DNA from: Paraniabella hibiscisoli
GTDB lineage: Bacteria; Bacteroidota; Bacteroidia; Chitinophagales; Chitinophagaceae
NCBI RefSeq assembly: GCF_022512515.1
Contig: NZ_JAKWBK010000001.1
Location: forward strand, 2,418,001-2,482,000
Length of the DNA stretch: 64,000 nucleotides
Reading direction: 5' to 3'
Part shown: positions 1-64,000 of the stretch, in pieces
Position numbering within the stretch: position 1 is the first letter of the stretch
How the letters are laid out: every line of letters begins with the position of its first letter
Program-made: the position numbers and the translations under genes
The notes under the pieces: model-generated
Databases searched by the model: none
Told to the model about the DNA's origin: nothing
What the model saw: only the letters and a program-made list of their open reading frames with translations

Positions 1-348
1 GACATAAGCTTGTTTGATCGCTTGTAATATACCCGATTCTACATAGGAAAACTCCGTGGCTCTTGTTCCGAAGCCCAGGTCAACCACCACGCCAGCTTTT
101 CCTTTGGTATAACTGGCTTTTAAGGAAGCCATGCCTAGTTCGATAGAATTTTGAGAATTGGTGAAACTGGTCTTGTTGTTAAATATGCCTGTTGACTTGG
201 CATTGGCAAAATTGTAACGATAATAAGCATCTACCGACCCATTGATTTGTAATTCGCCTTTGGGTTCTTCAGTTACGGGTTCTGTTTGTGCAAAAATTGC
301 AGTTGAGATGAAAAGAGCTTTGGTTGCTAAAAGAAGTTTTCCTTTCAT
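1..348 (-). CDS. outer membrane porin, N-terminal part (cut by window edge)
   Basis: The reading frame is open from an ATG at 348 down to base 1, about 116 codons, and continues outside the window. It starts with a lysine-rich signal peptide ending in ...STAIFAQ. The mature start is followed by alternating strands (GELQINGSVDAYYRYNF, then GMASLKASYTKGKAGVVVDLGFG) typical of Bacteroidota beta-barrel porins of the putative OmpL-like/phosphate-selective type. It should sit in the outer membrane as a passive channel. The substrate cannot be told from this fragment. The next gene, efp, is divergent. Confidence 0.6.
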   Translation of the reverse strand, partial: MKGKLLLATKALFISTAIFAQTEPVTEEPKGELQINGSVDAYYRYNFANAKSTGIFNNKTSFTNSQNSIELGMASLKASYTKGKAGVVVDLGFGTRATEFSYVESGILQAIKQAYV

Positions 349-662
349 TTACTTTAGTTTAAAGTTTAAAAAAATGTTTAAATCGAAATTCGCATGGTAT
401 TTAAAAATAATTTGATGTTTTTTAGCATTTGTTACTTTGTTTTTGGCTTTTCTAATGCTAATAATCATATTAAATAAATACTAATTAATTGTAAACATAA
501 CAATAATTCTACAAAAATTGGATAATCGGTAGAAAATATATAAATAATAATAATTTTAATATGATGTCCAAGCGTCTTTTTGCTTTCTTGATATTTATAT
601 TAAACCGGATTATTTATAGCGGGGTATTGAAAAATGCTATATTTGCGCCCTAAAAAAATACA
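349..662. other. AT-rich divergent intergenic region (porin / efp)
   Basis: This 314-base stretch separates the divergent porin and efp genes. It is very AT-rich with many short A and T runs and has no credible ORF. The only element I can name is the efp -7 box at 638-645. The porin promoter must also lie here, but I cannot point to a clear match. Confidence 0.6.
638..645 (+). promoter_or_regulatory. Bacteroidota -7 promoter box of efp
   Basis: TATATTTG matches the Bacteroidota sigma-ABfr -7 consensus TAnnTTTG. It lies 17 bases before the efp ATG. No convincing -33 TTG was found at standard spacing. Confidence 0.6.
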
Positions 663-1228
663 ATGGCAAATACTGCAGATATCAGCCGTGGCATGATCCT
701 CAAACTGGACGGTAGCCTCTACTCGGTAGTTGAGTTTGGAGAAAACAAAACAGCCCGTGCAGCAGCAAAGGTTTGGGCAAAGCTTAAAGGTGTAGACAAT
801 AGCAGAACTATTGAAAAAACCTGGAACTCCGGAGATAATATATATCCTGTAAGAGTGGAAAAAGAGAATACCAATATCTTTACCAGGACGAAACCGGCTA
901 CAACTTTATGGATAATACCACTTTCGAGCAGATGAGCGTGGCAGAAAATTTAATTGATGCGCCGCAGTTCCTGAAAGAAGGCCAGGAGGTTTCGATTGCC
1001 ATTAATACTGAAACTGAGCAGCCTGTAAGTGTTGAATTACCCGACAAAATTGTAATGTTAGTAACTTACACAGAACCTGGTTTGAAGGGAGATACTGCTA
1101 CGCGTACTTTAAAACCTGCAACAGTTGAAACTGGTGCTACGGTGAGCGTGCCTTTGTTTGTAAATGAAGGAGAGCTGATAAGAGTGAATACGAAAACCGG
1201 CGAGTACGTAGAACGAGTAAAAGAATAA
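663..1228 (+). CDS. efp: elongation factor P
   Basis: EF-P binds stalled ribosomes and helps form peptide bonds at polyproline. The N-terminal KOW-like domain (ISRGMILKLDGSLYSVVEF) is followed by two OB domains. The second half (YQDETGYNFMDNTTFEQ, then PGLKGDTATRTLKPATVETG and GEYVERVK) is textbook EF-P. Total length is about 188 residues, the usual size. The frame breaks near 858 in an A run; one extra A restores the match, so I treat it as one gene. The tip loop, which normally reads PGKG with a modified lysine, here reads GENKTARAAAKVW, lacks Pro-Gly and is about two residues longer. A -7 box lies just upstream. Downstream accB and accC follow in the same direction. Confidence 0.93.
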
Positions 1229-1243
1229 TTGTAAGTATATTAA

Positions 1244-1284
1244 AGAATGGCTCTGATCGATACAGGTTGAGGGCCATTTTTAAT
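1244..1284 (+). terminator. probable efp terminator
   Basis: An AATGGC arm shortly after the efp stop pairs with a GCCATT arm followed by five Ts. The stem is short with a long loop, so this is weaker than other terminators in the window. Confidence 0.4.
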
Positions 1285-1416
1285 TTTGGCGCTGCTGTGC
1301 CAAAAATTAGGAGAAATCTACGGTTTAATCTTATTGATTTACTTACCTTAGATGTTCGTGTCGAACGCTGTTACAGAAAAAATTGTATTAACCCCAAAGC
1401 TGTCAAATTGAAAAGT

Positions 1417-1908
1417 ATGGACTTCAGGCAAATTCAGGAATTGATCAAGATGGTCAATAAATCTAATATCGGAGAATTAAATATAGAGCAGAAAGATTTT
1501 AAATTAACGATCAAGCAGAAAGAAGAAGCGATTACCCAGGTGGTATCAGCGCCTCCTTTTCCTGTTCAGGGTTTACCGGTTCCGGTAGCGCCTGCACAAA
1601 TCACAGCGCCGCAAACCCCGGCTGCAGCTGCTTCTGCCGAGAAAGCAAAAGCGGAGCCCTCTAACAACAATATCATTGTTAAAAGCCCCATGATAGGTAC
1701 TTTCTATCGCAGACCCTCGCCCGATAAAGCTAACTTCGTAGAAGAAGGAGATATTATTACTCCAGGGAAAGTAGTGTGCGTAATTGAGGCAATGAAATTG
1801 TTTAACGAAATCGAAAGCGAAATAAGTGGAAGGATCGTGAAAATATTAGTAGACGATGCTTCACCGGTTGAGTTTGATCAGCCTTTGTTTGAAGTGGAAA
1901 CGGCGTAA
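1417..1908 (+). CDS. accB: biotin carboxyl carrier protein of acetyl-CoA carboxylase
   Basis: This protein carries the biotin that shuttles CO2 from biotin carboxylase to the carboxyltransferase in the first step of fatty acid synthesis. At 163 residues it has the usual order: N-terminal helix (MDFRQIQELIKMVNKSNIGEL), a Pro/Ala-rich linker (about residues 45-85) and a C-terminal biotinyl domain. The domain has SPMIGTFYRRPSPDKANFVEEGD and the lysine motif VIEAMKLFNEIESE, biotin going on the lysine of EAMK. The frame is open further upstream to 1267, but the conserved family start is the ATG at 1417. accC lies about 500 bases downstream, separated by a four-helix-bundle gene. Confidence 0.92.
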   Translation: MDFRQIQELIKMVNKSNIGELNIEQKDFKLTIKQKEEAITQVVSAPPFPVQGLPVPVAPAQITAPQTPAAAASAEKAKAEPSNNNIIVKSPMIGTFYRRPSPDKANFVEEGDIITPGKVVCVIEAMKLFNEIESEISGRIVKILVDDASPVEFDQPLFEVETA

Positions 1909-1944
1909 TAATGTGATAGTAAGCTGATTTGCTAATATGCTAAT
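1909..1944 (+). repeat. left flank of four-helix-bundle cassette (interrupted inverted repeat)
   Basis: Directly after the accB stop lie TAATGTG (1909-1915) and GCTAATATG (1931-1939). Joined, they are the reverse complement of the CATATTAGCACATTA unit found downstream of the next gene, so the small gene is bracketed by related inverted sequences. Confidence 0.5.
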
Positions 1945-1958
1945 CATAAAATTGGTTT

Positions 1959-2324
1959 ATGCAAAAAGACCTTATAGAGAAAAATCCGATCTTAAAATTA
2001 AGTTTCGAGTTCTCTCTTTTAATTATTGATTACTGTAGCAGATTAGATGATAGTAAGAAATTTGCAATTAGTAAGCAATTATTCAGGTCGGGAACTTCTA
2101 TTGGGGCAAATGCATTTGAGGCCCAAAATTGTGAAAGTAAAGCGGACTTCATCCATAAAATTAAGATATCTGCCAAGGAAGCAGATGAAACACAATATTG
2201 GCTCACATTATATGATTATTCAAAGGAATATCCTTCCACATCTGACTTACTCATTAAATTAGAAGAGATCAGTAAAATTTTAAACAAGATTTTGTCGACT
2301 TCTAAAAAAGAAAAATCCTTTTAG
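1959..2324 (+). CDS. four helix bundle protein (23S rRNA intervening-sequence / S23 family)
   Basis: The product is 121 residues, all predicted helix. It carries family hallmarks: SFEFSLLIIDYC, then KQLFRSGTSIGANAFEAQNCESKADFIHKIKISAKEADETQYWL, matching the TIGR02436-type small four-helix-bundle proteins. Members are encoded in 23S rRNA intervening sequences and are related to the Avd accessory protein of diversity-generating retroelements. Their cellular role is not settled, though a nucleic-acid-binding pentamer is known for some. The gene is intact and sits between accB and accC, flanked by related inverted repeats. It looks like an insertion into a core operon rather than a functional partner of acetyl-CoA carboxylase. 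Confidence 0.82.
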   Translation: MQKDLIEKNPILKLSFEFSLLIIDYCSRLDDSKKFAISKQLFRSGTSIGANAFEAQNCESKADFIHKIKISAKEADETQYWLTLYDYSKEYPSTSDLLIKLEEISKILNKILSTSKKEKSF

Positions 2325-2373
2325 TTATATTCTTAGTTTTTTTATATAAATAGATGTGTGATGTTCATTATCG

Positions 2374-2402
2374 TATTAGCACATTACCATATTAGCACAT
2401 TA
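2374..2402 (+). repeat. right flank of cassette: tandem 13-base repeat
   Basis: Two copies of TATTAGCACATTA (2374-2386 and 2390-2402) have a 16-base period and end seven bases before the accC ATG. The reverse complement of the unit resembles the sequence just after accB, suggesting repeats that delimit the inserted gene. Confidence 0.6.
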
Positions 2403-2409
2403 AAAAATT

Positions 2410-3749
2410 ATGTTTAAAAAGATATTAATAGCCAACAGGGGTGAGATTGCTTTGCGCATCATAAGAACCTGTCGTGAGATGGGTATTAAAACGGTTGCGG
2501 TATACTCTACGGCCGATAGTGAAAGCCTGCACGTAAAATTTGCGGATGAAGCGGTGTGCATTGGTCGCCCGGCCAGTTCAGAGTCTTATTTGAATATCCC
2601 TAATATCATGGCTGCTATCGAAATAACCAATGCCGATGCAGTACATCCGGGATACGGATTCCTTGCTGAAAATGCAAAGTTTGCTGATATCTGTAATAAA
2701 AGCAATATCAAGTTTATTGGTCCCACTGCAGATATGATCAATAAAATGGGTGATAAAATTACGGCCAAAGAAACCATGATCAAAGCCGGCGTACCGGTTG
2801 TGCCAGGTGGAGAAGGTTTGCTGGAGAGCATCGAAGAAGCAAAAGAGCTGGCTAAAGTAGTAGGTTACCCAGTAATCTTAAAAGCAACTGCGGTGGTGGT
2901 GGTAAAGGTATGCGCATCGTTTGGGAAGAGAGCGAAATGGAAAAAGCCTATGATACTGCGAAAATGGAGGCTGCTGCTTCCTTTAAGAACGACGGTATTT
3001 ATATGGAGAAGTTTGTTGAAGAGCCCCGCCATATAGAAATACAGGTTGCAGGAGATCAGTTTGGCAATGTATGTCATATGAGTGAGCGGGATTGCTCTAT
3101 TCAACGACGCCACCAGAAATTGGTAGAAGAGTCTCCTTCTCCTTTTATGACCGATGAATTACGTGCTGCTATGGGTGAGGCTGCCAAAAAAGCGGCATCT
3201 GCTATCGGCTATGAAAGCGTAGGTACGATCGAATTCCTGGTAGATAAGCATCGCAATTTCTACTTTATGGAAATGAATACCCGTATACAGGTAGAGCATT
3301 GCGTAACAGAAGAAGTGATCAATTTTGATTTGATCAAAGAACAAATCAAAATCGCTATGGGTGAAAAAATATCAGGTAATGACTATTTCCCTCACATGCA
3401 TAGCATTGAGTGCCGTATTAATGCAGAAGATCCATTTAACGACTTCCGACCTTCTCCCGGTAAAATTACCAACCTGCATGTGCCAGGCGGTCATGGGGTG
3501 AGGGTTGATAGTCACGTTTACGCAGGGTATACGATATCCCCTTATTATGATTCGATGATCGGTAAGCTGATCACAGTAGCGCGTACGAGGAAGGAAGCTA
3601 TTGATACGATGTACAGGGCCTTAAGTGAGTATGTAATCGAAGGGGTGAAAACTACAATTCCTTTTCACCTGCAATTAATGAAGAATGAAGATTTCATCAA
3701 TGGCAACTTCAATACTAAATTTTTAGAGACTTTTCAATTAAAGAAATAA
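2410..3749 (+). CDS. accC: biotin carboxylase subunit of acetyl-CoA carboxylase
   Basis: ATP-dependent carboxylation of AccB-bound biotin. The start [20 protein letters not shown] and [11 protein letters not shown] are signatures of the N-terminal domain. The ATP-grasp domain has [45 protein letters not shown] (catalytic Glu/Asn/Arg) and the C-terminal [18 protein letters not shown]. Corrected length is about 446 residues, normal for AccC. The frame breaks near 2891 in the glycine-rich loop: GCGGTGG should read GCGGGTGG, restoring the expected [11 protein letters not shown]. This is a one-G loss, not a true pseudogene. It forms an operon with accB, interrupted by the four-helix-bundle gene. 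Confidence 0.93.
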
Positions 3750-3783
3750 GTGGTTGGGGAGCAATATTTCCTACACGTATAAT

Positions 3784-3818
3784 AAAAAATGGGCTTCGTT
3801 TATCGAAGCCCATTTTTT
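3784..3818. terminator. bidirectional terminator accC / secreted protein
   Basis: Perfect 15-base arms (3784-3798 and 3804-3818) around a five-base loop. The GC core is GGGCTTCG/CGAAGCCC, with A6 before and T6 after. It can end transcription of accC on plus and of the convergent gene on minus. Confidence 0.9.
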
Positions 3819-3834
3819 ATACGGGTTATAATGA

Positions 3835-4705
3835 CTATGGTTTTTTAACAGTAGTCATTGTAATGTCAGCGTTTACGGCCATCGGTACCTTTTGTCCCCC
3901 GGCTTCTATATTCCCTTTCATCTTTTGCTGTATGGAGGACAGGAGCGGCATACCTGTATCAATATCTACCTCGGTGCTGCCACTGAATGATCCTTCAATG
4001 GCAAAACCACATCCATGCCATTTGTCTGTATAGATGCGTTGCTATCGGTGGTTAGTTTTCCCGTAAAGTCGATATAGGCTTTTTTGCCTTCTACTTTTAC
4101 TAACGTGTAGTTGGCCGACCCCTTAATGGTGTAGGGCTGCTTTAAGCTCATTTCGGTTGACCAGGACTCGCCTACTTTAACCGGGTTGTTAGGGTAAAAG
4201 CCAAAAGATTGCTCAATCATGTTTTTTAAGGCATCTTCTCCCACTACACCCTTCATGGCTTCTTGCTGTTCTTTCAAATCACCTACTTTGCCGAGCATTT
4301 CCTCGACACCCTCTATCTTCACTACTTTTCCATACGGATCCATTAAAAGAACTAAACTTTGCCCTTTTAAGGCTCTGAACGCAGCACTGGCCTCGTTGGT
4401 CGTGTCCTCACTGCTCATTTTTATCTGCTCTCCCATGATCTGCATATTCATGTTGAATTGATCGTACACGAGCTTTAGCTTTTTGTTCTCGCCATCTGCA
4501 GATACATGAAAGGTGCTGTTGAAGTCATAGTCCATATTCATCTCCACATTCTGGTCCATTACGTTTTGGATCATTTTGGTTTTGCTAACCAAGGCCACGC
4601 CATACCGGCTACCATTTTCCGGGTTAAACCTGATCGTATACGCTTTTTGAGCCTGTACAAGAATAGAGCAGATAATAAATGCGCACAGCAAGAGGCCTTT
4701 TTCAT
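3835..4705 (-). CDS. secreted protein of unknown function (DUF6263-like)
   Basis: I do not recognise a firm family; length and composition recall the DUF6263 group. The start is best placed at the ATG at 4705. With one A restored after the second lysine codon the protein begins MKKGLLLCAFIICSILVQAQ, a clean signal peptide. A second break near 4012 (GTGGTT for GTGGGTT) moves the frame so that the C-terminus reads GFAIEGSFSGSTEVDID and ends ...MTTVKKP at 3835. Corrected length is about 290 residues, without membrane segments after the signal. The next gene upstream (DUF2911) is on the same strand nine bases away, so the two are probably co-transcribed. Confidence 0.6.
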
Positions 4706-4713
4706 AAAAGGAG

Positions 4714-5543
4714 CTATTTTATGGAACTGATCAGTTTATTGTTTAATGTCACGTAATCCTGGTTTTTGGCAGCGGCAGCCAGTTCTTTAGACTTTAATGC
4801 AGCTTCCTTCGCCTGTGCTTTTTTGCCCAGTTTGGCTAATGTGCGTGCCTGTTGATAACGTATCCAGAAAGCATTGGGTTGCGCCTCAACGGCTTTGCTA
4901 AACCATTCTTCGGCTTGCTTCAAATCTTTGCCGTTTTCCAGGTAATAGAAAGCTGACTGAAAATAAGCGGGCTTATCTGATTTCATCGACTCTTCGATAG
5001 AAGCCATGATCCTGTCATTTACGTTGGTTTTAATAGGCAGGCTTACCATCGACTTGTCCCAGCTAATGATCAGGTCGCAGCTTTCAGATTGAATATTGTC
5101 AAACTGGATGCTAAAGTTTTCTACACCTGTAGTTAAAGGTTTTACTTTGGCTGTTACTCTCACCACATCTTCTTCCTGTTTGTAAGCAGAAGGACTGGTG
5201 ACGTCGGTTTGTTTGGTAATGATCAGCGTCCAGCTGGTTGCCCCGGGAATACTTAATAAACCATATTTGCCAGCAGCGATTTCTTTGCCCCCTATAATTA
5301 CATTATCTCCAAAAGTAAGAGTGGTAGCGCCGTTGGCCCCGGTACGCCAAACTGCATTGTAGGGAACCAGGTCGCCAAATATTTTCCGGCCTTTTTTACA
5401 GGGCGACTATAAGATAGCTCAACATTGGATAATCCAAATTCCTGTTTAACAGTTTGAGCCGGGCTCGGTGCGGGCATTTTTATCTGGGCATTGGCGTAAG
5501 AGAGTGCGCATAACAATGCAACAGATAATACAATCTTCTTCAT
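4714..5543 (-). CDS. DUF2911 family secreted protein
   Basis: Starts with signal peptide KKIVLSVALLCALSYANAQ. The conserved DUF2911 core appears once a one-base loss near 5393 is repaired: SRPVKKGRKIFGDLVPYNAVWRTG, then GANGATTLTFGDN. The C-terminal 100 residues (from about 4720 to 5020) form helical, TPR-like repeats (AEEWFSKAVEAQPNAFWIRYQQARTLAKLGKKAQAKEAAL). Corrected length is about 276 residues. DUF2911 proteins are common in Bacteroidota and are exported, but I know of no established activity. It shares a strand with the 3835-4705 gene. Confidence 0.75.
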
Positions 5544-5651
5544 GTGTGGTTTGTTTTTTATTTTGACTTGATAAATGTAGCAAATATCATTGAGCTACAC
5601 GCTACAGTACAACGTACAATGCTGTAAAAAGTTAACCCTTTCACAAAAAAA

Positions 5652-6550
5652 TCAGCGGAAAGAAGGATGGAATTGTTCCAGTGTTTTACGTAAAAACTCT
5701 TTGTCAAGATGTGTATAGATCTCAGTGGTAGTGATGCTTTCGTGCCCCAGCATTTCCTGTACGGCACGCAGGTTAGCCCCGCCTTCTATTAAATGGGTGG
5801 CAAATGAATGGCGGAAAGTATGCGGCGATACTGTTTTATTAATACCCGCTTTTTGTACCAGGTCTTTGATAATTAAAAATATCATAACACGGGTAAGCTT
5901 TTGCCCCCGCTTGTTTAAAAACAGGATGTCTTCATTGCCCGTCTTTACCGCAACGTGATTACGGATGTTTTGGCGGTAAATATTAATGTATTTGGTAGCG
6001 GCATCGCCAATGGGAACCAATCGCTCTTTATCGCCTTTGCCGGTTACCCTGATATAGCCTACATCGAGATAAAGTTGTGAAATGCGTAAGTTGACCACTT
6101 CGCTCACACGCAGGCCGCAGCTATACAGTGTTTCAAGTATCGCCTTGTTGCGACCACCTTCGGGCTTGCTAAGGTCGATCTGTCCGATGATGATTTCTAT
6201 TTCAGAAAAACTTAGCACATCGGGCAGGGCCCTTTTGGTTTTAGGTGCTTCCAGCAAAAGAGTGGGATCTTCCGCAACCATATCTTCTAAAATACAATAC
6301 TTGTAAAAAGCGCGGATGCCCGAAATAATGCGGGCTTGCGAAGTGGCAGTCATTTCCAGCTCGCCAATCCATTGTATAAAAAATTGCAAATCCTGCAGCG
6401 TGATGGCTGCAGGATTTTTTGTATATTTTTTATTTCGAGAAATTGCACCAGTTTATCCAGGTCGCGTAAATAAGCGTCTGTAGAATTATCGGAAAGCGAT
6501 TTCTCTAATTGCAGGTATGCTTTAAATCCTTTTTTGTAAGGTGCCCACAT
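5652..6550 (-). CDS. xerD: tyrosine recombinase, XerD type
   Basis: Site-specific recombinase that resolves chromosome dimers at dif together with a partner Xer protein. The core-binding N-terminal half (YLQLEKSLSDNSTDAYLRDLDKL) and catalytic half are both present. Catalytic residues are visible: Arg in SCGLRVSEVVNL, Lys in VTGKGDKERLVPIG, His-x-x-Arg in HTFRHSFATHL, His in LGHESI and Tyr in TTEIYTHL. Length is about 298 residues, as expected. One A lost in a run near 6420 splits the frame; repair gives KNPAAITLQDLQFFIQW. No integrase-linked element lies nearby, so a housekeeping role is likelier than a phage integrase. Confidence 0.8.
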
Positions 6551-6581
6551 TTTTATTTAAAAGAAAGCGGGTTGTTGTGAA

Positions 6582-7217
6582 TCACTTCTTTTTATCAACG
6601 TTGAGTTTAGCGTAAATATTGGCTTTAGTAATATTTACTGAGTCAATCAGGCGGTGTACATTGTCGTAATCCATATCAGTAACGCCCTGGTCTGTTAATA
6701 ATTGTTTAGCTATTTGGCCGGTAGTCATATCTTCCACATAAATGAAAGTGTTGTCATAATAAGCAACCAGTCCTTCTTCAACTTTGAATTTAGGATCGAA
6801 ATTATTGATAGCGCTGGTGAACTTAGCTGTAGTGCCTGTTTTTTCGAAAGGAAGTTTTAATAAATAACCACGACCGGTAGCGCAATCATTAAACTTCACC
6901 CATGCATATTTACCATCAATGATACTACAGGTAAGGAATTGTTTGGATGGCTTAACGACGTTAGGAATAAATTCGCTGAAAATAATATCTTTTATTACAC
7001 CCATGCCTCCTTTTTCCCAATGGATAGAGTCGATCTGGCAATCTTTGTAGCTGATACGAACAAAAGGTTTACCAGGTGCTTCAGATTCGAATTTCATAGG
7101 CTCGGTCAGACAGGTAGTGTCGCTGCAGAAGGGCGCGGAAGCTACTTCTTTACCACCATCTTTACAGCTGATCAGGGCCATGGTGGCGGCAATGCAGGCA
7201 ATGCTTAAAAATTTCAT
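6582..7217 (-). CDS. hypothetical lipoprotein
   Basis: Intact, about 211 residues. The lipoprotein signal KFLSIACIAATMALISC places a lipidated cysteine at about residue 18. The mature part contains four further cysteines (FCSDTTCLTEP, KDCQID, TCSIID, NDCATG) that could form disulfides, and no family motif that I recognise. The open frame extends upstream to 7406, but the signal sequence fixes the start at 7217. It lies between yraN and xerD on the same strand. Confidence 0.65.
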   Translation of the reverse strand: MKFLSIACIAATMALISCKDGGKEVASAPFCSDTTCLTEPMKFESEAPGKPFVRISYKDCQIDSIHWEKGGMGVIKDIIFSEFIPNVVKPSKQFLTCSIIDGKYAWVKFNDCATGRGYLLKLPFEKTGTTAKFTSAINNFDPKFKVEEGLVAYYDNTFIYVEDMTTGQIAKQLLTDQGVTDMDYDNVHRLIDSVNITKANIYAKLNVDKKK

Positions 7218-7321
7218 GTTTTTTCGTTTATTATTTGAGTGGGTTTCAAAGGAAACAAACCTACATAAAAAATCCTTCAAACACAACACAATAGAGCGTT
7301 TTCTGATCGCATAGCCCACTA

Positions 7322-7677
7322 TTAAAGAAATACGTCTTCCAGCAGGAAATAATCGGGAGCGCCATCTTTTTGAAAAGTGATCGATAAAATGTCGTATTGA
7401 ATCCATCGGTGGCCCGGGTTTAAATAGAGATATTCATCAGCCGCATTTTTAAGAAACCTGAACTTTTTTTGGTTACACTGTCTTCCGGGTGTCCATAAAC
7501 TTCGGAGCTGCGTGTTTTTACTTCGATAAAATGTAGCTTTTTGCCTTTGTTGGCAATGATATCAATTTCATAATAAGAATGACGCCAGTTTTTACAAACA
7601 ATCGTATAACCTTTGCTCTGCAGATAGGTAGCAGCAAGCGATTCTCCATTTTTGCCGATGTCGTTATGAATAGCCAT
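7322..7677 (-). CDS. yraN: YraN family endonuclease-like protein
   Basis: UPF0102/YraN, a restriction-endonuclease-like fold of about 118 residues. Motifs seen are GKNGESLAATYLQSKGY, the nuclease-like NWRHSYYEIDIIANKGKKLHFIEVKTR (E-I-D ... E-V-K core) and, after repairing a lost A near 7465, the C-terminal VTKKKFRFLKNAADEYL. Biochemical function is unproven for the family. It is divergent from manA, with 34 bases between the starts. Confidence 0.82.
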
Positions 7678-7711
7678 GCTTATCTTTACCTGAATTTACT
7701 ACAATATTTCT

Positions 7712-8916
7712 ATGCAACAATTAGCGTCTTTAACCGGAAGTATTAAACATTACGATTGGGGTGGTACCTCTTATATCCCGTCTCTATTGCAGATTGAAAA
7801 TCCCAACCTGGAGCCATTTGCTGAATACTGGCTGGGGGTACATCCGCAGGCAGATTGTAAGCTAACCCTTACCGGCGACAAACAGGTGCTGCTAAGGGAC
7901 TATATTGAAAAGGACCTGGCAACTGCTTTAGGGACCACTGTTTTAAAACGGTTTGGCAATCTGCCTTATCTTTTAAAAGTGCTGGATGTAAAAGATATGT
8001 TGTCTATACAGGTTCATCCGTCGAAAGAGCAGGCTGCTATTGATTTTGAAAAGGAAAACGAGGCAGGGGTGCCGTTGTCAGCACCTGACAGAAATTATAA
8101 AGACGCGAATCACAAACCGGAATTAATGGTGGCGATGAGCGAGTTCTACCTATTGCATGGCTTTAAGCCAGAGGATGAACTGTTGGCGGTATTGGACAAA
8201 GTGAAGAGCTGAAAAAGTTCAAAGCCGTTTTTAAAAAGAAAGGTTATGCAGGGTTGTATCAATTATCGATGGAAATGCCACAGGAAGAAGTGAATGCCTT
8301 ATTACAACCCCTGTTGGCACGCATCATCCCGTTGTACCAAAATAACCAACTTGAAAAAACAGACGAAAATTTCTGGGCAGCAAGGGCGGCATTGACATTC
8401 GGCAGGCCCGGCGTTATCGATCGGGGCATTTTCTCTGTGTATTTTTTCAATTTGTTACACCTCACAACAGGCCAGGCGATATTCCAGGATGCCGGTGTGC
8501 CTCATGCTTACCTTGAAGGTCAGAATGTAGAAATTATGGCCAGCAGCGATAATGTATTGCGCGGCGGACTAACCACCAAGCATATAGATACGGTGGAGTT
8601 GTTGAAACATACCCGTTGCGAAGCTACCCATCCCAAAATAATTAAACCGGCTAAGGGGAAATCTGTGCAATCGTATAAAGCTCCGGTAAAAGACTTTACA
8701 TTAAATTCTTACCAACTTAATAAAGGAGAAGCCATAACGCTGGATATTGCAACAGCAGAAATATTTTTATTGATGCAGGGAAAAGTTACGCTGCAGTCTA
8801 AAAAGATAAAAGTGGCGCTGGCAAAACCCAATATAACGGCCGCTGCTTTTGCCGGAGCAACTGTAACCATAAAAGCGTTGGAAGATGCCTGGCTGTTTAA
8901 GGCTGCGGCGCGGTAG
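7712..8916 (+). CDS. manA: mannose-6-phosphate isomerase, class I
   Basis: Interconverts mannose-6-phosphate and fructose-6-phosphate using zinc. Family signatures are HYDWGG, AEYWLGVHPQADC, zinc-site segments SIQVHPSKEQA and DANHKPELMVA, and the cupin segment DAGVPHAYLEGQNVEIMASS. Corrected length is about 401 residues. The frame is split near 8197, where GTGAAG should read GTGGAAG; repair gives LDKVEELKKFKAVFKKKGY. The stop is immediately followed by the convergent lipoprotein gene. Confidence 0.9.
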
Positions 8917-8917
8917 G

Positions 8918-9252
8918 CTACTCTTTTTTACGGTGATTGTTTTTTCAGATGTTTCCACCTGGGGTTCCTGCCGCATAGATACAAGCGAGCCATTTTTGAA
9001 GTCCAGGATATAATCATAAAAGGATATAGCTCCCTTCTTTTCAAAAGATACATAATATAATGTTTCGTACAAAATATCTTCGTCTGTTTTATTAAAGCTT
9101 TCACGATCGGGCTTCCCGAACTTTGAAATTACCTGCGCTTTAGTCATACCGGGTTTGATATTTTCCGAACTAAAACTACCTGTTCTTAATATGGTACATG
9201 AGGTTAAAGCAAACATTACGAAAACAAAGGGCAGATTAAAAGACTTAAACAT
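8918..9252 (-). CDS. BamE/SmpA-like lipoprotein
   Basis: About 110 residues. Lipoprotein signal FVFVMFALTSC is followed by the SmpA/BamE motif IKPGMTKAQVISKFGKPDRE and a two-strand segment. BamE-like domains bind the beta-barrel assembly machinery in other bacteria; here only the fold is supported. As written the frame runs on into manA. Restoring one A near 8927 gives a natural stop at 8918 (VKKE stop), two bases past the manA stop, so I prefer the shorter product. Confidence 0.65.
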
Positions 9253-9323
9253 ACAACTGTATTGAAAGAGTATTTACTGATAATAAGATTGATGGTAAAT
9301 AACTCTCATTGGTTGCTTAACCA

Positions 9324-9331
9324 TAGCTTTG
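9324..9331 (+). promoter_or_regulatory. -7 promoter box of nth
   Basis: TAGCTTTG matches TAnnTTTG and lies 21 bases before the ATG at 9353. It supports that start over the in-frame upstream alternative at 9329. Confidence 0.6.
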
Positions 9332-9352
9332 CTTTTTCACAATGGAACTTTT

Positions 9353-10006
9353 ATGACTAAGAAAGAACGTTACCAGTTTGTAGTGGATTATTTTTCGGTT
9401 CACATGCCTGAGCCTGAAACGGAGTTAGTGTATGATAATCCTTATCAGCTTCTGGTAGCCGTTATTTTGTCGGCTCAATGCACCGATAAAAGAGTAAACC
9501 TTACTACGCCATTTATATTTGAAAAATATCCTGACGTTAAAAGCCTGAGCAAGGCGACAGCCGAAGAGGTGTTCCCATTGATCCGTAGTATTTCTTATCC
9601 TAACAATAAGAGTAAGCATTTGGTGGGCATGGCACAAAAAGTGGAAAGCGATTTTAACGGCGAAATACCGATGACGGTAAACGAGCTGGTAGCGCTGCCC
9701 GGCGTGGGGCGTAAAACGGCTAATGTGATCACCTCTGTAGTGGAAAAGCAGCCGAATATGGCGGTGGATACCCATGTATTTCGTGTAAGTAAAAGGATAG
9801 GCCTTGTGTCGCAAAAAGCCTCAACGCCATTGGCAGTGGAAAAAGAATTAGTTAAAAATATAGATGCCTCACTTATTCATAAAGCGCATCACTGGCTGAT
9901 TTTACACGGAAGATATACCTGTATTGCCCGAAACCCCAAATGCAGGGAGTGTGGCTTACAGCAAGCCTGTTTGTGGTTTCAGAAAAATAGTTTGAATTAT
10001 AACTAG
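9353..10006 (+). CDS. nth: endonuclease III
   Basis: DNA glycosylase/AP lyase for oxidised pyrimidines in base excision repair. Intact, about 217 residues. The helix-hairpin-helix motif LPGVGRKTANV contains the catalytic lysine, and the catalytic aspartate is in AVDTHVFRVSKR. The C-terminal [4Fe-4S] loop has the four cysteines of CIARNPKCRECGLQQAC (C-x6-C-x2-C-x5-C spacing). The start at 9353 fits the promoter position. Confidence 0.95.
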   Translation: MTKKERYQFVVDYFSVHMPEPETELVYDNPYQLLVAVILSAQCTDKRVNLTTPFIFEKYPDVKSLSKATAEEVFPLIRSISYPNNKSKHLVGMAQKVESDFNGEIPMTVNELVALPGVGRKTANVITSVVEKQPNMAVDTHVFRVSKRIGLVSQKASTPLAVEKELVKNIDASLIHKAHHWLILHGRYTCIARNPKCRECGLQQACLWFQKNSLNYN

Positions 10007-10121
10007 TGTATTTAGAAAGAGTAAACCAGGGCAATGCGCTCAGGTCTGATTTCCATTTTCATTTGACCCGGATGGAGGCGGGTATTTTTACCTGGTTGAT
10101 TATACGTCTCTACCGACTTCT

Positions 10122-10487
10122 TTATTTTTTATTAGCTGATATACTAAAGGGAATAGAGACTGCTGCTAAACCGGCACCGATACCACCAATAGCCCAGTTA
10201 GGTTTTCCTCCGCCAATAGCCGTTCCCAACGACCATCCCATCATAAATCCACCGGTGTATCCCAGAATAGTACCTACCGTTGTTGCAGCTTTCGATGATT
10301 GAAAAACCTTATAGGCTTCACCATCAGTCTTAAGTATAGTTTTTAACTGTTTTGATTTAAGCAGGACTCCATTTTGATAAAAGGTTTGTCCGCCAAAGGT
10401 TTTTTTAATAGTAATGGTATCGTTTCCTTGGGCGGCAACATAGATCACTACCAATGAAAAAATAAGGGTTAGCATTGTTCTGTACAT
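10122..10487 (-). CDS. small secreted/membrane protein, glycine-rich
   Basis: Intact, 121 residues, family not recognised. Signal peptide LTLIFSLVVIYVAAQG, then a strand-rich part (TITIKKTFGGQTFYQNGVLL), then a glycine-zipper-like hydrophobic half (GTILGYTGGFMMGWSLGTAIGG and IGGIGAGLAAVSIPF) that probably inserts in a membrane. It lies 23 bases downstream of the 10510-11142 gene on the same strand, so the two may form one envelope operon. Confidence 0.6.
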   Translation of the reverse strand: MYRTMLTLIFSLVVIYVAAQGNDTITIKKTFGGQTFYQNGVLLKSKQLKTILKTDGEAYKVFQSSKAATTVGTILGYTGGFMMGWSLGTAIGGGKPNWAIGGIGAGLAAVSIPFSISANKK

Positions 10488-10509
10488 AGTTTTTTATTTA
10501 AATAATGGA

Positions 10510-11142
10510 TTAAAAATTGTAGCGTAAACCAGCCAGGCCTTCTACCCTGGTGAGGCTTTCAATATTGTTTCCTTCCAATTGGGTAGTAGCGCCATTGCGG
10601 GTCACACGCGAAAGAGAACCTGAATATAAATTAACGTCAATACCGGCTGATAATCCTCTCGAAATTTTAATATCAATGCCAGTGGTCATAAAAGAAGCCA
10701 CAGAGCCCCCTTTAATCGTGCCTTCGATGCTGTTGATCCAGCCTTGATCGCGATACCCGATATAACCCGCTCCAATACCGCATAACCATTCAGCTTTTTC
10801 ATTCAAAACAGGCTGTCTGAAGCGATACGAAGCGCCTGTATAATTTATTTTGATATTGCTGATCAAACTTGGGGAGGTCATGGATGCAGCTGTGCTGAAC
10901 AAAGAATAATCAATACCCACGCCATGCTTACGGCTCAAAAAATAAATAAGGCCGGCATTAAAAACAGGGCCACGGCTGATGTCTCTGAAATAGGAAGCAT
11001 TATCAGGCTTTTTCCCCAGGCGGTAGGCGTAACCACCGGAAACAGCAAGTCTGAGCTTGGAGTAATCAGGTTCAAAAATCTGGGCATGGCTAAGGCAGCA
11101 GTATACCAGGGCAATGGTTAGCAGTAAATATTTTTTAATCAT
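10510..11142 (-). CDS. outer membrane beta-barrel protein
   Basis: Intact, about 210 residues from the ATG at 11142. Signal peptide KKYLLLTIALVYCCLSHAQ, then amphipathic strands (LRLAVSGGYAYRLGKK, GLIYFLSRKHGVGIDYSLF, GASYRFRQPVL, WLCGIGAGYIGYRD, GIDIKISRGLSAGIDVNLY), ending with the barrel-type terminal phenylalanine of GLAGLRYNF. It is expected in the outer membrane; function unknown. Confidence 0.7.
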   Translation of the reverse strand: MIKKYLLLTIALVYCCLSHAQIFEPDYSKLRLAVSGGYAYRLGKKPDNASYFRDISRGPVFNAGLIYFLSRKHGVGIDYSLFSTAASMTSPSLISNIKINYTGASYRFRQPVLNEKAEWLCGIGAGYIGYRDQGWINSIEGTIKGGSVASFMTTGIDIKISRGLSAGIDVNLYSGSLSRVTRNGATTQLEGNNIESLTRVEGLAGLRYNF

Positions 11143-11319
11143 TGGTTGAAGCGGATCTTTCGACCATACATTTAGTTCCTTATAAAGATAGGATGTTTTT
11201 GAATTCTCTGGCCGCACTGTTAAATTTTTACACCTCGGAGTGTCTTTTGAGGCCTGTCATTGCCTAATGACATTTATATAGAACGCTCTTATGGCTTACT
11301 TTTTGTTTTTAAGTTAGTT

Positions 11320-12103
11320 ATGAAGGATTTTACTATCGTAAATAGGAATACGCCCATACTGGCTTTCGCCTTGCATGACGGTCACGAGATAGATGACGCC
11401 CTGCGTCCTTATCTTCTGTTAGATGAGCAAGGCCGCGCCAGGGAAGAAGATCCTTACACGGGATATATGATCAGTGAGCTTCCTGTTACTACGATATTGG
11501 TACATGGCTCCCGATTTCAGCTGGATCTAAACCGGACAAAAGAAAAATCGGTTTATGCAAAGCCGGAAGATGCCTGGGGCCTGAAGGTTTGGAATGGTCT
11601 CCTGCCACATCTATTCAGGAGCTGCATATACGCTATGAACAGTTTTATACGGCAATACTGCTGTTAATTGAAGCAGCTATAAAGGAACATGGGCGCTTTT
11701 TGATACTGGATGTTCATTCTTACAATCATCGCAGAGAAAATTCGTTTACAGAAGCGCCTAACGAAACGTACCCAGAAATTAACCTGGGAACGGCTTACAA
11801 TAAAGATAAATGGCAGCCACTATGCAACCGCTATAATGAGTTTTTATCAGCATCTAAAGTTTTAGGAAAACAGCCAGATGTTAGACAGAACATCATTTTT
11901 AAGGGGGCGCATTTGCTCAGTGGGTAATAAATGAGTTCGGGGATGATGGAGCGGTGCTTTCGATCGAATTTAAAAAAACTTTTATGGATGAATGGACAGG
12001 TATTGCTGATATACCGCATATCAATGCTTTAAAGCAATTATTGGAATCGTCGGTAAGCTTTTTGCAAAAGGAAATAGAAAACGGAACCTGGAATAAAGCA
12101 TGA
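11320..12103 (+). CDS. N-formylglutamate amidohydrolase family enzyme
   Basis: Zinc amidohydrolase family (N-formylglutamate deformylase/HutG2-like). Motifs: ILAFALHDGHEIDDAL near the N-terminus, TTILVHGSRFQLDLNR and LILDVHSYNHRREN carry the metal and substrate residues. Corrected length is about 261 residues. Two breaks, each repaired by one G (near 11595, giving VWNGSPATSIQELHIRYEQ; near 11907, giving FKGGAFAQWVINEFG). The ATG of the next gene overlaps its stop (ATGA at 12100-12103), indicating translational coupling. No histidine-degradation genes are nearby, so formylglutamate is unlikely to be the substrate. The partners (metallopeptidase and ATP-grasp) suggest an amide or peptide substrate. 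Confidence 0.8.
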
Positions 12104-13945
12104 CAGAAGCTAATCAAAAAATATTGAACCGCTTGCAGGATAAGCTTAAAAAATCAGAGCCGATCCATATCACTTTGCCCGGCAATGGTCTTCTTAAAAT
12201 TGAGAAGCCTGTTCCGTTTTTATTGGTATACCGGCTGGGGAGGGGAAAGATTATTTTCCTAACCGGTTAGGCAAAACAGAGTCAGCTTTCCTGATTGCAG
12301 AAGACAGGGCAGATGGTCTCATGCGAAAGATTATTGAAATGGTTAGTACTTTACTGGCAGACAAGTTTAATGGTTTTTTGATTTTGGAAACCTGGCTTTC
12401 ACCCAAAGTATATCAGTCTCCTTTTACTATTCATATCAGCCAGAAAAGGGCAATAGATACGGCCCGCAAACTGGATGTAGAGTTAAACAAAATACCTATA
12501 CCATCCTGGGGAAAAACCTCTGTCATTCAAAAGCAACAGAATCCGGCAACGCCGGCAAATGCACAACCTCTATTGCAGAAGGAATATATAGAAAAAAACG
12601 GGATCACTTTTGTTGGGTTAGAAATAGCACCCGTATATGTAAATGAAGCCACCGGTAAACCTTATCCTTTGTTTTTGCGTGAACTGAGGGCGAGTTATAG
12701 CAAGGCGTTGCGTAAAAGTTTTTTCGAATTTATACGTTTGCAAACTTCTTTTATTGCTTCTCATTTTCAGATGTTGGGTACTACCATCATAGATGATAAG
12801 GCCCGTGAAATAGACAGGGAGCTGGCAGCGTATACCAAGATGTTCGACTTTCTGATGTTGGTAACACCCATTAATGCGGACGCCGCATGGAAAGATTTTG
12901 AGAAAGCTAACTATGCTAAGAATCCGGTGTTTCATTACCGGCCTATGCCTGTTGATCCGGAGCTGATCAAAAGGAAAATATATAACCTGCCTATTGAAGA
13001 AATAACGGACCCTACCATTGCTTTTTTGTTTCGCGATAAAAGAAAAGAGATCGACCGGATGCTGAACATGATGCAGGAACGTGAAAAGCATGATTTCCTG
13101 TTGAGCAGTTTGCAATTATTCGGTCCGGTTAGTGAACAGTTGCTGGATGTAGCGAAAGCCCTGCTGGTGGCGGTAGATGTGGGGAGTGAAGTTGCTCCTG
13201 AATCGAAAAGATTAACCGCTGCAGAGTTTGCGTTGCTGGCTCAAAAAGAATTGAAATGGCTACGGGCCCAGGATAGTAGCATATCGACCAATGTGCGTAT
13301 TGCAGAAGATATAGAGGGAATACTGGTGTCAAAAGGGGTGCTGAATATTAACTCAGGCTTCGGCGTCTCAAAAAAAGAGCACAGCCTCTTTTACAGCACG
13401 AAATTGGCACGCATGTGGTAACTTATTATAATGGTAAGGCTCAACCATTGGAGTTGTTTTCTATCGGGGTACCCGGTTACGAAGAATTGCAGGAGGGGCT
13501 AGCAGTGCTGGCAGAGTATATGACAGATGGCTTAACGGCTAGCAGGATGCGTACACTTGCGGCGCGTGTAGTAGCGGTACAGGAAATGATCAGCGGTAAA
13601 TCCTTTGTAGATACGTTTAACCTGCTCTCTGATAAATATGCTTTCACCCCTCATTCGGCTTTTAATATTTGTATGCGGGTGTATCGTGGTGGCGGGCTTA
13701 CAAAAGATGCTGTTTATTTAAAAGGTTTTTTGAATATTATAGATTATATCAAAAAAGGAAAAGACCTCAGGCACCTGTTGATCGGAAAGATCCGTGAAGA
13801 TTACCTGCCTGTAGTACAGGAGCTGATCCATCGCAACATTCTTTTGGAAGCACCCATAACACCGCGTTTTTTACAGGGAGATTTTTTGGCAAAGCTCGAA
13901 ACAATTAAAAAGGACGGGAACATTTTTAAAATGATTCAACAATAA
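12100..13945 (+). CDS. DUF1704 / QEGLA-motif metallopeptidase (tyrosine carboxypeptidase-like)
   Basis: About 615 residues after repair. It belongs to the family annotated as flavohemoglobin expression-modulating QEGLA motif protein (TIGR02421/DUF1704). That family is homologous to the eukaryotic tubulin tyrosine carboxypeptidases of the KIAA0895/MATCAP type. The zinc motif HEIGTH (HExxxH) lies at about 13403-13420, followed by YYNGKAQPLELFSIGVPGYEE and the namesake LQEGLAVLAEYMTDGLT, whose glutamate is probably the third ligand. Breaks near 12242 (one G) and 13373 (one A) are repaired by single bases; the second gives SKKRAQPLLQHEIGTHVVT. It starts on the stop of the amidohydrolase and ends ten bases before the ATP-grasp gene, a tight three-gene operon. 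The substrate is unknown. Confidence 0.82.
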
Positions 13946-13955
13946 AAAACTATAT

Positions 13956-14939
13956 ATGCGCATAGGTTTTGTTATTAATGATTATGATCGTGAAGAATCC
14001 TATTTCACTACTACCCGGCTGGCATTGCAAGCCCTTCAAATGGGACATGAAGTGTATTATATCGCGGTGCAGGATTTCAGCTATACCGCTTCCGGGCAGA
14101 TGGGTGCTCATGCAAAAAAGCGCCGGCTAAAAAATTCCGGAGCCCCCAGATATTTATGGAAGCGGTCTTTGAGGTAGAGAAAAAACTGATAGAGTCCAAA
14201 GACCTGGATGTTTGATGTTGCGCAACGACCCCTCTGCCGATCTGGATGACCGACCCTGGGCACAGTATTCGGGAATTGTATTTGGACAATTAGCCAAGAA
14301 AAACGGAGTGTTGGTCTTGAACAATCCTGACACGCTCGCCAAGGCTACCAATAAAATGTATTTTCAATACTTCCCTGAGATCATAAGGCCGGAGACTATT
14401 ATTACCCGTAGTATTGCGGAAATTAAAAGCTTTTACGCGGCACATAAAAAAATATTGTCTTAAAGCCCCTTCAGGGATCGGGAGGAAAGAATGTTTTCCT
14501 GGTTAATGAACAAAATCAGAATTTAAACCAGATTGTAGATGCTATTGGACGCGATGGGTATATCGTTGCACAGGAGTACCTGCCGAAAGCCAGTAAAGGA
14601 GATATAAGGCTGTTCCTGTTAAACGGAAAGCCAATAGAAATTGACGGAAAAGTAGCAGCTATACATCGTACACAGGCAGGTGGCGATATCCGCAGTAATA
14701 TTCACCAGGGAGGCTCTGTATCCCAGGCTAAAATAACCCGGAAGATATTTGACATTGTAGATGCTGTAAGCCATAAGCTGGTTAAGGATGGGATGTTCCT
14801 TGTGGGCCTCGATATTGTAGGAGATAAGGTGATGGAAGTGAACGTATTTAGCCCTGGTGGTATGGGACATGCCTGCAGGCTGAACGACGCTAATTATTTT
14901 GAAGAGGTCATTAAGGCAATTGAACAGGAACTGGACTAA
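13956..14939 (+). CDS. GshB/RimK-like ATP-grasp ligase
   Basis: About 328 residues after three one-base repairs (near 14120, 14212 and 14455). The N-terminal MRIGFVINDYDREESYFTTTRLALQA and LRNDPSAD resemble glutathione synthetase. The ATP-grasp core has VLKPLQGSGGKNVFLV (phosphate-binding glycine loop), QEYLPKASKGDIRLFLLNGKP, IRSNIHQGG and the magnesium/ATP segment LVGLDIVGDKVMEVNVFSP. Such enzymes join a carboxylate to an amine through an acyl phosphate. No gamma-glutamylcysteine ligase is nearby, so glutathione synthesis is not supported. The operon with a carboxypeptidase-like enzyme suggests it adds an amino acid to a peptide or small acid. Its stop overlaps that of the convergent sucrase/ferredoxin gene. 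Confidence 0.82.
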
Positions 14940-15835
14940 GACAACTCCTCTAATTTCGCCAGCTTAAACTTTGAAATATTTTCCTGTTTTGTAGCACTGC
15001 AGGTTAAAAGATGCGGATAATCGATCTTAACCCTCTCCAGGTCCATCATGTAATGGCCATTATTGCTGGTGGTTACGTCTACCTCGTAATGGTCGCCCTC
15101 ATGTTTTAGTAAATGAGTATGAATTTCGAAATCTATATCATAGTTCTGCAAATGTTCACGCAAATGACATTCTATAGCTTGTTCATAAAATGACCTGCGG
15201 GATACACCTCTGAATTTATTCTTATAAATTTTTCTCAAAAGGGTTCTTACCATAATATGCCCAACATCTTCCACCGCAACATGCCCGTAATAAATACCAA
15301 AAGGCATAGCAATAACATTGGCTGCAAAACGGTCACCCCCTACATGGGTACATTCCCAAACATTTACATCTGCATTAAAGGACTCAAAAAATTTAAACAC
15401 CGGGAAGCCGAATTTGGCACAGCATTTATCTTTTTTGCCATTGGTACAGATCACAAAAAAGGGATCTGTCTGCCATTCCGTATCAGCGGAATTGATATGA
15501 TCTGATAACTTAATAGAACTGATCTGTTCAATGGTGCTCTGAATGGTAAAATAGCGCCCGGCTTTATTGTCAACAAAAGATATCTTACAATCTTTAAAAT
15601 TGGTTTTTTTATTGCGGATCAGTAATACTTTTCCTTTCAGGCTTTTGGCCAGTAGCTGGATACCTTTAAGCCACTCTTTATCAAAATGTGCCTCAATGAT
15701 CTTTTCAGGAAAAGGATTGGCATGTTCAATTAAAATGAACGCGCCGGCATTAGCCGCAGTGCCGGCCAGCTGCTCTTTAAAATACCGTGATGCGGCACTG
15801 CAGAAAAATACCTCTTTCTTAGTATTGTTGTCCAA
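14936..15835 (-). CDS. sucrase/ferredoxin-like protein (thioredoxin-fold [2Fe-2S])
   Basis: Intact, 299 residues. Two family blocks are clear: FVICTNGKKDKCCAKFGFPV, holding the iron-sulfur cysteines, and WECTHVGGDRFAANVIAMPFGIYYGHV. Relatives (PF06999; yeast Apd1/Aim32) bind a [2Fe-2S] cluster with two Cys and two His in an H-x3-H motif; here the second position is Asp (HVGGD). I find no ATG in frame, and the likely start is TTG at 15835, 11 bases after the upstream JmjC stop, consistent with coupled translation. It may feed electrons to the adjacent oxygenase or act in redox maturation; that is inference from context. Confidence 0.75.
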   Translation of the reverse strand: MDNNTKKEVFFCSAASRYFKEQLAGTAANAGAFILIEHANPFPEKIIEAHFDKEWLKGIQLLAKSLKGKVLLIRNKKTNFKDCKISFVDNKAGRYFTIQSTIEQISSIKLSDHINSADTEWQTDPFFVICTNGKKDKCCAKFGFPVFKFFESFNADVNVWECTHVGGDRFAANVIAMPFGIYYGHVAVEDVGHIMVRTLLRKIYKNKFRGVSRRSFYEQAIECHLREHLQNYDIDFEIHTHLLKHEGDHYEVDVTTSNNGHYMMDLERVKIDYPHLLTCSATKQENISKFKLAKLEELS

Positions 15836-15846
15836 ATAATAATACT

Positions 15847-17029
15847 TTACAATTCATCAATATAAACAACGCCTTCCCTGATTAGTTGTGTAATCAACCC
15901 TTTTACAGACTCTGCATCTCCGGATAGATCTTTCAGCTTCAACTTCTTTTTACGGAAAATGTCATCAACTACCGGTTTAAGTGTATCCGGAAACTGGATG
16001 GCTTTACCCAGCAAATGTAGTTCATGGCCCGTTTCTTTTTCACAAACTGGTAAATCAGCCCTTCGTTTAAAGCTAACGGGCTATCGCCGCTTAGCTTGCT
16101 GATATTCCTGATGCTCTCAAAATAATTGCGAACGGGTTGAGGTTGAGCCGAATGAAAACTTTTATTCAACCGCTCTATGCCTTTATTAAAATTAAGTTGT
16201 GACAATTTCTGACGAAGGCTTTCTGTTTTTTCCTGTATTAATTCAGTCAGGTCGCCTTTCCAGAAGGGAACGGCTTCTCTGAACTCTTTAAATTCTTCCA
16301 GCTGGGGGAATATTTCATTGAAGTACCTCGCCCAGGTAAAAGATAGCACACCTATCGTAATGTGAGAAGAAATGCCATCATCTGCCATGGCATCATGCAC
16401 ATAACCGCGAGGAACATATAAAAAGTCACCAGGACTTAGTTGTATCGTTTGAATAGGTTCTTTCTTATAATCCTTACTTACAAAAGACTGGTTCTTTGTG
16501 GGGAGCTCTTTTTCAAATCCGTATAAATGCCAGGTTTTAGTGCCCGATATCTGCAATACAAAAACATCATGGGTGTCCCAATGCGGGTTAAATCCCTGCG
16601 ATTTGTTCGGCGTAATGTATAAATTGGCCTGTACAGGAGCGTTGAACTTTGCGAAAGCTCCAGGCTGCAGTGGGAGAGGTTATTAAAGTAACGCTGTCCC
16701 GCTTGTATTACAAACGTGGCGCCGTTATTAAAAAGGGCGAAAGCTTTTTCAGTATTGATGATCCCGTCTTTACGGTGATGCCCGATCGGCGTGCTCTTTA
16801 AAGTATAATCGCCGTTAGGAATTTCTTTCCCGTTTTTAACAATACGAACTGAGGGGTAGAAAATATCCTGGCGTTCCAGGTAGTCGGAAATCTCACGGGG
16901 TGTTAAAATGTCCTGGTAGTACTGCTCGTCGTTTCTTTTTACATGTAAAATGTCTTTTTCATGGTACTTTTCAAAAAAGTCTTCCAGGCTATAGGGCGCT
17001 ACAATTTTATCGAAAAAATAATTCATCAT
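15847..17029 (-). CDS. JmjC/cupin-type 2-oxoglutarate-dependent oxygenase
   Basis: About 393 residues after two one-base repairs (near 16650 and 16045). The architecture fits the MINA53/NO66/YcfD ribosomal-oxygenase group (Cupin_4): an N-terminal segment, the JmjC core ANLYITPNKSQGFNPHWDTHD with the iron motif H-x-D, FVLQISGTKTWHLYG, then QLSPGDFLYVPRGYVHDA with the distal histidine. A C-terminal helical/winged-helix part ends ...GLITQLIREGVVYIDEL. Such enzymes hydroxylate side chains of peptides or proteins (Arg or His in ribosomal proteins). No ribosomal gene is adjacent; instead a 78-residue Asp/Gly-repeat peptide is encoded 117 bases upstream on the same strand, making it a plausible substrate. 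Housekeeping ribosome hydroxylation remains possible. Confidence 0.8.
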
Positions 17030-17084
17030 AGTTTTATTAAGGTATGCACGTCATAATAACGCAATGGGGCATGCAAAGTGCAAA

Positions 17085-17122
17085 AAAAGCCGCAGTAAAT
17101 ATTATTTTCTGCGGCTTTTAAA
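17085..17122. terminator. hairpin between repeat-peptide gene and JmjC gene
   Basis: GCCGCAG (17089-17095) and CTGCGGC (17109-17115) form a perfect seven-base stem around a 13-base AT-rich loop. A7 precedes and TTTT plus A-rich sequence follows, so on the minus strand the stem ends in a T run. It sits downstream of the small peptide gene and upstream of the oxygenase start, where it could limit read-through. Confidence 0.8.
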
Positions 17123-17146
17123 AAAAGTCCTTTTAAGGCTTAAAGA

Positions 17147-17383
17147 TTAGGCTTCAGTTGTTCCTTCGGTAGTTTCGCCACCATCGCCGTCTGCACCGCC
17201 ATCACCATCAGCACCACCGTCGCCGTCTGCACCACCATCACCATCAGATGCATCACCACCATCAGCACCACCATCACCATCTCCATCTCCGTCGCCATCA
17301 TAAGCGCCTTCTGTAGCGTTCACTTCATCTAATCTTGTTACCAATACTTCTTCCTGATTCAATTCAATATTTGTTGTTTCCAT
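17147..17383 (-). CDS. Asp/Gly-repeat peptide, candidate modified-peptide precursor
   Basis: 78 residues. Residues 1-27 (METTNIELNQEEVLVTRLDE, then VNATEGA) look like a leader. Residues 28-69 are almost only Gly (20), Asp (15) and Ala (5), including a GD alternation at 29-38 and three tandem GADGDG units at 51-68. Residues 70-78 (ETTEGTTEA) form an acidic tail. The three DNA units differ only at synonymous third positions (unit 1 and unit 2 at five codons), which indicates selection on the protein. No signal peptide or hydrophobic segment. A partial -7-like box (TACTTTAG) lies about 50 bases upstream. It is followed by its own hairpin and then by the JmjC and [2Fe-2S] genes. Alternatives are a calcium-binding acidic peptide or an unrelated orphan. 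Confidence 0.65.
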   Translation of the reverse strand: METTNIELNQEEVLVTRLDEVNATEGAYDGDGDGDGDGGADGGDASDGDGGADGDGGADGDGGADGDGGETTEGTTEA

Positions 17384-17533
17384 AAAACGATTTTGAGGTT
17401 TAATAAAATAATATTTGCTAAACTAAAGTAATGAATCTTTTTGGTTTTATGATCAATCGTATGCGCAATTTTTTCTTTATAAAATGATTAACAGGTTTTC
17501 ATAAACATTTACCTTTCTGTCAAAATTTAGAAG

Positions 17534-20526
17534 ATGCGTTATTTGTTGACAGCTCTCTTATTCATTGGCAATTTATGCAGTGCCCAAAATCTTAAGTATA
17601 TTAACGGCAATAATAGTTGGAATGCCGACTCTTTAGGTAATCATCGCTTTATAATAAAACTAAGCAAGGAGCAATTGGCGATAAACAAATCAGTGGCATA
17701 TGTAAATATTCCGTGGCGCCGGCATGACGATAATGTTGCTCAAAAACGTATTATTATGGTGGGTGAGACCGGCACCAAGCCTATTGATAACATAAAGATA
17801 GTATCTGCAGATAATGAGCAGGCGAGTATATTATTTGAACCCTCCGAAGGCGCGGGTAGCTACTATGTGTATTATATGCCCTACAAAAATGAAGGACGAT
17901 CTAACTATCCCAGGGGCGTATATTTAAAACAGGCGGAAACAGCAAGTGAAGGCTGGCTAAAGCAAACCTTACTGAAGAATGCATTTGCAAAGGCCGTTAC
18001 TATCACCTACGAACCTATTAACGCTTTCAACAGCTTTTATCCCATGGGAATGATTGCTACCAGGAACGAAACAGCACAGTTACAAAGAGGCGTTGCGAAT
18101 AAAAAATACCTTGTTTTTCCTGAAGATAGAATGCATCCTGTTCAGATGAGGGATTACCTGCCCTATCGTTGGGTACAAAATGGAGCTCGCCCGGCTTTTA
18201 AAGACACGGCGGCGCGGGGAGAGTATTTTACCTTCCAGCTCGGTGTGTATGCACTAACGGACCTGGCAAATGTACAGGTTGAGTTCTCTGATCTGAGATC
18301 CAAAAATAACCAGGTTATTCCCGCACAATATATTTCCTGCATCAATACAAATGGGACCGATTATAAAGGTAATTTATGGCAGACACAGGTAAATGTTCCC
18401 GGTGGTACCATACAATCTATGTGGTGTGCAGTTGATGTGCCTTTGAAGAGCGCACCGGGTATTTATACCGGCACGGCAACGGTGAAGACCGGCCAAAGCG
18501 GTAACCAATCCATCCAAGTAACACTGGTTGTTAACAATAAAGTTATAAAAGACCAGGCTGCTGATCCCGAAAAACAAACAAGACTTAAATGGTTGAATTC
18601 GACCCTGGCTCAGGACAATACAGTAATTGCGCCCTATACGCCTTTGCAGGTAGCGGATACAACCATATCCCTTTTAGGGAGAAAAGTGCTGATAAATAAA
18701 GATGGTTTTCCCGCACAGATACAAACCTTTTTTAAGCCGGAAATGACTTCCATTGGAACAACGCCCAATAATATCCTGATGGAACCTATACATTTTCATC
18801 ATATAGAGAGCAACGGGAAAGCCGTGAAATGGAAGAGTGATGGAATACGATTTCTGCAAAAAGATGCCGGCATTGTTAAATGGGAAGCGGTTAATACCTC
18901 GCCAAAGTTGCGCATGAAGGTGAATGCGGCTCTCGAATTTGATGGCTTCCTGGCCTATACGGTACAACTGGTTGCGCTGGAGGACGTTTCTTTTAAGGAT
19001 ATTACTTTTCATATTCCTGTAAATCCTGCGATGACCGATTACTTTATGGGCCTTGGAATGAAGGGCGGTCAAAGGCCCGATTCTGTTTTATGGAAATGGG
19101 ATGTGGCGCATAAAAACCAGGATGGCGGCTGGATCGGCAATGTGAACGCCGGCTTGCAGTTTTCATTAAGGGATGAACATTATACACGCCCTTTAAACAC
19201 TAACTTCTACTTGCAAAAACCGCTGCTGTTGCCACAATCATGGGGTAATGGAACCAGTGGCGGAATTGATGTTTTTAGAAAAGGCAGTTCCGTATTGGTT
19301 AATGCGTATAACGGTGCCCGTAGTATGAAGGCCGGCGATACACTTTACTATAATTTTAATTTGCTGATCACTCCTTTTCATACGATTAACACCGATTTTC
19401 AATGGAAGAACCGTTTCTATCATAAATACGAAGATCTGCAAAGCATAAAAAATAAAGGAGCATCTGTAGTAAACATTCACCATGCTAATGCTATTAATCC
19501 CTATATTAATTATCCTTTTATCGAATGGAAAAAGATGAAGGCTTACATTGACAGTGCCCATGGGCTTGGATTGAAAGTAAAAATATATAATACGGTTCGG
19601 GAGCTCTCCAATAAAGCATATGAAACCTTTACCTTGCGTAGCCTGGGGCATGAAATTTATTCTCCGGGTCCGGGGGCGGGTTTAGCTGGTTACAGGAGCA
19701 GGTAGGCAAGGATTATATTGCTGCTTGGTTTGTACCTGAGATCAAGGATGCGGCCATTGTTAATAGTGGTATGAGCAGGTGGCATAACTATTATGTGGAA
19801 GGTATGAATTGGCTGGTAAAAAATGTTGGAATAGATGGTATTTACCTGGATGACGTGGCATTTGATCGTGTTACCATGAAACGGATAAAACGGATACTGA
19901 CGCAGAACGGAGCGCCCGGCATCATCGATCTGCATTCGGCTAACCAGTTTAATAAAAGTGACGGGTTTAATAATAGTGCCAACCTCTATATGGAGCATTT
20001 TCCTTATCTCAACCGGCTTTGGTTTGGAGAGTATTTCGATTATGAAAAAAGTGATCCCGGCTTTTTCCTTACGGAAGTGAGTGGTATTCCTTTTGGTTTA
20101 ATGGGTGAAATGTTACAGGATGGTGGTAACGCCTGGAGGGGCATGGTATATGGCATGACCAACCGGATCCCCTGGAGCGACAATGCTGATCCACGACCGA
20201 TCTGGAAGGTTTGGGATGACTTTGGAATGGAAGGATCTGAGATGATAGGCTATTGGGTAAAAGACTGCCCTGTAAAAACAAGTCATGCACAGGTGCTGGC
20301 AACAGTGTATAAAAAGAACGGCGCAACGCTGGTTTCACTCGCCAGCTGGGCAGAGAAAAATGAAACGGTTAAGCTGGCGATTGACTGGAAAAAGCTGGGA
20401 ATCGATCCTGCTAAAGCCACCATTACTGCGCCTGCAATAAATAATTTCCAGGAAGCTGCAACCTTCAGGCCCGATGACGTAATACCCGTTGAGAAGAACA
20501 AAGGATGGCTTTTGATCATCAAATAA
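17534..20526 (+). CDS. secreted glycoside-hydrolase-like protein (DUF6067 type)
   Basis: About 997 residues after one repair: a G lost near 19677, giving GGFSWLQEQVGKDYIAAWF. Signal peptide RYLLTALLFIGNLCSAQ. The N-terminal two thirds are beta-sandwich-like (RGEYFTFQLGVYALTDLANVQ, PGIYTGTATVKTGQS). The C-terminal part from about residue 600 looks like a TIM barrel of glycosidase clans: NVGIDGIYLDDVAFDR with an Asp-Asp pair at a strand end, GAPGIIDLHSANQFNK, YFDYEKSDPGFFLTEVSG. This matches the DUF6067 glycoside-hydrolase domain group. It probably acts on polysaccharide in the periplasm or outside the cell. The sugar isomerase downstream fits a carbohydrate-use role. Confidence 0.7.
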
Positions 20527-20673
20527 ACCAATTAATAGTTTATCTTTCGGGATCTTTGGAGCTGCTTTAGTCAGGCCGAAGTAAATCTTGTAATAAGCTA
20601 TATGATAAGGAAGGGCGGGCTCTGGCTACGCTCATTCTAAACCGAATACATTTTTAAAGTATAAAATATCCAT

Positions 20674-21590
20674 ATGAATAGAAAAGTTTTTCTTAGAAAT
20701 GCTTCAGCAATTGCCGCAGCTTGCGCTGTGATGCCTGCATGGGGAAAAGAGCTCATCTCCGTAAAAAATCTTTTTCGAAATTTCATTGGCCCAATGGTCT
20801 TTACATAAAAAGCTTTTTGCCAAGGAAATGGACAATCTCGATTTTCCGGGAGTAACTAAAAAGGAGTTTGGTATTAGTGTAGTAGAGTATGTGAATACCT
20901 TTTTCAAAGACAAAGCTGAAAATACGCAATACCTTAATGAATTGTTGAAACGCTGTAAAGATAACGGGGTAAAAAATCACCTCATCATGTGCGATGGGGA
21001 AGGCGATTTGGGAAATGCTGATGCAGCTGCCCGTACAAAAGCGGTGGAGAATCACTACAAGTGGGTGAATGCTGCTAAATACCTGGGGTGTGCTACCATA
21101 AGGGTTAACGCAGCCGGTAAAGGCACTGCTGCCGAAGTATCGGATGCTGCCGCCGAAGGTTTATCAAAGCTGGGGGCGTATGCTGCAAAAGAAAAATAAA
21201 TGTAATAGTAGAGATCATGGTGGCTACTCATCTGACGGAAGCTGGTTGAGCGGTGTTATGAAAAAGGTTAATAAGTCCAATGTAGGCACTTTACCTGATT
21301 TTGGGAATTTCTGTATCAGGCGAGATGGAAATAAATGTGCGGAAGAATATGACCGGTATAAAGGCACAAAAGAGCTCATGCCTTTTGCCAAAGGGGTTAG
21401 TGCCAAGAGCTATAATTTTGATAGTAATGGAAATTGTGTGGAGACAGATTATGATAAGATGTTGAAGATCGTAAAAGAATCGGGCTTTAAAGGTTATGTA
21501 GGCATAGAATATGAAGGAGGCGCCATTTCTGAAAGCGAAGGAATACTTAAAACAAAAGCTTTGTTAGAGCGTATACAAAAAAGCCTGTAA
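20674..21590 (+). CDS. sugar phosphate isomerase/epimerase, exported
   Basis: Xylose-isomerase-like TIM barrel, about 306 residues after three one-base repairs (near 20770, 21195 and 21214). It begins [23 protein letters not shown], a signal of the kind common in Bacteroidota exported isomerases. Core motifs: [52 protein letters not shown] (metal ligands) and [13 protein letters not shown] near the C-terminus. It presumably isomerises or epimerises a sugar or keto-acid released by the upstream secreted enzyme; the exact substrate is unknown. Followed by a strong terminator. Confidence 0.8.
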
Positions 21591-21597
21591 AAAATGA

Positions 21598-21630
21598 AGC
21601 GGGTACTATCAACATAATCTAGTACCCGCT
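21598..21630. terminator. bidirectional terminator isomerase / DUF983
   Basis: Perfect 11-base arms AGCGGGTACTA (21598-21608) and TAGTACCCGCT (21620-21630) lie between two convergent genes. Confidence 0.85.
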
Positions 21631-21653
21631 CTTATAATCTTTGACAATAGTTG

Positions 21654-22120
21654 CTACCAGTTATCGCCCTGGTCTTTATTAATGCGTTCTGAAACATCCA
21701 TTGGTCCCCGGCTGCTCCAGTTCGGATCATACTTCACAAACCAGGAAAGCCAGAGGCTACGCGAAAAACGCATGAGCCACGGTTGTAAAGAAACCAGGAG
21801 CAAGGCGTTGAATATGATCCAGTAAACAAATCGGTTGTCTTGTAGTGAAAAACCGATCAATACCCACCAGGCAATGGCGCTGGCTACACTAAGCGCAACC
21901 GCCAGCATATAGCTCACATAACTGGTGCCGTAAAAAAGCCTACCTCAATTTCCGTTGGTTGACCGCAAACAGGGCAGTTCTTATTCATTTTCATAAAGCC
22001 GCTGAGTTTTAAAGTGAGCGGTTTTTCAAACAATTTACCCTCTCGGCAACGGGGGCAATAACAGCCTAATACCGTTCCTAAATAACTTCTCCTGGCTTTT
22101 TCATTGTGCTCCATGACCAA
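21654..22120 (-). CDS. DUF983 membrane protein with zinc ribbon
   Basis: About 155 residues. Two CxxC knuckles (GCYCPRCREGKLF and NCPVCGQPTEIE) form a zinc ribbon, followed by two hydrophobic segments (SYMLAVALSVASAIAWWVLIG and FVYWIIFNALLLVSLQPWL). A T lost near 21937 splits the frame; repair gives EVGFFYGTSYVSYML. The family is found in Bacteroidota and Alphaproteobacteria near respiratory genes, without a proven role. It starts at or just after the murF stop, so both are likely in one transcript. The alternative ATG at 22114 is equally plausible. Confidence 0.75.
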
Positions 22121-22121
22121 T

Positions 22122-23410
22122 TTATTGGGTGATTGCGGTTAATATTTTCTCCATCTGGGAACTTCTGCTGCCCTTTATCAGGATATAAGCATGTTCGAAA
22201 TTTTGCCGACCAGCCCATTCTGCCGCATCAGCCGAATGCTCGAAGTAGGTAAAGTCTTCGCTATAGGGAAGGAAAGGCTTACCTACTAATACAACCTGGT
22301 ACCAGCTGTTTTGTTGGATCTGGTTAATGAGTGTTGCATGTTCAATGGCGGTTTCATCGCCCATTTCGGCCATAGCGCCGATCATTAATATTTTTTATCA
22401 GCTTTAATATGAGCCAGGTTTTCAATAGCCAGTTTCATGCTGCTGGGATTGGCATTATAGGCATCCAATATAATTTTGTTGCTACCTTTTTCAACCAGTT
22501 GCGAGCGGCTGTTCGACGGCCTGTAGCTTTCTATCGCCATTTTTATAGCATCGGCAGTAATATCAAATTCATGACCCAAAGCAACTGCTGCCAGCACATT
22601 GGGTAAATTATAGTCACCTACCAGCTTTGTAGCTATTGGTAACTCCGTTTCGCCCATTGATATAGTAACGGCCAGCAACTCGCCTTTTGTTTCAGCCTTT
22701 CCGTTGATCAGGCATCATGGGTGCCATAAGTTACAATGCGTGCAATACCCTTGCTCATCTCCTGCAGGTAATCATAGTCTTGCATGATAAAAGCGGTAGC
22801 ATCCTCCCGGGTGCGTAAATAGTCAAACAATTCTCCCTTCCCCTTTCTAACGCCTTCCAGGCTGCCAAATCCTTCGAGATGCGCTTTGCCACAATTGGTG
22901 ATCAGCCCATGTGTAGGTTCCGCCACCTGGCAATAACCTTCAATTTCGTGCAGGTGATTGGCGCCCATTTCCACTACAGCTATTTCGGCATCACGCTTTA
23001 TTTTAAGCAGGGTAAGCGGAATGCCTATATGGTTGTTCAGGTTTCCCTCGGTGGTGTACACTTTATATTTGGCGCTCAGTACCACATGAATCAGCTCTTT
23101 AGTGGTGGTCTTACCATTGCTGCCGGTAATAGCGATCAATGGAATGTTGAACTGCCGGCGGTGGTAATTCGCCAATTGTTGCAGGGCTGTCAATACATCC
23201 TCTACCAAAATGGTCTTGCCCGCAACTTCAAAAGCCTGTTCATCTATAATTGCGTATGCGGCTCCTGCGTCCAATGCCTGTTGTGCAAATTGATTGCCGT
23301 TGAAGTTGGGGCCTTTCAATGCAAAAAAGATCGCCTGCTTGTAGCTTCCTCGTATCTGTCTGTATGTTGGGATATTGTAAATAAACCTCGTAAAGTGCCG
23401 CTGTGTTCAT
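22122..23410 (-). CDS. murF: UDP-N-acetylmuramoyl-tripeptide--D-alanyl-D-alanine ligase
   Basis: Adds D-Ala-D-Ala to the UDP-MurNAc-tripeptide in the cytoplasm, the last soluble step of peptidoglycan precursor synthesis. Motifs: NIQTDTRKLQAGDLFFALKG, the ATP loop AITGSNGKTTTKELI, VVEMGANHLHEIEGYC, NCGKAHLEGFGS, DYNLPNVLAAVALG, ILDAYNANPSSMKLAI and MIGAMAEMGDE. Corrected length is about 430 residues. Three single-base breaks near 23335, 22710 and 22390 explain the fragments. An in-frame ATG at 23428 exists, but the family start fits 23410. Confidence 0.92.
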
Positions 23411-23473
23411 AGCTGCAAAAATAGACAAATGAAGGGAGTTAGTTATATTCGCGGGGAATAAACAGGGGGCTTG

Positions 23474-23540
23474 GGGCGGAGAGAGGGATTTGAATCCCGT
23501 ATACTCAACAGGTGTTTGATTTTACGGCCGTCCACTCTGT
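23474..23540 (-). other. tRNA-like remnant (3' part)
   Basis: Read on the minus strand, this stretch has a D-arm-like CAGAGTGGAC, a possible GTA anticodon context, a long variable region, a T-arm-like GGGATTCAAATCCC and an acceptor-like TCTCTCCG. It resembles the 3' three quarters of a class II tRNA (Ser or Tyr type). The 5' acceptor strand is missing and the T-stem has a mismatch, so it should not be functional. It lies between murF and ispF. Confidence 0.3.
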
Positions 23541-23565
23541 AATGTAAAAATATATAAACAGTTTT

Positions 23566-24045
23566 ATGAGCTTTAGAATAGGTAATGGTATCGATTTTCA
23601 TCAGATGGTAGAAGGGCGTGATCTTTGGATCGGCGGCATTTTAATTCCTCATACAAAGGGAGCCCTGGGACATAGCGATGCCGATGTATTGCTGCATGCG
23701 ATCTGCGATGCTTTATTGGGCGCTTTAAGCCTGGGTGATATTGGTGTTCATTTCCCGAACAATGATGAAAGGTATCGGGATATTGATAGTAAAATACTGC
23801 TGAAACATTGCATGACGCTGATTAAAGATAAAGGCTATAAAGTAGTTAATATTGATTCAACGCTCACTTTGCAGGAACCCAAAATAAAACCTTTTGTACC
23901 CCAGATGCAGGAAACTATTGCAGGTATTTGCGAGGTATTGACCGAAGATGTTTCTGTAAAAGCAACCACCACCGAGCACATGGGCTTTGTGGGAAGGGAA
24001 GAGGGACTGGTGGCCTATGCTACCGTTTTGTTGCAGAAGATATAA
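23566..24045 (+). CDS. ispF: 2-C-methyl-D-erythritol 2,4-cyclodiphosphate synthase
   Basis: Fifth step of the MEP isoprenoid pathway. Intact, 159 residues, standard length. The zinc-binding motif NGIDFHQ supplies the Asp-x-His pair, and GALGHSDADVLLHAICDALLGAL contains the third zinc histidine and HSDAD signature. Also seen: DIGVHFPNND, the substrate loop and the C-terminal KATTTEHMGFVGREEGLVAYA. It starts a group with the 24049 membrane-protein gene three bases downstream. Confidence 0.95.
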   Translation: MSFRIGNGIDFHQMVEGRDLWIGGILIPHTKGALGHSDADVLLHAICDALLGALSLGDIGVHFPNNDERYRDIDSKILLKHCMTLIKDKGYKVVNIDSTLTLQEPKIKPFVPQMQETIAGICEVLTEDVSVKATTTEHMGFVGREEGLVAYATVLLQKI

Positions 24046-24048
24046 GCA

Positions 24049-24550
24049 ATGAATGTTATATTTCACACAGTTTCGGCTATTGGAGTTGTGGCGATGGTGA
24101 CGGATACCAGCATAGTTAAGCCGGATAATTACCGTGCTGTAACGACCGTGGCAACAATAGCTTTGTTTGCCGCCGTGTTTTTTCATGGTGTTTTAGACTA
24201 CATGCCACATTGCTATCCGGTACATTCAAAATGGGATGTGGTTATTGGCCTTTGCATTATTGCTACAGGAACTATATTGGTCCGAAAAACATATCGATTA
24301 ATAGTGGTCGCTGCTTTTGCAGGTTGCATTTTACCTGATATTATAGACTTGCTTCCTGCTATTTCGAATAAATATATGGGATGGGAAATTCCAATAATGC
24401 AACCCATATTCCCTGGCACTTAAAAGAAAACTCGGGATCCATTTATAATGGCAATTGTAAAACCTCCTTTATTAATCATTGGTCCTTGATAATTTTTGTC
24501 TTATTAATGGCTTACGCCCGGCGGGAGGACCTGAAAATCATCTTGAAATA
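24049..24550 (+). CDS. integral membrane protein with hydrolase-like His/Asp motif
   Basis: About 167 residues. Four hydrophobic segments (VSAIGVVAMVTDTSIV, TVATIALFAAVFFHGVLDYM, VVIGLCIIATGTILV, HWSLIIFVLLMAYA). The FFHGVLDYMPH and ILPDIIDLLP segments recall membrane-bound metal-dependent hydrolases of the YdjM type. One C lost near 24400 moves the frame; repair gives PHIPWHLKENSGSIYNG and a C-terminus at 24550. It follows ispF with a three-base gap, so it is probably co-translated. Function not established. Confidence 0.6.
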
Positions 24551-24622
24551 GCCTCATTACTGCAACATTTTGTTAAATATAGGCTATCGTTAAAACAGCT
24601 TTCCGCTTTAGCAGCAACAGGC

Positions 24623-24630
24623 TATCTTTG
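24623..24630 (+). promoter_or_regulatory. -7 promoter box of dut, apparently leaderless
   Basis: TATCTTTG matches TAnnTTTG and ends only five bases before the dut ATG at 24636. The transcript would start at or next to the start codon, giving a leaderless mRNA. Confidence 0.55.
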
Positions 24631-24635
24631 TCGCT

Positions 24636-25079
24636 ATGACCCAGTTACAAGTTAAAATCGTTAATAAATCGCAGCATGCTTTACCGGCATACGCTACTTC
24701 CGGTGCATCTGGTATGGACTTAAAAGCGTCTATAGAGGAAAATATCGTGTTACAACCCCTGGAAAGGACCTTGGTGTCAACAGGCTTATTCATAGAAATA
24801 CCCGAAGGTTTTGAGGCCCAGATAAGACCGCGCAGCGGGTTGGCTATTAAACAGGGATTAACCTGTCTGAATACGCCTGGCACAATTGATGCAGATTACA
24901 GGGGAGAAATAAAAGTAATTTTAATTAACCTGTCCAACGAAGCTCAAACGATCCATAACGGTGATCGCGTTGCCCAGATGGTAATACAGAAAGTAGAGAT
25001 CATTAACTGGGTACCGGTTGAGGAACTGGGTGAAACGGTGAGAGCCGCGGGAGGCTTTGGGCACACAGGCAAACAATAA
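24636..25079 (+). CDS. dut: dUTP diphosphatase
   Basis: Hydrolyses dUTP to dUMP and pyrophosphate, keeping uracil out of DNA. Intact, 147 residues. All five trimeric-dUTPase motifs are visible: [46 protein letters not shown] and the C-terminal arm [12 protein letters not shown]. Cytoplasmic. It begins a gene run with the DUF4292 lipoprotein 32 bases downstream. Confidence 0.95.
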
Positions 25080-25111
25080 TGGATGCGCTATCCATTGTAT
25101 AAAACAAAAAC

Positions 25112-25899
25112 ATGAAACAATTAGCATTAATTATAGCTATGGCCGCACTGGCATCATGCGGTGCAAGTAAGAAGGCAGCAAAAACGCCTTCGGTAGATAC
25201 AACCCAGGCTCCACCGGTAGCTACGGTAGAAAATGAAGGCCCGTCTGTAGTGCTTTCTAAATTAAATAAAATCGACTTTAAGACTTTTTCGGGTAAGGTG
25301 GATGTGGATTTTGATGATGGAAAGGGAAATGGCAAAAGTGTTAGCGCTAAGCTGGTGATTAAAAAAGACGAAGCGATATGGATGTCGGCAGGCTTACTTG
25401 GTTTTGAAGGTGTAAGAGCATTGATCACTAAAGATTCCGTGAAGATCCTCAATAAACTACAGAAAGAATATATAGCGTCCAGCCTTTCTTATATCCAGGA
25501 AAAATAGGATTGCCCGTTGACTTTACAACGTTGCAGGACCTGCTGATTGGTAATGCTATTTTTGTAAACGAAGGCAATGCTTCGCTTACAAAAGAAGGTA
25601 CCGGTTATGTGGTTACCACGCAGGATGCGAATTTTAAGAACCTGCTCACCGTTTTATTACCGGGCTACTTACCTGCTGCAAGCAAACTGAGTGATGTAGA
25701 TGCATCGAAAAACAGGAGTGCTGAACTAGCATACAATAATTACAAACAGGTGGCAGGGCGTAATTTCTCTACCTCAAGGGACATTCGTGTTAACTATAAA
25801 AGCAATATTACTATAAAACTTAACTTTCAGTCTCACGATTTTGATGGAGAAGTGGCCATTCCTTTCTCTGTTCCCTCAGGTTATAAAACAAAGCAATAA
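25112..25899 (+). CDS. DUF4292 lipoprotein (LolB-like)
   Basis: About 262 residues. Lipoprotein signal KQLALIIAMAALASC with the lipidated Cys at about residue 16, then a low-complexity linker and a beta-rich fold (FSGKVDVDFDDGKGNGKSVSAKLVIKKD, reading IWMSAGLLGFEGVRALIT). DUF4292 is related to LolA/LolB-type carriers, so a role in lipoprotein trafficking is plausible but unproven. One A lost near 25503 divides the gene; repair gives SYIQEKIGLPVDFTTLQDLL. The EnvC-like gene follows. Confidence 0.78.
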
Positions 25900-25967
25900 T
25901 CCGGTAAACATTTATGCTCCAGGCTCCAATACTACTGTATTCATTATTACAACGGTTTTTTCTATTC

Positions 25968-27529
25968 ATGAATATTCCGGCAAGAGAATGTAAAAAGCTG
26001 TTGGTTTTATTAGTTGTTCTTTTAAGTGCTTTTTCCAACAGGGCCGTAGCGCAAAAAATGAGTGATAAAACTTCGATGGAGGAGGAGCGAAGAAAATTGC
26101 AGCAGGAGCTGAGACAAATACAACAGGCCTACGATGCTGTTAAAGGCGAGAGTAAAAATAATCTCCACCAGCTGGCAGCACTCAACAAAAAAATTGAAGT
26201 ACAGAATCAGTATATCAATAATATCGGCAAGGAAATACGCCTTATTGATGATGATATCTATTACAGCGCTATAGAAATTAAAAGGCTGAAAAAGCAGATG
26301 GATACGCTGAAGGCGCACTACGCTAGAACGGTAGTGTATGCGTATAAAAACAGGAGCAACTATGACTACCTGAACTTTATTTTTTCTGCCAATAGTTTTA
26401 ACGATGCGATAAAGCGTGTAGCCTATTTGAAAAGCTACCGTAATTATCGCGAAAAGCAAATGGAAGATATTGTTAAAACTAATACCTTGATCGATAAACG
26501 TTATGCCCACCAGGTAGCCAGCAAAAAACAGAAGGAAGGTGCATTGGTTACCCGTACCAATGAATATTCGGTTTTGGGAGATCAGCGGGCAGAAAAAGAC
26601 TCTGTGGCTAAGCTGCTGCAATCACAAGCAGGGTCACTTCAAAAGCAGATTGCTAAAAAGCAGCAGGAAGATAAACAGCTGAAAACAGACATTGCCGCAG
26701 TGGTAAGGAAGGAGATTGCAGAGGCAAAAAAATAGCGCAGGAAGAGGCGAAGCAAAGAGCAGCAGCAGAAGCCAAAGAAAGACAAGAGGCCTGGGCGCGC
26801 GAACGCTTATTGGAAACAGAAAGAGCATTAGCTGGCGCGAAGCCAACAACCGTATCGCCTGGTACAACGCCTGCAGCTCCGGCATCTGCGCCACCAGCGC
26901 AGGAAGTAGCTTCAGCTCCATCGAGAGAGTTGAAATTTGACCCTGTAGGTGCTGGCAAAAGCACTACGGTAAGGGCTGTGCCTAAATCAGATAATTCAAT
27001 TGTTGCAAATACAGGGCCTATTGCGGCGAGAAAAAATACGCCGCCACCACCACCTGCCCCGGTAGTAGAAAACAAAGCTCCTGCAGGAGGATATCTAAAT
27101 TATAAAGCAGATGATATTGCATTAAACAGCGACTTTTCGCAGAACCGCGGTAAGTTGCCCTCACCCGTTGACGGGGTAATAACACTGGGTTTTGGCCGGT
27201 ACAAAATAGAAGGGGTAGGCCCTGATATTGTTGGAGATAATCCTGGTGTGACCTATACAGCGCAGGTCGGAGCTCCCGTTAGGCGGTATTTGGTGGAGAA
27301 GTGGTCAGTATTTCTAAAGTGGGGGAACCTCATTTGTGGTAATGCGTCATGGTAAATATTTTACGGCTTATAGCAACCTGGCTTCTGTAAGCGTAACTAA
27401 GGGGGCATCGGTGGCGCGTGGCCAATCTATAGGTACCGTTGGCGCTGATGAAGAAACAGGCGGGGGAAGCTCGATTTTATCCTGATGATCGAGGAGAAAA
27501 ATGTTGATCCGCGTGTTTGGCTGAGGTAA
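25968..27529 (+). CDS. EnvC-like murein hydrolase activator (degenerate LytM domain)
   Basis: About 520 residues after four one-base repairs (near 26730, 27283, 27322 and 27480). Signal segment LLVLLVVLLSAFSNRAVAQ, a long coiled coil (about residues 40-270, rich in K/E/Q: EEERRKLQQELRQIQQAYDA), a Pro/Ala linker, then a C-terminal M23/LytM fold (LPSPVDGVITLGFGRY, VVMRHGKYFTAYSNLASV, VDPRVWLR). The zinc ligands of active M23 enzymes (H-x3-D and H-x-H) are not seen; NPGVTY replaces the first. This matches EnvC, which activates amidases rather than cutting murein. Likely periplasmic and active in cell separation. ftsE/ftsX are not adjacent. Confidence 0.78.
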
Positions 27530-27591
27530 ATAGTAGAACGCCGTCATCCGCAGGAGGGATCCATTTATTAAACCGATGAATTGTAATCGAT

Positions 27592-28628
27592 ATGGATACC
27601 GGAATTATCAAGAAGCTGGAAATTGTTTCCATAAAATCCAACACGCCTGATTCCAGAACCCTGGTATTACAGCCATTAAACTGGCAGCCTCAATATAAAG
27701 CGGGGCAATTCCTCACGTTAGTATTTTACAATCATTCGGGCGAGCAACGCCGATCCTATTCCATATCATCTTCGCCTGAAGCAGGAGAACCGCTATCCAT
27801 CACCATAAAAAACTCGACAATGGCGAATTCTCCAGGAAACTGGTATACAATTCCAGGCCGGGAGATATCTTATTGACTTCAGGTATCGGCGGTTTTTTTG
27901 TTTTGCCTGAAAAGTTAAATCATCTTACATTTTGCTTTCTGGCTGCCGGTAGCGGCATTACCCCTTGCTTTTCATTGATCAAAACCTTGCTATTAACAAC
28001 GCCGCAAAAAGTATTTCTTTTTTACAGCAACCGGAGTGAACAACAGGTCATCTTTTATGAGGAGTTGAAGTCTTTGCAACAGCAATATAAAGACCGGTTC
28101 TATATCCATTTTATGTTTAGTAACCGGCTTGATGTCTATTATAGCCGGTTAAGTCACTGGCTGCTGACACGGTTGCTAGATGAGCACTTTCTCAGCATCG
28201 ATAAAAAAGATATCCGGTTTTACGTTTGTGGTCCTTTTGATTATATGTTAATGTCTGCCATTTCGTTACGTAATAACGGCGTTATCAATGCGCAGATCAT
28301 TAAAGAAGATTTTAATCCCTTACCGCCGGCAAAGCTTCCTCAGCCTCCTGATAAAGTCATGCACCAGGTTACGGTGCATCTTGCACAAAAAACACATGTA
28401 TTGAACGTTCAATATCCGCAAACCATTGTAGCTGCGGCAAAACAGGCGGGCATTGCTGTTCCTTATAGTTGCGAGGCTGGACGCTGTGGCAGTTGTGTAG
28501 CAACCTGCACCTCGGGTAAAATATGGATGGCTTATAACGAAGTGCTATTGGAGGAAGAAATTGCAAAGGGACGGGTGCTTACCTGCCAGGGATACCCAAT
28601 TGGTGGAGATGCCACAATTGTTTATTGA
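27592..28628 (+). CDS. ferredoxin-NADP reductase-like protein with C-terminal [2Fe-2S] ferredoxin
   Basis: About 346 residues after two single-base repairs between 27810 and 27880. FAD site QRRSYSISSSPEAGE, NAD(P) part FLAAGSGITPCFSLIKTLL and FYVCGPFDYML, then a plant-type ferredoxin domain with PYSCEAGRCGSCVATC and LTCQGYP supplying four cysteines. This FAD / NAD(P) / [2Fe-2S] order is that of PaaE/HmpX-type reductases. It moves electrons from NAD(P)H to an oxygenase or other acceptor. The partner is not adjacent. Confidence 0.85.
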
Positions 28629-28714
28629 TTGAGCAACTTTTATAAAAGGGTTTCAAATGAAAATCAATTGCTTACTTACGGCTGACTTTTGAGATATCCA
28701 CTGTTTATAAAAAA

Positions 28715-28733
28715 TTTTTTTTTTTTTTCCCCC
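28715..28733 (+). repeat. T14-C5 homopolymer tract before tex
   Basis: A run of 14 Ts followed by five Cs lies immediately upstream of the tex -7 box, inside the promoter spacer. Length is uncertain because homopolymers in this sequence are often one base short. Confidence 0.7.
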
Positions 28734-28736
28734 ACC

Positions 28737-28744
28737 TACATTTG
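28737..28744 (+). promoter_or_regulatory. -7 promoter box of tex
   Basis: TACATTTG matches TAnnTTTG and lies 27 bases before the ATG at 28772. Confidence 0.6.
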
Positions 28745-28771
28745 CATGCCCAATAAATGGGAAGAATAAAA

Positions 28772-31026
28772 ATGATTATGGATTTAAAGTATATACAACA
28801 AATAGCTATAGAGCTTTCGCTGCCTGTTAAAAACATCACCAATGTGCAGCAAATGCATACAGAGGGCGCTACCATCCCTTTTATTAGCCGATACAGGAAG
28901 GAGGCTACGGGCAATATGGATGAAGTACAGGTTGGAAATGTAATTGATAAGATCAAATACTATGATGAGTCGGAGAAACGCAAAGAAACTGTTTTGAAAA
29001 CCATTGAAGCCGCCGGGAAGTTAACGCCGGAATTAAAACTGCGCATAGAGAATTGCTTAAATGCAACAGAGCTGGAAGATATTTACCTGCCTTACAAGCC
29101 TAAACGTAAAACGAAAGCAACAGTGGCTATCGAAAAAGGGCTGGAGCCTTTGGCGCAGCTGTTGTTTGGACAAATACAGCCGGTTTCGGATGAGCAAATT
29201 GCTGCTTATATTAATGAGCAGGTTAAAGATAATGCAGAGGCCTTGCAAGGTGCGCGGGATATTATTGCTGAATGGATATCAGAGAGCGAGCAGGCACGTA
29301 CAACTGTGCGTTCCCTGTTTCAGGAAACCTCTGCCATTTCTGCAAGAGTGCTTACTACCAAAAAGGAGTCTGAAGAAGCCCAGAAGTACAGGGATTATTT
29401 TGAGTTTAAAGAACCCCTGGCAGATTGTCCTTCGCACAGGTTGCTCGCTATTCGTCGTGGTGAAAAAGAAGGCTTCCTTATCATGGATATCGCTATAGAA
29501 AAAGAATCGGCAGTAGGTGAGTTAAAAGATGTATTTGTAAAATCTTCGAATAGTGCAGGGGAGCAGGTGGCGTTGGCAACGGAAGACGCTTATGGTCGTT
29601 TATTAAAGCGGCTATTGAAACTGAGTTTAGGATGAGCAGTAAAACAGCGGCCGATGAAGAAGCGATCCGGGTGTTTGCTGAAAATCTTCGTCAGCTATTA
29701 TTAGCCTCGCCTCTCGGAAGCAAGCGGGTACTGGCTATAGATCCTGGCTTTAGAACGGGCTGTAAAGTGGTTTGCCTGGATGAAAGCGGCACTTTCTTAA
29801 AGTATACAAGCATATTCCCCCATCCTCCGCAAAATGACTGGAGTGGCGCTGCCGCAACCCTGAAAGAACTGGTGAGCAGGTATGAAATTGAGGCAATTGG
29901 TTATGGCAACGGTACTGCCAGCAAAGAAACGGAAAAGCTGGTGCGTGGTATTGACTTTGGTAAACCTGTTTCTATCTTTATGGTGAATGAAAGCGGGGCG
30001 TCTATTTATTCTGCCAGTGAAGTAGCTCGCGAAGAATTCCCGGATGAAGATGTAACCGTTCGTGGCGCCATCAGCATCGGTCGCCGCTTGCTGGACCCGC
30101 TAAGCGAGTTGGTGAAGATAGATGCAAAGAGCATTGGCGTAGGTCAATACCAGCATGATGTAAACCAGAACCGTTTAAAAGATAGCCTGGATAATGTAGT
30201 GCAAAGCTGTGTAAACTATGTAGGTGTAGATGTGAATACAGCCAGTAAGCACCTGCTTACTTATGTCTCCGGACTTACAGCTACTACTGCTAAAAATATA
30301 GTAGAATACCGTGGCAAAAATGGTGCTTTCAAATCGCGCAGTGAACTGTTGAAAGTTGCCATGCTGGGCCCAAAGGCCTATGAGCAATGCGCAGGGTTTT
30401 TAAGGATACCCGGTGCAGAAAATCCGTTAGATAATTCGGCCGTGCATCCCGAGAGTTATGGCATTGTAGAAGAAATGGCGCAGAAGATGAGCTGCACGGT
30501 TAGTGATATCATTGCCAAGTCTGATATCAGAAAACAGATTAATGCGAAAGACTTTATCAATGAAACTGCCGGCGCTTATACCATTGAGGATATTTTAAAA
30601 GAATTGGAAAAGCCAGGTCGTGATCCCCGGGATGTAATTGAAGAGTTCAGGTTTGCGGAGGGTATTGCTACTATGAGTGATTTGAAGCCTGGCATGAAGG
30701 TTCCGGGTATTGTTACGAACATTACGAATTTTGGGGCATTTGTTGATGTAGGTGTAAAGCAGGATGGGCTGGTGCATGTTTCCCATCTGTCTAACAAATT
30801 CGTAAGTGATCCCAACGAAGTAGTAAAGCTCAATCAAAAAGTAATGGTAACCGTGGTCGAAGTCGATGCTTCCCGCAAGCGCATTGCTTTAAGTATGAAG
30901 GAGGAAAATAAAACGGAGCAACCGCGCCCGCGCACCAACCTGCCTAAAGGAGCGCCTGTAAGCAACAAACCTAAAAATAGTTTTCAATCGAGCCTCGATG
31001 CCTTGAGGAATAAATTTGATAAGTAA
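28772..31026 (+). CDS. tex: transcription accessory protein Tex
   Basis: RNA-binding protein linked to transcription elongation. About 752 residues. N-terminal helical domain (IQQIAIELSLPVKNITNVQQ, TIPFISRYRKEATGNMDEVQ), a YqgF-type RNase H fold (VLAIDPGFRTGCKVVCLDESG), a helix-hairpin-helix region and a C-terminal S1 domain (GIVTNITNFGAFVDVGV, DGLVHVSHLS). One base lost near 29615 splits the gene: the N-terminal piece runs to LLKL and the rest resumes at PSIETEFRMSS. ATGs at 28757, 28772 and 28778 are all possible; family similarity starts at DLKYIQQ. Followed by a strong terminator. Confidence 0.93.
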
Positions 31027-31047
31027 CCAGGCTTCATGCCGGTTGAT

Positions 31048-31080
31048 AAAGCCTCGCCGATTTATAACCGGCGAGGCTTT
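31048..31080 (+). terminator. terminator of tex
   Basis: AAAGCCTCGCCG (31048-31059) pairs with CGGCGAGGCTTT (31069-31080) and is followed by further T-rich sequence. Confidence 0.88.
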
Positions 31081-31181
31081 ATTGTTGTTAGCTCACAAGT
31101 TGGCCAACGGCTTCTTTAAAAATTTCCGGATTGTATATATTGAAATTCCCGAATTCGTAAATCGCCGCGATTATTCAAAAT

Positions 31182-31189
31182 TACTTTTG
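31182..31189 (+). promoter_or_regulatory. -7 promoter box of the siderophore receptor
   Basis: TACTTTTG matches TAnnTTTG and lies 14 bases before the ATG at 31204. Confidence 0.55.
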
Positions 31190-31203
31190 CCGAAATTGTA
31201 ATT

Positions 31204-33561
31204 ATGCGCAATCAAACCAGGACTTTCTTACTCAGGTATTCCCTTACGCTAAGCTTGCTTATTGTCTTTATAACAGCAATGGCTTTTGAAGGAAGGGATG
31301 TATAAAAGGGCAAATAGTTGATGCAGATCAGAACCCGGTAGCGGGAGCCAGCATTACATTGTTAGAAACAACGCATGCCGCTATTAGCGATGCCGATGGA
31401 AATTTCGAAATAAAAGGATTAACAGGGGGAAGGTATATTGTCAGGATAACGCATATTGGGTTTAAGCCCTATGATGAAACCCTACAAGTGAAAAGTGACG
31501 GAATAACGGTAGTAAAGGTTAGCCTGCAAAAAGAAACAGAAAGTCTTTCGGAAGTAACGGTCGTTTCCGGAATTAACCGTTTCAATAAAAGGAAACGAAT
31601 GATGTGGCGCGCCTCCCGCTGCGAAACATCGAAAACCCGCAGGTGTATTCAGTTATTCCCAAAGAGATTATTGCCGAACAGGTTGTGGTGGACTATAATA
31701 GCATCTTTAAAAATATTCCGGGTGCTGCCGTTCCGGTAGTGTACAACCAGGGGAGAAGTGCCATGTTATCCAGAGGGTTTACTACGGCAAATTTTATCCG
31801 TAATAGTATTTCAGGTTTCGTTTATACCAATATCGACCCGGCTAACCTCGAAGTGCTCCAGGCTATAAAGGGGCCGTCGGGAACCTTATTTAACAGTGGT
31901 CAGATATCCTTTGGCGGTTTATTCAACCGGGTTACTAAAAAGCCTTTAGAGCAAAATAAAACGGAAATAGCATTTACCGGCGGCGGCTATAATCTGAACA
32001 GGCTGACTTTTGATATCAACCGGCCATTAACCAATGATAAGCAGGTATTGTTCCGTCTCAATGGGGCGGTACATACGGAGAAAAGCTTTCAGGACCAGGG
32101 CTTTACCAGAAACGTAATGCTGGCGCCGAGTTTTATTTATAAACTGAATGATCGCCTGGATTTTCTGCTAGATATCGAAGCGTCTTTGTATAACGCTACA
32201 TCGCCTATTCGTTTTGCGCCTTCTGCTACTGCAACCACAATCAATAATATCAGGGACTTTGGGATGGATTACAATCGATCATTCCTGACCAACTCGCTGG
32301 ATTATCATACGCAGCAGGTGAACTTCTTCGGCCAAGTCAATTATACCTTGTCAGGCAACTGGAAGCTGCAGACCAATATCACCCGTACTTTTTCAACAAC
32401 AAAAGGATATGTAACGCAACTGATAGGGGTAAATGACAGCATGCTACGCCAGCGTGCTCAAAAGGAAAACTTCCCCTACAACGGAGTGGAGCTGCAACAA
32501 AACCTGGTCGGTGATTTTAAAATTGGAACATTGAGAAACCGTATCGTGGTGGGTATCGACTATTATAATCAGCGAAGCGATAGGAATACACCGACAGTGA
32601 CCCTGGCTGCGATTAATTTTAGAAAGCCAGGAGCCGCTTACAATAATTTCAATGCGGATAAGATTGATTCGGCTGCAGCACGTGTGATTCCTGAAACTTA
32701 TGCCACCAATATTTCCAATTATAGCGCTTATGTGTCCAGTGTTTTGAATATTACACCAAAGTTTAATGTAATGCTCAGTTTAAGGCTGGACAACGTAGAT
32801 AATAAGGGGCGGTACGATGTGGCAACAGCTGTATTCACAGATGCCTTCAACCAAACAGCTCTATCTCCCAAGTTGGGCATGGTATATGAAATCGTAAAAG
32901 ATAAACTGTCTCTTTTTGGTAACTACATGAATGGGTTCGATTACAATGCCGGTTCCGATTCTGTTGGTAATCCATTTAAGCCACAACAGGCCAACCAGTG
33001 GGAGATAGGCTTGAAAACAGATCTGTTTCATCACAGGTTAACCAGCACTATCAGCTATTATGATATTGCCGTTACCAATGTTTTAAGGCTGGCTCCGGGT
33101 GGTGTTTTCAATATCCAGGATGGTACACAGATCAGCCGTGGCTTTGAGGCTGAAATAATTGCTAATCCCATCGATGGGCTCAACCTTATTACCGGGTACA
33201 CTTATAATGACAGCAAGCTCACCAATGCCGCCGCTGATGTTAACGGGTTAAGACCGGCCACAGCAGGCCCCATGCACTTGGCCAATTTCTGGATCAGCTA
33301 CCGCATTGTTTCCGGTAAAGCTAAAGGTCTCGGCGCTGGTTTCGGGGTAATTATGGAAGCAATTCTTATCAAACCAATACCCATAAATTTAAGTTTGAAA
33401 TACCCGCCTACACTGTTTTTGATGCCACCGCATTCTATGATTTTGTTAAATGCAGGGTTGGATTAAAATTGGATAATCTTACCAATGAACAATATTGGTC
33501 ATTTCGTCTCGCGCCTCAAATGCCAAGAAGGCTGTCTGCAAATGTGGTGTTCAGGTTCTAG
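31204..33561 (+). CDS. TonB-dependent siderophore receptor
   Basis: About 785 residues. Signal peptide then a CarboxypepD_reg-like domain (GQIVDADQNPVAGASITLL, GNFEIKGLTGGRYIVRITH), a plug domain (VTVVSGINRF, SRGFTTANFIRNSISGFVYTN, LEVLQAIKGPSGTLF) and a 22-strand-type barrel ending RLSANVVFRF. The plug and barrel resemble FhuA/FpvA-type ferric siderophore receptors, taking up iron chelates across the outer membrane with TonB energy. Single-base breaks occur near 31300, 31590 and 33345; the C-terminal 70 residues resume as SYQTNTHKFKFEIPAYTVFD. The IscA-type gene follows, an iron-linked neighbour, though it has its own promoter. Confidence 0.85.
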
Positions 33562-33645
33562 GAACGAATGACAGCTGCGGAAAGTGCTTTCGGGCCGTAA
33601 GAGGATTCTAACCAAACGATGATACGATAATACGGCTCTTTTATT

Positions 33646-33653
33646 TAATTTTG
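33646..33653 (+). promoter_or_regulatory. -7 promoter box of the IscA-type gene, apparently leaderless
   Basis: TAATTTTG matches TAnnTTTG and ends four bases before the ATG at 33658, predicting a leaderless transcript. Confidence 0.5.
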
Positions 33654-33657
33654 TAGT

Positions 33658-34005
33658 ATGGAAACAATTATAGCGTCCAGCCCGGTTACTTTAACTGCCG
33701 GCGCGGTGAGGGAAATAAAAAGACTGATCAGTGAGCCAGGTTTTGATACTACCCAGCTTTTGCGCATTGGGGTAAAAGGTGGTGGTTGTAGCGGAATGAG
33801 CTATGTTTTAGGATTTGATCAGAAAACAGATGCCGATAAAGAATTTGAAATAGAAGGGGTTTCCTGTATCATCAATAAATCTCACGAATTATACCTGGCA
33901 GGTATGGAGATAGACTGGAGCGATGGTCTCGATAACAGGGGTTTCACATTTTCTAACCCTAACGCCAGCAGCACCTGCGGCTGCGGAACCAGTTTCGCTG
34001 TATAA
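33658..34005 (+). CDS. iron-sulfur cluster assembly protein, IscA/SufA/ErpA type
   Basis: A-type carrier that passes [Fe-S] clusters to apoproteins. Intact, 115 residues. The three conserved cysteines are in GVKGGGCSGMSYVLGF and STCGCGTSF (C-x-C near the C-terminus). LTAGAVREIKRLI and NRGFTFSNPNA are family segments. The IscA, SufA and ErpA subtypes cannot be separated without suf or isc neighbours, so no symbol is given. Confidence 0.92.
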   Translation: METIIASSPVTLTAGAVREIKRLISEPGFDTTQLLRIGVKGGGCSGMSYVLGFDQKTDADKEFEIEGVSCIINKSHELYLAGMEIDWSDGLDNRGFTFSNPNASSTCGCGTSFAV

Positions 34006-34016
34006 TTCCTTTGCTG

Positions 34017-34912
34017 ATGCCTGATATACATTATTCTTTTTGTCCGGTTTGCCAATCGGATCAATTACAACATGTCTTTAATGTTAAAGATTACACCGTT
34101 AGCGGTAAGGAATTTGAGATCCTTCATTGTAATGCCTGTACGGTAAGATTAACCCAGGACGTTCCCGGGGTGGACGATATTGGTATTTACTACAAATCAG
34201 AAGATTATATCTCGCATACCAACACCAGCAAGGGTCTGATCAATCAGCTGTATCAACGGGTTCGTGTTCGAACCATGAAGCAGAAAGCAGCTATTGTGAA
34301 AAGGCATACCGGGCTAAAAACAGGGAATTTGCTGGATATTGGGAGCGGCACCGGCACATTTTTGCACACCATGCAGCAGCAGGGTTGGAGCGTTGCAGGT
34401 TTAGAGCCAGATGCTGATGCAAGAGCTGTAGGCAAGGAGCAGTATGGTATTCAGACGAAGCCATCTCGCGAACTTTTTCACTACCGCCGCAGAGCTTTAA
34501 TGCTATTACTCTATGGCATGTGCTGGAGCATGTACATACCTTGCATGAATACGTGGCTCAAATGAAAACGCTTTTAGCGCCCGGCGGAAATTTGTTTATT
34601 GCCGTGCCTAACTATACCAGCAAAGACTCAAAAGCCTATGGCGCTTACTGGGCAGGCTATGATGTGCCCCGGCATTTATATCATTTCTCACCGAAGGCTA
34701 TGGCTGTCCTTGTTCAGCAACATGGATTAAAAATTGACGAAATGCTGCCTATGTGGTTCGACAGTTTTTATGTAGATATGCTGAGCAGCAAATACAAGAG
34801 CGGCAAAGTAAATTACCTGAGCGCCGGCTTGCACGGCCTGGCTTCTAATATCAATGCAATGGGCAATACGAAGGAATGCTGCTCGGTTATTTATGTGATT
34901 ACTGCCGGTTAA
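34017..34912 (+). CDS. class I SAM-dependent methyltransferase with N-terminal zinc ribbon
   Basis: About 298 residues. Two Cys pairs (FCPVCQSDQ and HCNACTVR) form a zinc ribbon at the N-terminus. The SAM site is LLDIGSGTGTFLHTM, followed by VAGLEPDADA; post-site motif LWHVLEHVHTLHEYVAQMKTLL and LAPGGNLFIAVPN are typical of family 11/ UbiG-like methyltransferases. One base lost near 34475 splits the gene. Zinc-ribbon methyltransferases of this build often act on cell-surface sugars or lipids, but no such cluster is nearby. Its stop codon overlaps that of the convergent esterase. Confidence 0.8.
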
Positions 34913-35730
34913 TCCTTGTTGTTTAGGATTTGTTGTTTAAAGAAATTAATAATGGCTGCGTTGGCATCCTGAGGATATTCATGTCCCCCGGGATGTATAT
35001 ATAATGTAACAGGCGTTCCCTTGGCAGAGGAGTAGTTGGTTATATAAGGTCCGTCCTTGCTGCCTGCCAGATCACATCCGTTCAGTTTTAATAATCTTTG
35101 ATGAACCAGGTATTGGTTGTCTGGTTTTACCAGCGGGTCTTTCGCTCCGGTTACAATAAAAGCAGGCTTTGGTTTTAAACTCAGTATATTTTTTCCAGGA
35201 AGTGTGGACGTAGGAGCAAAAGCCGCAAAAAGTTTGCCACGTAATGCCCATAGTTGGTATACGAAATTGCCGCCGTTAGAATGCCCGGTAGCATATACAC
35301 GATTATCATCAATATTGAATACCCTTTTCAACGAGTCGAGCATCTGGTCAAAGAAAGTCAGATCCCGGTTTCCCATAGCATTCAACTGCTGCCAACCGGT
35401 CTTCTTTCCCTCGGGGTCTGTCAGGTTGCCCGGCGTGTTCAGTCCCTGGGGATACACTACAATGGCTTCTGGCCATAATAAGTCAAACCGGTGGGTTCGA
35501 TACATGTTGTGCATTGTTCCTCCATGACCATGAAAAGCAACAATTAATGGATGGGGTTTTGATGATCCAGGTGCAGCGGGTAAATAGACCAACGCTTTTC
35601 TTGCGGTGCCCTCCACATTCCATTTCATTTCCCGGAGTGTGGGAATGGTGTTTTGCTGTGCGTTTACTGTTAATGCTGCTACCCCAACGATCATGCTTAC
35701 CGTCAGCAGGAATTGCAAGCTATATTTCAT
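34909..35730 (-). CDS. secreted esterase, PHB depolymerase/LpqC-like
   Basis: Intact, 273 residues. Signal peptide KYSLQFLLTVSMIVGVAALTV ends near residue 25. Alpha/beta hydrolase with the oxyanion motif VAFHGHGGTMHNMYR, nucleophile elbow YATGHSNGGNFVYQLW (G-H-S-N-G), acid in VTGAKDPLVKPDNQ and histidine in HPGGHEYPQDA. Such proteins cleave esters such as feruloyl or acetyl groups on plant polymers, or polyhydroxyalkanoates. Substrate unknown. Exported to periplasm or outside. Confidence 0.82.
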   Translation of the reverse strand: MKYSLQFLLTVSMIVGVAALTVNAQQNTIPTLREMKWNVEGTARKALVYLPAAPGSSKPHPLIVAFHGHGGTMHNMYRTHRFDLLWPEAIVVYPQGLNTPGNLTDPEGKKTGWQQLNAMGNRDLTFFDQMLDSLKRVFNIDDNRVYATGHSNGGNFVYQLWALRGKLFAAFAPTSTLPGKNILSLKPKPAFIVTGAKDPLVKPDNQYLVHQRLLKLNGCDLAGSKDGPYITNYSSAKGTPVTLYIHPGGHEYPQDANAAIINFFKQQILNNKD

Positions 35731-35802
35731 AATGATCCTGTTTAAACGGTTAGAACATAATAATGCGCTAAGGTTTAACGAATCGATGCAGAAAATTTCT
35801 GG

Positions 35803-35844
35803 TAAACAATAAGGCCATGGTTTAAACCATGGCCTTATTGTTTA
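35803..35844. terminator. perfect 42-base palindrome, terminator of glutaminyl cyclase gene
   Basis: Two 21-base arms (35803-35823 and 35824-35844) are exact reverse complements with no spacer. The core is AAGGCCATGG/CCATGGCCTT and the outer ends are AT-rich. It overlaps the corrected stop of the minus-strand cyclase gene and can form a long hairpin in either direction. Confidence 0.85.
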
Positions 35845-36668
35845 CTGTCCTAATTGTACCTCGTACAATTCAGGCCATTTTTTGCCGGTTATATATACTT
35901 TTTTGTCTCCGCATCATAAGCAATACCGTTCGGTACATCATTCGGATCCCTGTTGTTTATACGTTGCCAGATATCCGAAACGTCAATCTTTCCAACGATC
36001 AGACCGTTAGCAGGGTCGATCTTCAGGATATAAGGCTGCTGCCATACGTTAGCATATACAAACCCATCGATATACTCCAGCTCATTTAAGTTATAAGCCA
36101 GCTCGCCGTTATGCGTAACGGATTGTGTATGTAATAACTGAAAAGTAGAGGGGTTGTAAAAATACAGATTGCCGCTCCCATCTGTTACAATGAGTTCCTT
36201 GCCATTATTGGTTATTCCCCATCCATCTGTATTAAAGTCAAACTCCTTTATCTTTTTAAGGTCAGGTAGGGTATATACAAAAACTTTTCTTTCGGTCCAG
36301 GTGAGTTGATACACTGTATCATTTAATACAGTAATGCCCTCTCCAAAATGATGGTCATCCAACGCAATGGATTTTTCGGCCTTACCTGTTTCGAGATTTA
36401 CTTTTAAAAGATGAGAGTTTTTACTGCTTACAGGATTATCAGCATCTCCACCGGTTCCTTCAAATAACTGTCCTTTATAAACCACAAGCCCCTGTGTGAA
36501 AGATGAAGTGTCGTGAGGATAGGTTTTAACCACCGATAAGCTGATATTAGGAATGGGTGCCGCTGTAGTGCCAGGTTCGGGCGTTGTCGTATCAGCAGTA
36601 TTGTCACCACAACCGAAAAGAAGAGCTGACATTGAAACTACTACGAATAAGGAGAAAAGTCTGTTCAT
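35842..36668 (-). CDS. glutaminyl-peptide cyclotransferase (glutamine cyclotransferase)
   Basis: Converts N-terminal glutamine of peptides to pyroglutamate. About 275 residues. Lipoprotein signal LFSLFVVVSMSALLFGC, then a beta-propeller of the plant/bacterial type QC: VVKTYPHDTSSFTQGLVVYKG, LFEGTGGDADNPVSSK, YQLTWTERKVFVYTLPD, ELEYIDGFVYANVWQQPYIL. One A lost near 35898 removes the family C-terminus; repair gives VYITGKKWPELYEVQLGQ and a stop at 35842. A -7 box supports the start at 36668. Confidence 0.88.
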
Positions 36669-36688
36669 TGCTTTTAAATAATTGGGTA

Positions 36689-36696
36689 CAAAAGTA
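36689..36696 (-). promoter_or_regulatory. -7 promoter box of glutaminyl cyclase gene
   Basis: Read on the minus strand TACTTTTG matches TAnnTTTG, 20 bases before the ATG at 36668. Confidence 0.6.
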
Positions 36697-36755
36697 GGAT
36701 AAGAAGATTTCAAAAAAATCATAAAACCATGGCTGTATTCAGTTGGCCTTAATTA

Positions 36756-36827
36756 GAATATTATTCGTTGATTTTGTGTTTTTAAGAATATTATTCGTTT
36801 TTAAATATTATTTTGAGAATAATATTT
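36756..36827 (+). promoter_or_regulatory. operator array upstream of lrp-like gene
   Basis: Two identical dyads GAATATTATTC (36756-36766 and 36786-36796) lie exactly 30 bases apart. A larger inverted repeat follows, with 10-base arms AAATATTATT (36803-36812) and AATAATATTT (36818-36827) around TTGAG. All share the same half-site and abut the -7 box, as expected for Lrp-family autoregulation. Confidence 0.65.
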
Positions 36828-36834
36828 ATTTTTG
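36827..36834 (+). promoter_or_regulatory. -7 promoter box of lrp-like gene, apparently leaderless
   Basis: TATTTTTG matches TAnnTTTG, shares its first base with the operator arm and ends four bases before the ATG at 36839. Confidence 0.55.
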
Positions 36835-36838
36835 AGGT

Positions 36839-37309
36839 ATGGTACAAACCGATACTGTTTTAAATGATGTGGACAAGGCCATCTTAAGATTGATGCAGGA
36901 TGATGCGCGTATTACCAACGTGGCCATATCTAAAAAGCTCAAAATGGCGCCTTCAGCAGTGCTGGAACGAGTACGGAAGCTGGAGGAGCGGGGTATTATA
37001 AGAGGCTATACAGCTAATCTTGATCCCGCAGCTTTGAATAAAGAATTGCTGGCATTTATTTTTATTAAGTCTGCCGACGGATTTGGCTGTGATACTTCTG
37101 CAAAAGCCTTTGCCGCCATCCCCGAAGTGCAGGAAGTGCATAATATAGCCGGTGACGATTGTTACCTGGTTAAAGTTCGGGTAGCTAACACCCAGGCTTT
37201 AATGGAGCTGCGCCGAAAGCGGTTTAGCAAGATCGCTAATATTCTCTCTATGCGCACTACCATCGTAATGGAAACTGTAAAAGAAACGCAAACTATCTCA
37301 ATTACCTGA
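36839..37309 (+). CDS. Lrp/AsnC family transcriptional regulator
   Basis: Intact, 156 residues. N-terminal helix-turn-helix (LNDVDKAILRLMQDDARITNVAISKKL, then MAPSAVLERVRKLEERGIIRGYTA) and a C-terminal RAM ligand domain (EVQEVHNIAGDDCYLVKVRV). Lrp proteins form octamers that respond to amino acids. The EamA exporter gene begins two bases after its stop, so the pair likely senses and exports an amino acid or similar metabolite. Upstream dyads suggest self-control. Confidence 0.92.
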   Translation: MVQTDTVLNDVDKAILRLMQDDARITNVAISKKLKMAPSAVLERVRKLEERGIIRGYTANLDPAALNKELLAFIFIKSADGFGCDTSAKAFAAIPEVQEVHNIAGDDCYLVKVRVANTQALMELRRKRFSKIANILSMRTTIVMETVKETQTISIT

Positions 37310-37311
37310 TT

Positions 37312-38252
37312 ATGACAACAACCAAACAGCCTTCTGTAGCATTGGTGATATTGGCCTTTGCCGCCGTTTACATCATTTGGGGCTCTACTTATTTTTTTAT
37401 TGAAATGGCGGTGAAACATATTCAGCCAATGGTTTTAGGAGCCGTACGTTTTATTATTGCCGGTATTATCATGATGATATGGGTGGCAATCAAGGGTGAG
37501 TCCATCTGGCAAAAGTCTGCCATTGCACCCGCCGCCATTAGTGGTCTGCTCATGCTTTTTTGGGCAATGGTGCGGTGATCTGGGCTGAGCAGTTCCTGCC
37601 CAGTTCCTTTGTTGCCATCTTCCTGGCTTCAGCGCCGCTTTGGTTTTTATTGCTGGATAAAGTAAACTGGCGACAAAACTTCAACAATAAGTACACGATC
37701 ATGGGAGTAGCCATAGGCCTGTTAGGCGTTATTGCTTTGTTTTACGAAAAAATAGCAGCAACGGGGTACAGTAACAGCCTCCTGCCGCTGATTATATTAT
37801 GCGTAGCTAATATTAGCTGGTCGCTGGGTTCATTATTCTCCAAGTATAAAGTAAAGGGTACCTCAGCTTCGGTTAACTCCGCCTGGCAAATGCTGGCGGC
37901 AGGCGCGGCGTTTACAATCGCAGGTTTTTTTAACAACGAGTTTACAGCAATGGAATGGGCTGCCATACCAGTCAAAGCATGGGCTTCGCTGGCCTACCTG
38001 GTTGTCTTTGGCTCTATCATCGGCTATAGCGCCTATGTGTTTTTGTTAAGTGTAAGAAGCGCCACACAGGTAAGTACCTACGCGTATGTAAATCCGCTGG
38101 TAGCCGTTTTGTTAGGTGTATTGATCAATCACGACAAGCTGACGCCTATGCAATTGGGTGGACTTGCTATTATTTTATGCAGTGTGTTTTTTATTAACCT
38201 GGCTAAAAAGAACCAGCTAAAAGTAAAAGCACGTTTGGAAGCGCAAGGATAA
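37312..38252 (+). CDS. EamA/DMT-family exporter
   Basis: About 313 residues with ten hydrophobic helices in two EamA repeats. The N-terminal signature is VYIIWGSTYFFIEMAVKHIQ and GAVRFIIAGIIMMIW; the second repeat has WSLGSLFSKYKV and ATQVSTYAYVNPLVAVLLG. One T lost near 37560 breaks the frame; repair gives LLMLFLGNGAVIWAEQFLPSS. Inner-membrane exporter of amino acids or related metabolites. Co-transcribed with the Lrp regulator. Confidence 0.87.
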
Positions 38253-38305
38253 TGTTTGCAACTATTTTTAGCCTTATGTGTTTATACAATACATAAGCAA
38301 CAAAA

Positions 38306-39324
38306 ATGAGCGATAGCGTTTTCAAGGGACTGAAATATTCGGTGCTGGACCTGGCCACCGTATGCCAGGGGGACTCTTTACAGGATACTTTTGCAAGAAG
38401 CCTGCAGACCGCAAGGTTTGTAGAAGAACAGGGTTATAACCGCTACTGGTTTTCCGAGCATCATAATATGGAAAGTGTTGCCAGTGCCGCCACTTCAGTT
38501 TTGATTGGCTATGTAGCAGGCGGTACGAATACTATACGTGTAGGTTCCGGAGGTGTTATGCTGCCGAACCATTCTCCCTTGATCATAGCAGAACAGTTTG
38601 GTACATTGGGTTCTTTATATCCCGACAGAATTGACCTTGGACTGGGCCGCGCGCCGGGAACCGACGGGTTGACTGCGATGACGATACGCAACAGTCCTTT
38701 GAATATACCTTACGATTTTCAAAAAATATTGAACAGCTGCAGCTCTATTTTAGTACGGAAAATGCGCATGCTAAAGTGCGGGCATTACCCGGAGAAGGAG
38801 TAACTGTTCCTATTTGGGTGCTGGGTTCCAGTACCGACAGTGCTTACCTGGCTGCGCAGATGGGCTTGCCTTACGCATTTGCTGCTCATTTTGCGCCTAC
38901 TCACATGATGCAGGCTTTTGCTATTTATAAAGAATATTTCAGACCCTCTGATGTGCTGGATAAGCCTTACGCTATGGCTTGTGTTAATGTGATCGCAGCT
39001 GATTCCAATGAAGAAGCCGCTTTTCTCTCCACCTCCATGTATAAAATGTTCCTGGGTATTTTTACCAATTCAAGAGAACCTTTAATGCCACCCTTTGATC
39101 CGGCAGGATTATCCGATTTATGGACACCGGAGCAGGAGTATGGCGTAAAGCATATGCTTTCGCATGCATTTATCGGGGATAAAAACCGCATTGAGAAAGA
39201 CTTGAAAACTTTTGTAGAAAATACCGGCATACAGGAAATTATGACCATAACCCAGATTTTTGATCAATCTAAAAAGGAACATTCTTTTAAACTTTTCACT
39301 GAAATAATGAAAGGCAACAACTAA
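38306..39324 (+). CDS. luciferase-like (LLM class) flavin-dependent oxidoreductase
   Basis: About 340 residues after two single-base repairs between 38715 and 38770. TIM-barrel LLM fold: YSVLDLATVCQGDSLQDTF, YNRYWFSEHHNMESVASAATS (conserved SEHH), VGSGGVMLPNHSPLIIAEQFG, RIDLGLGRAPGTD, PIWVLGSSTDSAYLAAQMGLP, and the C-terminal IGDKNRIEKDLKTFVENTG. Uses reduced FMN; substrate unknown. It lies after the EamA gene with a 53-base gap and may share its transcript. Confidence 0.85.
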
Positions 39325-39440
39325 GTTTTTTCTATTTAACAGCGTTGATTTCAGCGCATTCTATACTATCTCACAAAAGTTGGGACGTGCATGCTGTGGG
39401 TACACCTAAATTAGTATCTTCAGGCCCTAAATAAACTTTT

Positions 39441-41164
39441 ATGGATAATGCAATTCAACAAAAAGTAGATCAATGGTTGCAGGGCAATTATGATGAAGAA
39501 ACGAAAAAGGCGATTCAACGATTGCAGGCTGAAAATACTAACGAACTAGCTGATTCTTTCTATCAAAATCTTGAATTTGGTACCGGGGGCCTCCGCGGGG
39601 TAATGGGAGTAGGCACCAATCGTATGAACAAGTATACGGTAGGTATGGCTACGCAGGGTTATGCTAATTATTTAAAACAATCCTTTCCCGGAGAAGTGCG
39701 GGTAGCGATTGCTCATGACAGCCGCAATAACAGCCGCTTTTTTGCGGAAACAACAGCCAATGTTTTTGCCGCCAATGGTATCAAAGTCTTTTTGTTCGAG
39801 AGCCTTAGGCCAACGCCGGAGCTGTCGTTTGCCATAAGAACCCTGGAGTGCCAGGGCGGTGTGGTATGTACCGCTTCTCACAATCCGAAAGAGTATAACG
39901 GCTATAAAGCGTATTGGAATGATGGAGGGCAATTGGTGCCACCGCACGATAAAAATGTAATAAAAGAAGTAGAAAAGATCCAGTCGGTAGATGATGTAAA
40001 ATGGAGCGGAGGTGAAACGAATATTACACTGATTGGAAAAGACCTGGATGAAAAATACATCGGGATGGTAAAGGGCTTGAGTGTGTATCCGGAAGTGATT
40101 GAGAAGCAGAGCGACCTGAAAATTGTTTACACGCCCATACATGGCACGGGTATTATGCTGGTGCCGCAGGTACTGGAGGCATTTGGTTTCAGAAATGTAT
40201 ATATGTGGATCAACAGAAAACACCCGACGGTAATTTTCCCACGGTAGCCTATCCTAACCCTGAGGAAAAAGAGACCATGAGCATTGGTTTGCAAAAGGCC
40301 AAAGAACTGGATGCCGATATTTTATTAGGAACAGATCCGGACGCTGACCGCGTGGGAATTGGTATCAAAAATAATAAGGGTGAGTGGGTGCTGATGAACG
40401 GTAATCAAACTGCTGTGCTGGCATTTAATTACCTGCTGGAAGCCAGGAAGGAAAAAGGTATTTCGCAGGATAATGATATGATCATTACCACTATTGTAAC
40501 AACGGGTATGGTCGATGACCTGGCCAGGGGCAATGGTGTTACTTGTTATAGGGTATTAACGGGTTTTAAGTGGATTGCCGAAATGATCAGGCTGAAGGAG
40601 GGGAAAGAAAACTATGTAGTTGGAGGAGAGGAGAGCTTTGGATTGATGATCGGAGATAAAATAAGAGACAAGGACGCAGTTAGCGCTGTAGCTTTATTAT
40701 GCGAAATGGCGGCTTACGAAAAAGAAAAAGGCAAGACCTTATTTGATAAGCTGGTAGAACTGTACATCAGCTATGGATTCTATAAAGAAGACCTGATCTC
40801 TATTACCAAAAAAGGGATGGATGGCCAGCAGCAGATCGCAGCTATGATGCAGGAGTATCGCAATAACCCGCCGCAAACCATTAATGGCTCAAAGGTGACG
40901 AAAGTGTTGGATTATGATAACGGGTTATCTACGAATGTACAAACACGCGACGTGACGCCAATTGATCTGCCACGCTCTAATGTGCTGCAGTTTATAACAG
41001 AAGATGGTTCCCTGATCTCTGCCCGTCCCAGCGGCACCGAACCTAAGATCAAATTTTATTTTAGTGTGAAGGAAAACCTGGCCAGCGCCGATCAGTTTGA
41101 TGAAGTAAATGCGAAGCTGGATGAGAAGATCCAGGCGATCATTAAAGATATGAAGCTGGGTTAG
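39441..41164 (+). CDS. phosphoglucomutase/phosphomannomutase (alpha-D-phosphohexomutase)
   Basis: Interconverts hexose 1- and 6-phosphates. About 575 residues. Motifs in order: FGTGGLRGVMGVGTNRMN, the catalytic serine loop CTASHNPKEYNGYK, metal loop GTDPDADRVGI, sugar-binding VGGEESFGLM and phosphate-binding RPSGTEPKIKFY. One G lost near 40208 splits it; repair gives VYMVDQQKTPDGNFPTVAYP. The length and EKETM sequence fit the PgcA/Pgm2-like branch. Followed by a strong bidirectional terminator. Confidence 0.9.
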
Positions 41165-41184
41165 AAAGCCGTATCGTAAAGAAA

Positions 41185-41213
41185 GCCGCCCCGGATCAGC
41201 GATCCGGGGCGGC
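41185..41213. terminator. bidirectional terminator phosphohexomutase / surface protein
   Basis: Thirteen-base GC-rich arms GCCGCCCCGGATC and GATCCGGGGCGGC around a three-base loop, flanked by AAA and TTTT, between two convergent genes. Confidence 0.93.
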
Positions 41214-41215
41214 TT

Positions 41216-43086
41216 TTATATTGTTGGTGTTGGATTATTTTTTACAGCCTGGATTGTTTTGCTATACTCAAAAGTTCCGTCCTTATTAATCTGCTTAAGC
41301 CTGATGAAGACTTTTGTTTCCTTACCGTCAACAGAACCATCCTGTTTGGTACATGATATACCGCAAAAGGCCATGACTCCCGTTAGAAACAAAACACTTG
41401 CGATCTTTTGTTTTCTTACAGACAGTAACAAAGCGCCGGCAAGGGCAAGGCTGCCCCAGGCAAAGGCTAGAGGATGCGCATCCAGGTCAAGGATAAATTC
41501 ATAGTCGAGGCTTTTGTCTGAATCGCCATTCACTGCCTTTGAATGAACCGTGCCGATTTTTGTAAACTGGTTGCCATCTGCAGACGCTTCTATATCAAAT
41601 TGAAGATTGCTTTTCTCCATAGTCGTGGTCCATGTTACTGAAAGCTGATTGGCCGAAAGGATCGCATTAAATCCACCCAGTGTAATAGGCAAAGCCGGAT
41701 TGCGGATGCCGAAGTCAATACCAGAAACGTCTGCAATATCATCGTAAAGAGGCCGGTAGATCTGGCCCAGGTTGATAATACCCGTTTTGTTGGATGTGTT
41801 GGCCACGCCGCCTACATTTACGCCGGTATAGTTATAGCCATTTAGCGGATTGTCTGCGGCTGAAAGTGTTGCGCCCTCATACTTTTCGCTGTTGGTGAGT
41901 ATTACTTTATACTCTCCGGTAACTACGCTATTGCTGGCTACGTAGGTGGTATAAGTACCATTAGCATTTACTTTTAGGGAACTTACTACAGCCCCCGACG
42001 GACTCACCAGGTTTGCCCAGAGATCATTGGCGATACCGTTTTCCCCGGTTCCCCGGATGGCATTGTTATTGGCATCATTCCAAACCGTTCCCTGTATTAA
42101 AACAGCCCTTGTGAAAAAGCCGCCGCCTGCCATAAAGTCTATGCCGAAGTTGCCTGTTTCAGCTGTGTTGGTAGGGTAGTTGCTGATGGTTAATAACTGG
42201 GTATTAGTTAAGCTTACGTCTCCTCCAAAGAAGCTAACGCCATAAAGCGTTCCCGATGTAATGCCCAATTGCGCCAACGTAACAAATACGCCGGATATAT
42301 TTTGTGCAGCAATAGTTTGACTGGGCTTTAGATCGGTGTCTGTTGTTGTTCCTGTTACCCTGCGTTGCATTACCACCGATTCGAAAGAATAGCCGGTAGA
42401 TCCCCAGTTGGCAATGTTAACGGTAGCGGGGGTGTTTAAGGCAGTTACCGTATTGCCGGCACTATTGAAACCGGTAATGGCAGATACTTTAAAAATATCA
42501 TTACCATTTCTTTCCATTAAGAGAAATCCTGAGGTATTCGGATTGTACCGGCTTACATCAACCGGGTTGGCGAGTATCAGGTCAAAGCGTTCAATATTGT
42601 TGGTGGTATTTCCACCGGTATTAATAAAAACATTATCCGTGCCCCTGTTAATGACATAGCTATTGATGAGGTCTTCCATGGTGCTTGAATAGTCGGGGGC
42701 CAGATTTACGGTATTACCCGTTCTGCTGCCCGTTTCAAACAGGGAGGTTGTTTTTACATCCGTATTACTTCTTCTTACAAATACCGAATTAAAAGGCCTG
42801 GCCCCTGGTACCGCTTTGGTAAAAGTATAAGACTCTCCCTCCACATTAAATAACTTAACAACCCTGTTAAGGCCTACCGTTGTGGCATTAATTCTACCAT
42901 AATTTAAAGTGAAAGTTGTGCCCGTGGCATAATCATTGCCGAAGCCTGCAATGGCATAACTGGTGCCTGGTGTGGTGGCAGGGTAAGAACCTAGTATGAA
43001 GTTAGCAGGTTTTTTTGACTGTATGCTATCAGCGGAGCAAAAAACAGCCATGCATAGAGCATCGCTCTAAAGGGTACAGAAATCAT
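41216..43086 (-). CDS. secreted/surface protein with SdrD B-like domain and C-terminal membrane anchor
   Basis: About 622 residues. One A lost near 43015; repair joins the signal peptide ISVPFRAMLYAWLFFAPLIAYSQ to KKPANFILGSYPATTPG. A middle SdrD_B-type domain reads LIQGTVWNDANNNAIRGTGENG. A region like those before Bacteroidota sorting signals follows (TLGGFNAILSANQLSVTWTT, then EKSNLQFDIEASADGNQFTKIG). The C-terminus has two hydrophobic helices around AFAWGSLALAGALLLSVRKQK and SVLFLTGVMAFCGISC, then about 45 polar residues. Probably cell-surface or membrane-anchored; role unknown. Confidence 0.6.
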
Positions 43087-43567
43087 AGACTTTGTTTAGA
43101 ATTTATTATACAAGTGCGAAAAGGGCGCAAAAGTATATTAAATAAAACAAATATTTATGTTAATTCATATCCGTAGCCTTGTAGGAGCTGAATAACCAGT
43201 GAAACCGGAAGGCAGAAATGTATAGACTGGTTACGACAAATGATACATTGCGTAATAATCGAAAAATTCATTTCTTAGTGTCACTCTTCTTTTCCGGGAA
43301 AAAGTCTTTTTACCACATGAATGCAGGAAGTAAATATAGATTTCAACATGCTAATTAATCTGGCTTTCATCGCGCGTGATTTATAGGTTTTAATTATTAA
43401 AATGTTTACAAGGCGAATGTATCTTATAAAAGAGCAACTAAATTAGGTATTTTTCCCGTCCCTCCGGACAGATGCACTAAATGTGGAAAACATTTGAAAA
43501 GAGGTGATCAAAATTTAAGATCGCGATCAAGGCATTGATCATCAATTGTTTATTTTTGAAATTGAAT
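43087..43567. other. intergenic region, no gene seen
   Basis: 481 bases between the divergent surface-protein and DUF3810 genes. AT-rich, with stops in all frames, no strong hairpin and no clear -7 box. It presumably contains both promoters. Confidence 0.6.
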
Positions 43568-44661
43568 ATGGGTGTATCAAATTTTAAGAAACGGGTAGGT
43601 TGGATAACAGTTGTTTTACTGGCTGTTATTATTAAACTGGTTTCTGTTAACCCTGAGTGGGTGGAGCAATACTATACCTATAGCGTTTACCCCGTCGTTG
43701 CTACAATATTGAGGTTTTTGCTGGGATGGATACCGTTTAGCATAGGTGATATACTGTATATCGCTGTAATAGTATTTGCAATTTACCATATTACCCGGCT
43801 GATAAGACGGGTAAAACAAAAGCAATTTACCAGGCAATACGGCTATCGGTTGATACGGAAAACCGTTTTTTTAATACTTTGGATCTATGTGTTATTTTAC
43901 GGCTTATGGGGACTCAATTACTCCAGGCAGGGCATTGCCAGCCAATTGCAGCTCCAGGAGCGGGAGTACACTACCGCCGATTTAGATACGCTTGTAGGCT
44001 TACTTAGCAAAAAGCTGGATCATAATGCACGGATGCTTACTCCTGCTATGAGAGACTCGTTCAAAACGAAGCGCAATCTTTTCTTTAATGCTTCCCTGCT
44101 TTATAAAATAGCTGCAACCCGGTATCCTTTTCTTTCACACAAGGGCTATTCTGTAAAACCTTCCTTATTTAGTTATCTTGGTAATTACCTCGGCTTTCAG
44201 GGATATTACAATCCATTTACCGGTGAAGCACAGGTGAATACCACTGTTCCGCTTTCGGTTGAACCTTTTGTGGCATCGCATGAGATAGCGCATCAGCTGG
44301 GCTATGCAAAAGAAAGCGAAGCGAATTTTGTAGGATTTCTCGCCTGCCGTTTACATCCTTCGGTTAATTTTAATTACTCGGTGTATTTTGATATGTACCA
44401 TTATGCTATTCGTGAACTGTCTTTTGCGGACTCTGTAAAAGCTAAAAGCTATGACACCGCCTTACATGTGCAGGTAAAAAAGACATTGCAGCCTATATCA
44501 AATTCTATAAAAAATACCAAAACCCTATTGAGCCCTATATCGATAAAATGTACAGTTTTTTTCTAAAAGCCAACAACCAGCCCAAGGGGCGAAGATCTTA
44601 CAACGAAGTGGTAACCTGGCTGATCGCTTATTATAAGAAGTATGGGAAAGAAGCCATTTGA
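43568..44661 (+). CDS. DUF3810 membrane protein with HExxH motif
   Basis: About 364 residues. Three N-terminal hydrophobic helices (WITVVLLAVIIKLVSV, PVVATILRFLLGWIPFSI, TVFLILWIYVLFYGLWGL), then a soluble domain with the metallopeptidase-like motif VASHEIAHQLGYAKESEANFV (HEIAH plus downstream Glu). Conserved SLFSYLGNYLGFQGYYNPFTGEAQ precedes it. One base lost near 44485; repair gives KKDIAAYIKFYKKYQNPIEP and the C-terminus ...YYKKYGKEAI. The family is typical of Bacteroidota; peptidase activity is likely but not shown. Confidence 0.8.
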
Positions 44662-44740
44662 TTGTATAGACTGTTAGTGCATTGATTATCAATCGATAAT
44701 CGCGTATTCAAATCATGAATCATAAATCTTAAATTCTTCG

Positions 44741-44748
44741 TACCTTTG
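44741..44748 (+). promoter_or_regulatory. -7 promoter box of rpsA
   Basis: TACCTTTG matches TAnnTTTG and lies 31 bases before the ATG at 44780. Confidence 0.65.
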
Positions 44749-44779
44749 CAGTCCGAATTTTAAACCCTTCGGATTTTTT

Positions 44780-46728
44780 ATGAATTTTTATTTTAAACAA
44801 TTAAACGCTGATGCACAGGAGAACGCGGGTGCTACCGAGCCGGTAGAGGAAGCTTCTGCAGCGACAACAAACGCACCTGTTGAGGCACCTGCCAAAGCTC
44901 CTGTAGCTGAGGTGGTGGAAACTGCGCACGACGATTTCGATTGGAGCGTAGACAAACGTAATGTTTCTTCTTATTCTAAAGAGGAAAAAGAAAAGTATGA
45001 CAAGGTTTACGACAACACTTTCATCCAGTTAAATGATGGAGAGTTAGTAAACGGTACTGTTGTAGGTCTTACTAATACTGATGTTGTATTAAACATTGGT
45101 TTTAAAAGTGATGGCCTTATTTCTTTAAACGAGTTTCGCGATATCCAGGGCCTGAAAATTGGCGATGAGGTAGAAGTGATGATCGTTGAGAAAGAAGACA
45201 GGGATGGTCATTTGAACCTGAGCCGCAAACAAGCCCGCACTACCCGTGCATGGGAAAAAATTGTTGAGGTTAACAAAACAGGTGAAGTGGTTACCGGTCT
45301 GGTTACTTCTAAAACTAAAGGTGGTTTGATCGTTGATGTATTTGGTATGGAAACCTTCCTGCCAGGTTCTCAAATTGATGTTAAGCCTGTTACAGATTAC
45401 GATCAGTTTGTTGGCAAAACAATGGAATTCAAAGTGGTTAAGATCAACGAAACCATTAAGAATGCGGTTGTTTCTCATAAAGCGCTTATCGAAAGCGATA
45501 TGGAAGCTCAACGTGCTGAGATCATCGGTAAACTGGAAAAAGGTCAGGTATTGGAAGGTACCGTTAAAAACATCACCGACTTTGGTGCATTTATGGACCT
45601 GGGCGGCTTAGACGGCTTACTGTATATCACAGATATTTCATGGGGACGTATTTCTCACCCGAACGAGGTGTTGAAAATGGATCAGAAACTGAACGTGGTG
45701 GTGTTGGATTTCGACGACGAGAAAAAACGTATCAGCCTTGGTTTAAAACAATTAACGCCGCATCCTTGGGATGTATTACCAGCAGATATTTCTGAAGGTA
45801 ACACAGTAAAAGGTAAAGTAGTTAATATCGAAGATTACGGTGCATTCTTAGAGATCTATCCTGGTGTTGAAGGTTTGGTACACGTAAGTGAAATTACATG
45901 GGCTAACACTCCGATCAATGCTAAAGACTTCTTCAAATTGGGCGACGAGCACGAAGCGAAGATTGTTACTTTAGATAAAGATACCCGCAAAATGAGCCTT
46001 TCTATCAAGCAATTGACAGAAGACCCATGGAACGATATCGAAAGCAGGTTTGCTGAAGGTACCAAGCACGAAGGCGAAGTGAAAAACATCACTAACTATG
46101 GTGTATTCGTTGAGCTGGCGCAAGGTATTGGCGGTATGATCCACATCAGCGACTTAAGCTGGTTAAAACGTTTCAACCATCCGGGCGAGTACACTAAAGT
46201 AGGCGAGAAAATCGATGTTATGATCTTAGGTATCGACAAAGAAAACCGCAAACTTCAGTTAGGCCACAAACAACTGGAAGAAGATCCCTGGAACACCCTT
46301 CAGGATACATTTGCTATCGGCACTGTACATGAAGGAACCATTACCCGTAAAGATGACAAAGGAGCTACCATTCAATTGCCTTACGGCTTAGAAGGTTTTG
46401 CTCTAATCGTCACCTGAACACGAAAGATGGCAAATCTTTAGGTTTGGATGAGACTGCAGAGTTTACTGTAATCGAGTTCGATCGCAATGAAAAACGTATT
46501 GTTGTATCTCATGCACGCGTATGGGAGCAGGAGCAGTACACAGAGCGTGAAGGCGTTAAGAAAGCAGAACGTGCAGAAGCTGAAAAAACCAAGAAAGCGG
46601 TGAAAACCATTCAAAGCAAAGTTGAAAAAGCTACTTTGGGTGATTTAGGTGTATTGGCTGATCTGAAAAAGAAAATGGATCAGGAAGCAAATGCAAAATC
46701 TGCATCTGACAGCGAAGAAAAAGCATAA
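44780..46728 (+). CDS. rpsA: 30S ribosomal protein S1
   Basis: Helps mRNA bind the 30S subunit. About 650 residues. An acidic Ala/Glu-rich N-terminal extension (about 50 residues) precedes six S1/OB domains, recognisable by repeats such as GQVLEGTVKNITDFGAFMDL, GNTVKGKVVNIEDYGAFLEI and GTKHEGEVKNITNYGVFVEL, with DPWN spacers. One C lost near 46403 splits domain 6; repair gives GFAPNRHLNTKDGKSLGLDE. The C-terminal tail is charged. There is no Shine-Dalgarno sequence at its own start, in keeping with Bacteroidota. Confidence 0.93.
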
Positions 46729-46750
46729 TCATTTTTCTTTTTAATAGTAA

Positions 46751-46772
46751 TGCCCTGGAAAACTCCAGGGCA
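46751..46772 (+). terminator. terminator of rpsA
   Basis: Perfect eight-base arms TGCCCTGG and CCAGGGCA around a six-base loop, followed by T6. Confidence 0.88.
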
Positions 46773-46785
46773 TTTTTTGTTGAGA

Positions 46786-47324
46786 TAGTTATTACGGAAG
46801 TATTAGCCGATGTATAGGATACTAATGATAAGGTAATTTCACTCTTGACTCAAATGGCGTACTTAAACTACGCAATACAAAAGACGGGCAATGAGTTGCT
46901 TTACGCGCAAGGCCATACATCCTACGCCTGCTACCGTTTTTAAGAAATATGTTGATGCAAATAACAGGCTGGGCCATATCAAGTAGCCTCCCGTTGCGAT
47001 TGTTTACCCGCCTTTGATCACGGTTACATTCCGGCAAGATTGCAAACTCTCCTATAGCGGCTACATATAGCTTAGGATATATGTAGGAAACATTTCGACC
47101 AGTAACATATAGGTTAGTGTAGATAGGATACCTTTTAAACCTGGTTACGCGTTGCCAGATAGAGGTTAGTCTGCCACATTTATATTGTTGGCTACGCCAG
47201 CGATGCGTATTGCTACTACAGCAAACTTATAAAACACCCGTGTGGATGTATATAAAGTCGATTGGGGTATAACTGTTCACAAAATGGATAACAATAAAAA
47301 TGGTGTTAACCGGTTCGGATAAAA
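46786..47324. other. intergenic region, no gene seen
   Basis: 539 bases between the rpsA terminator and the next lipoprotein gene. Short open frames here (for example 46822-47037 minus) lack starts, motifs or plausible composition. I see no RNA gene signature. Confidence 0.55.
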
Positions 47325-47729
47325 TTACTTTTTAACACGCACATAAGTTGCGGTGCCGCCATCCTCCCAACAGGGCGGTGTAGATATTCTAAGCGTATCA
47401 TTGTTTAAGCGTATTTGTTCATAGTTCCCTGAACTATATTCTATAGCCAGGTAGCCGTTCGTATTCCATCTGCATTCCTTGATCTCCTTTTTGGTGATCG
47501 TAAACGTTTCTGAAGATGTGAGTTTTTTGTTTTCGTAGCGATTTAATGTTCCCTGGGGTTGTAATTCTATATAATTGCCATTGCCCGCCGGATAATTAAT
47601 AAGAGGTTCCGGAAAAAAGTTAGCAGATCTTATTTACCAGGTACCATAAAATTTGCTTGTGTTGATATTGTCTTTTTTGCAGGAGCTTAGAAGCAGCGTA
47701 AGCGTTGTTAAAAGCAGCATGGTTTTCAT
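47325..47729 (-). pseudogene. lipocalin-like lipoprotein gene with in-frame stop
   Basis: From the ATG at 47729 the frame encodes the lipoprotein signal KTMLLLTTLTLLLSSC and then KFYGTW. A TAA follows at 47640-47642, after which the same frame stays open for 105 codons: IRSANFFPEPLINYPAGNGN, YIELQPQGTLNRYENKKL, a TFTI strand and a stop at 47325. The layout (GTW-x-[IL]-RS, then GNYIEL and YENKKL) fits Bacteroidota lipocalin-like lipoproteins, with x at the stop. Unlike all other broken genes here this is a nonsense codon, not a frameshift. It may be a real inactivation or a substitution error. Confidence 0.6.
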
Positions 47730-47778
47730 AAATGTGTTTTTATATAAGACGTGACGAACTGCGAACGCAACCGGGAAA

Positions 47779-47809
47779 TAAAAAAACCGGCGCGAGGCCG
47801 GTTTTTTTA
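47779..47809. terminator. terminator of M57 protease gene (copy 1 of a repeated hairpin)
   Basis: A-rich run, CCGGC, loop GCGAG, GCCGG, T7. It lies downstream of the minus-strand M57 gene, and a near-identical hairpin occurs at 49259-49287. Confidence 0.75.
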
Positions 47810-47843
47810 TGAGAAAAGTCACTTCTATAATTCGAAATTATTA

Positions 47844-49078
47844 TCAATTTATTGCCCGTATTCCTCTCGGAGTAGAGTGTAGAGCGTATGAATCATATAA
47901 AAAGCTTTCTGGTTGGTAACCTGAATCCCAACTAATATAATTTGTTATATCAGAACCTATTTTATATGATGAAACACCAGGAGGAATAGTATGGTTTGTG
48001 TAACCAATATATGTGGGAGAGCTACTATTTTCAGTTATTGTTGTTTTAACAGTAACAGTTTCCGGGATGTGGGTCGTTCTAGGTATTGTGCATCCAGGAT
48101 CCGCAAAAACTCAATATAGAGGTCGAATAATTGCAATTCATAATAGCCTTGATTGTAATAATGAGTGTTAGTCAAAACCTTTCTCACTTTTGCATACATT
48201 GCTGGATAAAGATACTCGATTGCAATTTTGTCGTATTCACTGAACCCATTCCCGGTCGGTTCGCTTGTGCTTTCAGTCCATTCTGGAATTGAAAAGCCTG
48301 GTGAGATGATAAAGGAGTATTGATCTGGATTGGGGTTGGAGAATGATGCGAAGCCTGGGGTTCCTGGAATTTGTTTTAGGAAGGTTCCAATTTGATTAGG
48401 GTCATTGGGAATTTCGTTTGTGTGGAATAAACCTATTGCATGTCCAAGTTCGTGGGTTGTTAAGCAAGTAAGTCCAGCAACGGTAGGATAATAGTTGTCA
48501 TGAGCTTTGTTTAAATCTAGCCACATATCACTTCCAGGTTTACCATTCACAGGATAGAGCGTATAACCATCCGAATAGGTAAAAGGAGCTGGTAGCCCAT
48601 CTACAAGATGTATTTTAATGTCCGCCAAATTGCTATCAAGCACTTGAGTCATTCTTATATATGAATTTGGAATAAGCGTATTGAAGTTTTCAATAGCTGC
48701 CCAAAGGGAATATACGAACTTGGATGTATACGAAGCTGGTAAGTACCGTGCTACTGTATCTATATATATATTTATATCTCTTTGGTTCTCTAAACTGATC
48801 GGACCAAATACATTTGATGATGCAGTTTGTCCTACAACAACTTGTCTTAAACTTGTTTTTTGAAAATCTCTTTTATTAAATACCATATCACCTCCCACCA
48901 CAAAAAAATCTTTAAATTCTTTAATGCTATTTGGATGCACGCCTATTTGTTTTGCAAAAGCTTCTAACGTATAGTATTCTTGGTGATTTTGATAGTCATT
49001 GTTTAGGTCTTTTTTACAAGATGAGATGAAAGCTGCTGCACAGAACAGCAATAAAAAATTAATAATTTTGCGTTGCAT
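47844..49078 (-). CDS. M57-type zinc metalloprotease lipoprotein
   Basis: About 411 residues. Lipoprotein signal KIINFLLLFCAAAFISSC. Metzincin motif TTHELGHAIGLFHTNEIP (HExxHxxGxxH) with the preceding WLDLNKAHDNYYPTVAGLTC and a downstream SEYDKIAIEYLYP matches peptidase family M57 (protease B-like), common as lipoproteins in Bacteroidota. A base lost near 48.1 kb shifts the frame; the corrected C-terminal 80 residues contain PRTTHIPETVTVKTTITENS and end ...TPRGIRAIN at 47844. Probably an outer-membrane-attached secreted protease. Confidence 0.82.
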
Positions 49079-49258
49079 AAGTTATTGTTTTGTTTGGTGT
49101 GAGAACAGATAATCCATATAGAATTATCAAGTTATAGCGATTGATTATTTACAGAATTTGTTAGCTTTCTCGTAGATTAGTTTTTATATTTTTTATAATG
49201 TTAGACAGCAATATATAAATAAATATGCGTTTAATTATATTTGGTAACAATAACGTAA

Positions 49259-49287
49259 TAAAAAAACCGGCACGAGGCCGGTTTTTC
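49259..49287. terminator. terminator of Oar-like receptor gene (copy 2 of repeated hairpin)
   Basis: A-rich run, CCGGC, loop, GCCGG, T5. It differs from the 47.78-kb copy at one loop base and lies 19 bases beyond the stop of the minus-strand receptor gene. Confidence 0.75.
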
Positions 49288-49305
49288 TACTGTTGAAAAA
49301 TTCTC

Positions 49306-52300
49306 TTAATTGAATAGGTATCTTAATCCGATTTGCATGCTCCACGTTGTTCCAACTGTTCTCACATCTTGATACATTGTAGTTGGTAATTCTGGAACTA
49401 CTGCACCACTTGGTGTGAACACATTCATCCGGAATGTAGGATTCTCTCCGCGTGTTGCCACTGACAGAGGAGTATTTGTATTGGCGGTTCTTACTTTTTG
49501 GATGCCCCAATTGGAGTTTAACATGTTGCCGAAATTAACAATGTCTAAACTAAACTGTAAGGTATTTCTGTTTTTTCCGATATTAGTAAACAGATCCTGA
49601 AGAAGCTTGGCATCAAACCTGTTTAACCAAGGCATTAATACACCGTTTCTTTCTGCTATTTTACCTCTGTTGTCGTTTAAGTAAGCTGTATTAGCAATTA
49701 GCTGTTCAAAGGCAGCTTTTTGCTCTTCGGGCGTAAATGTTCTTGTTTTAGTTACTTTATTTTCCGTGTAACTAACAGTATTTGCAACAAAGTTTACATC
49801 TGACCCATTATTCGGAATAAACAAAAGATCTCCGGCTATTGCATCACCATTTACATCTCCATTATAGGTAAAGCTATAACGTCCCTGACTAGCACCATTG
49901 TAATATAAAGAAACAGTAGTTGCTAAGTGATTGAAGTATTCTTTTCTATATGAAATTGTACCCACAACACGATGTGGCAATGCATCTATTGATGAAGCAA
50001 GGAACAAGTCGTTAGGGTTGTTTATGTTTGGAGTAGCACCCCAGGCAGAGCTTGCATTTGATCCTTGGTTATCTGTTGTTGTTTTTGCTGTAGTATGGCT
50101 GTAAAACAAGGAGCCAAAGAAGCCTTTTTTGGGTGCCATATTTACACCAACTGTAAAGTTGAACGAATGTCCCATTGTAGTATTACTTAATACGCTACCT
50201 GAGTTACCTCCTAGCAGTGAGTTGAACGTATATGCTGCAGCGTTCGCATAGTAGTCTCTTCCGTCATACATTTTTTGGGTAGCGTCTTTCCTGTTCGCAC
50301 CAAATTGATAAACACCTTGCATGTCTTTGGTATAAAGGATGTCAGCGGATACGGTAAACGGAGACGTCGCAATACGTTTATCGAAACCTAAGCTTGTGCG
50401 GAAAATTTGGGGCATTTTAAAGTCTGATGACACTAAGGCTAATGTTCCAGGAACTCCATTAGAAGGCCCTTTAATAAATACATTCTGAGCGCTTGCAGGG
50501 GTATTATTTAGCCAGTAGTATTTTTCCGGATTAAAACGGATGTCTTTGATCCATGGTGCAGATGCTGCATAGCTACCTGGCTCAATTTGGTTCTGGATAA
50601 CCCCAGTATTGGTAGGTTGATTGGTAAGCCATACGAAAGGAACACGACCAGCGAAAATACCAGTACCACCGCGAACAATGAAGTCCTTGTTGCCAAAAAC
50701 ATCCCAACGAAACCAACACGCGGGGATAACATTATTCTTGTTTTAGGCCATTCAGCTGAGCCATAACTAGTGATATCTCCATTTGCATTGAGCAGTCTCA
50801 AGGTGTCAACAACGGGGTTAGCTGTCAAGTCATTCTTGAATTTAGGCATCTCTGCTCTAAGTCCAACTGTAATACTAAACCTATCACTTAACGTGATATT
50901 ATCCTGTGCATATAATGCAGGAAGGAAATAAGTTACTTTCGCATAAGGATCCATTCCTGGATAAACATAAGTTAAACCATATTGGATAGGAGCTACCTCT
51001 TCCGGAGTCCCCGTTTTAAGGAAATCGGCAACAGACGCATATCTATAATAGGAGGTACCAGATCTTTGGTAGCTATTCCCGAATTTTTGCATTTCAAAGC
51101 TACCTCCAAATGTAAATGCGTGTTTACCGGTAGTGTAGCTAACGTTATTAAATATGTTTAAATTGTCATTTATAACGCTATTATTATAAGAAAACAACTC
51201 ATAACCTGCAGTAATGTAGTTTTGGAAAACGCCGGAAGCTACTGTTGTTAAACCATCACCAATATCGATCATTGGAAATTCAGAACTATTCGATGTTCTA
51301 TCGCTGTTTATTTTACTGAAAGTAACTAAAAACTGGTTAGATACATTTTGAGATAATTTACTATTAAGTTCAGCGGTGATCGATTTTACAGTATTCTCCT
51401 GAAAATACATCGTATTTTCAAATGCCATTGAGTTCACACCAACACGCGCATAGTTGTCAAAGTTGGTGCGGGGGTTAGCCCAGAGTTTAAACTCACTAAA
51501 CTTGGCTTATCACTTTTAGTAGCATTATATCGTAATGCCAGTTTATGTCTGTCGTTAATATTCCAGTCAATTCTAGCCAACAATGATGTTACTTGTGATT
51601 TACCGTTAGCATAACCCTCATATCTACCAGGATCGTATCCCCAGCGATTAATCAGGTGATTTTTCACGGCCTCAAGGTCAGTGCGTGTTACTCGGCTTAT
51701 ATTATTCCCCTGATCAGACGATCCATTGTCCGATGCCCTCCATAAATTGGTAGCACCGCATCGGGTCCCTCCATATCAATCCGTTCGGCATTAACAAAGA
51801 AGAATAGTTTATTTTTAATAATCGGACCACCTAAGCGGAAGCCATAAGTTTTAGTAGAACTAGGTTGAAGTCCACTTACAGGATCACCGTTAACCTTGCG
51901 GCCCAGCAAACCCTCATTGCGCCAGTAATGATAAGCAGAACCTACGAATCTGTTGGTTCCGCTACGGGTAATGGCATTAATTCCAGCTCCGGTAAAACCT
52001 CCTTGTCTTACATCATAAGGAGCAATGTTTACCTGGATTTGCTCAATAGCGTCTAGTGATAAACCGCCACCACCAGGCAATGGATCATCGTTAAGGCCAA
52101 AGCCATTATTAAAGTTAGCTCCGTCAACCTGAACATTATTATAGCGACCATCACGACCGGCAAATGAGTTTCCGTTCGATTGTGGGGTTAATTTGGTGAA
52201 GTCTGTAATACTTCTGGATATTGTAGGTAACTGAGTTAGTTGACGGGTCGAAATATTGGTGCTCGCTCCGGTCTTATCACGATTTGTAGTACCACCTGCA

Positions 52301-52662
52301 CTTGCAGTTACCACAACGCCCTCAAGTGTAGCACTGGTAAGCTGCTCATTAAGTGTGAAAGCTTCACCTAAATTAATATTAATGTCAGTTAAGGTTTTAG
52401 AAGGTAAACCCGCATAACTTACTTCAATGGTGTAAGGACCACCCGGTCTAAGACCCTGCATATTGATTACGCCGCTGGATGACGCAACTCCGCTATAAAC
52501 TGTACCGCTAGGAACGTGGGTAGCTTTAACGGTGGCACCACTTAAAAGTTGATCTTTGTCGCCCTTGATAACGCCAGTAATACTACTGGTGGTTACCTGT
52601 GCCTGTACTATTGCAGCTGACAGAAATGCCAATGCAATAAAAAAGAAGATTTTCTTTAGCAT
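49306..52662 (-). CDS. TonB-dependent receptor, Oar-like, with carboxypeptidase-regulatory domain
   Basis: About 1,115 residues. Signal peptide LKKIFFFIALAFLSAAIVQAQ, CarboxypepD_reg domain (SITGVIKGDKDQLLSGATVK, GLRPGGPYTIEVSYAG), a plug with Oar-type features (RQLTQLPTISRSITDFTKLT, SFAGRDGRYNNVQVDGANFN, DAIEQIQVNIAPYDVRQGGF, AITRSGTNRFVGSAYHYW) and a large barrel ending in WSMQIGLRYLF. Breaks near 51690, 51445, 50690 and 50450 are consistent with single-base losses. Oar proteins take part in outer-membrane uptake or protein transport. The M57 protease gene lies downstream on the same strand after a terminator. Confidence 0.85.
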
Positions 52663-52857
52663 AGAAAAAATAGTTTTAAGCCGCAAAGAAAAGCAATAAA
52701 TTTTAACATTTTGGCGGCTTATGTTAACAAATTGTAACCAGGCTTTAACATATTTTAATATTGATTAACATCAAGATTAGAGGATTTTCAAGAGAGCATT
52801 GCTTGCGAGGTAACAATTTTTTAACGTTGGAAACGAGCATTTATATAAAAACAAAAA

Positions 52858-52881
52858 AACCTGTCAATTATTTGACAGGTT
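52858..52881 (-). terminator. terminator of M42 peptidase gene
   Basis: Perfect ten-base arms AACCTGTCAA and TTGACAGGTT around TTAT. On the minus strand the stem is followed by a T run (A7 on plus at 52853-52859). Confidence 0.88.
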
Positions 52882-52906
52882 GAAAAAGACTTTACCAGTA
52901 AATTTT

Positions 52907-54026
52907 TTACAAATAACTCAGATTTGTTTTCGGCGTTAACTCCAAAAGCGTTTCATACATCAGTTTAATAGTGCTTTCAATATCATCTTTGTGGATCATT
53001 TCCACTGTTGTGTGCATATAACGTAATGGCATTGATATTAAAACCGATGGACAACCATCATTGGCATAAGCAAAAGAATCGGTGTCCGTGCCCGTGCTCC
53101 GGCTTAAGGCCCGCCATTGTACCGGTATCTTGTTGTCCTCCGCCACTTTTTCTACAAAAGCCAGTAATTTATTATGTATCGCTGGTCCGTAAGCTAAAGA
53201 GGGCCCTTGCTGCAGGCTACATCACCCTCAATCCGCTTGTTGATCATAAAATGACCTGTATCGTGCGTCACATCGGTTACAATAGCCACATCTGGTTTGA
53301 TCCGGCGGGCGATCATTTCAGCTCCTCTCAGGCCAATTTCTTCCTGTACGGCATTCACCACATATAAACTATAAGGAAGTTTTTTCTTGTTTTCTTTTAG
53401 GAGACGGGCTACTTCAGCAATCATAAAACCGCCAATACGGTTATCAAATGCACGACCTACATAAAAATCATTAGCGAGCTCATCAAAGCCATCCTGGTAA
53501 GTAACCACAGCTCCCACATGTACGCCCAGCTCTTCCACTTCCTTTTTGCTTCTTACTCCACAATCAATACATACATTTTCTACCTTGGGTTGTGTTTCGC
53601 TTTCCTTTCCAATACGGGTATGGATAGCAGGCCAGCCAAAAACGCCCTTTACAATTCCTTTTTTCCATGCACGTTCACCCGCAATCCCGGAGCGATCTGG
53701 TGATCCACACCTCCATTCCGTTTCAGGAAGATCAGGCCATTGTCGGTTACATAGTTTACAAACCAGCTGATCTCATCCGCATGCGCTTCAATCACCACTT
53801 TAAAGGGTTGGCCCGGGTTGATAATGCCCACAGCGGTACCATAGGAGTCTACAAACTGCTCGTCTATATAAGGCGCCAGGTATTTCAACCAGAGCTTTTG
53901 CCCCCAGGTTTCGAAACCCACGGGAGACGCATTATTGATATAATCTTTTAAAAAGGTCATAGACTCGGGAGTAATCACGGAGCTGCCTTTTTCTGCTTTT
54001 TTCTTTGTATTCTTTGCTTTAGCCAT
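52907..54026 (-). CDS. M42 family metallopeptidase (glutamyl aminopeptidase/FrvX type)
   Basis: Large dodecameric aminopeptidase family. About 373 residues. Metal ligands visible in order: His in VIEAHADEISWF, Asp in GRAFDNRIGG, Glu pair in VQEEIGLRGA, Asp in VTDVTHDTG and His in MHTTVEMIHKDD. Two single-base losses (near 53650 and 53210) split it; repair restores KKELKGIVKGVFGWPAIHTR and CSKGPSLAYGPAIHNKLL. The start at 54026 is followed by a lysine-rich leader (AKAKNTKKKAEKG), and a -7 box lies 18 bases upstream. Cytoplasmic peptide trimming is the expected role. Confidence 0.88.
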
Positions 54027-54043
54027 AAGGAAATTATTAGATT

Positions 54044-54051
54044 CAAATGTA
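54044..54051 (-). promoter_or_regulatory. -7 promoter box of M42 peptidase gene
   Basis: On the minus strand TACATTTG matches TAnnTTTG, 17 bases before the ATG at 54026. Confidence 0.6.
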
Positions 54052-54431
54052 TATAAAAACGAACAAAAGATTTTAATATATACAATCCTCACCGGGTGGA
54101 GGCTCCAGTCATTTATATATCGCTGCGATACAGCTTTACTGCCTGTATGATGATTATGTTACTAATATATTGGAGCTACGCTGCTTTACTTTTTGACCAC
54201 AGCCGCGCAGTGATGTATAATTAATAGAAGTCATACCACTTTGTTAGTCGCAGGGAACTGCATTGCGGCGATATATCCTGTTTAGAAACAAAATTGTTGA
54301 TTCGCCGTTCTAACCATCCTATGTACTGTTCTGCTCACTATGCTCGATAGGGAGTAATTCTTTAACAAAAAATAAGATAAGGCAGGCAGCTTTTTTATGA
54401 AAACAATCGTCAAACAAAAAAGAAGTATCAA
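54052..54431. other. divergent intergenic region, no gene seen
   Basis: About 380 bases between the M42 peptidase and the DUF6515-like gene. A nine-base inverted pair ATATATCGC / GCGATATAT occurs near 54115 and 54270, but spacing is too long for a hairpin call. No ORF or RNA signature is convincing. Confidence 0.5.
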
Positions 54432-55239
54432 ATGAAGCGATTTTTATTACCCCTGATTTTTGCAGTTGCTTTATTTTTAATAGATAATGTTGCGCAGGCT
54501 CAGCGTGGACGAATTTACAGGCATTACCCTGTTTATCGTAGCCGGCCAATGGTTTCGGTGGGCATTGGCGGCGCTTTTGGTGGTTTTTACGGACCTCGTA
54601 TAATGCGAGGTTACGGATGGGGTCCCAGGGTTGGTGTCAATGTGGGTGTAGTTATTCCGCCCCCGGGAGCTTCGGTAAGAGGGTTGCCACCCGGAGCTGT
54701 GAAAAGACAAATCAATGGGATTACCTATTATTACAGGAATGATATGTATTTCCGCGAATTGCAGGAAGGAGGTTTTGAGGTAGTCGAGGCCCCGATCGGT
54801 GCTACCTTGCTAAGAATTCCTGCTGGCGCTGAGCTTCGTAAAATAGAGGGTAAATATTATTATGAAAAGAATGGCACTTTGTATGCTAGAGAGACCGACA
54901 GAAATGGACGCGTATTCTATATAATCGCTGGTAAAAATGGTGTGTTAGGTGATGACAGAGAATATGAAGATAGCTACAGCGAACCCGTAGACCCGGATGG
55001 GGTTTATAATGATAACCGGCAGGAAGCGCCGGTAGTAAAAACGGCAATCAAAGCAACGCTTCAACCGGGGAGGCTTATTCGGTACGCCCTGAAGTAGGAG
55101 ACCGTTTTGAACAATTGCCACGCGATAGCCAGGAGGTAAACAGGGATGGTAAAAAACTATTTGTATCTCTAACGGTGTTTATTATAAAGAAGTAAAAGAA
55201 GAAAGTACTACCCTGTATGAAGTGGTAGATGTAAAATAA
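54432..55239 (+). CDS. secreted DUF6515-like protein
   Basis: About 270 residues after two one-base repairs near 55070 and 55160. Signal peptide KRFLLPLIFAVALFLIDNVAQA, a Gly/Arg/Tyr-rich part (GFYGPRIMRGYGWGPRVGV), then repeats of a small beta motif: NGITYYYRNDMYFRELQEGG, EGKYYYEKNGTLYARE and NGVYYKEVKEESTTLYEVVDV. This matches DUF6515-type exported proteins. Function unknown; likely envelope-associated. Confidence 0.65.
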
Positions 55240-55273
55240 GTGAATATTCGTTGATTGTTTTTATTGTTAATGG

Positions 55274-55299
55274 TAACCGCCTCCTGTCAGGGGCGGTTA
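55274..55299 (+). terminator. terminator after DUF6515-like gene
   Basis: Eight-base arms TAACCGCC and GGCGGTTA around a ten-base loop, followed by T6. Confidence 0.85.
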
Positions 55300-55336
55300 T
55301 TTTTTGCAGCAGTCTGTGAGTAATTTCTATGTTGGT

Positions 55337-58010
55337 CTATCTTAAATTCATTCTTGCGCTCAGTAATACCTGTGAAGGACGAATCTCAAAACGGGTGACA
55401 TTGGTTTGAATAGTATTAATGATGACTTGCTCGTATTCCCTGGTATTTAAAATATTCATCCATTTTAATTCCAGGTCGATTTTACGTTTGCCCACCGTAT
55501 GCCTGTAAAAAGCGTCCACAAACTGGTTATTGAATTGCTGCTTTGCAATAGTATACTGGTTCCAGTCTCCTGAAATGTTGAACGATCCTTTTTCAGAGAG
55601 ATAGAAGCTGAGCCTGGTTGCCTGGAAAAGTGTATAGGTTAAATTATCTGTACCCCTGTCTACCCGCTTTGAATATCCATAAGCAATATTGTAACTGGCG
55701 ATCAGCCAGCTGAGAGAGCTGTTCTCCATTCTGAGGCTGGCATTTTGATTGTGGTTGATGGCAGTAAACAGGTTATTGTTTAACAGGTTCATAGTAGCCG
55801 AGCGTGTATAGCTATATCCCGTGGCGATATTGGTGGCGGCCTTTTTCATGTACTTACTAAAACTAAGAAAAAGCGCATGGGTATTACCTGAATTATCCTG
55901 GAGGATAGCTGTAGACACCTGCTGGCCATTGTCTGAAATCTGCCGCGATAGCATAATATTAGAGCTGTTATAGGCGTAATTGTAACCGGCATTTGCATCT
56001 ATATTAAGTAACAGGTTCTTATAGGCGATACGACTACCGGCCCTTGTAAATGTGGCTTCCTCAATGGGCGATTGATAGGCATTGATGTTTAGAGCGCTGA
56101 ACACATAGCCCGGGTATATATTGGTTAAACTACTAAAACGGTTTACTCTTGCCGCCGTTGCAGAGAAAGTGAATTTTTTAACGCTTACTTCCGTAAAAAG
56201 GGTAGGCTGAAAAAGCCATTTGTTCAGGTCTCTTTGAAAAACATGCTCCTCGTCTTTCACATGAATAATATTATTTGACAGTGGCAGGTTCAAGGAGAAT
56301 CTAAAGCGCTCCCTTTTTAAGTTGAGGCCAACAGATGCCTGCGTATTAAAATTGTTTAGCCTTAGCCTGTTCAGCCATGGTACTTGCATTGGTTGCACCA
56401 GGTTGGCCGATTGTGTAAGTTCAATATCGGTATTTAATAACTCATCAGCATATAAAAACTTTAGAGAGGGAACAATGGTAAGATCTTTTTTACTGAAAGC
56501 CATGCTAACGGTATTAGTTGTATTAAAACTATTGGAACGTTTCAGCTGTTTGAGCGATAGCGCCGATTGCATAGCAGCATCGGAGAACTGCAGGGCTCTC
56601 AATGAATCTACCTGGTACCATTCGGGATCATGTATATAATTGATGTAGGATTGGAGGCTAACCAGGCGTTTAGATTGTTTGCTCAGCGGAAGCAGGGTAC
56701 TCAGCGAATTCTGTATGGAAAAACCATTGGCGTGTGTGCGTTGATAAACCGGGATGCCATCTAACTCCAGTGTTGATCGGCTATTACTTTTATCAATAGA
56801 GAAATTGAGGTCGTTTTTAAAGAAATTAGCTTTGGCGTTCCTGTTTAAAGATAAAGCTGCTTTTGCTTTTTGGGCGAGATCGTTCAGGTCGCTCTTTCTG
56901 GAATAGTTGAGGGTATTTACAACAGTGCCATCGGGGTTAAGACTCGTAATGGATGTATTGGACGAACCTTTTAGATCCAATTCATGATAGGTATATAAAA
57001 AATTGGCCTTGACCTCCCAATCCTTTTTTAAACCCTCGAGAAAGTTAGCACCCACTGCATGTGATTGATTGAACCAATACCTGCTTTGAGGAATCGATGC
57101 AGGAGGATTCACCGATGAAGGCCTGAGAAAATCCCCGGTACTGTTTTCCTGCGATTGCCCCATAAAACCTGACAGACCAATAAAGTTGCCATTTTCCGAG
57201 ATGATGTCTTCTCCGGTATTGTTGGATTTTAAATTGAATAAAGCCTGTCTTTTTTTGAGAACAACATGGGCGTTAGTTTCAGGTTCCATAAAAATGGAGA
57301 AAGCCCCAAGCCTAATGAACCGGATCCGGTCCAGGTGACATTTTTTTGAGTTTGATATTAATGCCGGCATTTTCAGAGGGGATCTTATCCTTCAACATTT
57401 TTATAGGCTGGTTATTCTCTACTACCTCCAGCTTGCCTACATCCTGGTGAGGGATAGAATTGGGGATAATGCCATAGCGTCCCTGCATCAGGTCTTTTCC
57501 TTCAACTGTGAATTGGTTGATATCCTTTCCCTGGTATTTAATTTTCCCACTTTCATCTATTTCGAGTCCGGGCATTCTTTTGATAACATCAGCCAATGAC
57601 CGGTCGTTTTTATTAGCGAATTGTTCTACATCGTGTACAATGGTATCACCTTTTCGAAACATCATCGGGTCTTTCACAAAGACTTCTTCCAAAACAGTAG
57701 CTTTTTCTTTGGCGATGAAATGAACTTCCCGGGTTTGATTAGGGATGGTTTTTATTTCGGTTTCGTGATTTAGTAAACTGAGCTTAACCTGGATGGAATC
57801 AAGCCCCGACTGCTGCAGGATCGTAAAAGCCCCTTTGCTATCGGTCATTTTAAAAGCGATCACTTTATTGCTGCCGATAGGGGATATGATAATACTGGCA
57901 TTGATCAGCGGAGTGCCGGACTGATTTTTTACCGTACCGCTAATAGTAACCTGCGCGCATAGCATACTTGTAATGCTCATGCTCATGAGCAAGGCCATCC
58001 ATTTAATCAT
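55337..58010 (-). CDS. outer membrane beta-barrel protein with carboxypeptidase-regulatory domain (GLPGLI partner)
   Basis: About 890 residues. Signal peptide IKWMALLMSMSITSMLCAQ, a CarboxypepD_reg-like domain (TISGTVKNQSGTPLINASII), a plug-like segment (EEVFVKDPMMFRKGDTIVHD, DVIKRMPGLEIDESGKIKYQ, LMQGRYGIIPNSIPHQDVGK) and a large barrel ending in PSQVLLSARMNLR. One base lost near 57340 splits the plug from the barrel. It resembles TonB-receptor-like proteins without a clear TonB box. The GLPGLI gene ends 17 bases upstream on the same strand, so they form an operon. Confidence 0.78.
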
Positions 58011-58026
58011 AAAAAATCTTTAGCGT

Positions 58027-58902
58027 TTATTGCAGTTCCAGGCGATTGTTGTTTTTCTTTTCGGCCTCAGCTCTTCTACGTTGTGCCTGGTCGAGCGTTA
58101 TCTCGTTCCCGTTTTGATCTTTAAAGACTGTTTTGGTTACAGTACCTGCATCTGCGCCTCTTGGCGCCATGCCTGAGGCCATCGCATTCATTTGAACCCG
58201 GGCGTTTTCTTCTTTTTTGAACTCCTTTTTGTCTACGATCTCAGCAGTAGGTATGCTGCTATTTGCATCATTTATTGTTTTAATTTCAGCTAGTTCAAAT
58301 ACACAATGGTTTTTGTCATCCCACATTTTTACAATAAGACCGGGAAGACCAGAAAACTTATATGGACCGTTGTTAATGGGGAGGTCCGTAGTAAAAAGAG
58401 CATTCCAGTTTCTTCCTCCGTAATTTACTTTTGCCAGCTGGCAGTTATATTGGCCATACTTTTCGGTGTTTTCTGTTATGGTCCAGTTAAGTGTTGTTAA
58501 GTCCTCTTCGTAACCGTAGGTATCTTTGAGAAACTTTTGCTGAAACCTTATTTTCCCGTTATTGAACTTGAAGATGTCATAACTACTGCCACCTCCCATA
58601 CCAGAAAAGTTAACATTGATACTCTTGACATTTTGAATGCCTCCCTGAGTCTCTATGGCCTGTTTCATGCTGTCTATATAGATATCTCTTTTCAATTTGG
58701 TGAAACTTACAAACCTGCTATGGTCCTTAAAAATATCCAATGCATACTGGTCTTTACTTTTTAACGTAACGTCGTTAGTGTCCCTCTGGAAACTAAAGTC
58801 GTAAATAACTCTCTGTGCGGGTTCATTTTGCGCAACACCAATAACCTGAAAGCAAGTGAATAAAGCAGTGAGCAGCAGGTAGTTTTTAATTGAAGTCTTC
58901 AT
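58027..58902 (-). CDS. GLPGLI family protein
   Basis: Intact, 291 residues. Signal peptide SIKNYLLLTALFTCFQVIGVAQ. The name-giving motif is seen in PYKFSGLPGLIVKMWDDKNH, with DYNCQLA-like GQYNCQLAKVNYGGRNWNA before it, matching TIGR01200. These exported proteins are found across Bacteroidota, usually next to a TonB-receptor-like gene as here. Function is unknown; a role as a periplasmic or surface partner of the barrel is inferred from pairing. A dyad sits just upstream of its start. Confidence 0.9.
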   Translation of the reverse strand: MKTSIKNYLLLTALFTCFQVIGVAQNEPAQRVIYDFSFQRDTNDVTLKSKDQYALDIFKDHSRFVSFTKLKRDIYIDSMKQAIETQGGIQNVKSINVNFSGMGGGSSYDIFKFNNGKIRFQQKFLKDTYGYEEDLTTLNWTITENTEKYGQYNCQLAKVNYGGRNWNALFTTDLPINNGPYKFSGLPGLIVKMWDDKNHCVFELAEIKTINDANSSIPTAEIVDKKEFKKEENARVQMNAMASGMAPRGADAGTVTKTVFKDQNGNEITLDQAQRRRAEAEKKNNNRLELQ

Positions 58903-58911
58903 GAACGAAAA

Positions 58912-58934
58912 TTTACGTACGAAAGTATCGTAAA
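58912..58934 (-). promoter_or_regulatory. dyad upstream of the GLPGLI operon
   Basis: TTTACG-TAC-GAAA-GTA-T-CGTAAA is a nearly perfect 23-base inverted repeat starting ten bases before the GLPGLI start codon. It could be an operator or a 5'-leader hairpin. Confidence 0.5.
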
Positions 58935-59030
58935 TCTATTGAATGTCAAAATATTTATAGTTATAGAAAACCGGTTCATCAATTTTTAATCTATTTACAA
59001 TTTGTTGTTGGGCTTCTTACTTAAGAGCAT

Positions 59031-59063
59031 GCCAAAAAAAATGGCGCAGTTGCCTGCACCATT
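59031..59063 (-). terminator. terminator of gltBD
   Basis: On the minus strand AATGGTGCAG pairs with CTGCGCCATT (one G-T wobble) around GCAA, followed by a run of Ts (A run 59034-59041 on plus). Confidence 0.8.
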
Positions 59064-59085
59064 AAAACTCAAATATGAACATTCT

Positions 59086-60589
59086 TTATTGAAAAGACAT
59101 AAGGATAGAGCTTTCTTTGCTTTCCAGCGTAGAAGAGCCCATTAAATATTCGTCTACTTTTCGTGCACATTCGCGGCCTTCACTAATAGCCCATACTACA
59201 AGGCTTTGGCCACGACGCATATCGCCGGCTGTAAACACTTTAGCTACATTGGTGGCATACTTTCCTTCTTCTGCTTTTACATTACCACGGTTGTCAAAAT
59301 CCACGCCCAGTTCTTCCAGTAAACCGGCTTGTTGCGGGTGTACGAATCCCATGGCCAGTAAAGCCAATTCGCAGGGGATGTCTCTTTCGCTACCGGGCAC
59401 TTCGGTGAACTTAGCGGGCTGACCCGGAGCCGGTGTAGTCCATTCCAGGTCTACAACTTTCAGGGCTTTCAGGTTCCCTGCATCATCGCCAATGAATTGT
59501 TTGGTAGCAATGCTCCAATGCCTTTGGGCGCCTTCTTCATGACTGGTAGTGGTTTTTAGCAGCATGGGGTAAGTAGGCCATGGCATAATATCCGTTCTGT
59601 CTTTAGGAGGCATAGGCAATAGCTCAAACTGTGTAACCGATTCGGCCTTGTGCCTGTTGCTGGTTCCCACACAGTCACTACCTGTATCCCCACCACCAAT
59701 TACTACTACATTTTTGCCGGTTGCTAAAAGCTCTTCCGGTAAAATATTGCTTTCTATATCGGCATTGGCTAAAAAGTCTTTGCCTGCTACACGTTTATTA
59801 TTTTGTTTCAGGAAATCCATAGCAAAATGAACGCCTTTCAGTTCCCGACCCGGAACCGGTAAGTCACGAGGTACCGTACTGCCACCACTTAAAACAACTG
59901 CATCAAACTGGCGCATCAGGTCGCTTATTTTTACGTTCTTACCTACATTAGAGTGGCATTTAAACGTAACGCCCTCTTCCTGCATTAACGCCACACGTCT
60001 GTCTATCACCCATTTTTCCAGTTTGAAATCGGGGATGCCATAGCGTAATAGTCCGCCTGGTTGCTCGTCGCGCTCGAACACTGTAACCAGGTGGCCTGCA
60101 TAATTGAGCTGAGCCGCAGCAGCCAGACCGGCAGGTCCGCTACCAATAACCGCCACTTTTTTACCCGTTCTTACATTCGGTGTTCTTTTCGCAACCAGTC
60201 CTTTTTCGAAGCTATTTCAATAATATGTTTTTCTATTTCTTCGATAGCTACAGGAGGTTGATTAATGCCCAGTACGCAACTCATTTCGCAGGGAGCCGGA
60301 CATATGCGGCCGGTGAACTCAGGGAAATTGTTGGTAGATGCTAATATCTCATAAGCCTCGCGATATTCTTTCCGGTAAACGGCATCGTTAAACTCTGGAA
60401 TAACGTTGCCTAAAGGACAGCCGCTATGGCAAAAGGAATGCCACAATCCATACAGCGGGCAGCCTGGTTATTTAGTTTTTCCTCGGGGAAAAGTTGTACA
60501 AATTCGCGATAGTGTTCCAATCTTTCTTCCACTGGTTTTTTGGAAGGCAGTTCTCTTGTGAATTCTAAAAATCCTGTTGGTTTACCCAT
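59086..60589 (-). CDS. gltD: glutamate synthase small (beta) subunit
   Basis: Passes electrons from NADPH through FAD and iron-sulfur clusters to GltB. About 502 residues. The N-terminal cluster domain reads [20 protein letters not shown] and [16 protein letters not shown] after repair of a T lost near 60440. The FAD motif is [20 protein letters not shown] and the NADPH motif [20 protein letters not shown] second base is lost near 60205, with repair giving [19 protein letters not shown]. The start at 60589 ([14 protein letters not shown]) is the family start. It lies downstream of gltB in one operon with a repeat element between. Confidence 0.92.
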
Positions 60590-60596
60590 TTCTTAT

Positions 60597-60683
60597 TTTA
60601 AAGTTTAAGGTTCGACGTTTAAAGTTCGACGTTTAAAGTTTAAAGTTTGCAAAGTGTGATCACCATGAACCTTAAACTTTAAA
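60597..60683. repeat. intergenic repeat element between gltB and gltD
   Basis: Perfect 17-base inverted arms (60597-60613 and 60667-60683, core AAGTTTAAGGTTC) enclose two tandem copies of TTCGACGTTTAAAG and a TTTAAAG-rich stretch. It fills the gap between two operon genes and encodes nothing. Confidence 0.75.
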
Positions 60684-60694
60684 CCTTCAACTAT

Positions 60695-63600
60695 TTATGC
60701 TATCTGTTTTTGCTCAATTTTAGCCTGCATGATCTTCTTATACTCGCTCGGGTAAACCTTTACGAAGTTTTTAAGTTGATTCTCAAAATCATCCAGTACA
60801 AATTTGGCTACAGTGCTGTTGGTATATTGGTAATGCTTTTCTATTTCCTGCTGTAAGAACGCTGCGTCAGCGCTATCTACCGGATCCAGCTCTACCATTT
60901 CCATATTACAGTTGCCCGCAAATTTTTGACCTGCATCATAGATGTAAGCGATACCTCCACTCATACCTGCTGCAAAGTTGCGGCCTGTATCTCCCAGAAT
61001 AATAGCGCGGCCTCCCGTCATGTATTCGCATCCGTGGTCTCCAACACCCTCTACTACCATGGTCGCTCCTGAGTTACGCACTGCAAACCTTTCGCCTGCT
61101 TTACCACGTATATAAGCACTACCATTGGTTGCGCCATAGAAGGCCACATTGCCAATAAGGCTGTTGTCTTCAGGTACAAATCCGGCTTTCTTATCCGGAT
61201 AGATAATCAGCTTGGCACCACTTAATCCTTTACCAAAATAATCATTAGCATCACCTTCCAGTTCAAGCGTAATACCCTTGTTACAGAATGCGCCAAAGCT
61301 TTGGCCTGCCGTACCTCTTAACAGTAAATGGATCGTGTCTTCCGGTAAACCGGCATCGCGATATATCTTGGTTAATTCGTGAGAAAGAACGGTACCTGCA
61401 GCGCGATCCGTATTCACAATGTCGAAGGACGCTTTTATCGGTGTGCCATTTTCGAGCGCAGGTTTAGCTGCTTCAATAAACTTCCAGTCGATAATAGTAT
61501 CCAACCCGTGATCCTGCTCTTCGTAATTGTAAATACCTACGCCTTCGTTCGCCGGTTCTTTGTAAAGAATAGGTGAAAGATCTAAACCTTTGTATTTCCA
61601 ATGGTCAATACCGTCTCTTATTTTTAACTCATCTACCTGGCCTACCATTTCATTAACGGTTTTGAAACCCAACTCAGCCATCAGTTCACGCATTTCCTGA
61701 ACAATGAACTGGAAGAAGTTAACCACCGCATCGGCTGTACCGGAGAAACGTTTTCTCAGGTCAGGATCCTGTGTAGCTACTCCCACAGGGCAGGTATTCA
61801 GATGGCATTTACGCATCATAATACAGCCTTCCACTACCAGGGCGGCTGTAGCAATACCCCATTCTTCGGCGCCTAATAAAGTAGCAATAACGATATCGCG
61901 ACCTGAACGCATCTGGCCATCGGTTTGTAAAACTACCCGGCTACGCAGCTTGTTTTTAACCAGGGTTTGCTGTGCTTCTGCCAGGCCCAATTCCCATGGT
62001 AAGCCTGCATGACGGATGGAACTTAACGGAGAAGCTCCTGTTCCACCATCGTGACCTGCAATCAATACTACGTCTGCTTTTGCTTTGGTAACACCTGCTG
62101 CAATAGTACCTACACCTGCTTTACTCACCAGTTTTACGTTAATACGTGCATGGCGGTTAGCATGTTTCAGGTCAAATATTAATTGTGCTAAATCTTCAAT
62201 TGAATAAATATCATGGTGCGGAGGAGGGGAGATCAAACCAACACCTGGAGTAGAGTGTCTTGTACGACCGATCCAGTCATCTACTTTATCACCTGGTAAT
62301 TGTCCACCTTCTCCCGGTTTCGCTCCCTGCGCCATTTTGATCTGTAACTCATCAGCCTCAGTAAGATAAAGGCTGGTTACACCAAAACGTCCGCTGGCAA
62401 CCTGTTTGATGGCACTACGCATACTGTCTCCATTTTCCATGGGTTTATAGCGTGCTTCATCTTCACCACCCTCACCGGTATTGCTTTTACCACCAAGGCG
62501 GTTCATGGCAACAGCCAGTGTTGTATGCGCCTCCCAGCTGATCGAGCCAAAGCTCATTGCACCGGTGGCAAATCTTTTATAGATATTTTCTGCCGGTTCT
62601 ACTTCATCAATAGAAATAGAAGGACGTGAACGTTTAAAGTCGAACAGGCTGCGGATAGTAATCGCTTTTTTACCTTGTTCGTCAATAACTTTTGTATACT
62701 TCTTAAAGGTATTGTAATCGCCCATTCTTGTTGAATACTGCAACAGGTGAATGGTTTGCGGGTTAAACATGTGTGCTTCCCCTTTGCGTTTCCACTGGTA
62801 GAAACCACCGGTAGGTAATTGGTCAACAGGCAATTTCTTACGGGTAAAGCTAAACTGGTGTTTCGCCAGCGCTTCCCGCGCAATTTCATCCAGTCCCATA
62901 CCTTCTATACGTGAAGTAGCATTGGTGAAGTAATTATTTACCACGTCTTTATTTAAGCCAATGATCTCGAAGATCTGCGCGCCCTGGTAAGACTGCAGGG
63001 TAGAAATTCCCATTTTAGAGAATACTTTCAACAGACCATCGCTTACCGCTTTGATATAATTTTTGTTAAGCTCCTCTATTGACTTATCAGTTGTGATCTT
63101 TCCTGTTTCCTGCAACAATTTAATAGTAGAGAAAGCCAGGTAGGGGTTAATAGCTGTAGCACCAAAGCCTAAAAGGCATGCAAAGTGATGTACTTCCCAA
63201 ACGTCTCCCGCTTCAACTACAATACCAACCTTACCTCGTAAGCCTTTTTGGTCAGGTGGTGGTGTACCGAAGAAACAGCTAACAGTGAAGGAATAGCAGC
63301 ATGATCGCCATCTATTGCTCTGTCCTGCAATACCAGTACTTCAAAACCATCATTTACGGCGTCTTCTGCATAGCGGCAAAGTCTTTCCAAAGCACGACGC
63401 ATAGAACCTGCTTTGCCATCTGCAACAAAATAACACTGGATGGTTTTTGCCTGGAAACTGCCGGTATCAATACTTCTTAATTTCTCTAACTCATAGTTGG
63501 TTAACACCGGGTGCTTCAGCGCTACTACGTGGCAATCCATTTCATCTTCAATCAATAAGCTGCCGTTGTTCCCAACAAATGTTGCCAGTGACATTACCAT

Positions 63601-64000
63601 TCTTTCCCGTATAGGATCGATAGGAGGATTGGTTACCTGCGCAAATAACTGTTTGAAATAGTAGCTTAAATGTTGAGGCTGATCACTTAAAATAGCCAGT
63701 GGTGTGTCAACACCCATGGAACCAATTGGCTCTTTACCACCGGTAGCCATCGGAAGAATGATGTTCTCTACATCTTCTGAGGTGTAACCGAAGGCTTTTT
63801 GGTATTTGAATATTTGTTCTGAACCCAAATCGCTGAACATTACACGAGGCTCAGGCAATTCCGTCAATTTGATTTTATATTGATTGAGCCAATCTGCATA
63901 AGGTCTTTGATTACAGATATTGCTTTTCAATTCGTCGTCACTGATGATACGGCCTTGTTCCATATCAACCAGGAACATTTTACCCGGCTGTAAGCGACCT
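60695..64000 (-). CDS. gltB: glutamate synthase large (alpha) subunit, C-terminal two thirds (cut by window edge)
   Basis: Ammonia from glutamine is added to 2-oxoglutarate on this subunit. About 1,100 residues are in the window; the N-terminal glutaminase domain lies beyond the right edge. Seen: the central domain (GSMGVDTPLAILSDQPQHL), FMN domain (ATGAMSFGSISWEAH, GGKSNTGEGGEDEARY, VLIAGHDGGTGASPLSSIRH), the [3Fe-4S] cysteines in CIMMRKCHLNTCPVGVATQ (C-x5-C-x4-C) and the C-terminal GXGXG beta-helix. One A lost near 63230; repair gives TKKGLRGKVGIVVEAGDVWE. gltD follows. Confidence 0.94.

Follow-up and report, generated by a model that had tools for sequence, protein, structure and literature searches.

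The stretch analysed here (the window; 64,000 nucleotides of a Niabella-like genome of the Bacteroidota) contains six genes in two groups that meet tail to tail. A sequence-only reading had listed these genes, and open reading frames together with Pfam and NCBIfam matches confirm all six and their positions. On the minus strand lie an open reading frame for an acidic Asp/Gly-repeat peptide of 78 amino acids (17147..17383), which aligns with a counterpart in each of the 15 genomes carrying the core described below; a frameshifted gene for a predicted Fe(II)/2-oxoglutarate oxygenase of the JmjC_2 family (PF08007; 15847..17029), resembling NO66 and MINA by profile; and the gene of a Suc_Fer-like protein of the thioredoxin-fold [2Fe-2S] type (14936..15835), recognised by the PF06999 profile and by gene order. 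An intrinsic terminator, a hairpin followed by a T run (17082..17117, minus strand), occupies the interval between the peptide and JmjC genes. The plus strand (11320..14940) encodes an FGase (PF05013), a MATCAP protein (PF08014; TIGR02421, QEGLA) and a glutathione-synthetase-like (GshB-like) ATP-grasp protein.

Several genes are split in the window assembly: FGase, MATCAP, ATP-grasp and JmjC each have more than one open reading frame, as do manA, murF and others nearby. FGase and MATCAP were matched as two fragments each and ATP-grasp as one fragment. The JmjC gene falls into frames at 16478-17029 and 15969-16556, the low end of 15847 being that of the sequence-only reading; the C-terminal fragment matches PF08007, and the N-terminal one alone has no JmjC match. 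At locus L018 of another genome (G004), the same four proteins are each encoded in one frame, and the fragments of the window are 86-98% identical to them, except for one FGase piece (70%). Given these single frames, the splits look like assembly errors. The frames of the peptide and of the Suc_Fer-like protein (299 amino acids) are unbroken in the window. N. pedocola (L035), N. drilacis (L038) and N. aurantiaca (L036) are among the Niabella species whose locus is intact.

Distribution of the core and of the plus-strand cassette

The Suc_Fer gene occurs in 15 of the 17 genomes of the genus, and in all 15 the peptide, JmjC_2 and Suc_Fer-like genes are found together in the same order, which recurs in Cruoricaptor (locus L039; family Weeksellaceae), where the JmjC protein is 62% identical. 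Flanking genes differ among the 15 genomes, yet the adjacency of peptide and JmjC is kept, with the peptide at most 500 bases upstream of the oxygenase gene at all 15 genus loci and in Cruoricaptor. The proposed link between peptide and oxygenase thus stands, as a conserved unit here and as a pairing of different form in other phyla, and so does the grouping of the [2Fe-2S] thioredoxin-fold protein with them, the Suc_Fer-like gene being part of the conserved core. The distribution is otherwise narrow: the Suc_Fer partner was found in none of 82 relatives outside the genus, and the JmjC protein in 7 of 395 sampled Bacteroidota genomes (E<=1e-20, at most four candidates scored per genome). In the open reading frames of L018 and five other stretches, inspected by eye, the Niabella core showed nothing recognisable as an exporter or a leader peptidase and no ribosomal genes lay near it, and the Niabella-group stretches and the Cruoricaptor locus contain no homologues of PepSY_TM, FecCD or substrate-binding proteins.

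The plus-strand trio lies near the core in 5 of the 15 core genomes, the window and four relatives, and was not found in the 18-kb core stretch of the other ten. MATCAP, present in 7 of 59 genomes, is absent genome-wide from nine of these ten, and the tenth (G010) has it on a contig separate from the core; conversely, G013 has MATCAP and lacks the core. Since no more than a third of the core genomes have the trio nearby, and since it also occurs unlinked or without the core, we treat it as a separate cassette and leave it out of the system. Two suggestions of the sequence-only reading fall with this: that the trio is linked to the peptide operon, and that its ligase, peptidase and amide hydrolase are steps of a pathway. 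A single six-gene pathway, in which the JmjC protein would hydroxylate, the ATP-grasp protein would ligate amino acids, and MATCAP and the amidohydrolase would trim, has in its favour the tail-to-tail adjacency in the window and the proximity in four relatives, but it is largely refuted by the distribution of the trio and we give it hardly any credence. A search of the open-licence literature found no paper on MATCAP (DUF1704, QEGLA) together with ATP-grasp or amidohydrolase proteins; a 2009 comparative-genomics paper on ATP-grasp amidoligases reportedly mentions an FGase/DUF1704/ATP-grasp cassette.

The acidic peptide and its neighbouring enzymes

The N-terminus of the peptide bears LNQEEVLVTRLDE; the core after it is built from DG and GGA units, with many D-G-D. 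Alignment and substitution counts show that the N-terminus is the more variable part. Across 28 pairs from eight genomes (8 of the 16 peptides, all of them copies from relatives of the window), the Asp/Gly core has 11-28 synonymous and 0-4 nonsynonymous codon changes, and is thus under strong purifying selection. This excludes mere DNA slippage as the source of the repeat, because synonymous codons vary widely while the amino acids are held. Nor is the peptide an artefact of a frameshifted assembly, the frame being open in 14 other genomes, and its position next to JmjC in all 15 Suc_Fer-bearing genomes of the genus argues against a chance open reading frame. No Pfam or NCBIfam model covers it above cut-off. 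Searched as a DNA pattern that suits the subgroup of the window only, DGDGDGDG was found in 6 of 99 relatives: five of the Niabella group at this locus, and one other genome at two places, both unrelated to it.

The terminator is a conserved feature of the operon. A hairpin with a T run is present in 14 of the 15 Niabella-group intervals, including that of the window, and in Cruoricaptor (15 of 16 in all); the one interval lacking it, at L031, was shortened by the choice of start codon. This conserved separation of the two genes suggests that the peptide may be produced in excess of the enzyme. A T-rich element resembling the Bacteroidota -7 promoter consensus recurs upstream of the peptide, though no clean consensus was seen at a position common to the copies.

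The JmjC protein, unbroken at L018 (393 amino acids), scores 100.5 bits against PF08007 there, 106.5 bits at the distant locus L079 and 51.2 bits for the window fragment, at a cut-off of 22. Its nearest solved relatives are NO66 (E ~1e-28) and MINA (E ~1e-25). H149, D151, H211 and K164 (L018 numbering) are invariant in 12 of the 15 genus copies, those of the window, L019 and L031, frameshifted or truncated, being left out; the matching columns are also invariant in an alignment of 19 chosen rows that includes 15 of the 49 distant loci. By comparison with NO66, we take the two histidines and the aspartate to be iron ligands and K164 to be the lysine that binds 2-oxoglutarate, so that the predicted ligands of iron and cosubstrate are conserved. 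The Suc_Fer-like protein scores 85 bits against PF06999 (cut-off 34.9), and its solved relatives are three weak ferredoxin matches (E 0.0075-0.0097). C130, C138, C139 and H164 are invariant in 11 copies (10 of the 15 from the genus and that of Cruoricaptor), and in all 11 the last position of H-x-G-G-x, presumably a His in Suc_Fer-type proteins, is Asp168.

Acidic peptides beside distant JmjC_2 genes

A short acidic peptide is encoded within ~1.1 kb upstream of JmjC_2 at 32 of 44 testable distant loci, chiefly of Acidobacteriota and Gemmatimonadota, where the oxygenase is about 26-33% identical to that of the genus. These loci are not independent, many coming from near-identical Acidobacteriota metagenome bins (the JmjC proteins of L047 and L050 are identical) and Verrucomicrobiota and Planctomycetota contributing one bin each; five loci with less than 400 bases upstream (L075, L076, L082, L085, L086) are not counted among the 44. 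The 32 comprise 25 loci, the Glu-rich L041 and L043, the four loci L049, L050, L053 and L062, and L074, which was labelled as having none in the tree, its peptide being found afterwards. Most of the peptides are D-x-D repeats. This is not universal: the repeats of L041 and L043 consist of Glu-Ser and hold few Asp, and the peptides of L049 and L083, though rich in Asp, show no clean repeat. In a tree of 6 of the 15 genus JmjC proteins and 47 of the 49 distant ones (L088 and L089 were too short), 32 of the 38 testable loci inside a supported 43-row clade have a peptide; no peptide was found at 12 of the 44, six of them inside that clade.

Two controls bear on the pairing. A leader-plus-acidic-tail pattern, tuned on these same peptides, was found at most 2 kb upstream at 27 of the 44 loci and had no match in 492,758 bases elsewhere in these loci, and none of 14 other PF08007-matching loci, most of them weak matches, had an acidic peptide in its 1.5-kb flanks. 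The Niabella and distant groups have in common an acidic-small-acidic repeat unit and the JmjC_2 motif HWDTHD, itself among the patterns used in the search. The match between leaders across phyla is weak: against the distant leaders, 3 of 168 long and 11 of 779 short control frames and a fraction of 0.12 of shuffles score at least as high as that of the window, and the leaders of L018, L029 and L030 are unremarkable among the controls. That of Cruoricaptor is clear, none of the 947 controls reaching its score.

Most of the distant peptides that match the pattern have R-R-x-F and a downstream Cys; of 13 peptides compared with the Tat model TIGR01409, one exceeds the cut-off. In Acidobacteriota and Gemmatimonadota the peptide may be a Tat-exported lipoprotein. 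PepSY_TM, a membrane protein of a kind associated with iron uptake, is encoded near 24 of the 32 peptide loci (five proteins called by profile, the rest by tblastn). At L079 the order is peptide, JmjC, substrate-binding protein, FecCD, ATPase and HemS, with a divergent PepSY_TM gene, an operon of the haem-uptake type. Among other JmjC_2 relatives in Bacteroidota, NHLP-leader precursors were matched at three of five loci, one above cut-off, and LanM in part at one locus.

A candidate modified-peptide system

A short precursor-like gene conserved beside a putative modifying enzyme is the arrangement of RiPP systems. We consider it probable, with some reserve, that the minus-strand operon is such a system, in which the acidic peptide is hydroxylated by the JmjC protein, perhaps so that it can bind metal. 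The substrate would be the peptide, with its short N-terminal leader and nearly invariant acidic D-G-D repeat, made in larger amounts than the enzyme through the intervening terminator. JmjC_2 would then hydroxylate side chains of the repeat, most likely at the beta-carbon of Asp, a site suggested by the enzyme class and by Asp being the shared feature of the peptides. The Suc_Fer-like protein might serve as redox partner in the Bacteroidota version, and the product may be a metal-binding acidic peptide, beta-hydroxy-Asp providing hard ligands for Fe(III) or Ca. In the version of Acidobacteriota and Gemmatimonadota, the peptide would be exported; its gene there usually has that of a PepSY_TM membrane protein in the vicinity.

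The repeat could have a role other than that of a substrate, such as a metal chaperone or a flexible acidic spacer. A rival reading, which we regard as unlikely, is that the peptide stays unmodified and assists the JmjC protein as an acidic accessory that binds metal or regulates, the true substrate being another cell protein, as for NO66, MINA and YcfD. The ribosomal oxygenases NO66 and MINA are indeed the closest solved relatives, acidic D-x-D stretches generally bind divalent metal, and the peptide is strongly conserved. The narrow distribution of JmjC and Suc_Fer genes is unlike that of a ribosomal modifier and argues against a ribosomal-oxygenase function; moreover, the separate terminator suggests an excess of peptide, and distant JmjC relatives are paired with peptides that look exported. 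Low-complexity acidic repeats serve many uses, and with no model covering the peptide it might also be a small protein that goes unmodified, has a structural, calcium-binding or other role, and lies beside JmjC for historical reasons. This we find quite improbable, given an adjacency that persists amid differing flanks in 15 genomes of the genus and in Cruoricaptor, and the parallel pairing in four other phyla.

The Niabella and Acidobacteriota-type pairs may also have arisen independently, an acidic spacer having twice come to lie beside an NO66-like enzyme with no shared mechanism, a view that we hold as possible though not expected and that is compatible with the hydroxylation reading for Niabella alone. 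The low identity of the JmjC proteins, the weak Niabella leader match, the different third genes (Suc_Fer and PepSY_TM) and a tree in which any clade joining both groups also takes in peptide-less JmjC rows would all be expected from it; less so the same acidic-small-acidic unit beside one JmjC_2 family sharing HWDTHD, or a Cruoricaptor leader that scores well against the distant ones.

Extending the hydroxylation reading to all these loci gives a broader and more speculative proposal, which we think doubtful: a new class of modified peptides in which dedicated NO66-like JmjC enzymes would turn acidic D-x-D repeats into arrays of beta-hydroxy-Asp that serve as metal ligands. It would have a form lacking an export signal, with a [2Fe-2S] Suc_Fer partner (Niabella, Cruoricaptor), and an exported lipoprotein form (Acidobacteriota, Gemmatimonadota, Verrucomicrobiota, Planctomycetota) that would bind haem- or siderophore-released iron and hand it on to a reductase system of the PepSY_TM type. 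If JmjC does hydroxylate the repeats, two or three genes would suffice for a ribosomal route by which modified acidic residues are made in a polymer-like array. This route would span five phyla, two of them known from single metagenome bins, and would give NO66/MINA-type enzymes a bacterial class of substrates beyond the ribosome, while the haem-uptake-type operon of L079 and the PepSY_TM neighbours would link peptide modification to iron acquisition.

Titles and abstract openings of the open-licence literature yielded no description of an acidic peptide paired with JmjC, and no paper in that literature was found on PepSY with JmjC or on JmjC with acidic lipoproteins. The ribosomal oxygenases NO66, MINA53 and YcfD share with the present protein the JmjC_2 family (PF08007), the top solved-structure matches, the H-x-D...H motif and the K of G-x-K-x-W, whereas the JmjC protein described here adjoins an acidic repeat peptide and is sparse in Bacteroidota. 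The low-complexity S-D repeats of Sdr/Clf adhesins resemble those of the peptides, which match Sdr/Clf models weakly, far below their cut-offs, and are short where the adhesins are large. PF08007 proteins with RRE-like folds have been described, with bacterial homologues in RiPP-like contexts (PMC12710340); they belong to the same Pfam family, relatives of which adjoin NHLP-type precursors in our data, and the accessible part of that paper says nothing of PepSY neighbours or of peptides with acidic repeats. The beta-hydroxylation of Asp that we propose here is known in a ribosomal peptide from SmaO/SmaX (PMC13097080), in a graspetide cluster, the accessible part of the paper mentioning neither JmjC_2 enzymes nor D-x-D repeats. 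Also comparable are BipG/BpmG and PbsQ of the biphenomycin type, JmjC/cupin oxygenases that act on a ribosomal precursor peptide (PMC12707348, PMC12257519), BipG being an ornithine hydroxylase of biphenomycin biosynthesis (PMC12707348). Their core is an F-R-F-type motif that is also processed by MNIO, B12-rSAM and arginase enzymes, whereas at the present locus the only further candidate for a modifying enzyme conserved with JmjC is the Suc_Fer-like protein, and the proposed substrate is an acidic repeat.

A conserved core and a separable trio

The sequence-only reading had taken six genes as a single candidate peptide-modification system of two adjacent operons. All six are present in the window, whose source is a Niabella-like genome: FGase (amidohydrolase), MATCAP (QEGLA) and GshB-like ATP-grasp genes on the plus strand (11320..14940), and a minus-strand core of Suc_Fer-like (14936-15835), JmjC_2 oxygenase (15847-17029) and 78-residue acidic peptide (17147..17383) genes. 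The Suc_Fer-like and peptide genes are intact; frameshifts interrupt the trio and JmjC, along with several unrelated genes of the region, and the split genes (7712-8916, 11320-14940, 15847-17029, 20786-23428) are single frames in L018, the locus of the relative G004. A glycoside hydrolase family 123 gene (PF19543; two frames, 17534-20526) adjoins the peptide/JmjC system.

A Suc_Fer probe (E ≤ 0.001) matched 15 of 99 genomes, namely 15 of the 17 in the genus and none of the 82 outside, and all 15 have the order peptide, JmjC, Suc_Fer. The trio was found in the 18-kb stretches around five of these cores (window, G004, G002, G001, G003; in G002 it lies ~5.6 kb from the core and the stretch does not contain all three pieces) and not in those of the other ten. 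MATCAP occurs in seven of 59 genomes searched: these five, G010, where it and the core are on different contigs, and G013, a genome lacking any core match. The cassette sites apart from the core are on contig 3 of G010 and contig 144 of G013. The proposed system thus survives as a peptide-JmjC-Suc_Fer unit, and its joining to the plus-strand operon does not: the trio is a cassette independent of the core.

Core proteins of the genus

The genus peptides (65-82 residues) align as an Asp/Gly core preceded by a variable N-terminus that includes the motif [ED]-[EDA]-[LVF]-x-V-[TI]-R. Among eight genomes (28 pairs), each pair of cores differs by 11-28 synonymous versus 0-4 amino-acid changes, so the spacing of acidic residues has been kept despite diverged DNA; consecutive core Asp are 2, 3 or 4 residues apart in 15/15 peptides. 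A DNA pattern for DGDGDGDG, which fits the window's subgroup alone, matched the peptide locus in five of 99 genomes and two unrelated sites in one other. Between the peptide and JmjC genes, 14 of the 15 genus intervals, and that of Cruoricaptor ignavus, carry a terminator hairpin and T run, which would fit a precursor produced at higher levels than its enzyme.

The best solved relatives of the JmjC_2 protein are NO66 and MINA. Twelve copies all share H149, D151, H211 and K164 (L018 numbering), and the corresponding columns show no variation across 19 selected relatives. Scoring four or fewer candidates per genome, we found matches at E ≤ 1e-20 in at least seven of the 395 Bacteroidota genomes sampled. 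Two belong to the genus; in the other five, the 1.5-kb flanks of JmjC hold no acidic peptide. Nor do those of 14 other PF08007-matching loci of relatives, a loose control as most are weak PF08007 matches, and no acidic peptide was found at the closer NO66-like L114, L069, L078 and L084 either.

In the Suc_Fer-like protein, C130, C138, C139, H164 and D168 are invariant in 11/11 aligned copies. It reads H-x-G-G-D, with Asp at residue 168; the family motif is H-x-G-G-H. Asp168 is possibly an unusual [2Fe-2S] ligand, and our guess is that the protein might have a redox role. In the genus locus L022, a FAD/NAD/Fer2 reductase gene (5997-7037) lies ~1.7 kb from the Suc_Fer gene, and similar ORFs were seen by eye at like distance in L023 and L029; the L022 reductase could be an electron source, or the proximity could be chance synteny.

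Peptide-JmjC pairs beyond the genus

Scanning a genome collection gave 58 loci: eight from Niabella (same contigs as before), one from Cruoricaptor ignavus (L039) with the complete peptide-JmjC-Suc_Fer set, and 49 distant ones (L041-L089), 44 of them testable once five with <400 bases upstream were set aside. The expectation of a Gly/Asp-rich ORF upstream of JmjC was borne out in 15/15 genus genomes with the Suc_Fer gene and in Cruoricaptor. In 32 of the 44 distant loci, a short acidic peptide lies within ~1.1 kb upstream on either strand (25 found by pattern; L041 and L043 with Glu-Ser repeats; L049, L050, L053 and L062 by Asp content; and L074). In the other 12, no acidic peptide was found upstream (L042, L044, L063, L067, L069, L070, L071, L078, L084, L087, L088, L089). 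All 32 fall in a supported clade (96/87) of 43 JmjC rows, 38 testable, from Acidobacteriota, Gemmatimonadota, one Verrucomicrobiota, one Planctomycetota and one bin labelled Pseudomonadales. Many Acidobacteriota bins are near-identical, and independent cases are therefore far fewer than 32.

The typical order in the distant peptides is [LI]-T-[DE]-x-D-[IV], then R-R-S-F-L, then C and an acidic tail; their start is Tat/lipobox-like by sequence, and one of 13 scanned passed the Tat model cut-off. D-S-D occurs at least once in 25/25 pattern-found peptides, D-G-D 6-11 times in those of the window, L022 and Cruoricaptor, and the L049 and L083 peptides are Asp-rich without a clean repeat. In L041 and L043, ~250 bases upstream of JmjC, Glu-Ser/Glu-Gly repeats replace Asp-Ser with the leader type unchanged, a natural test of the residue needed by the enzyme.

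The leader-plus-acidic-tail pattern matched within 2 kb upstream in 27/44 loci, a figure biased by tuning on these same peptides, versus no match in 492,758 bases elsewhere in the same loci. Scored across phyla by position matrix against 947 control ORFs, the Cruoricaptor leader exceeded all, that of the window was matched by 3/168 and 11/779, and those of L018, L029 and L030 were unremarkable; the fraction of shuffles matching the leader's own score was 0.12 (window), 0.03 (L022) and 0.48 (L029). These scores weakly suggest that genus and distant leaders may have a recognition motif in common.

A PepSY_TM gene lies near 27/49 distant JmjC genes and 24/32 peptide-bearing ones (confirmed by profile in five proteins); in 20/24, peptide and PepSY_TM share a strand and JmjC is opposite. 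Ferric-siderophore reductases are among PepSY_TM proteins. The Gemmatimonadota locus L079 (5864-13410) runs peptide, JmjC, substrate-binding protein, FecCD, ABC ATPase, HemS, with a divergent PepSY_TM, and because HemS is present we read it as a haem-uptake-type locus. In L066 an imelysin gene lies ~3 kb beyond JmjC. Searches for three families found no PepSY_TM, FecCD or substrate-binding homologue in the genus stretches or the Cruoricaptor locus L039, where the third core gene is Suc_Fer-like.

Proposed function and known systems

We favour, with some confidence, the acidic repeats as the putative hydroxylation substrate of the JmjC enzyme; that the hydroxylated product would bind metal is a more doubtful proposal. 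Beta-hydroxy-Asp is an Fe(III) ligand in siderophores. The five Bacteroidota loci outside the genus that lack an acidic peptide in their flanks carry NO66-like JmjC_2 genes (L132-L136; genomes G352, G427, G396, G181 and G367). NHLP-type RiPP precursor matches lie near JmjC in L133, L134 and L136, of which only the L134 match exceeds the curated cut-off. L136 adds a partial LanM match below cut-off. This JmjC_2 family therefore occurs in RiPP settings, and the three loci are possible JmjC-tailored proteusin or lanthipeptide clusters. Published work likewise places the PF08007 JmjC family (PMC12710340) and the JmjC-type proteins BipG (PMC12707348) and BpmG/PbsQ (PMC12257519) in RiPP settings, and Asp beta-hydroxylation of a ribosomal peptide has a precedent in SmaO (mentioned in PMC13097080).
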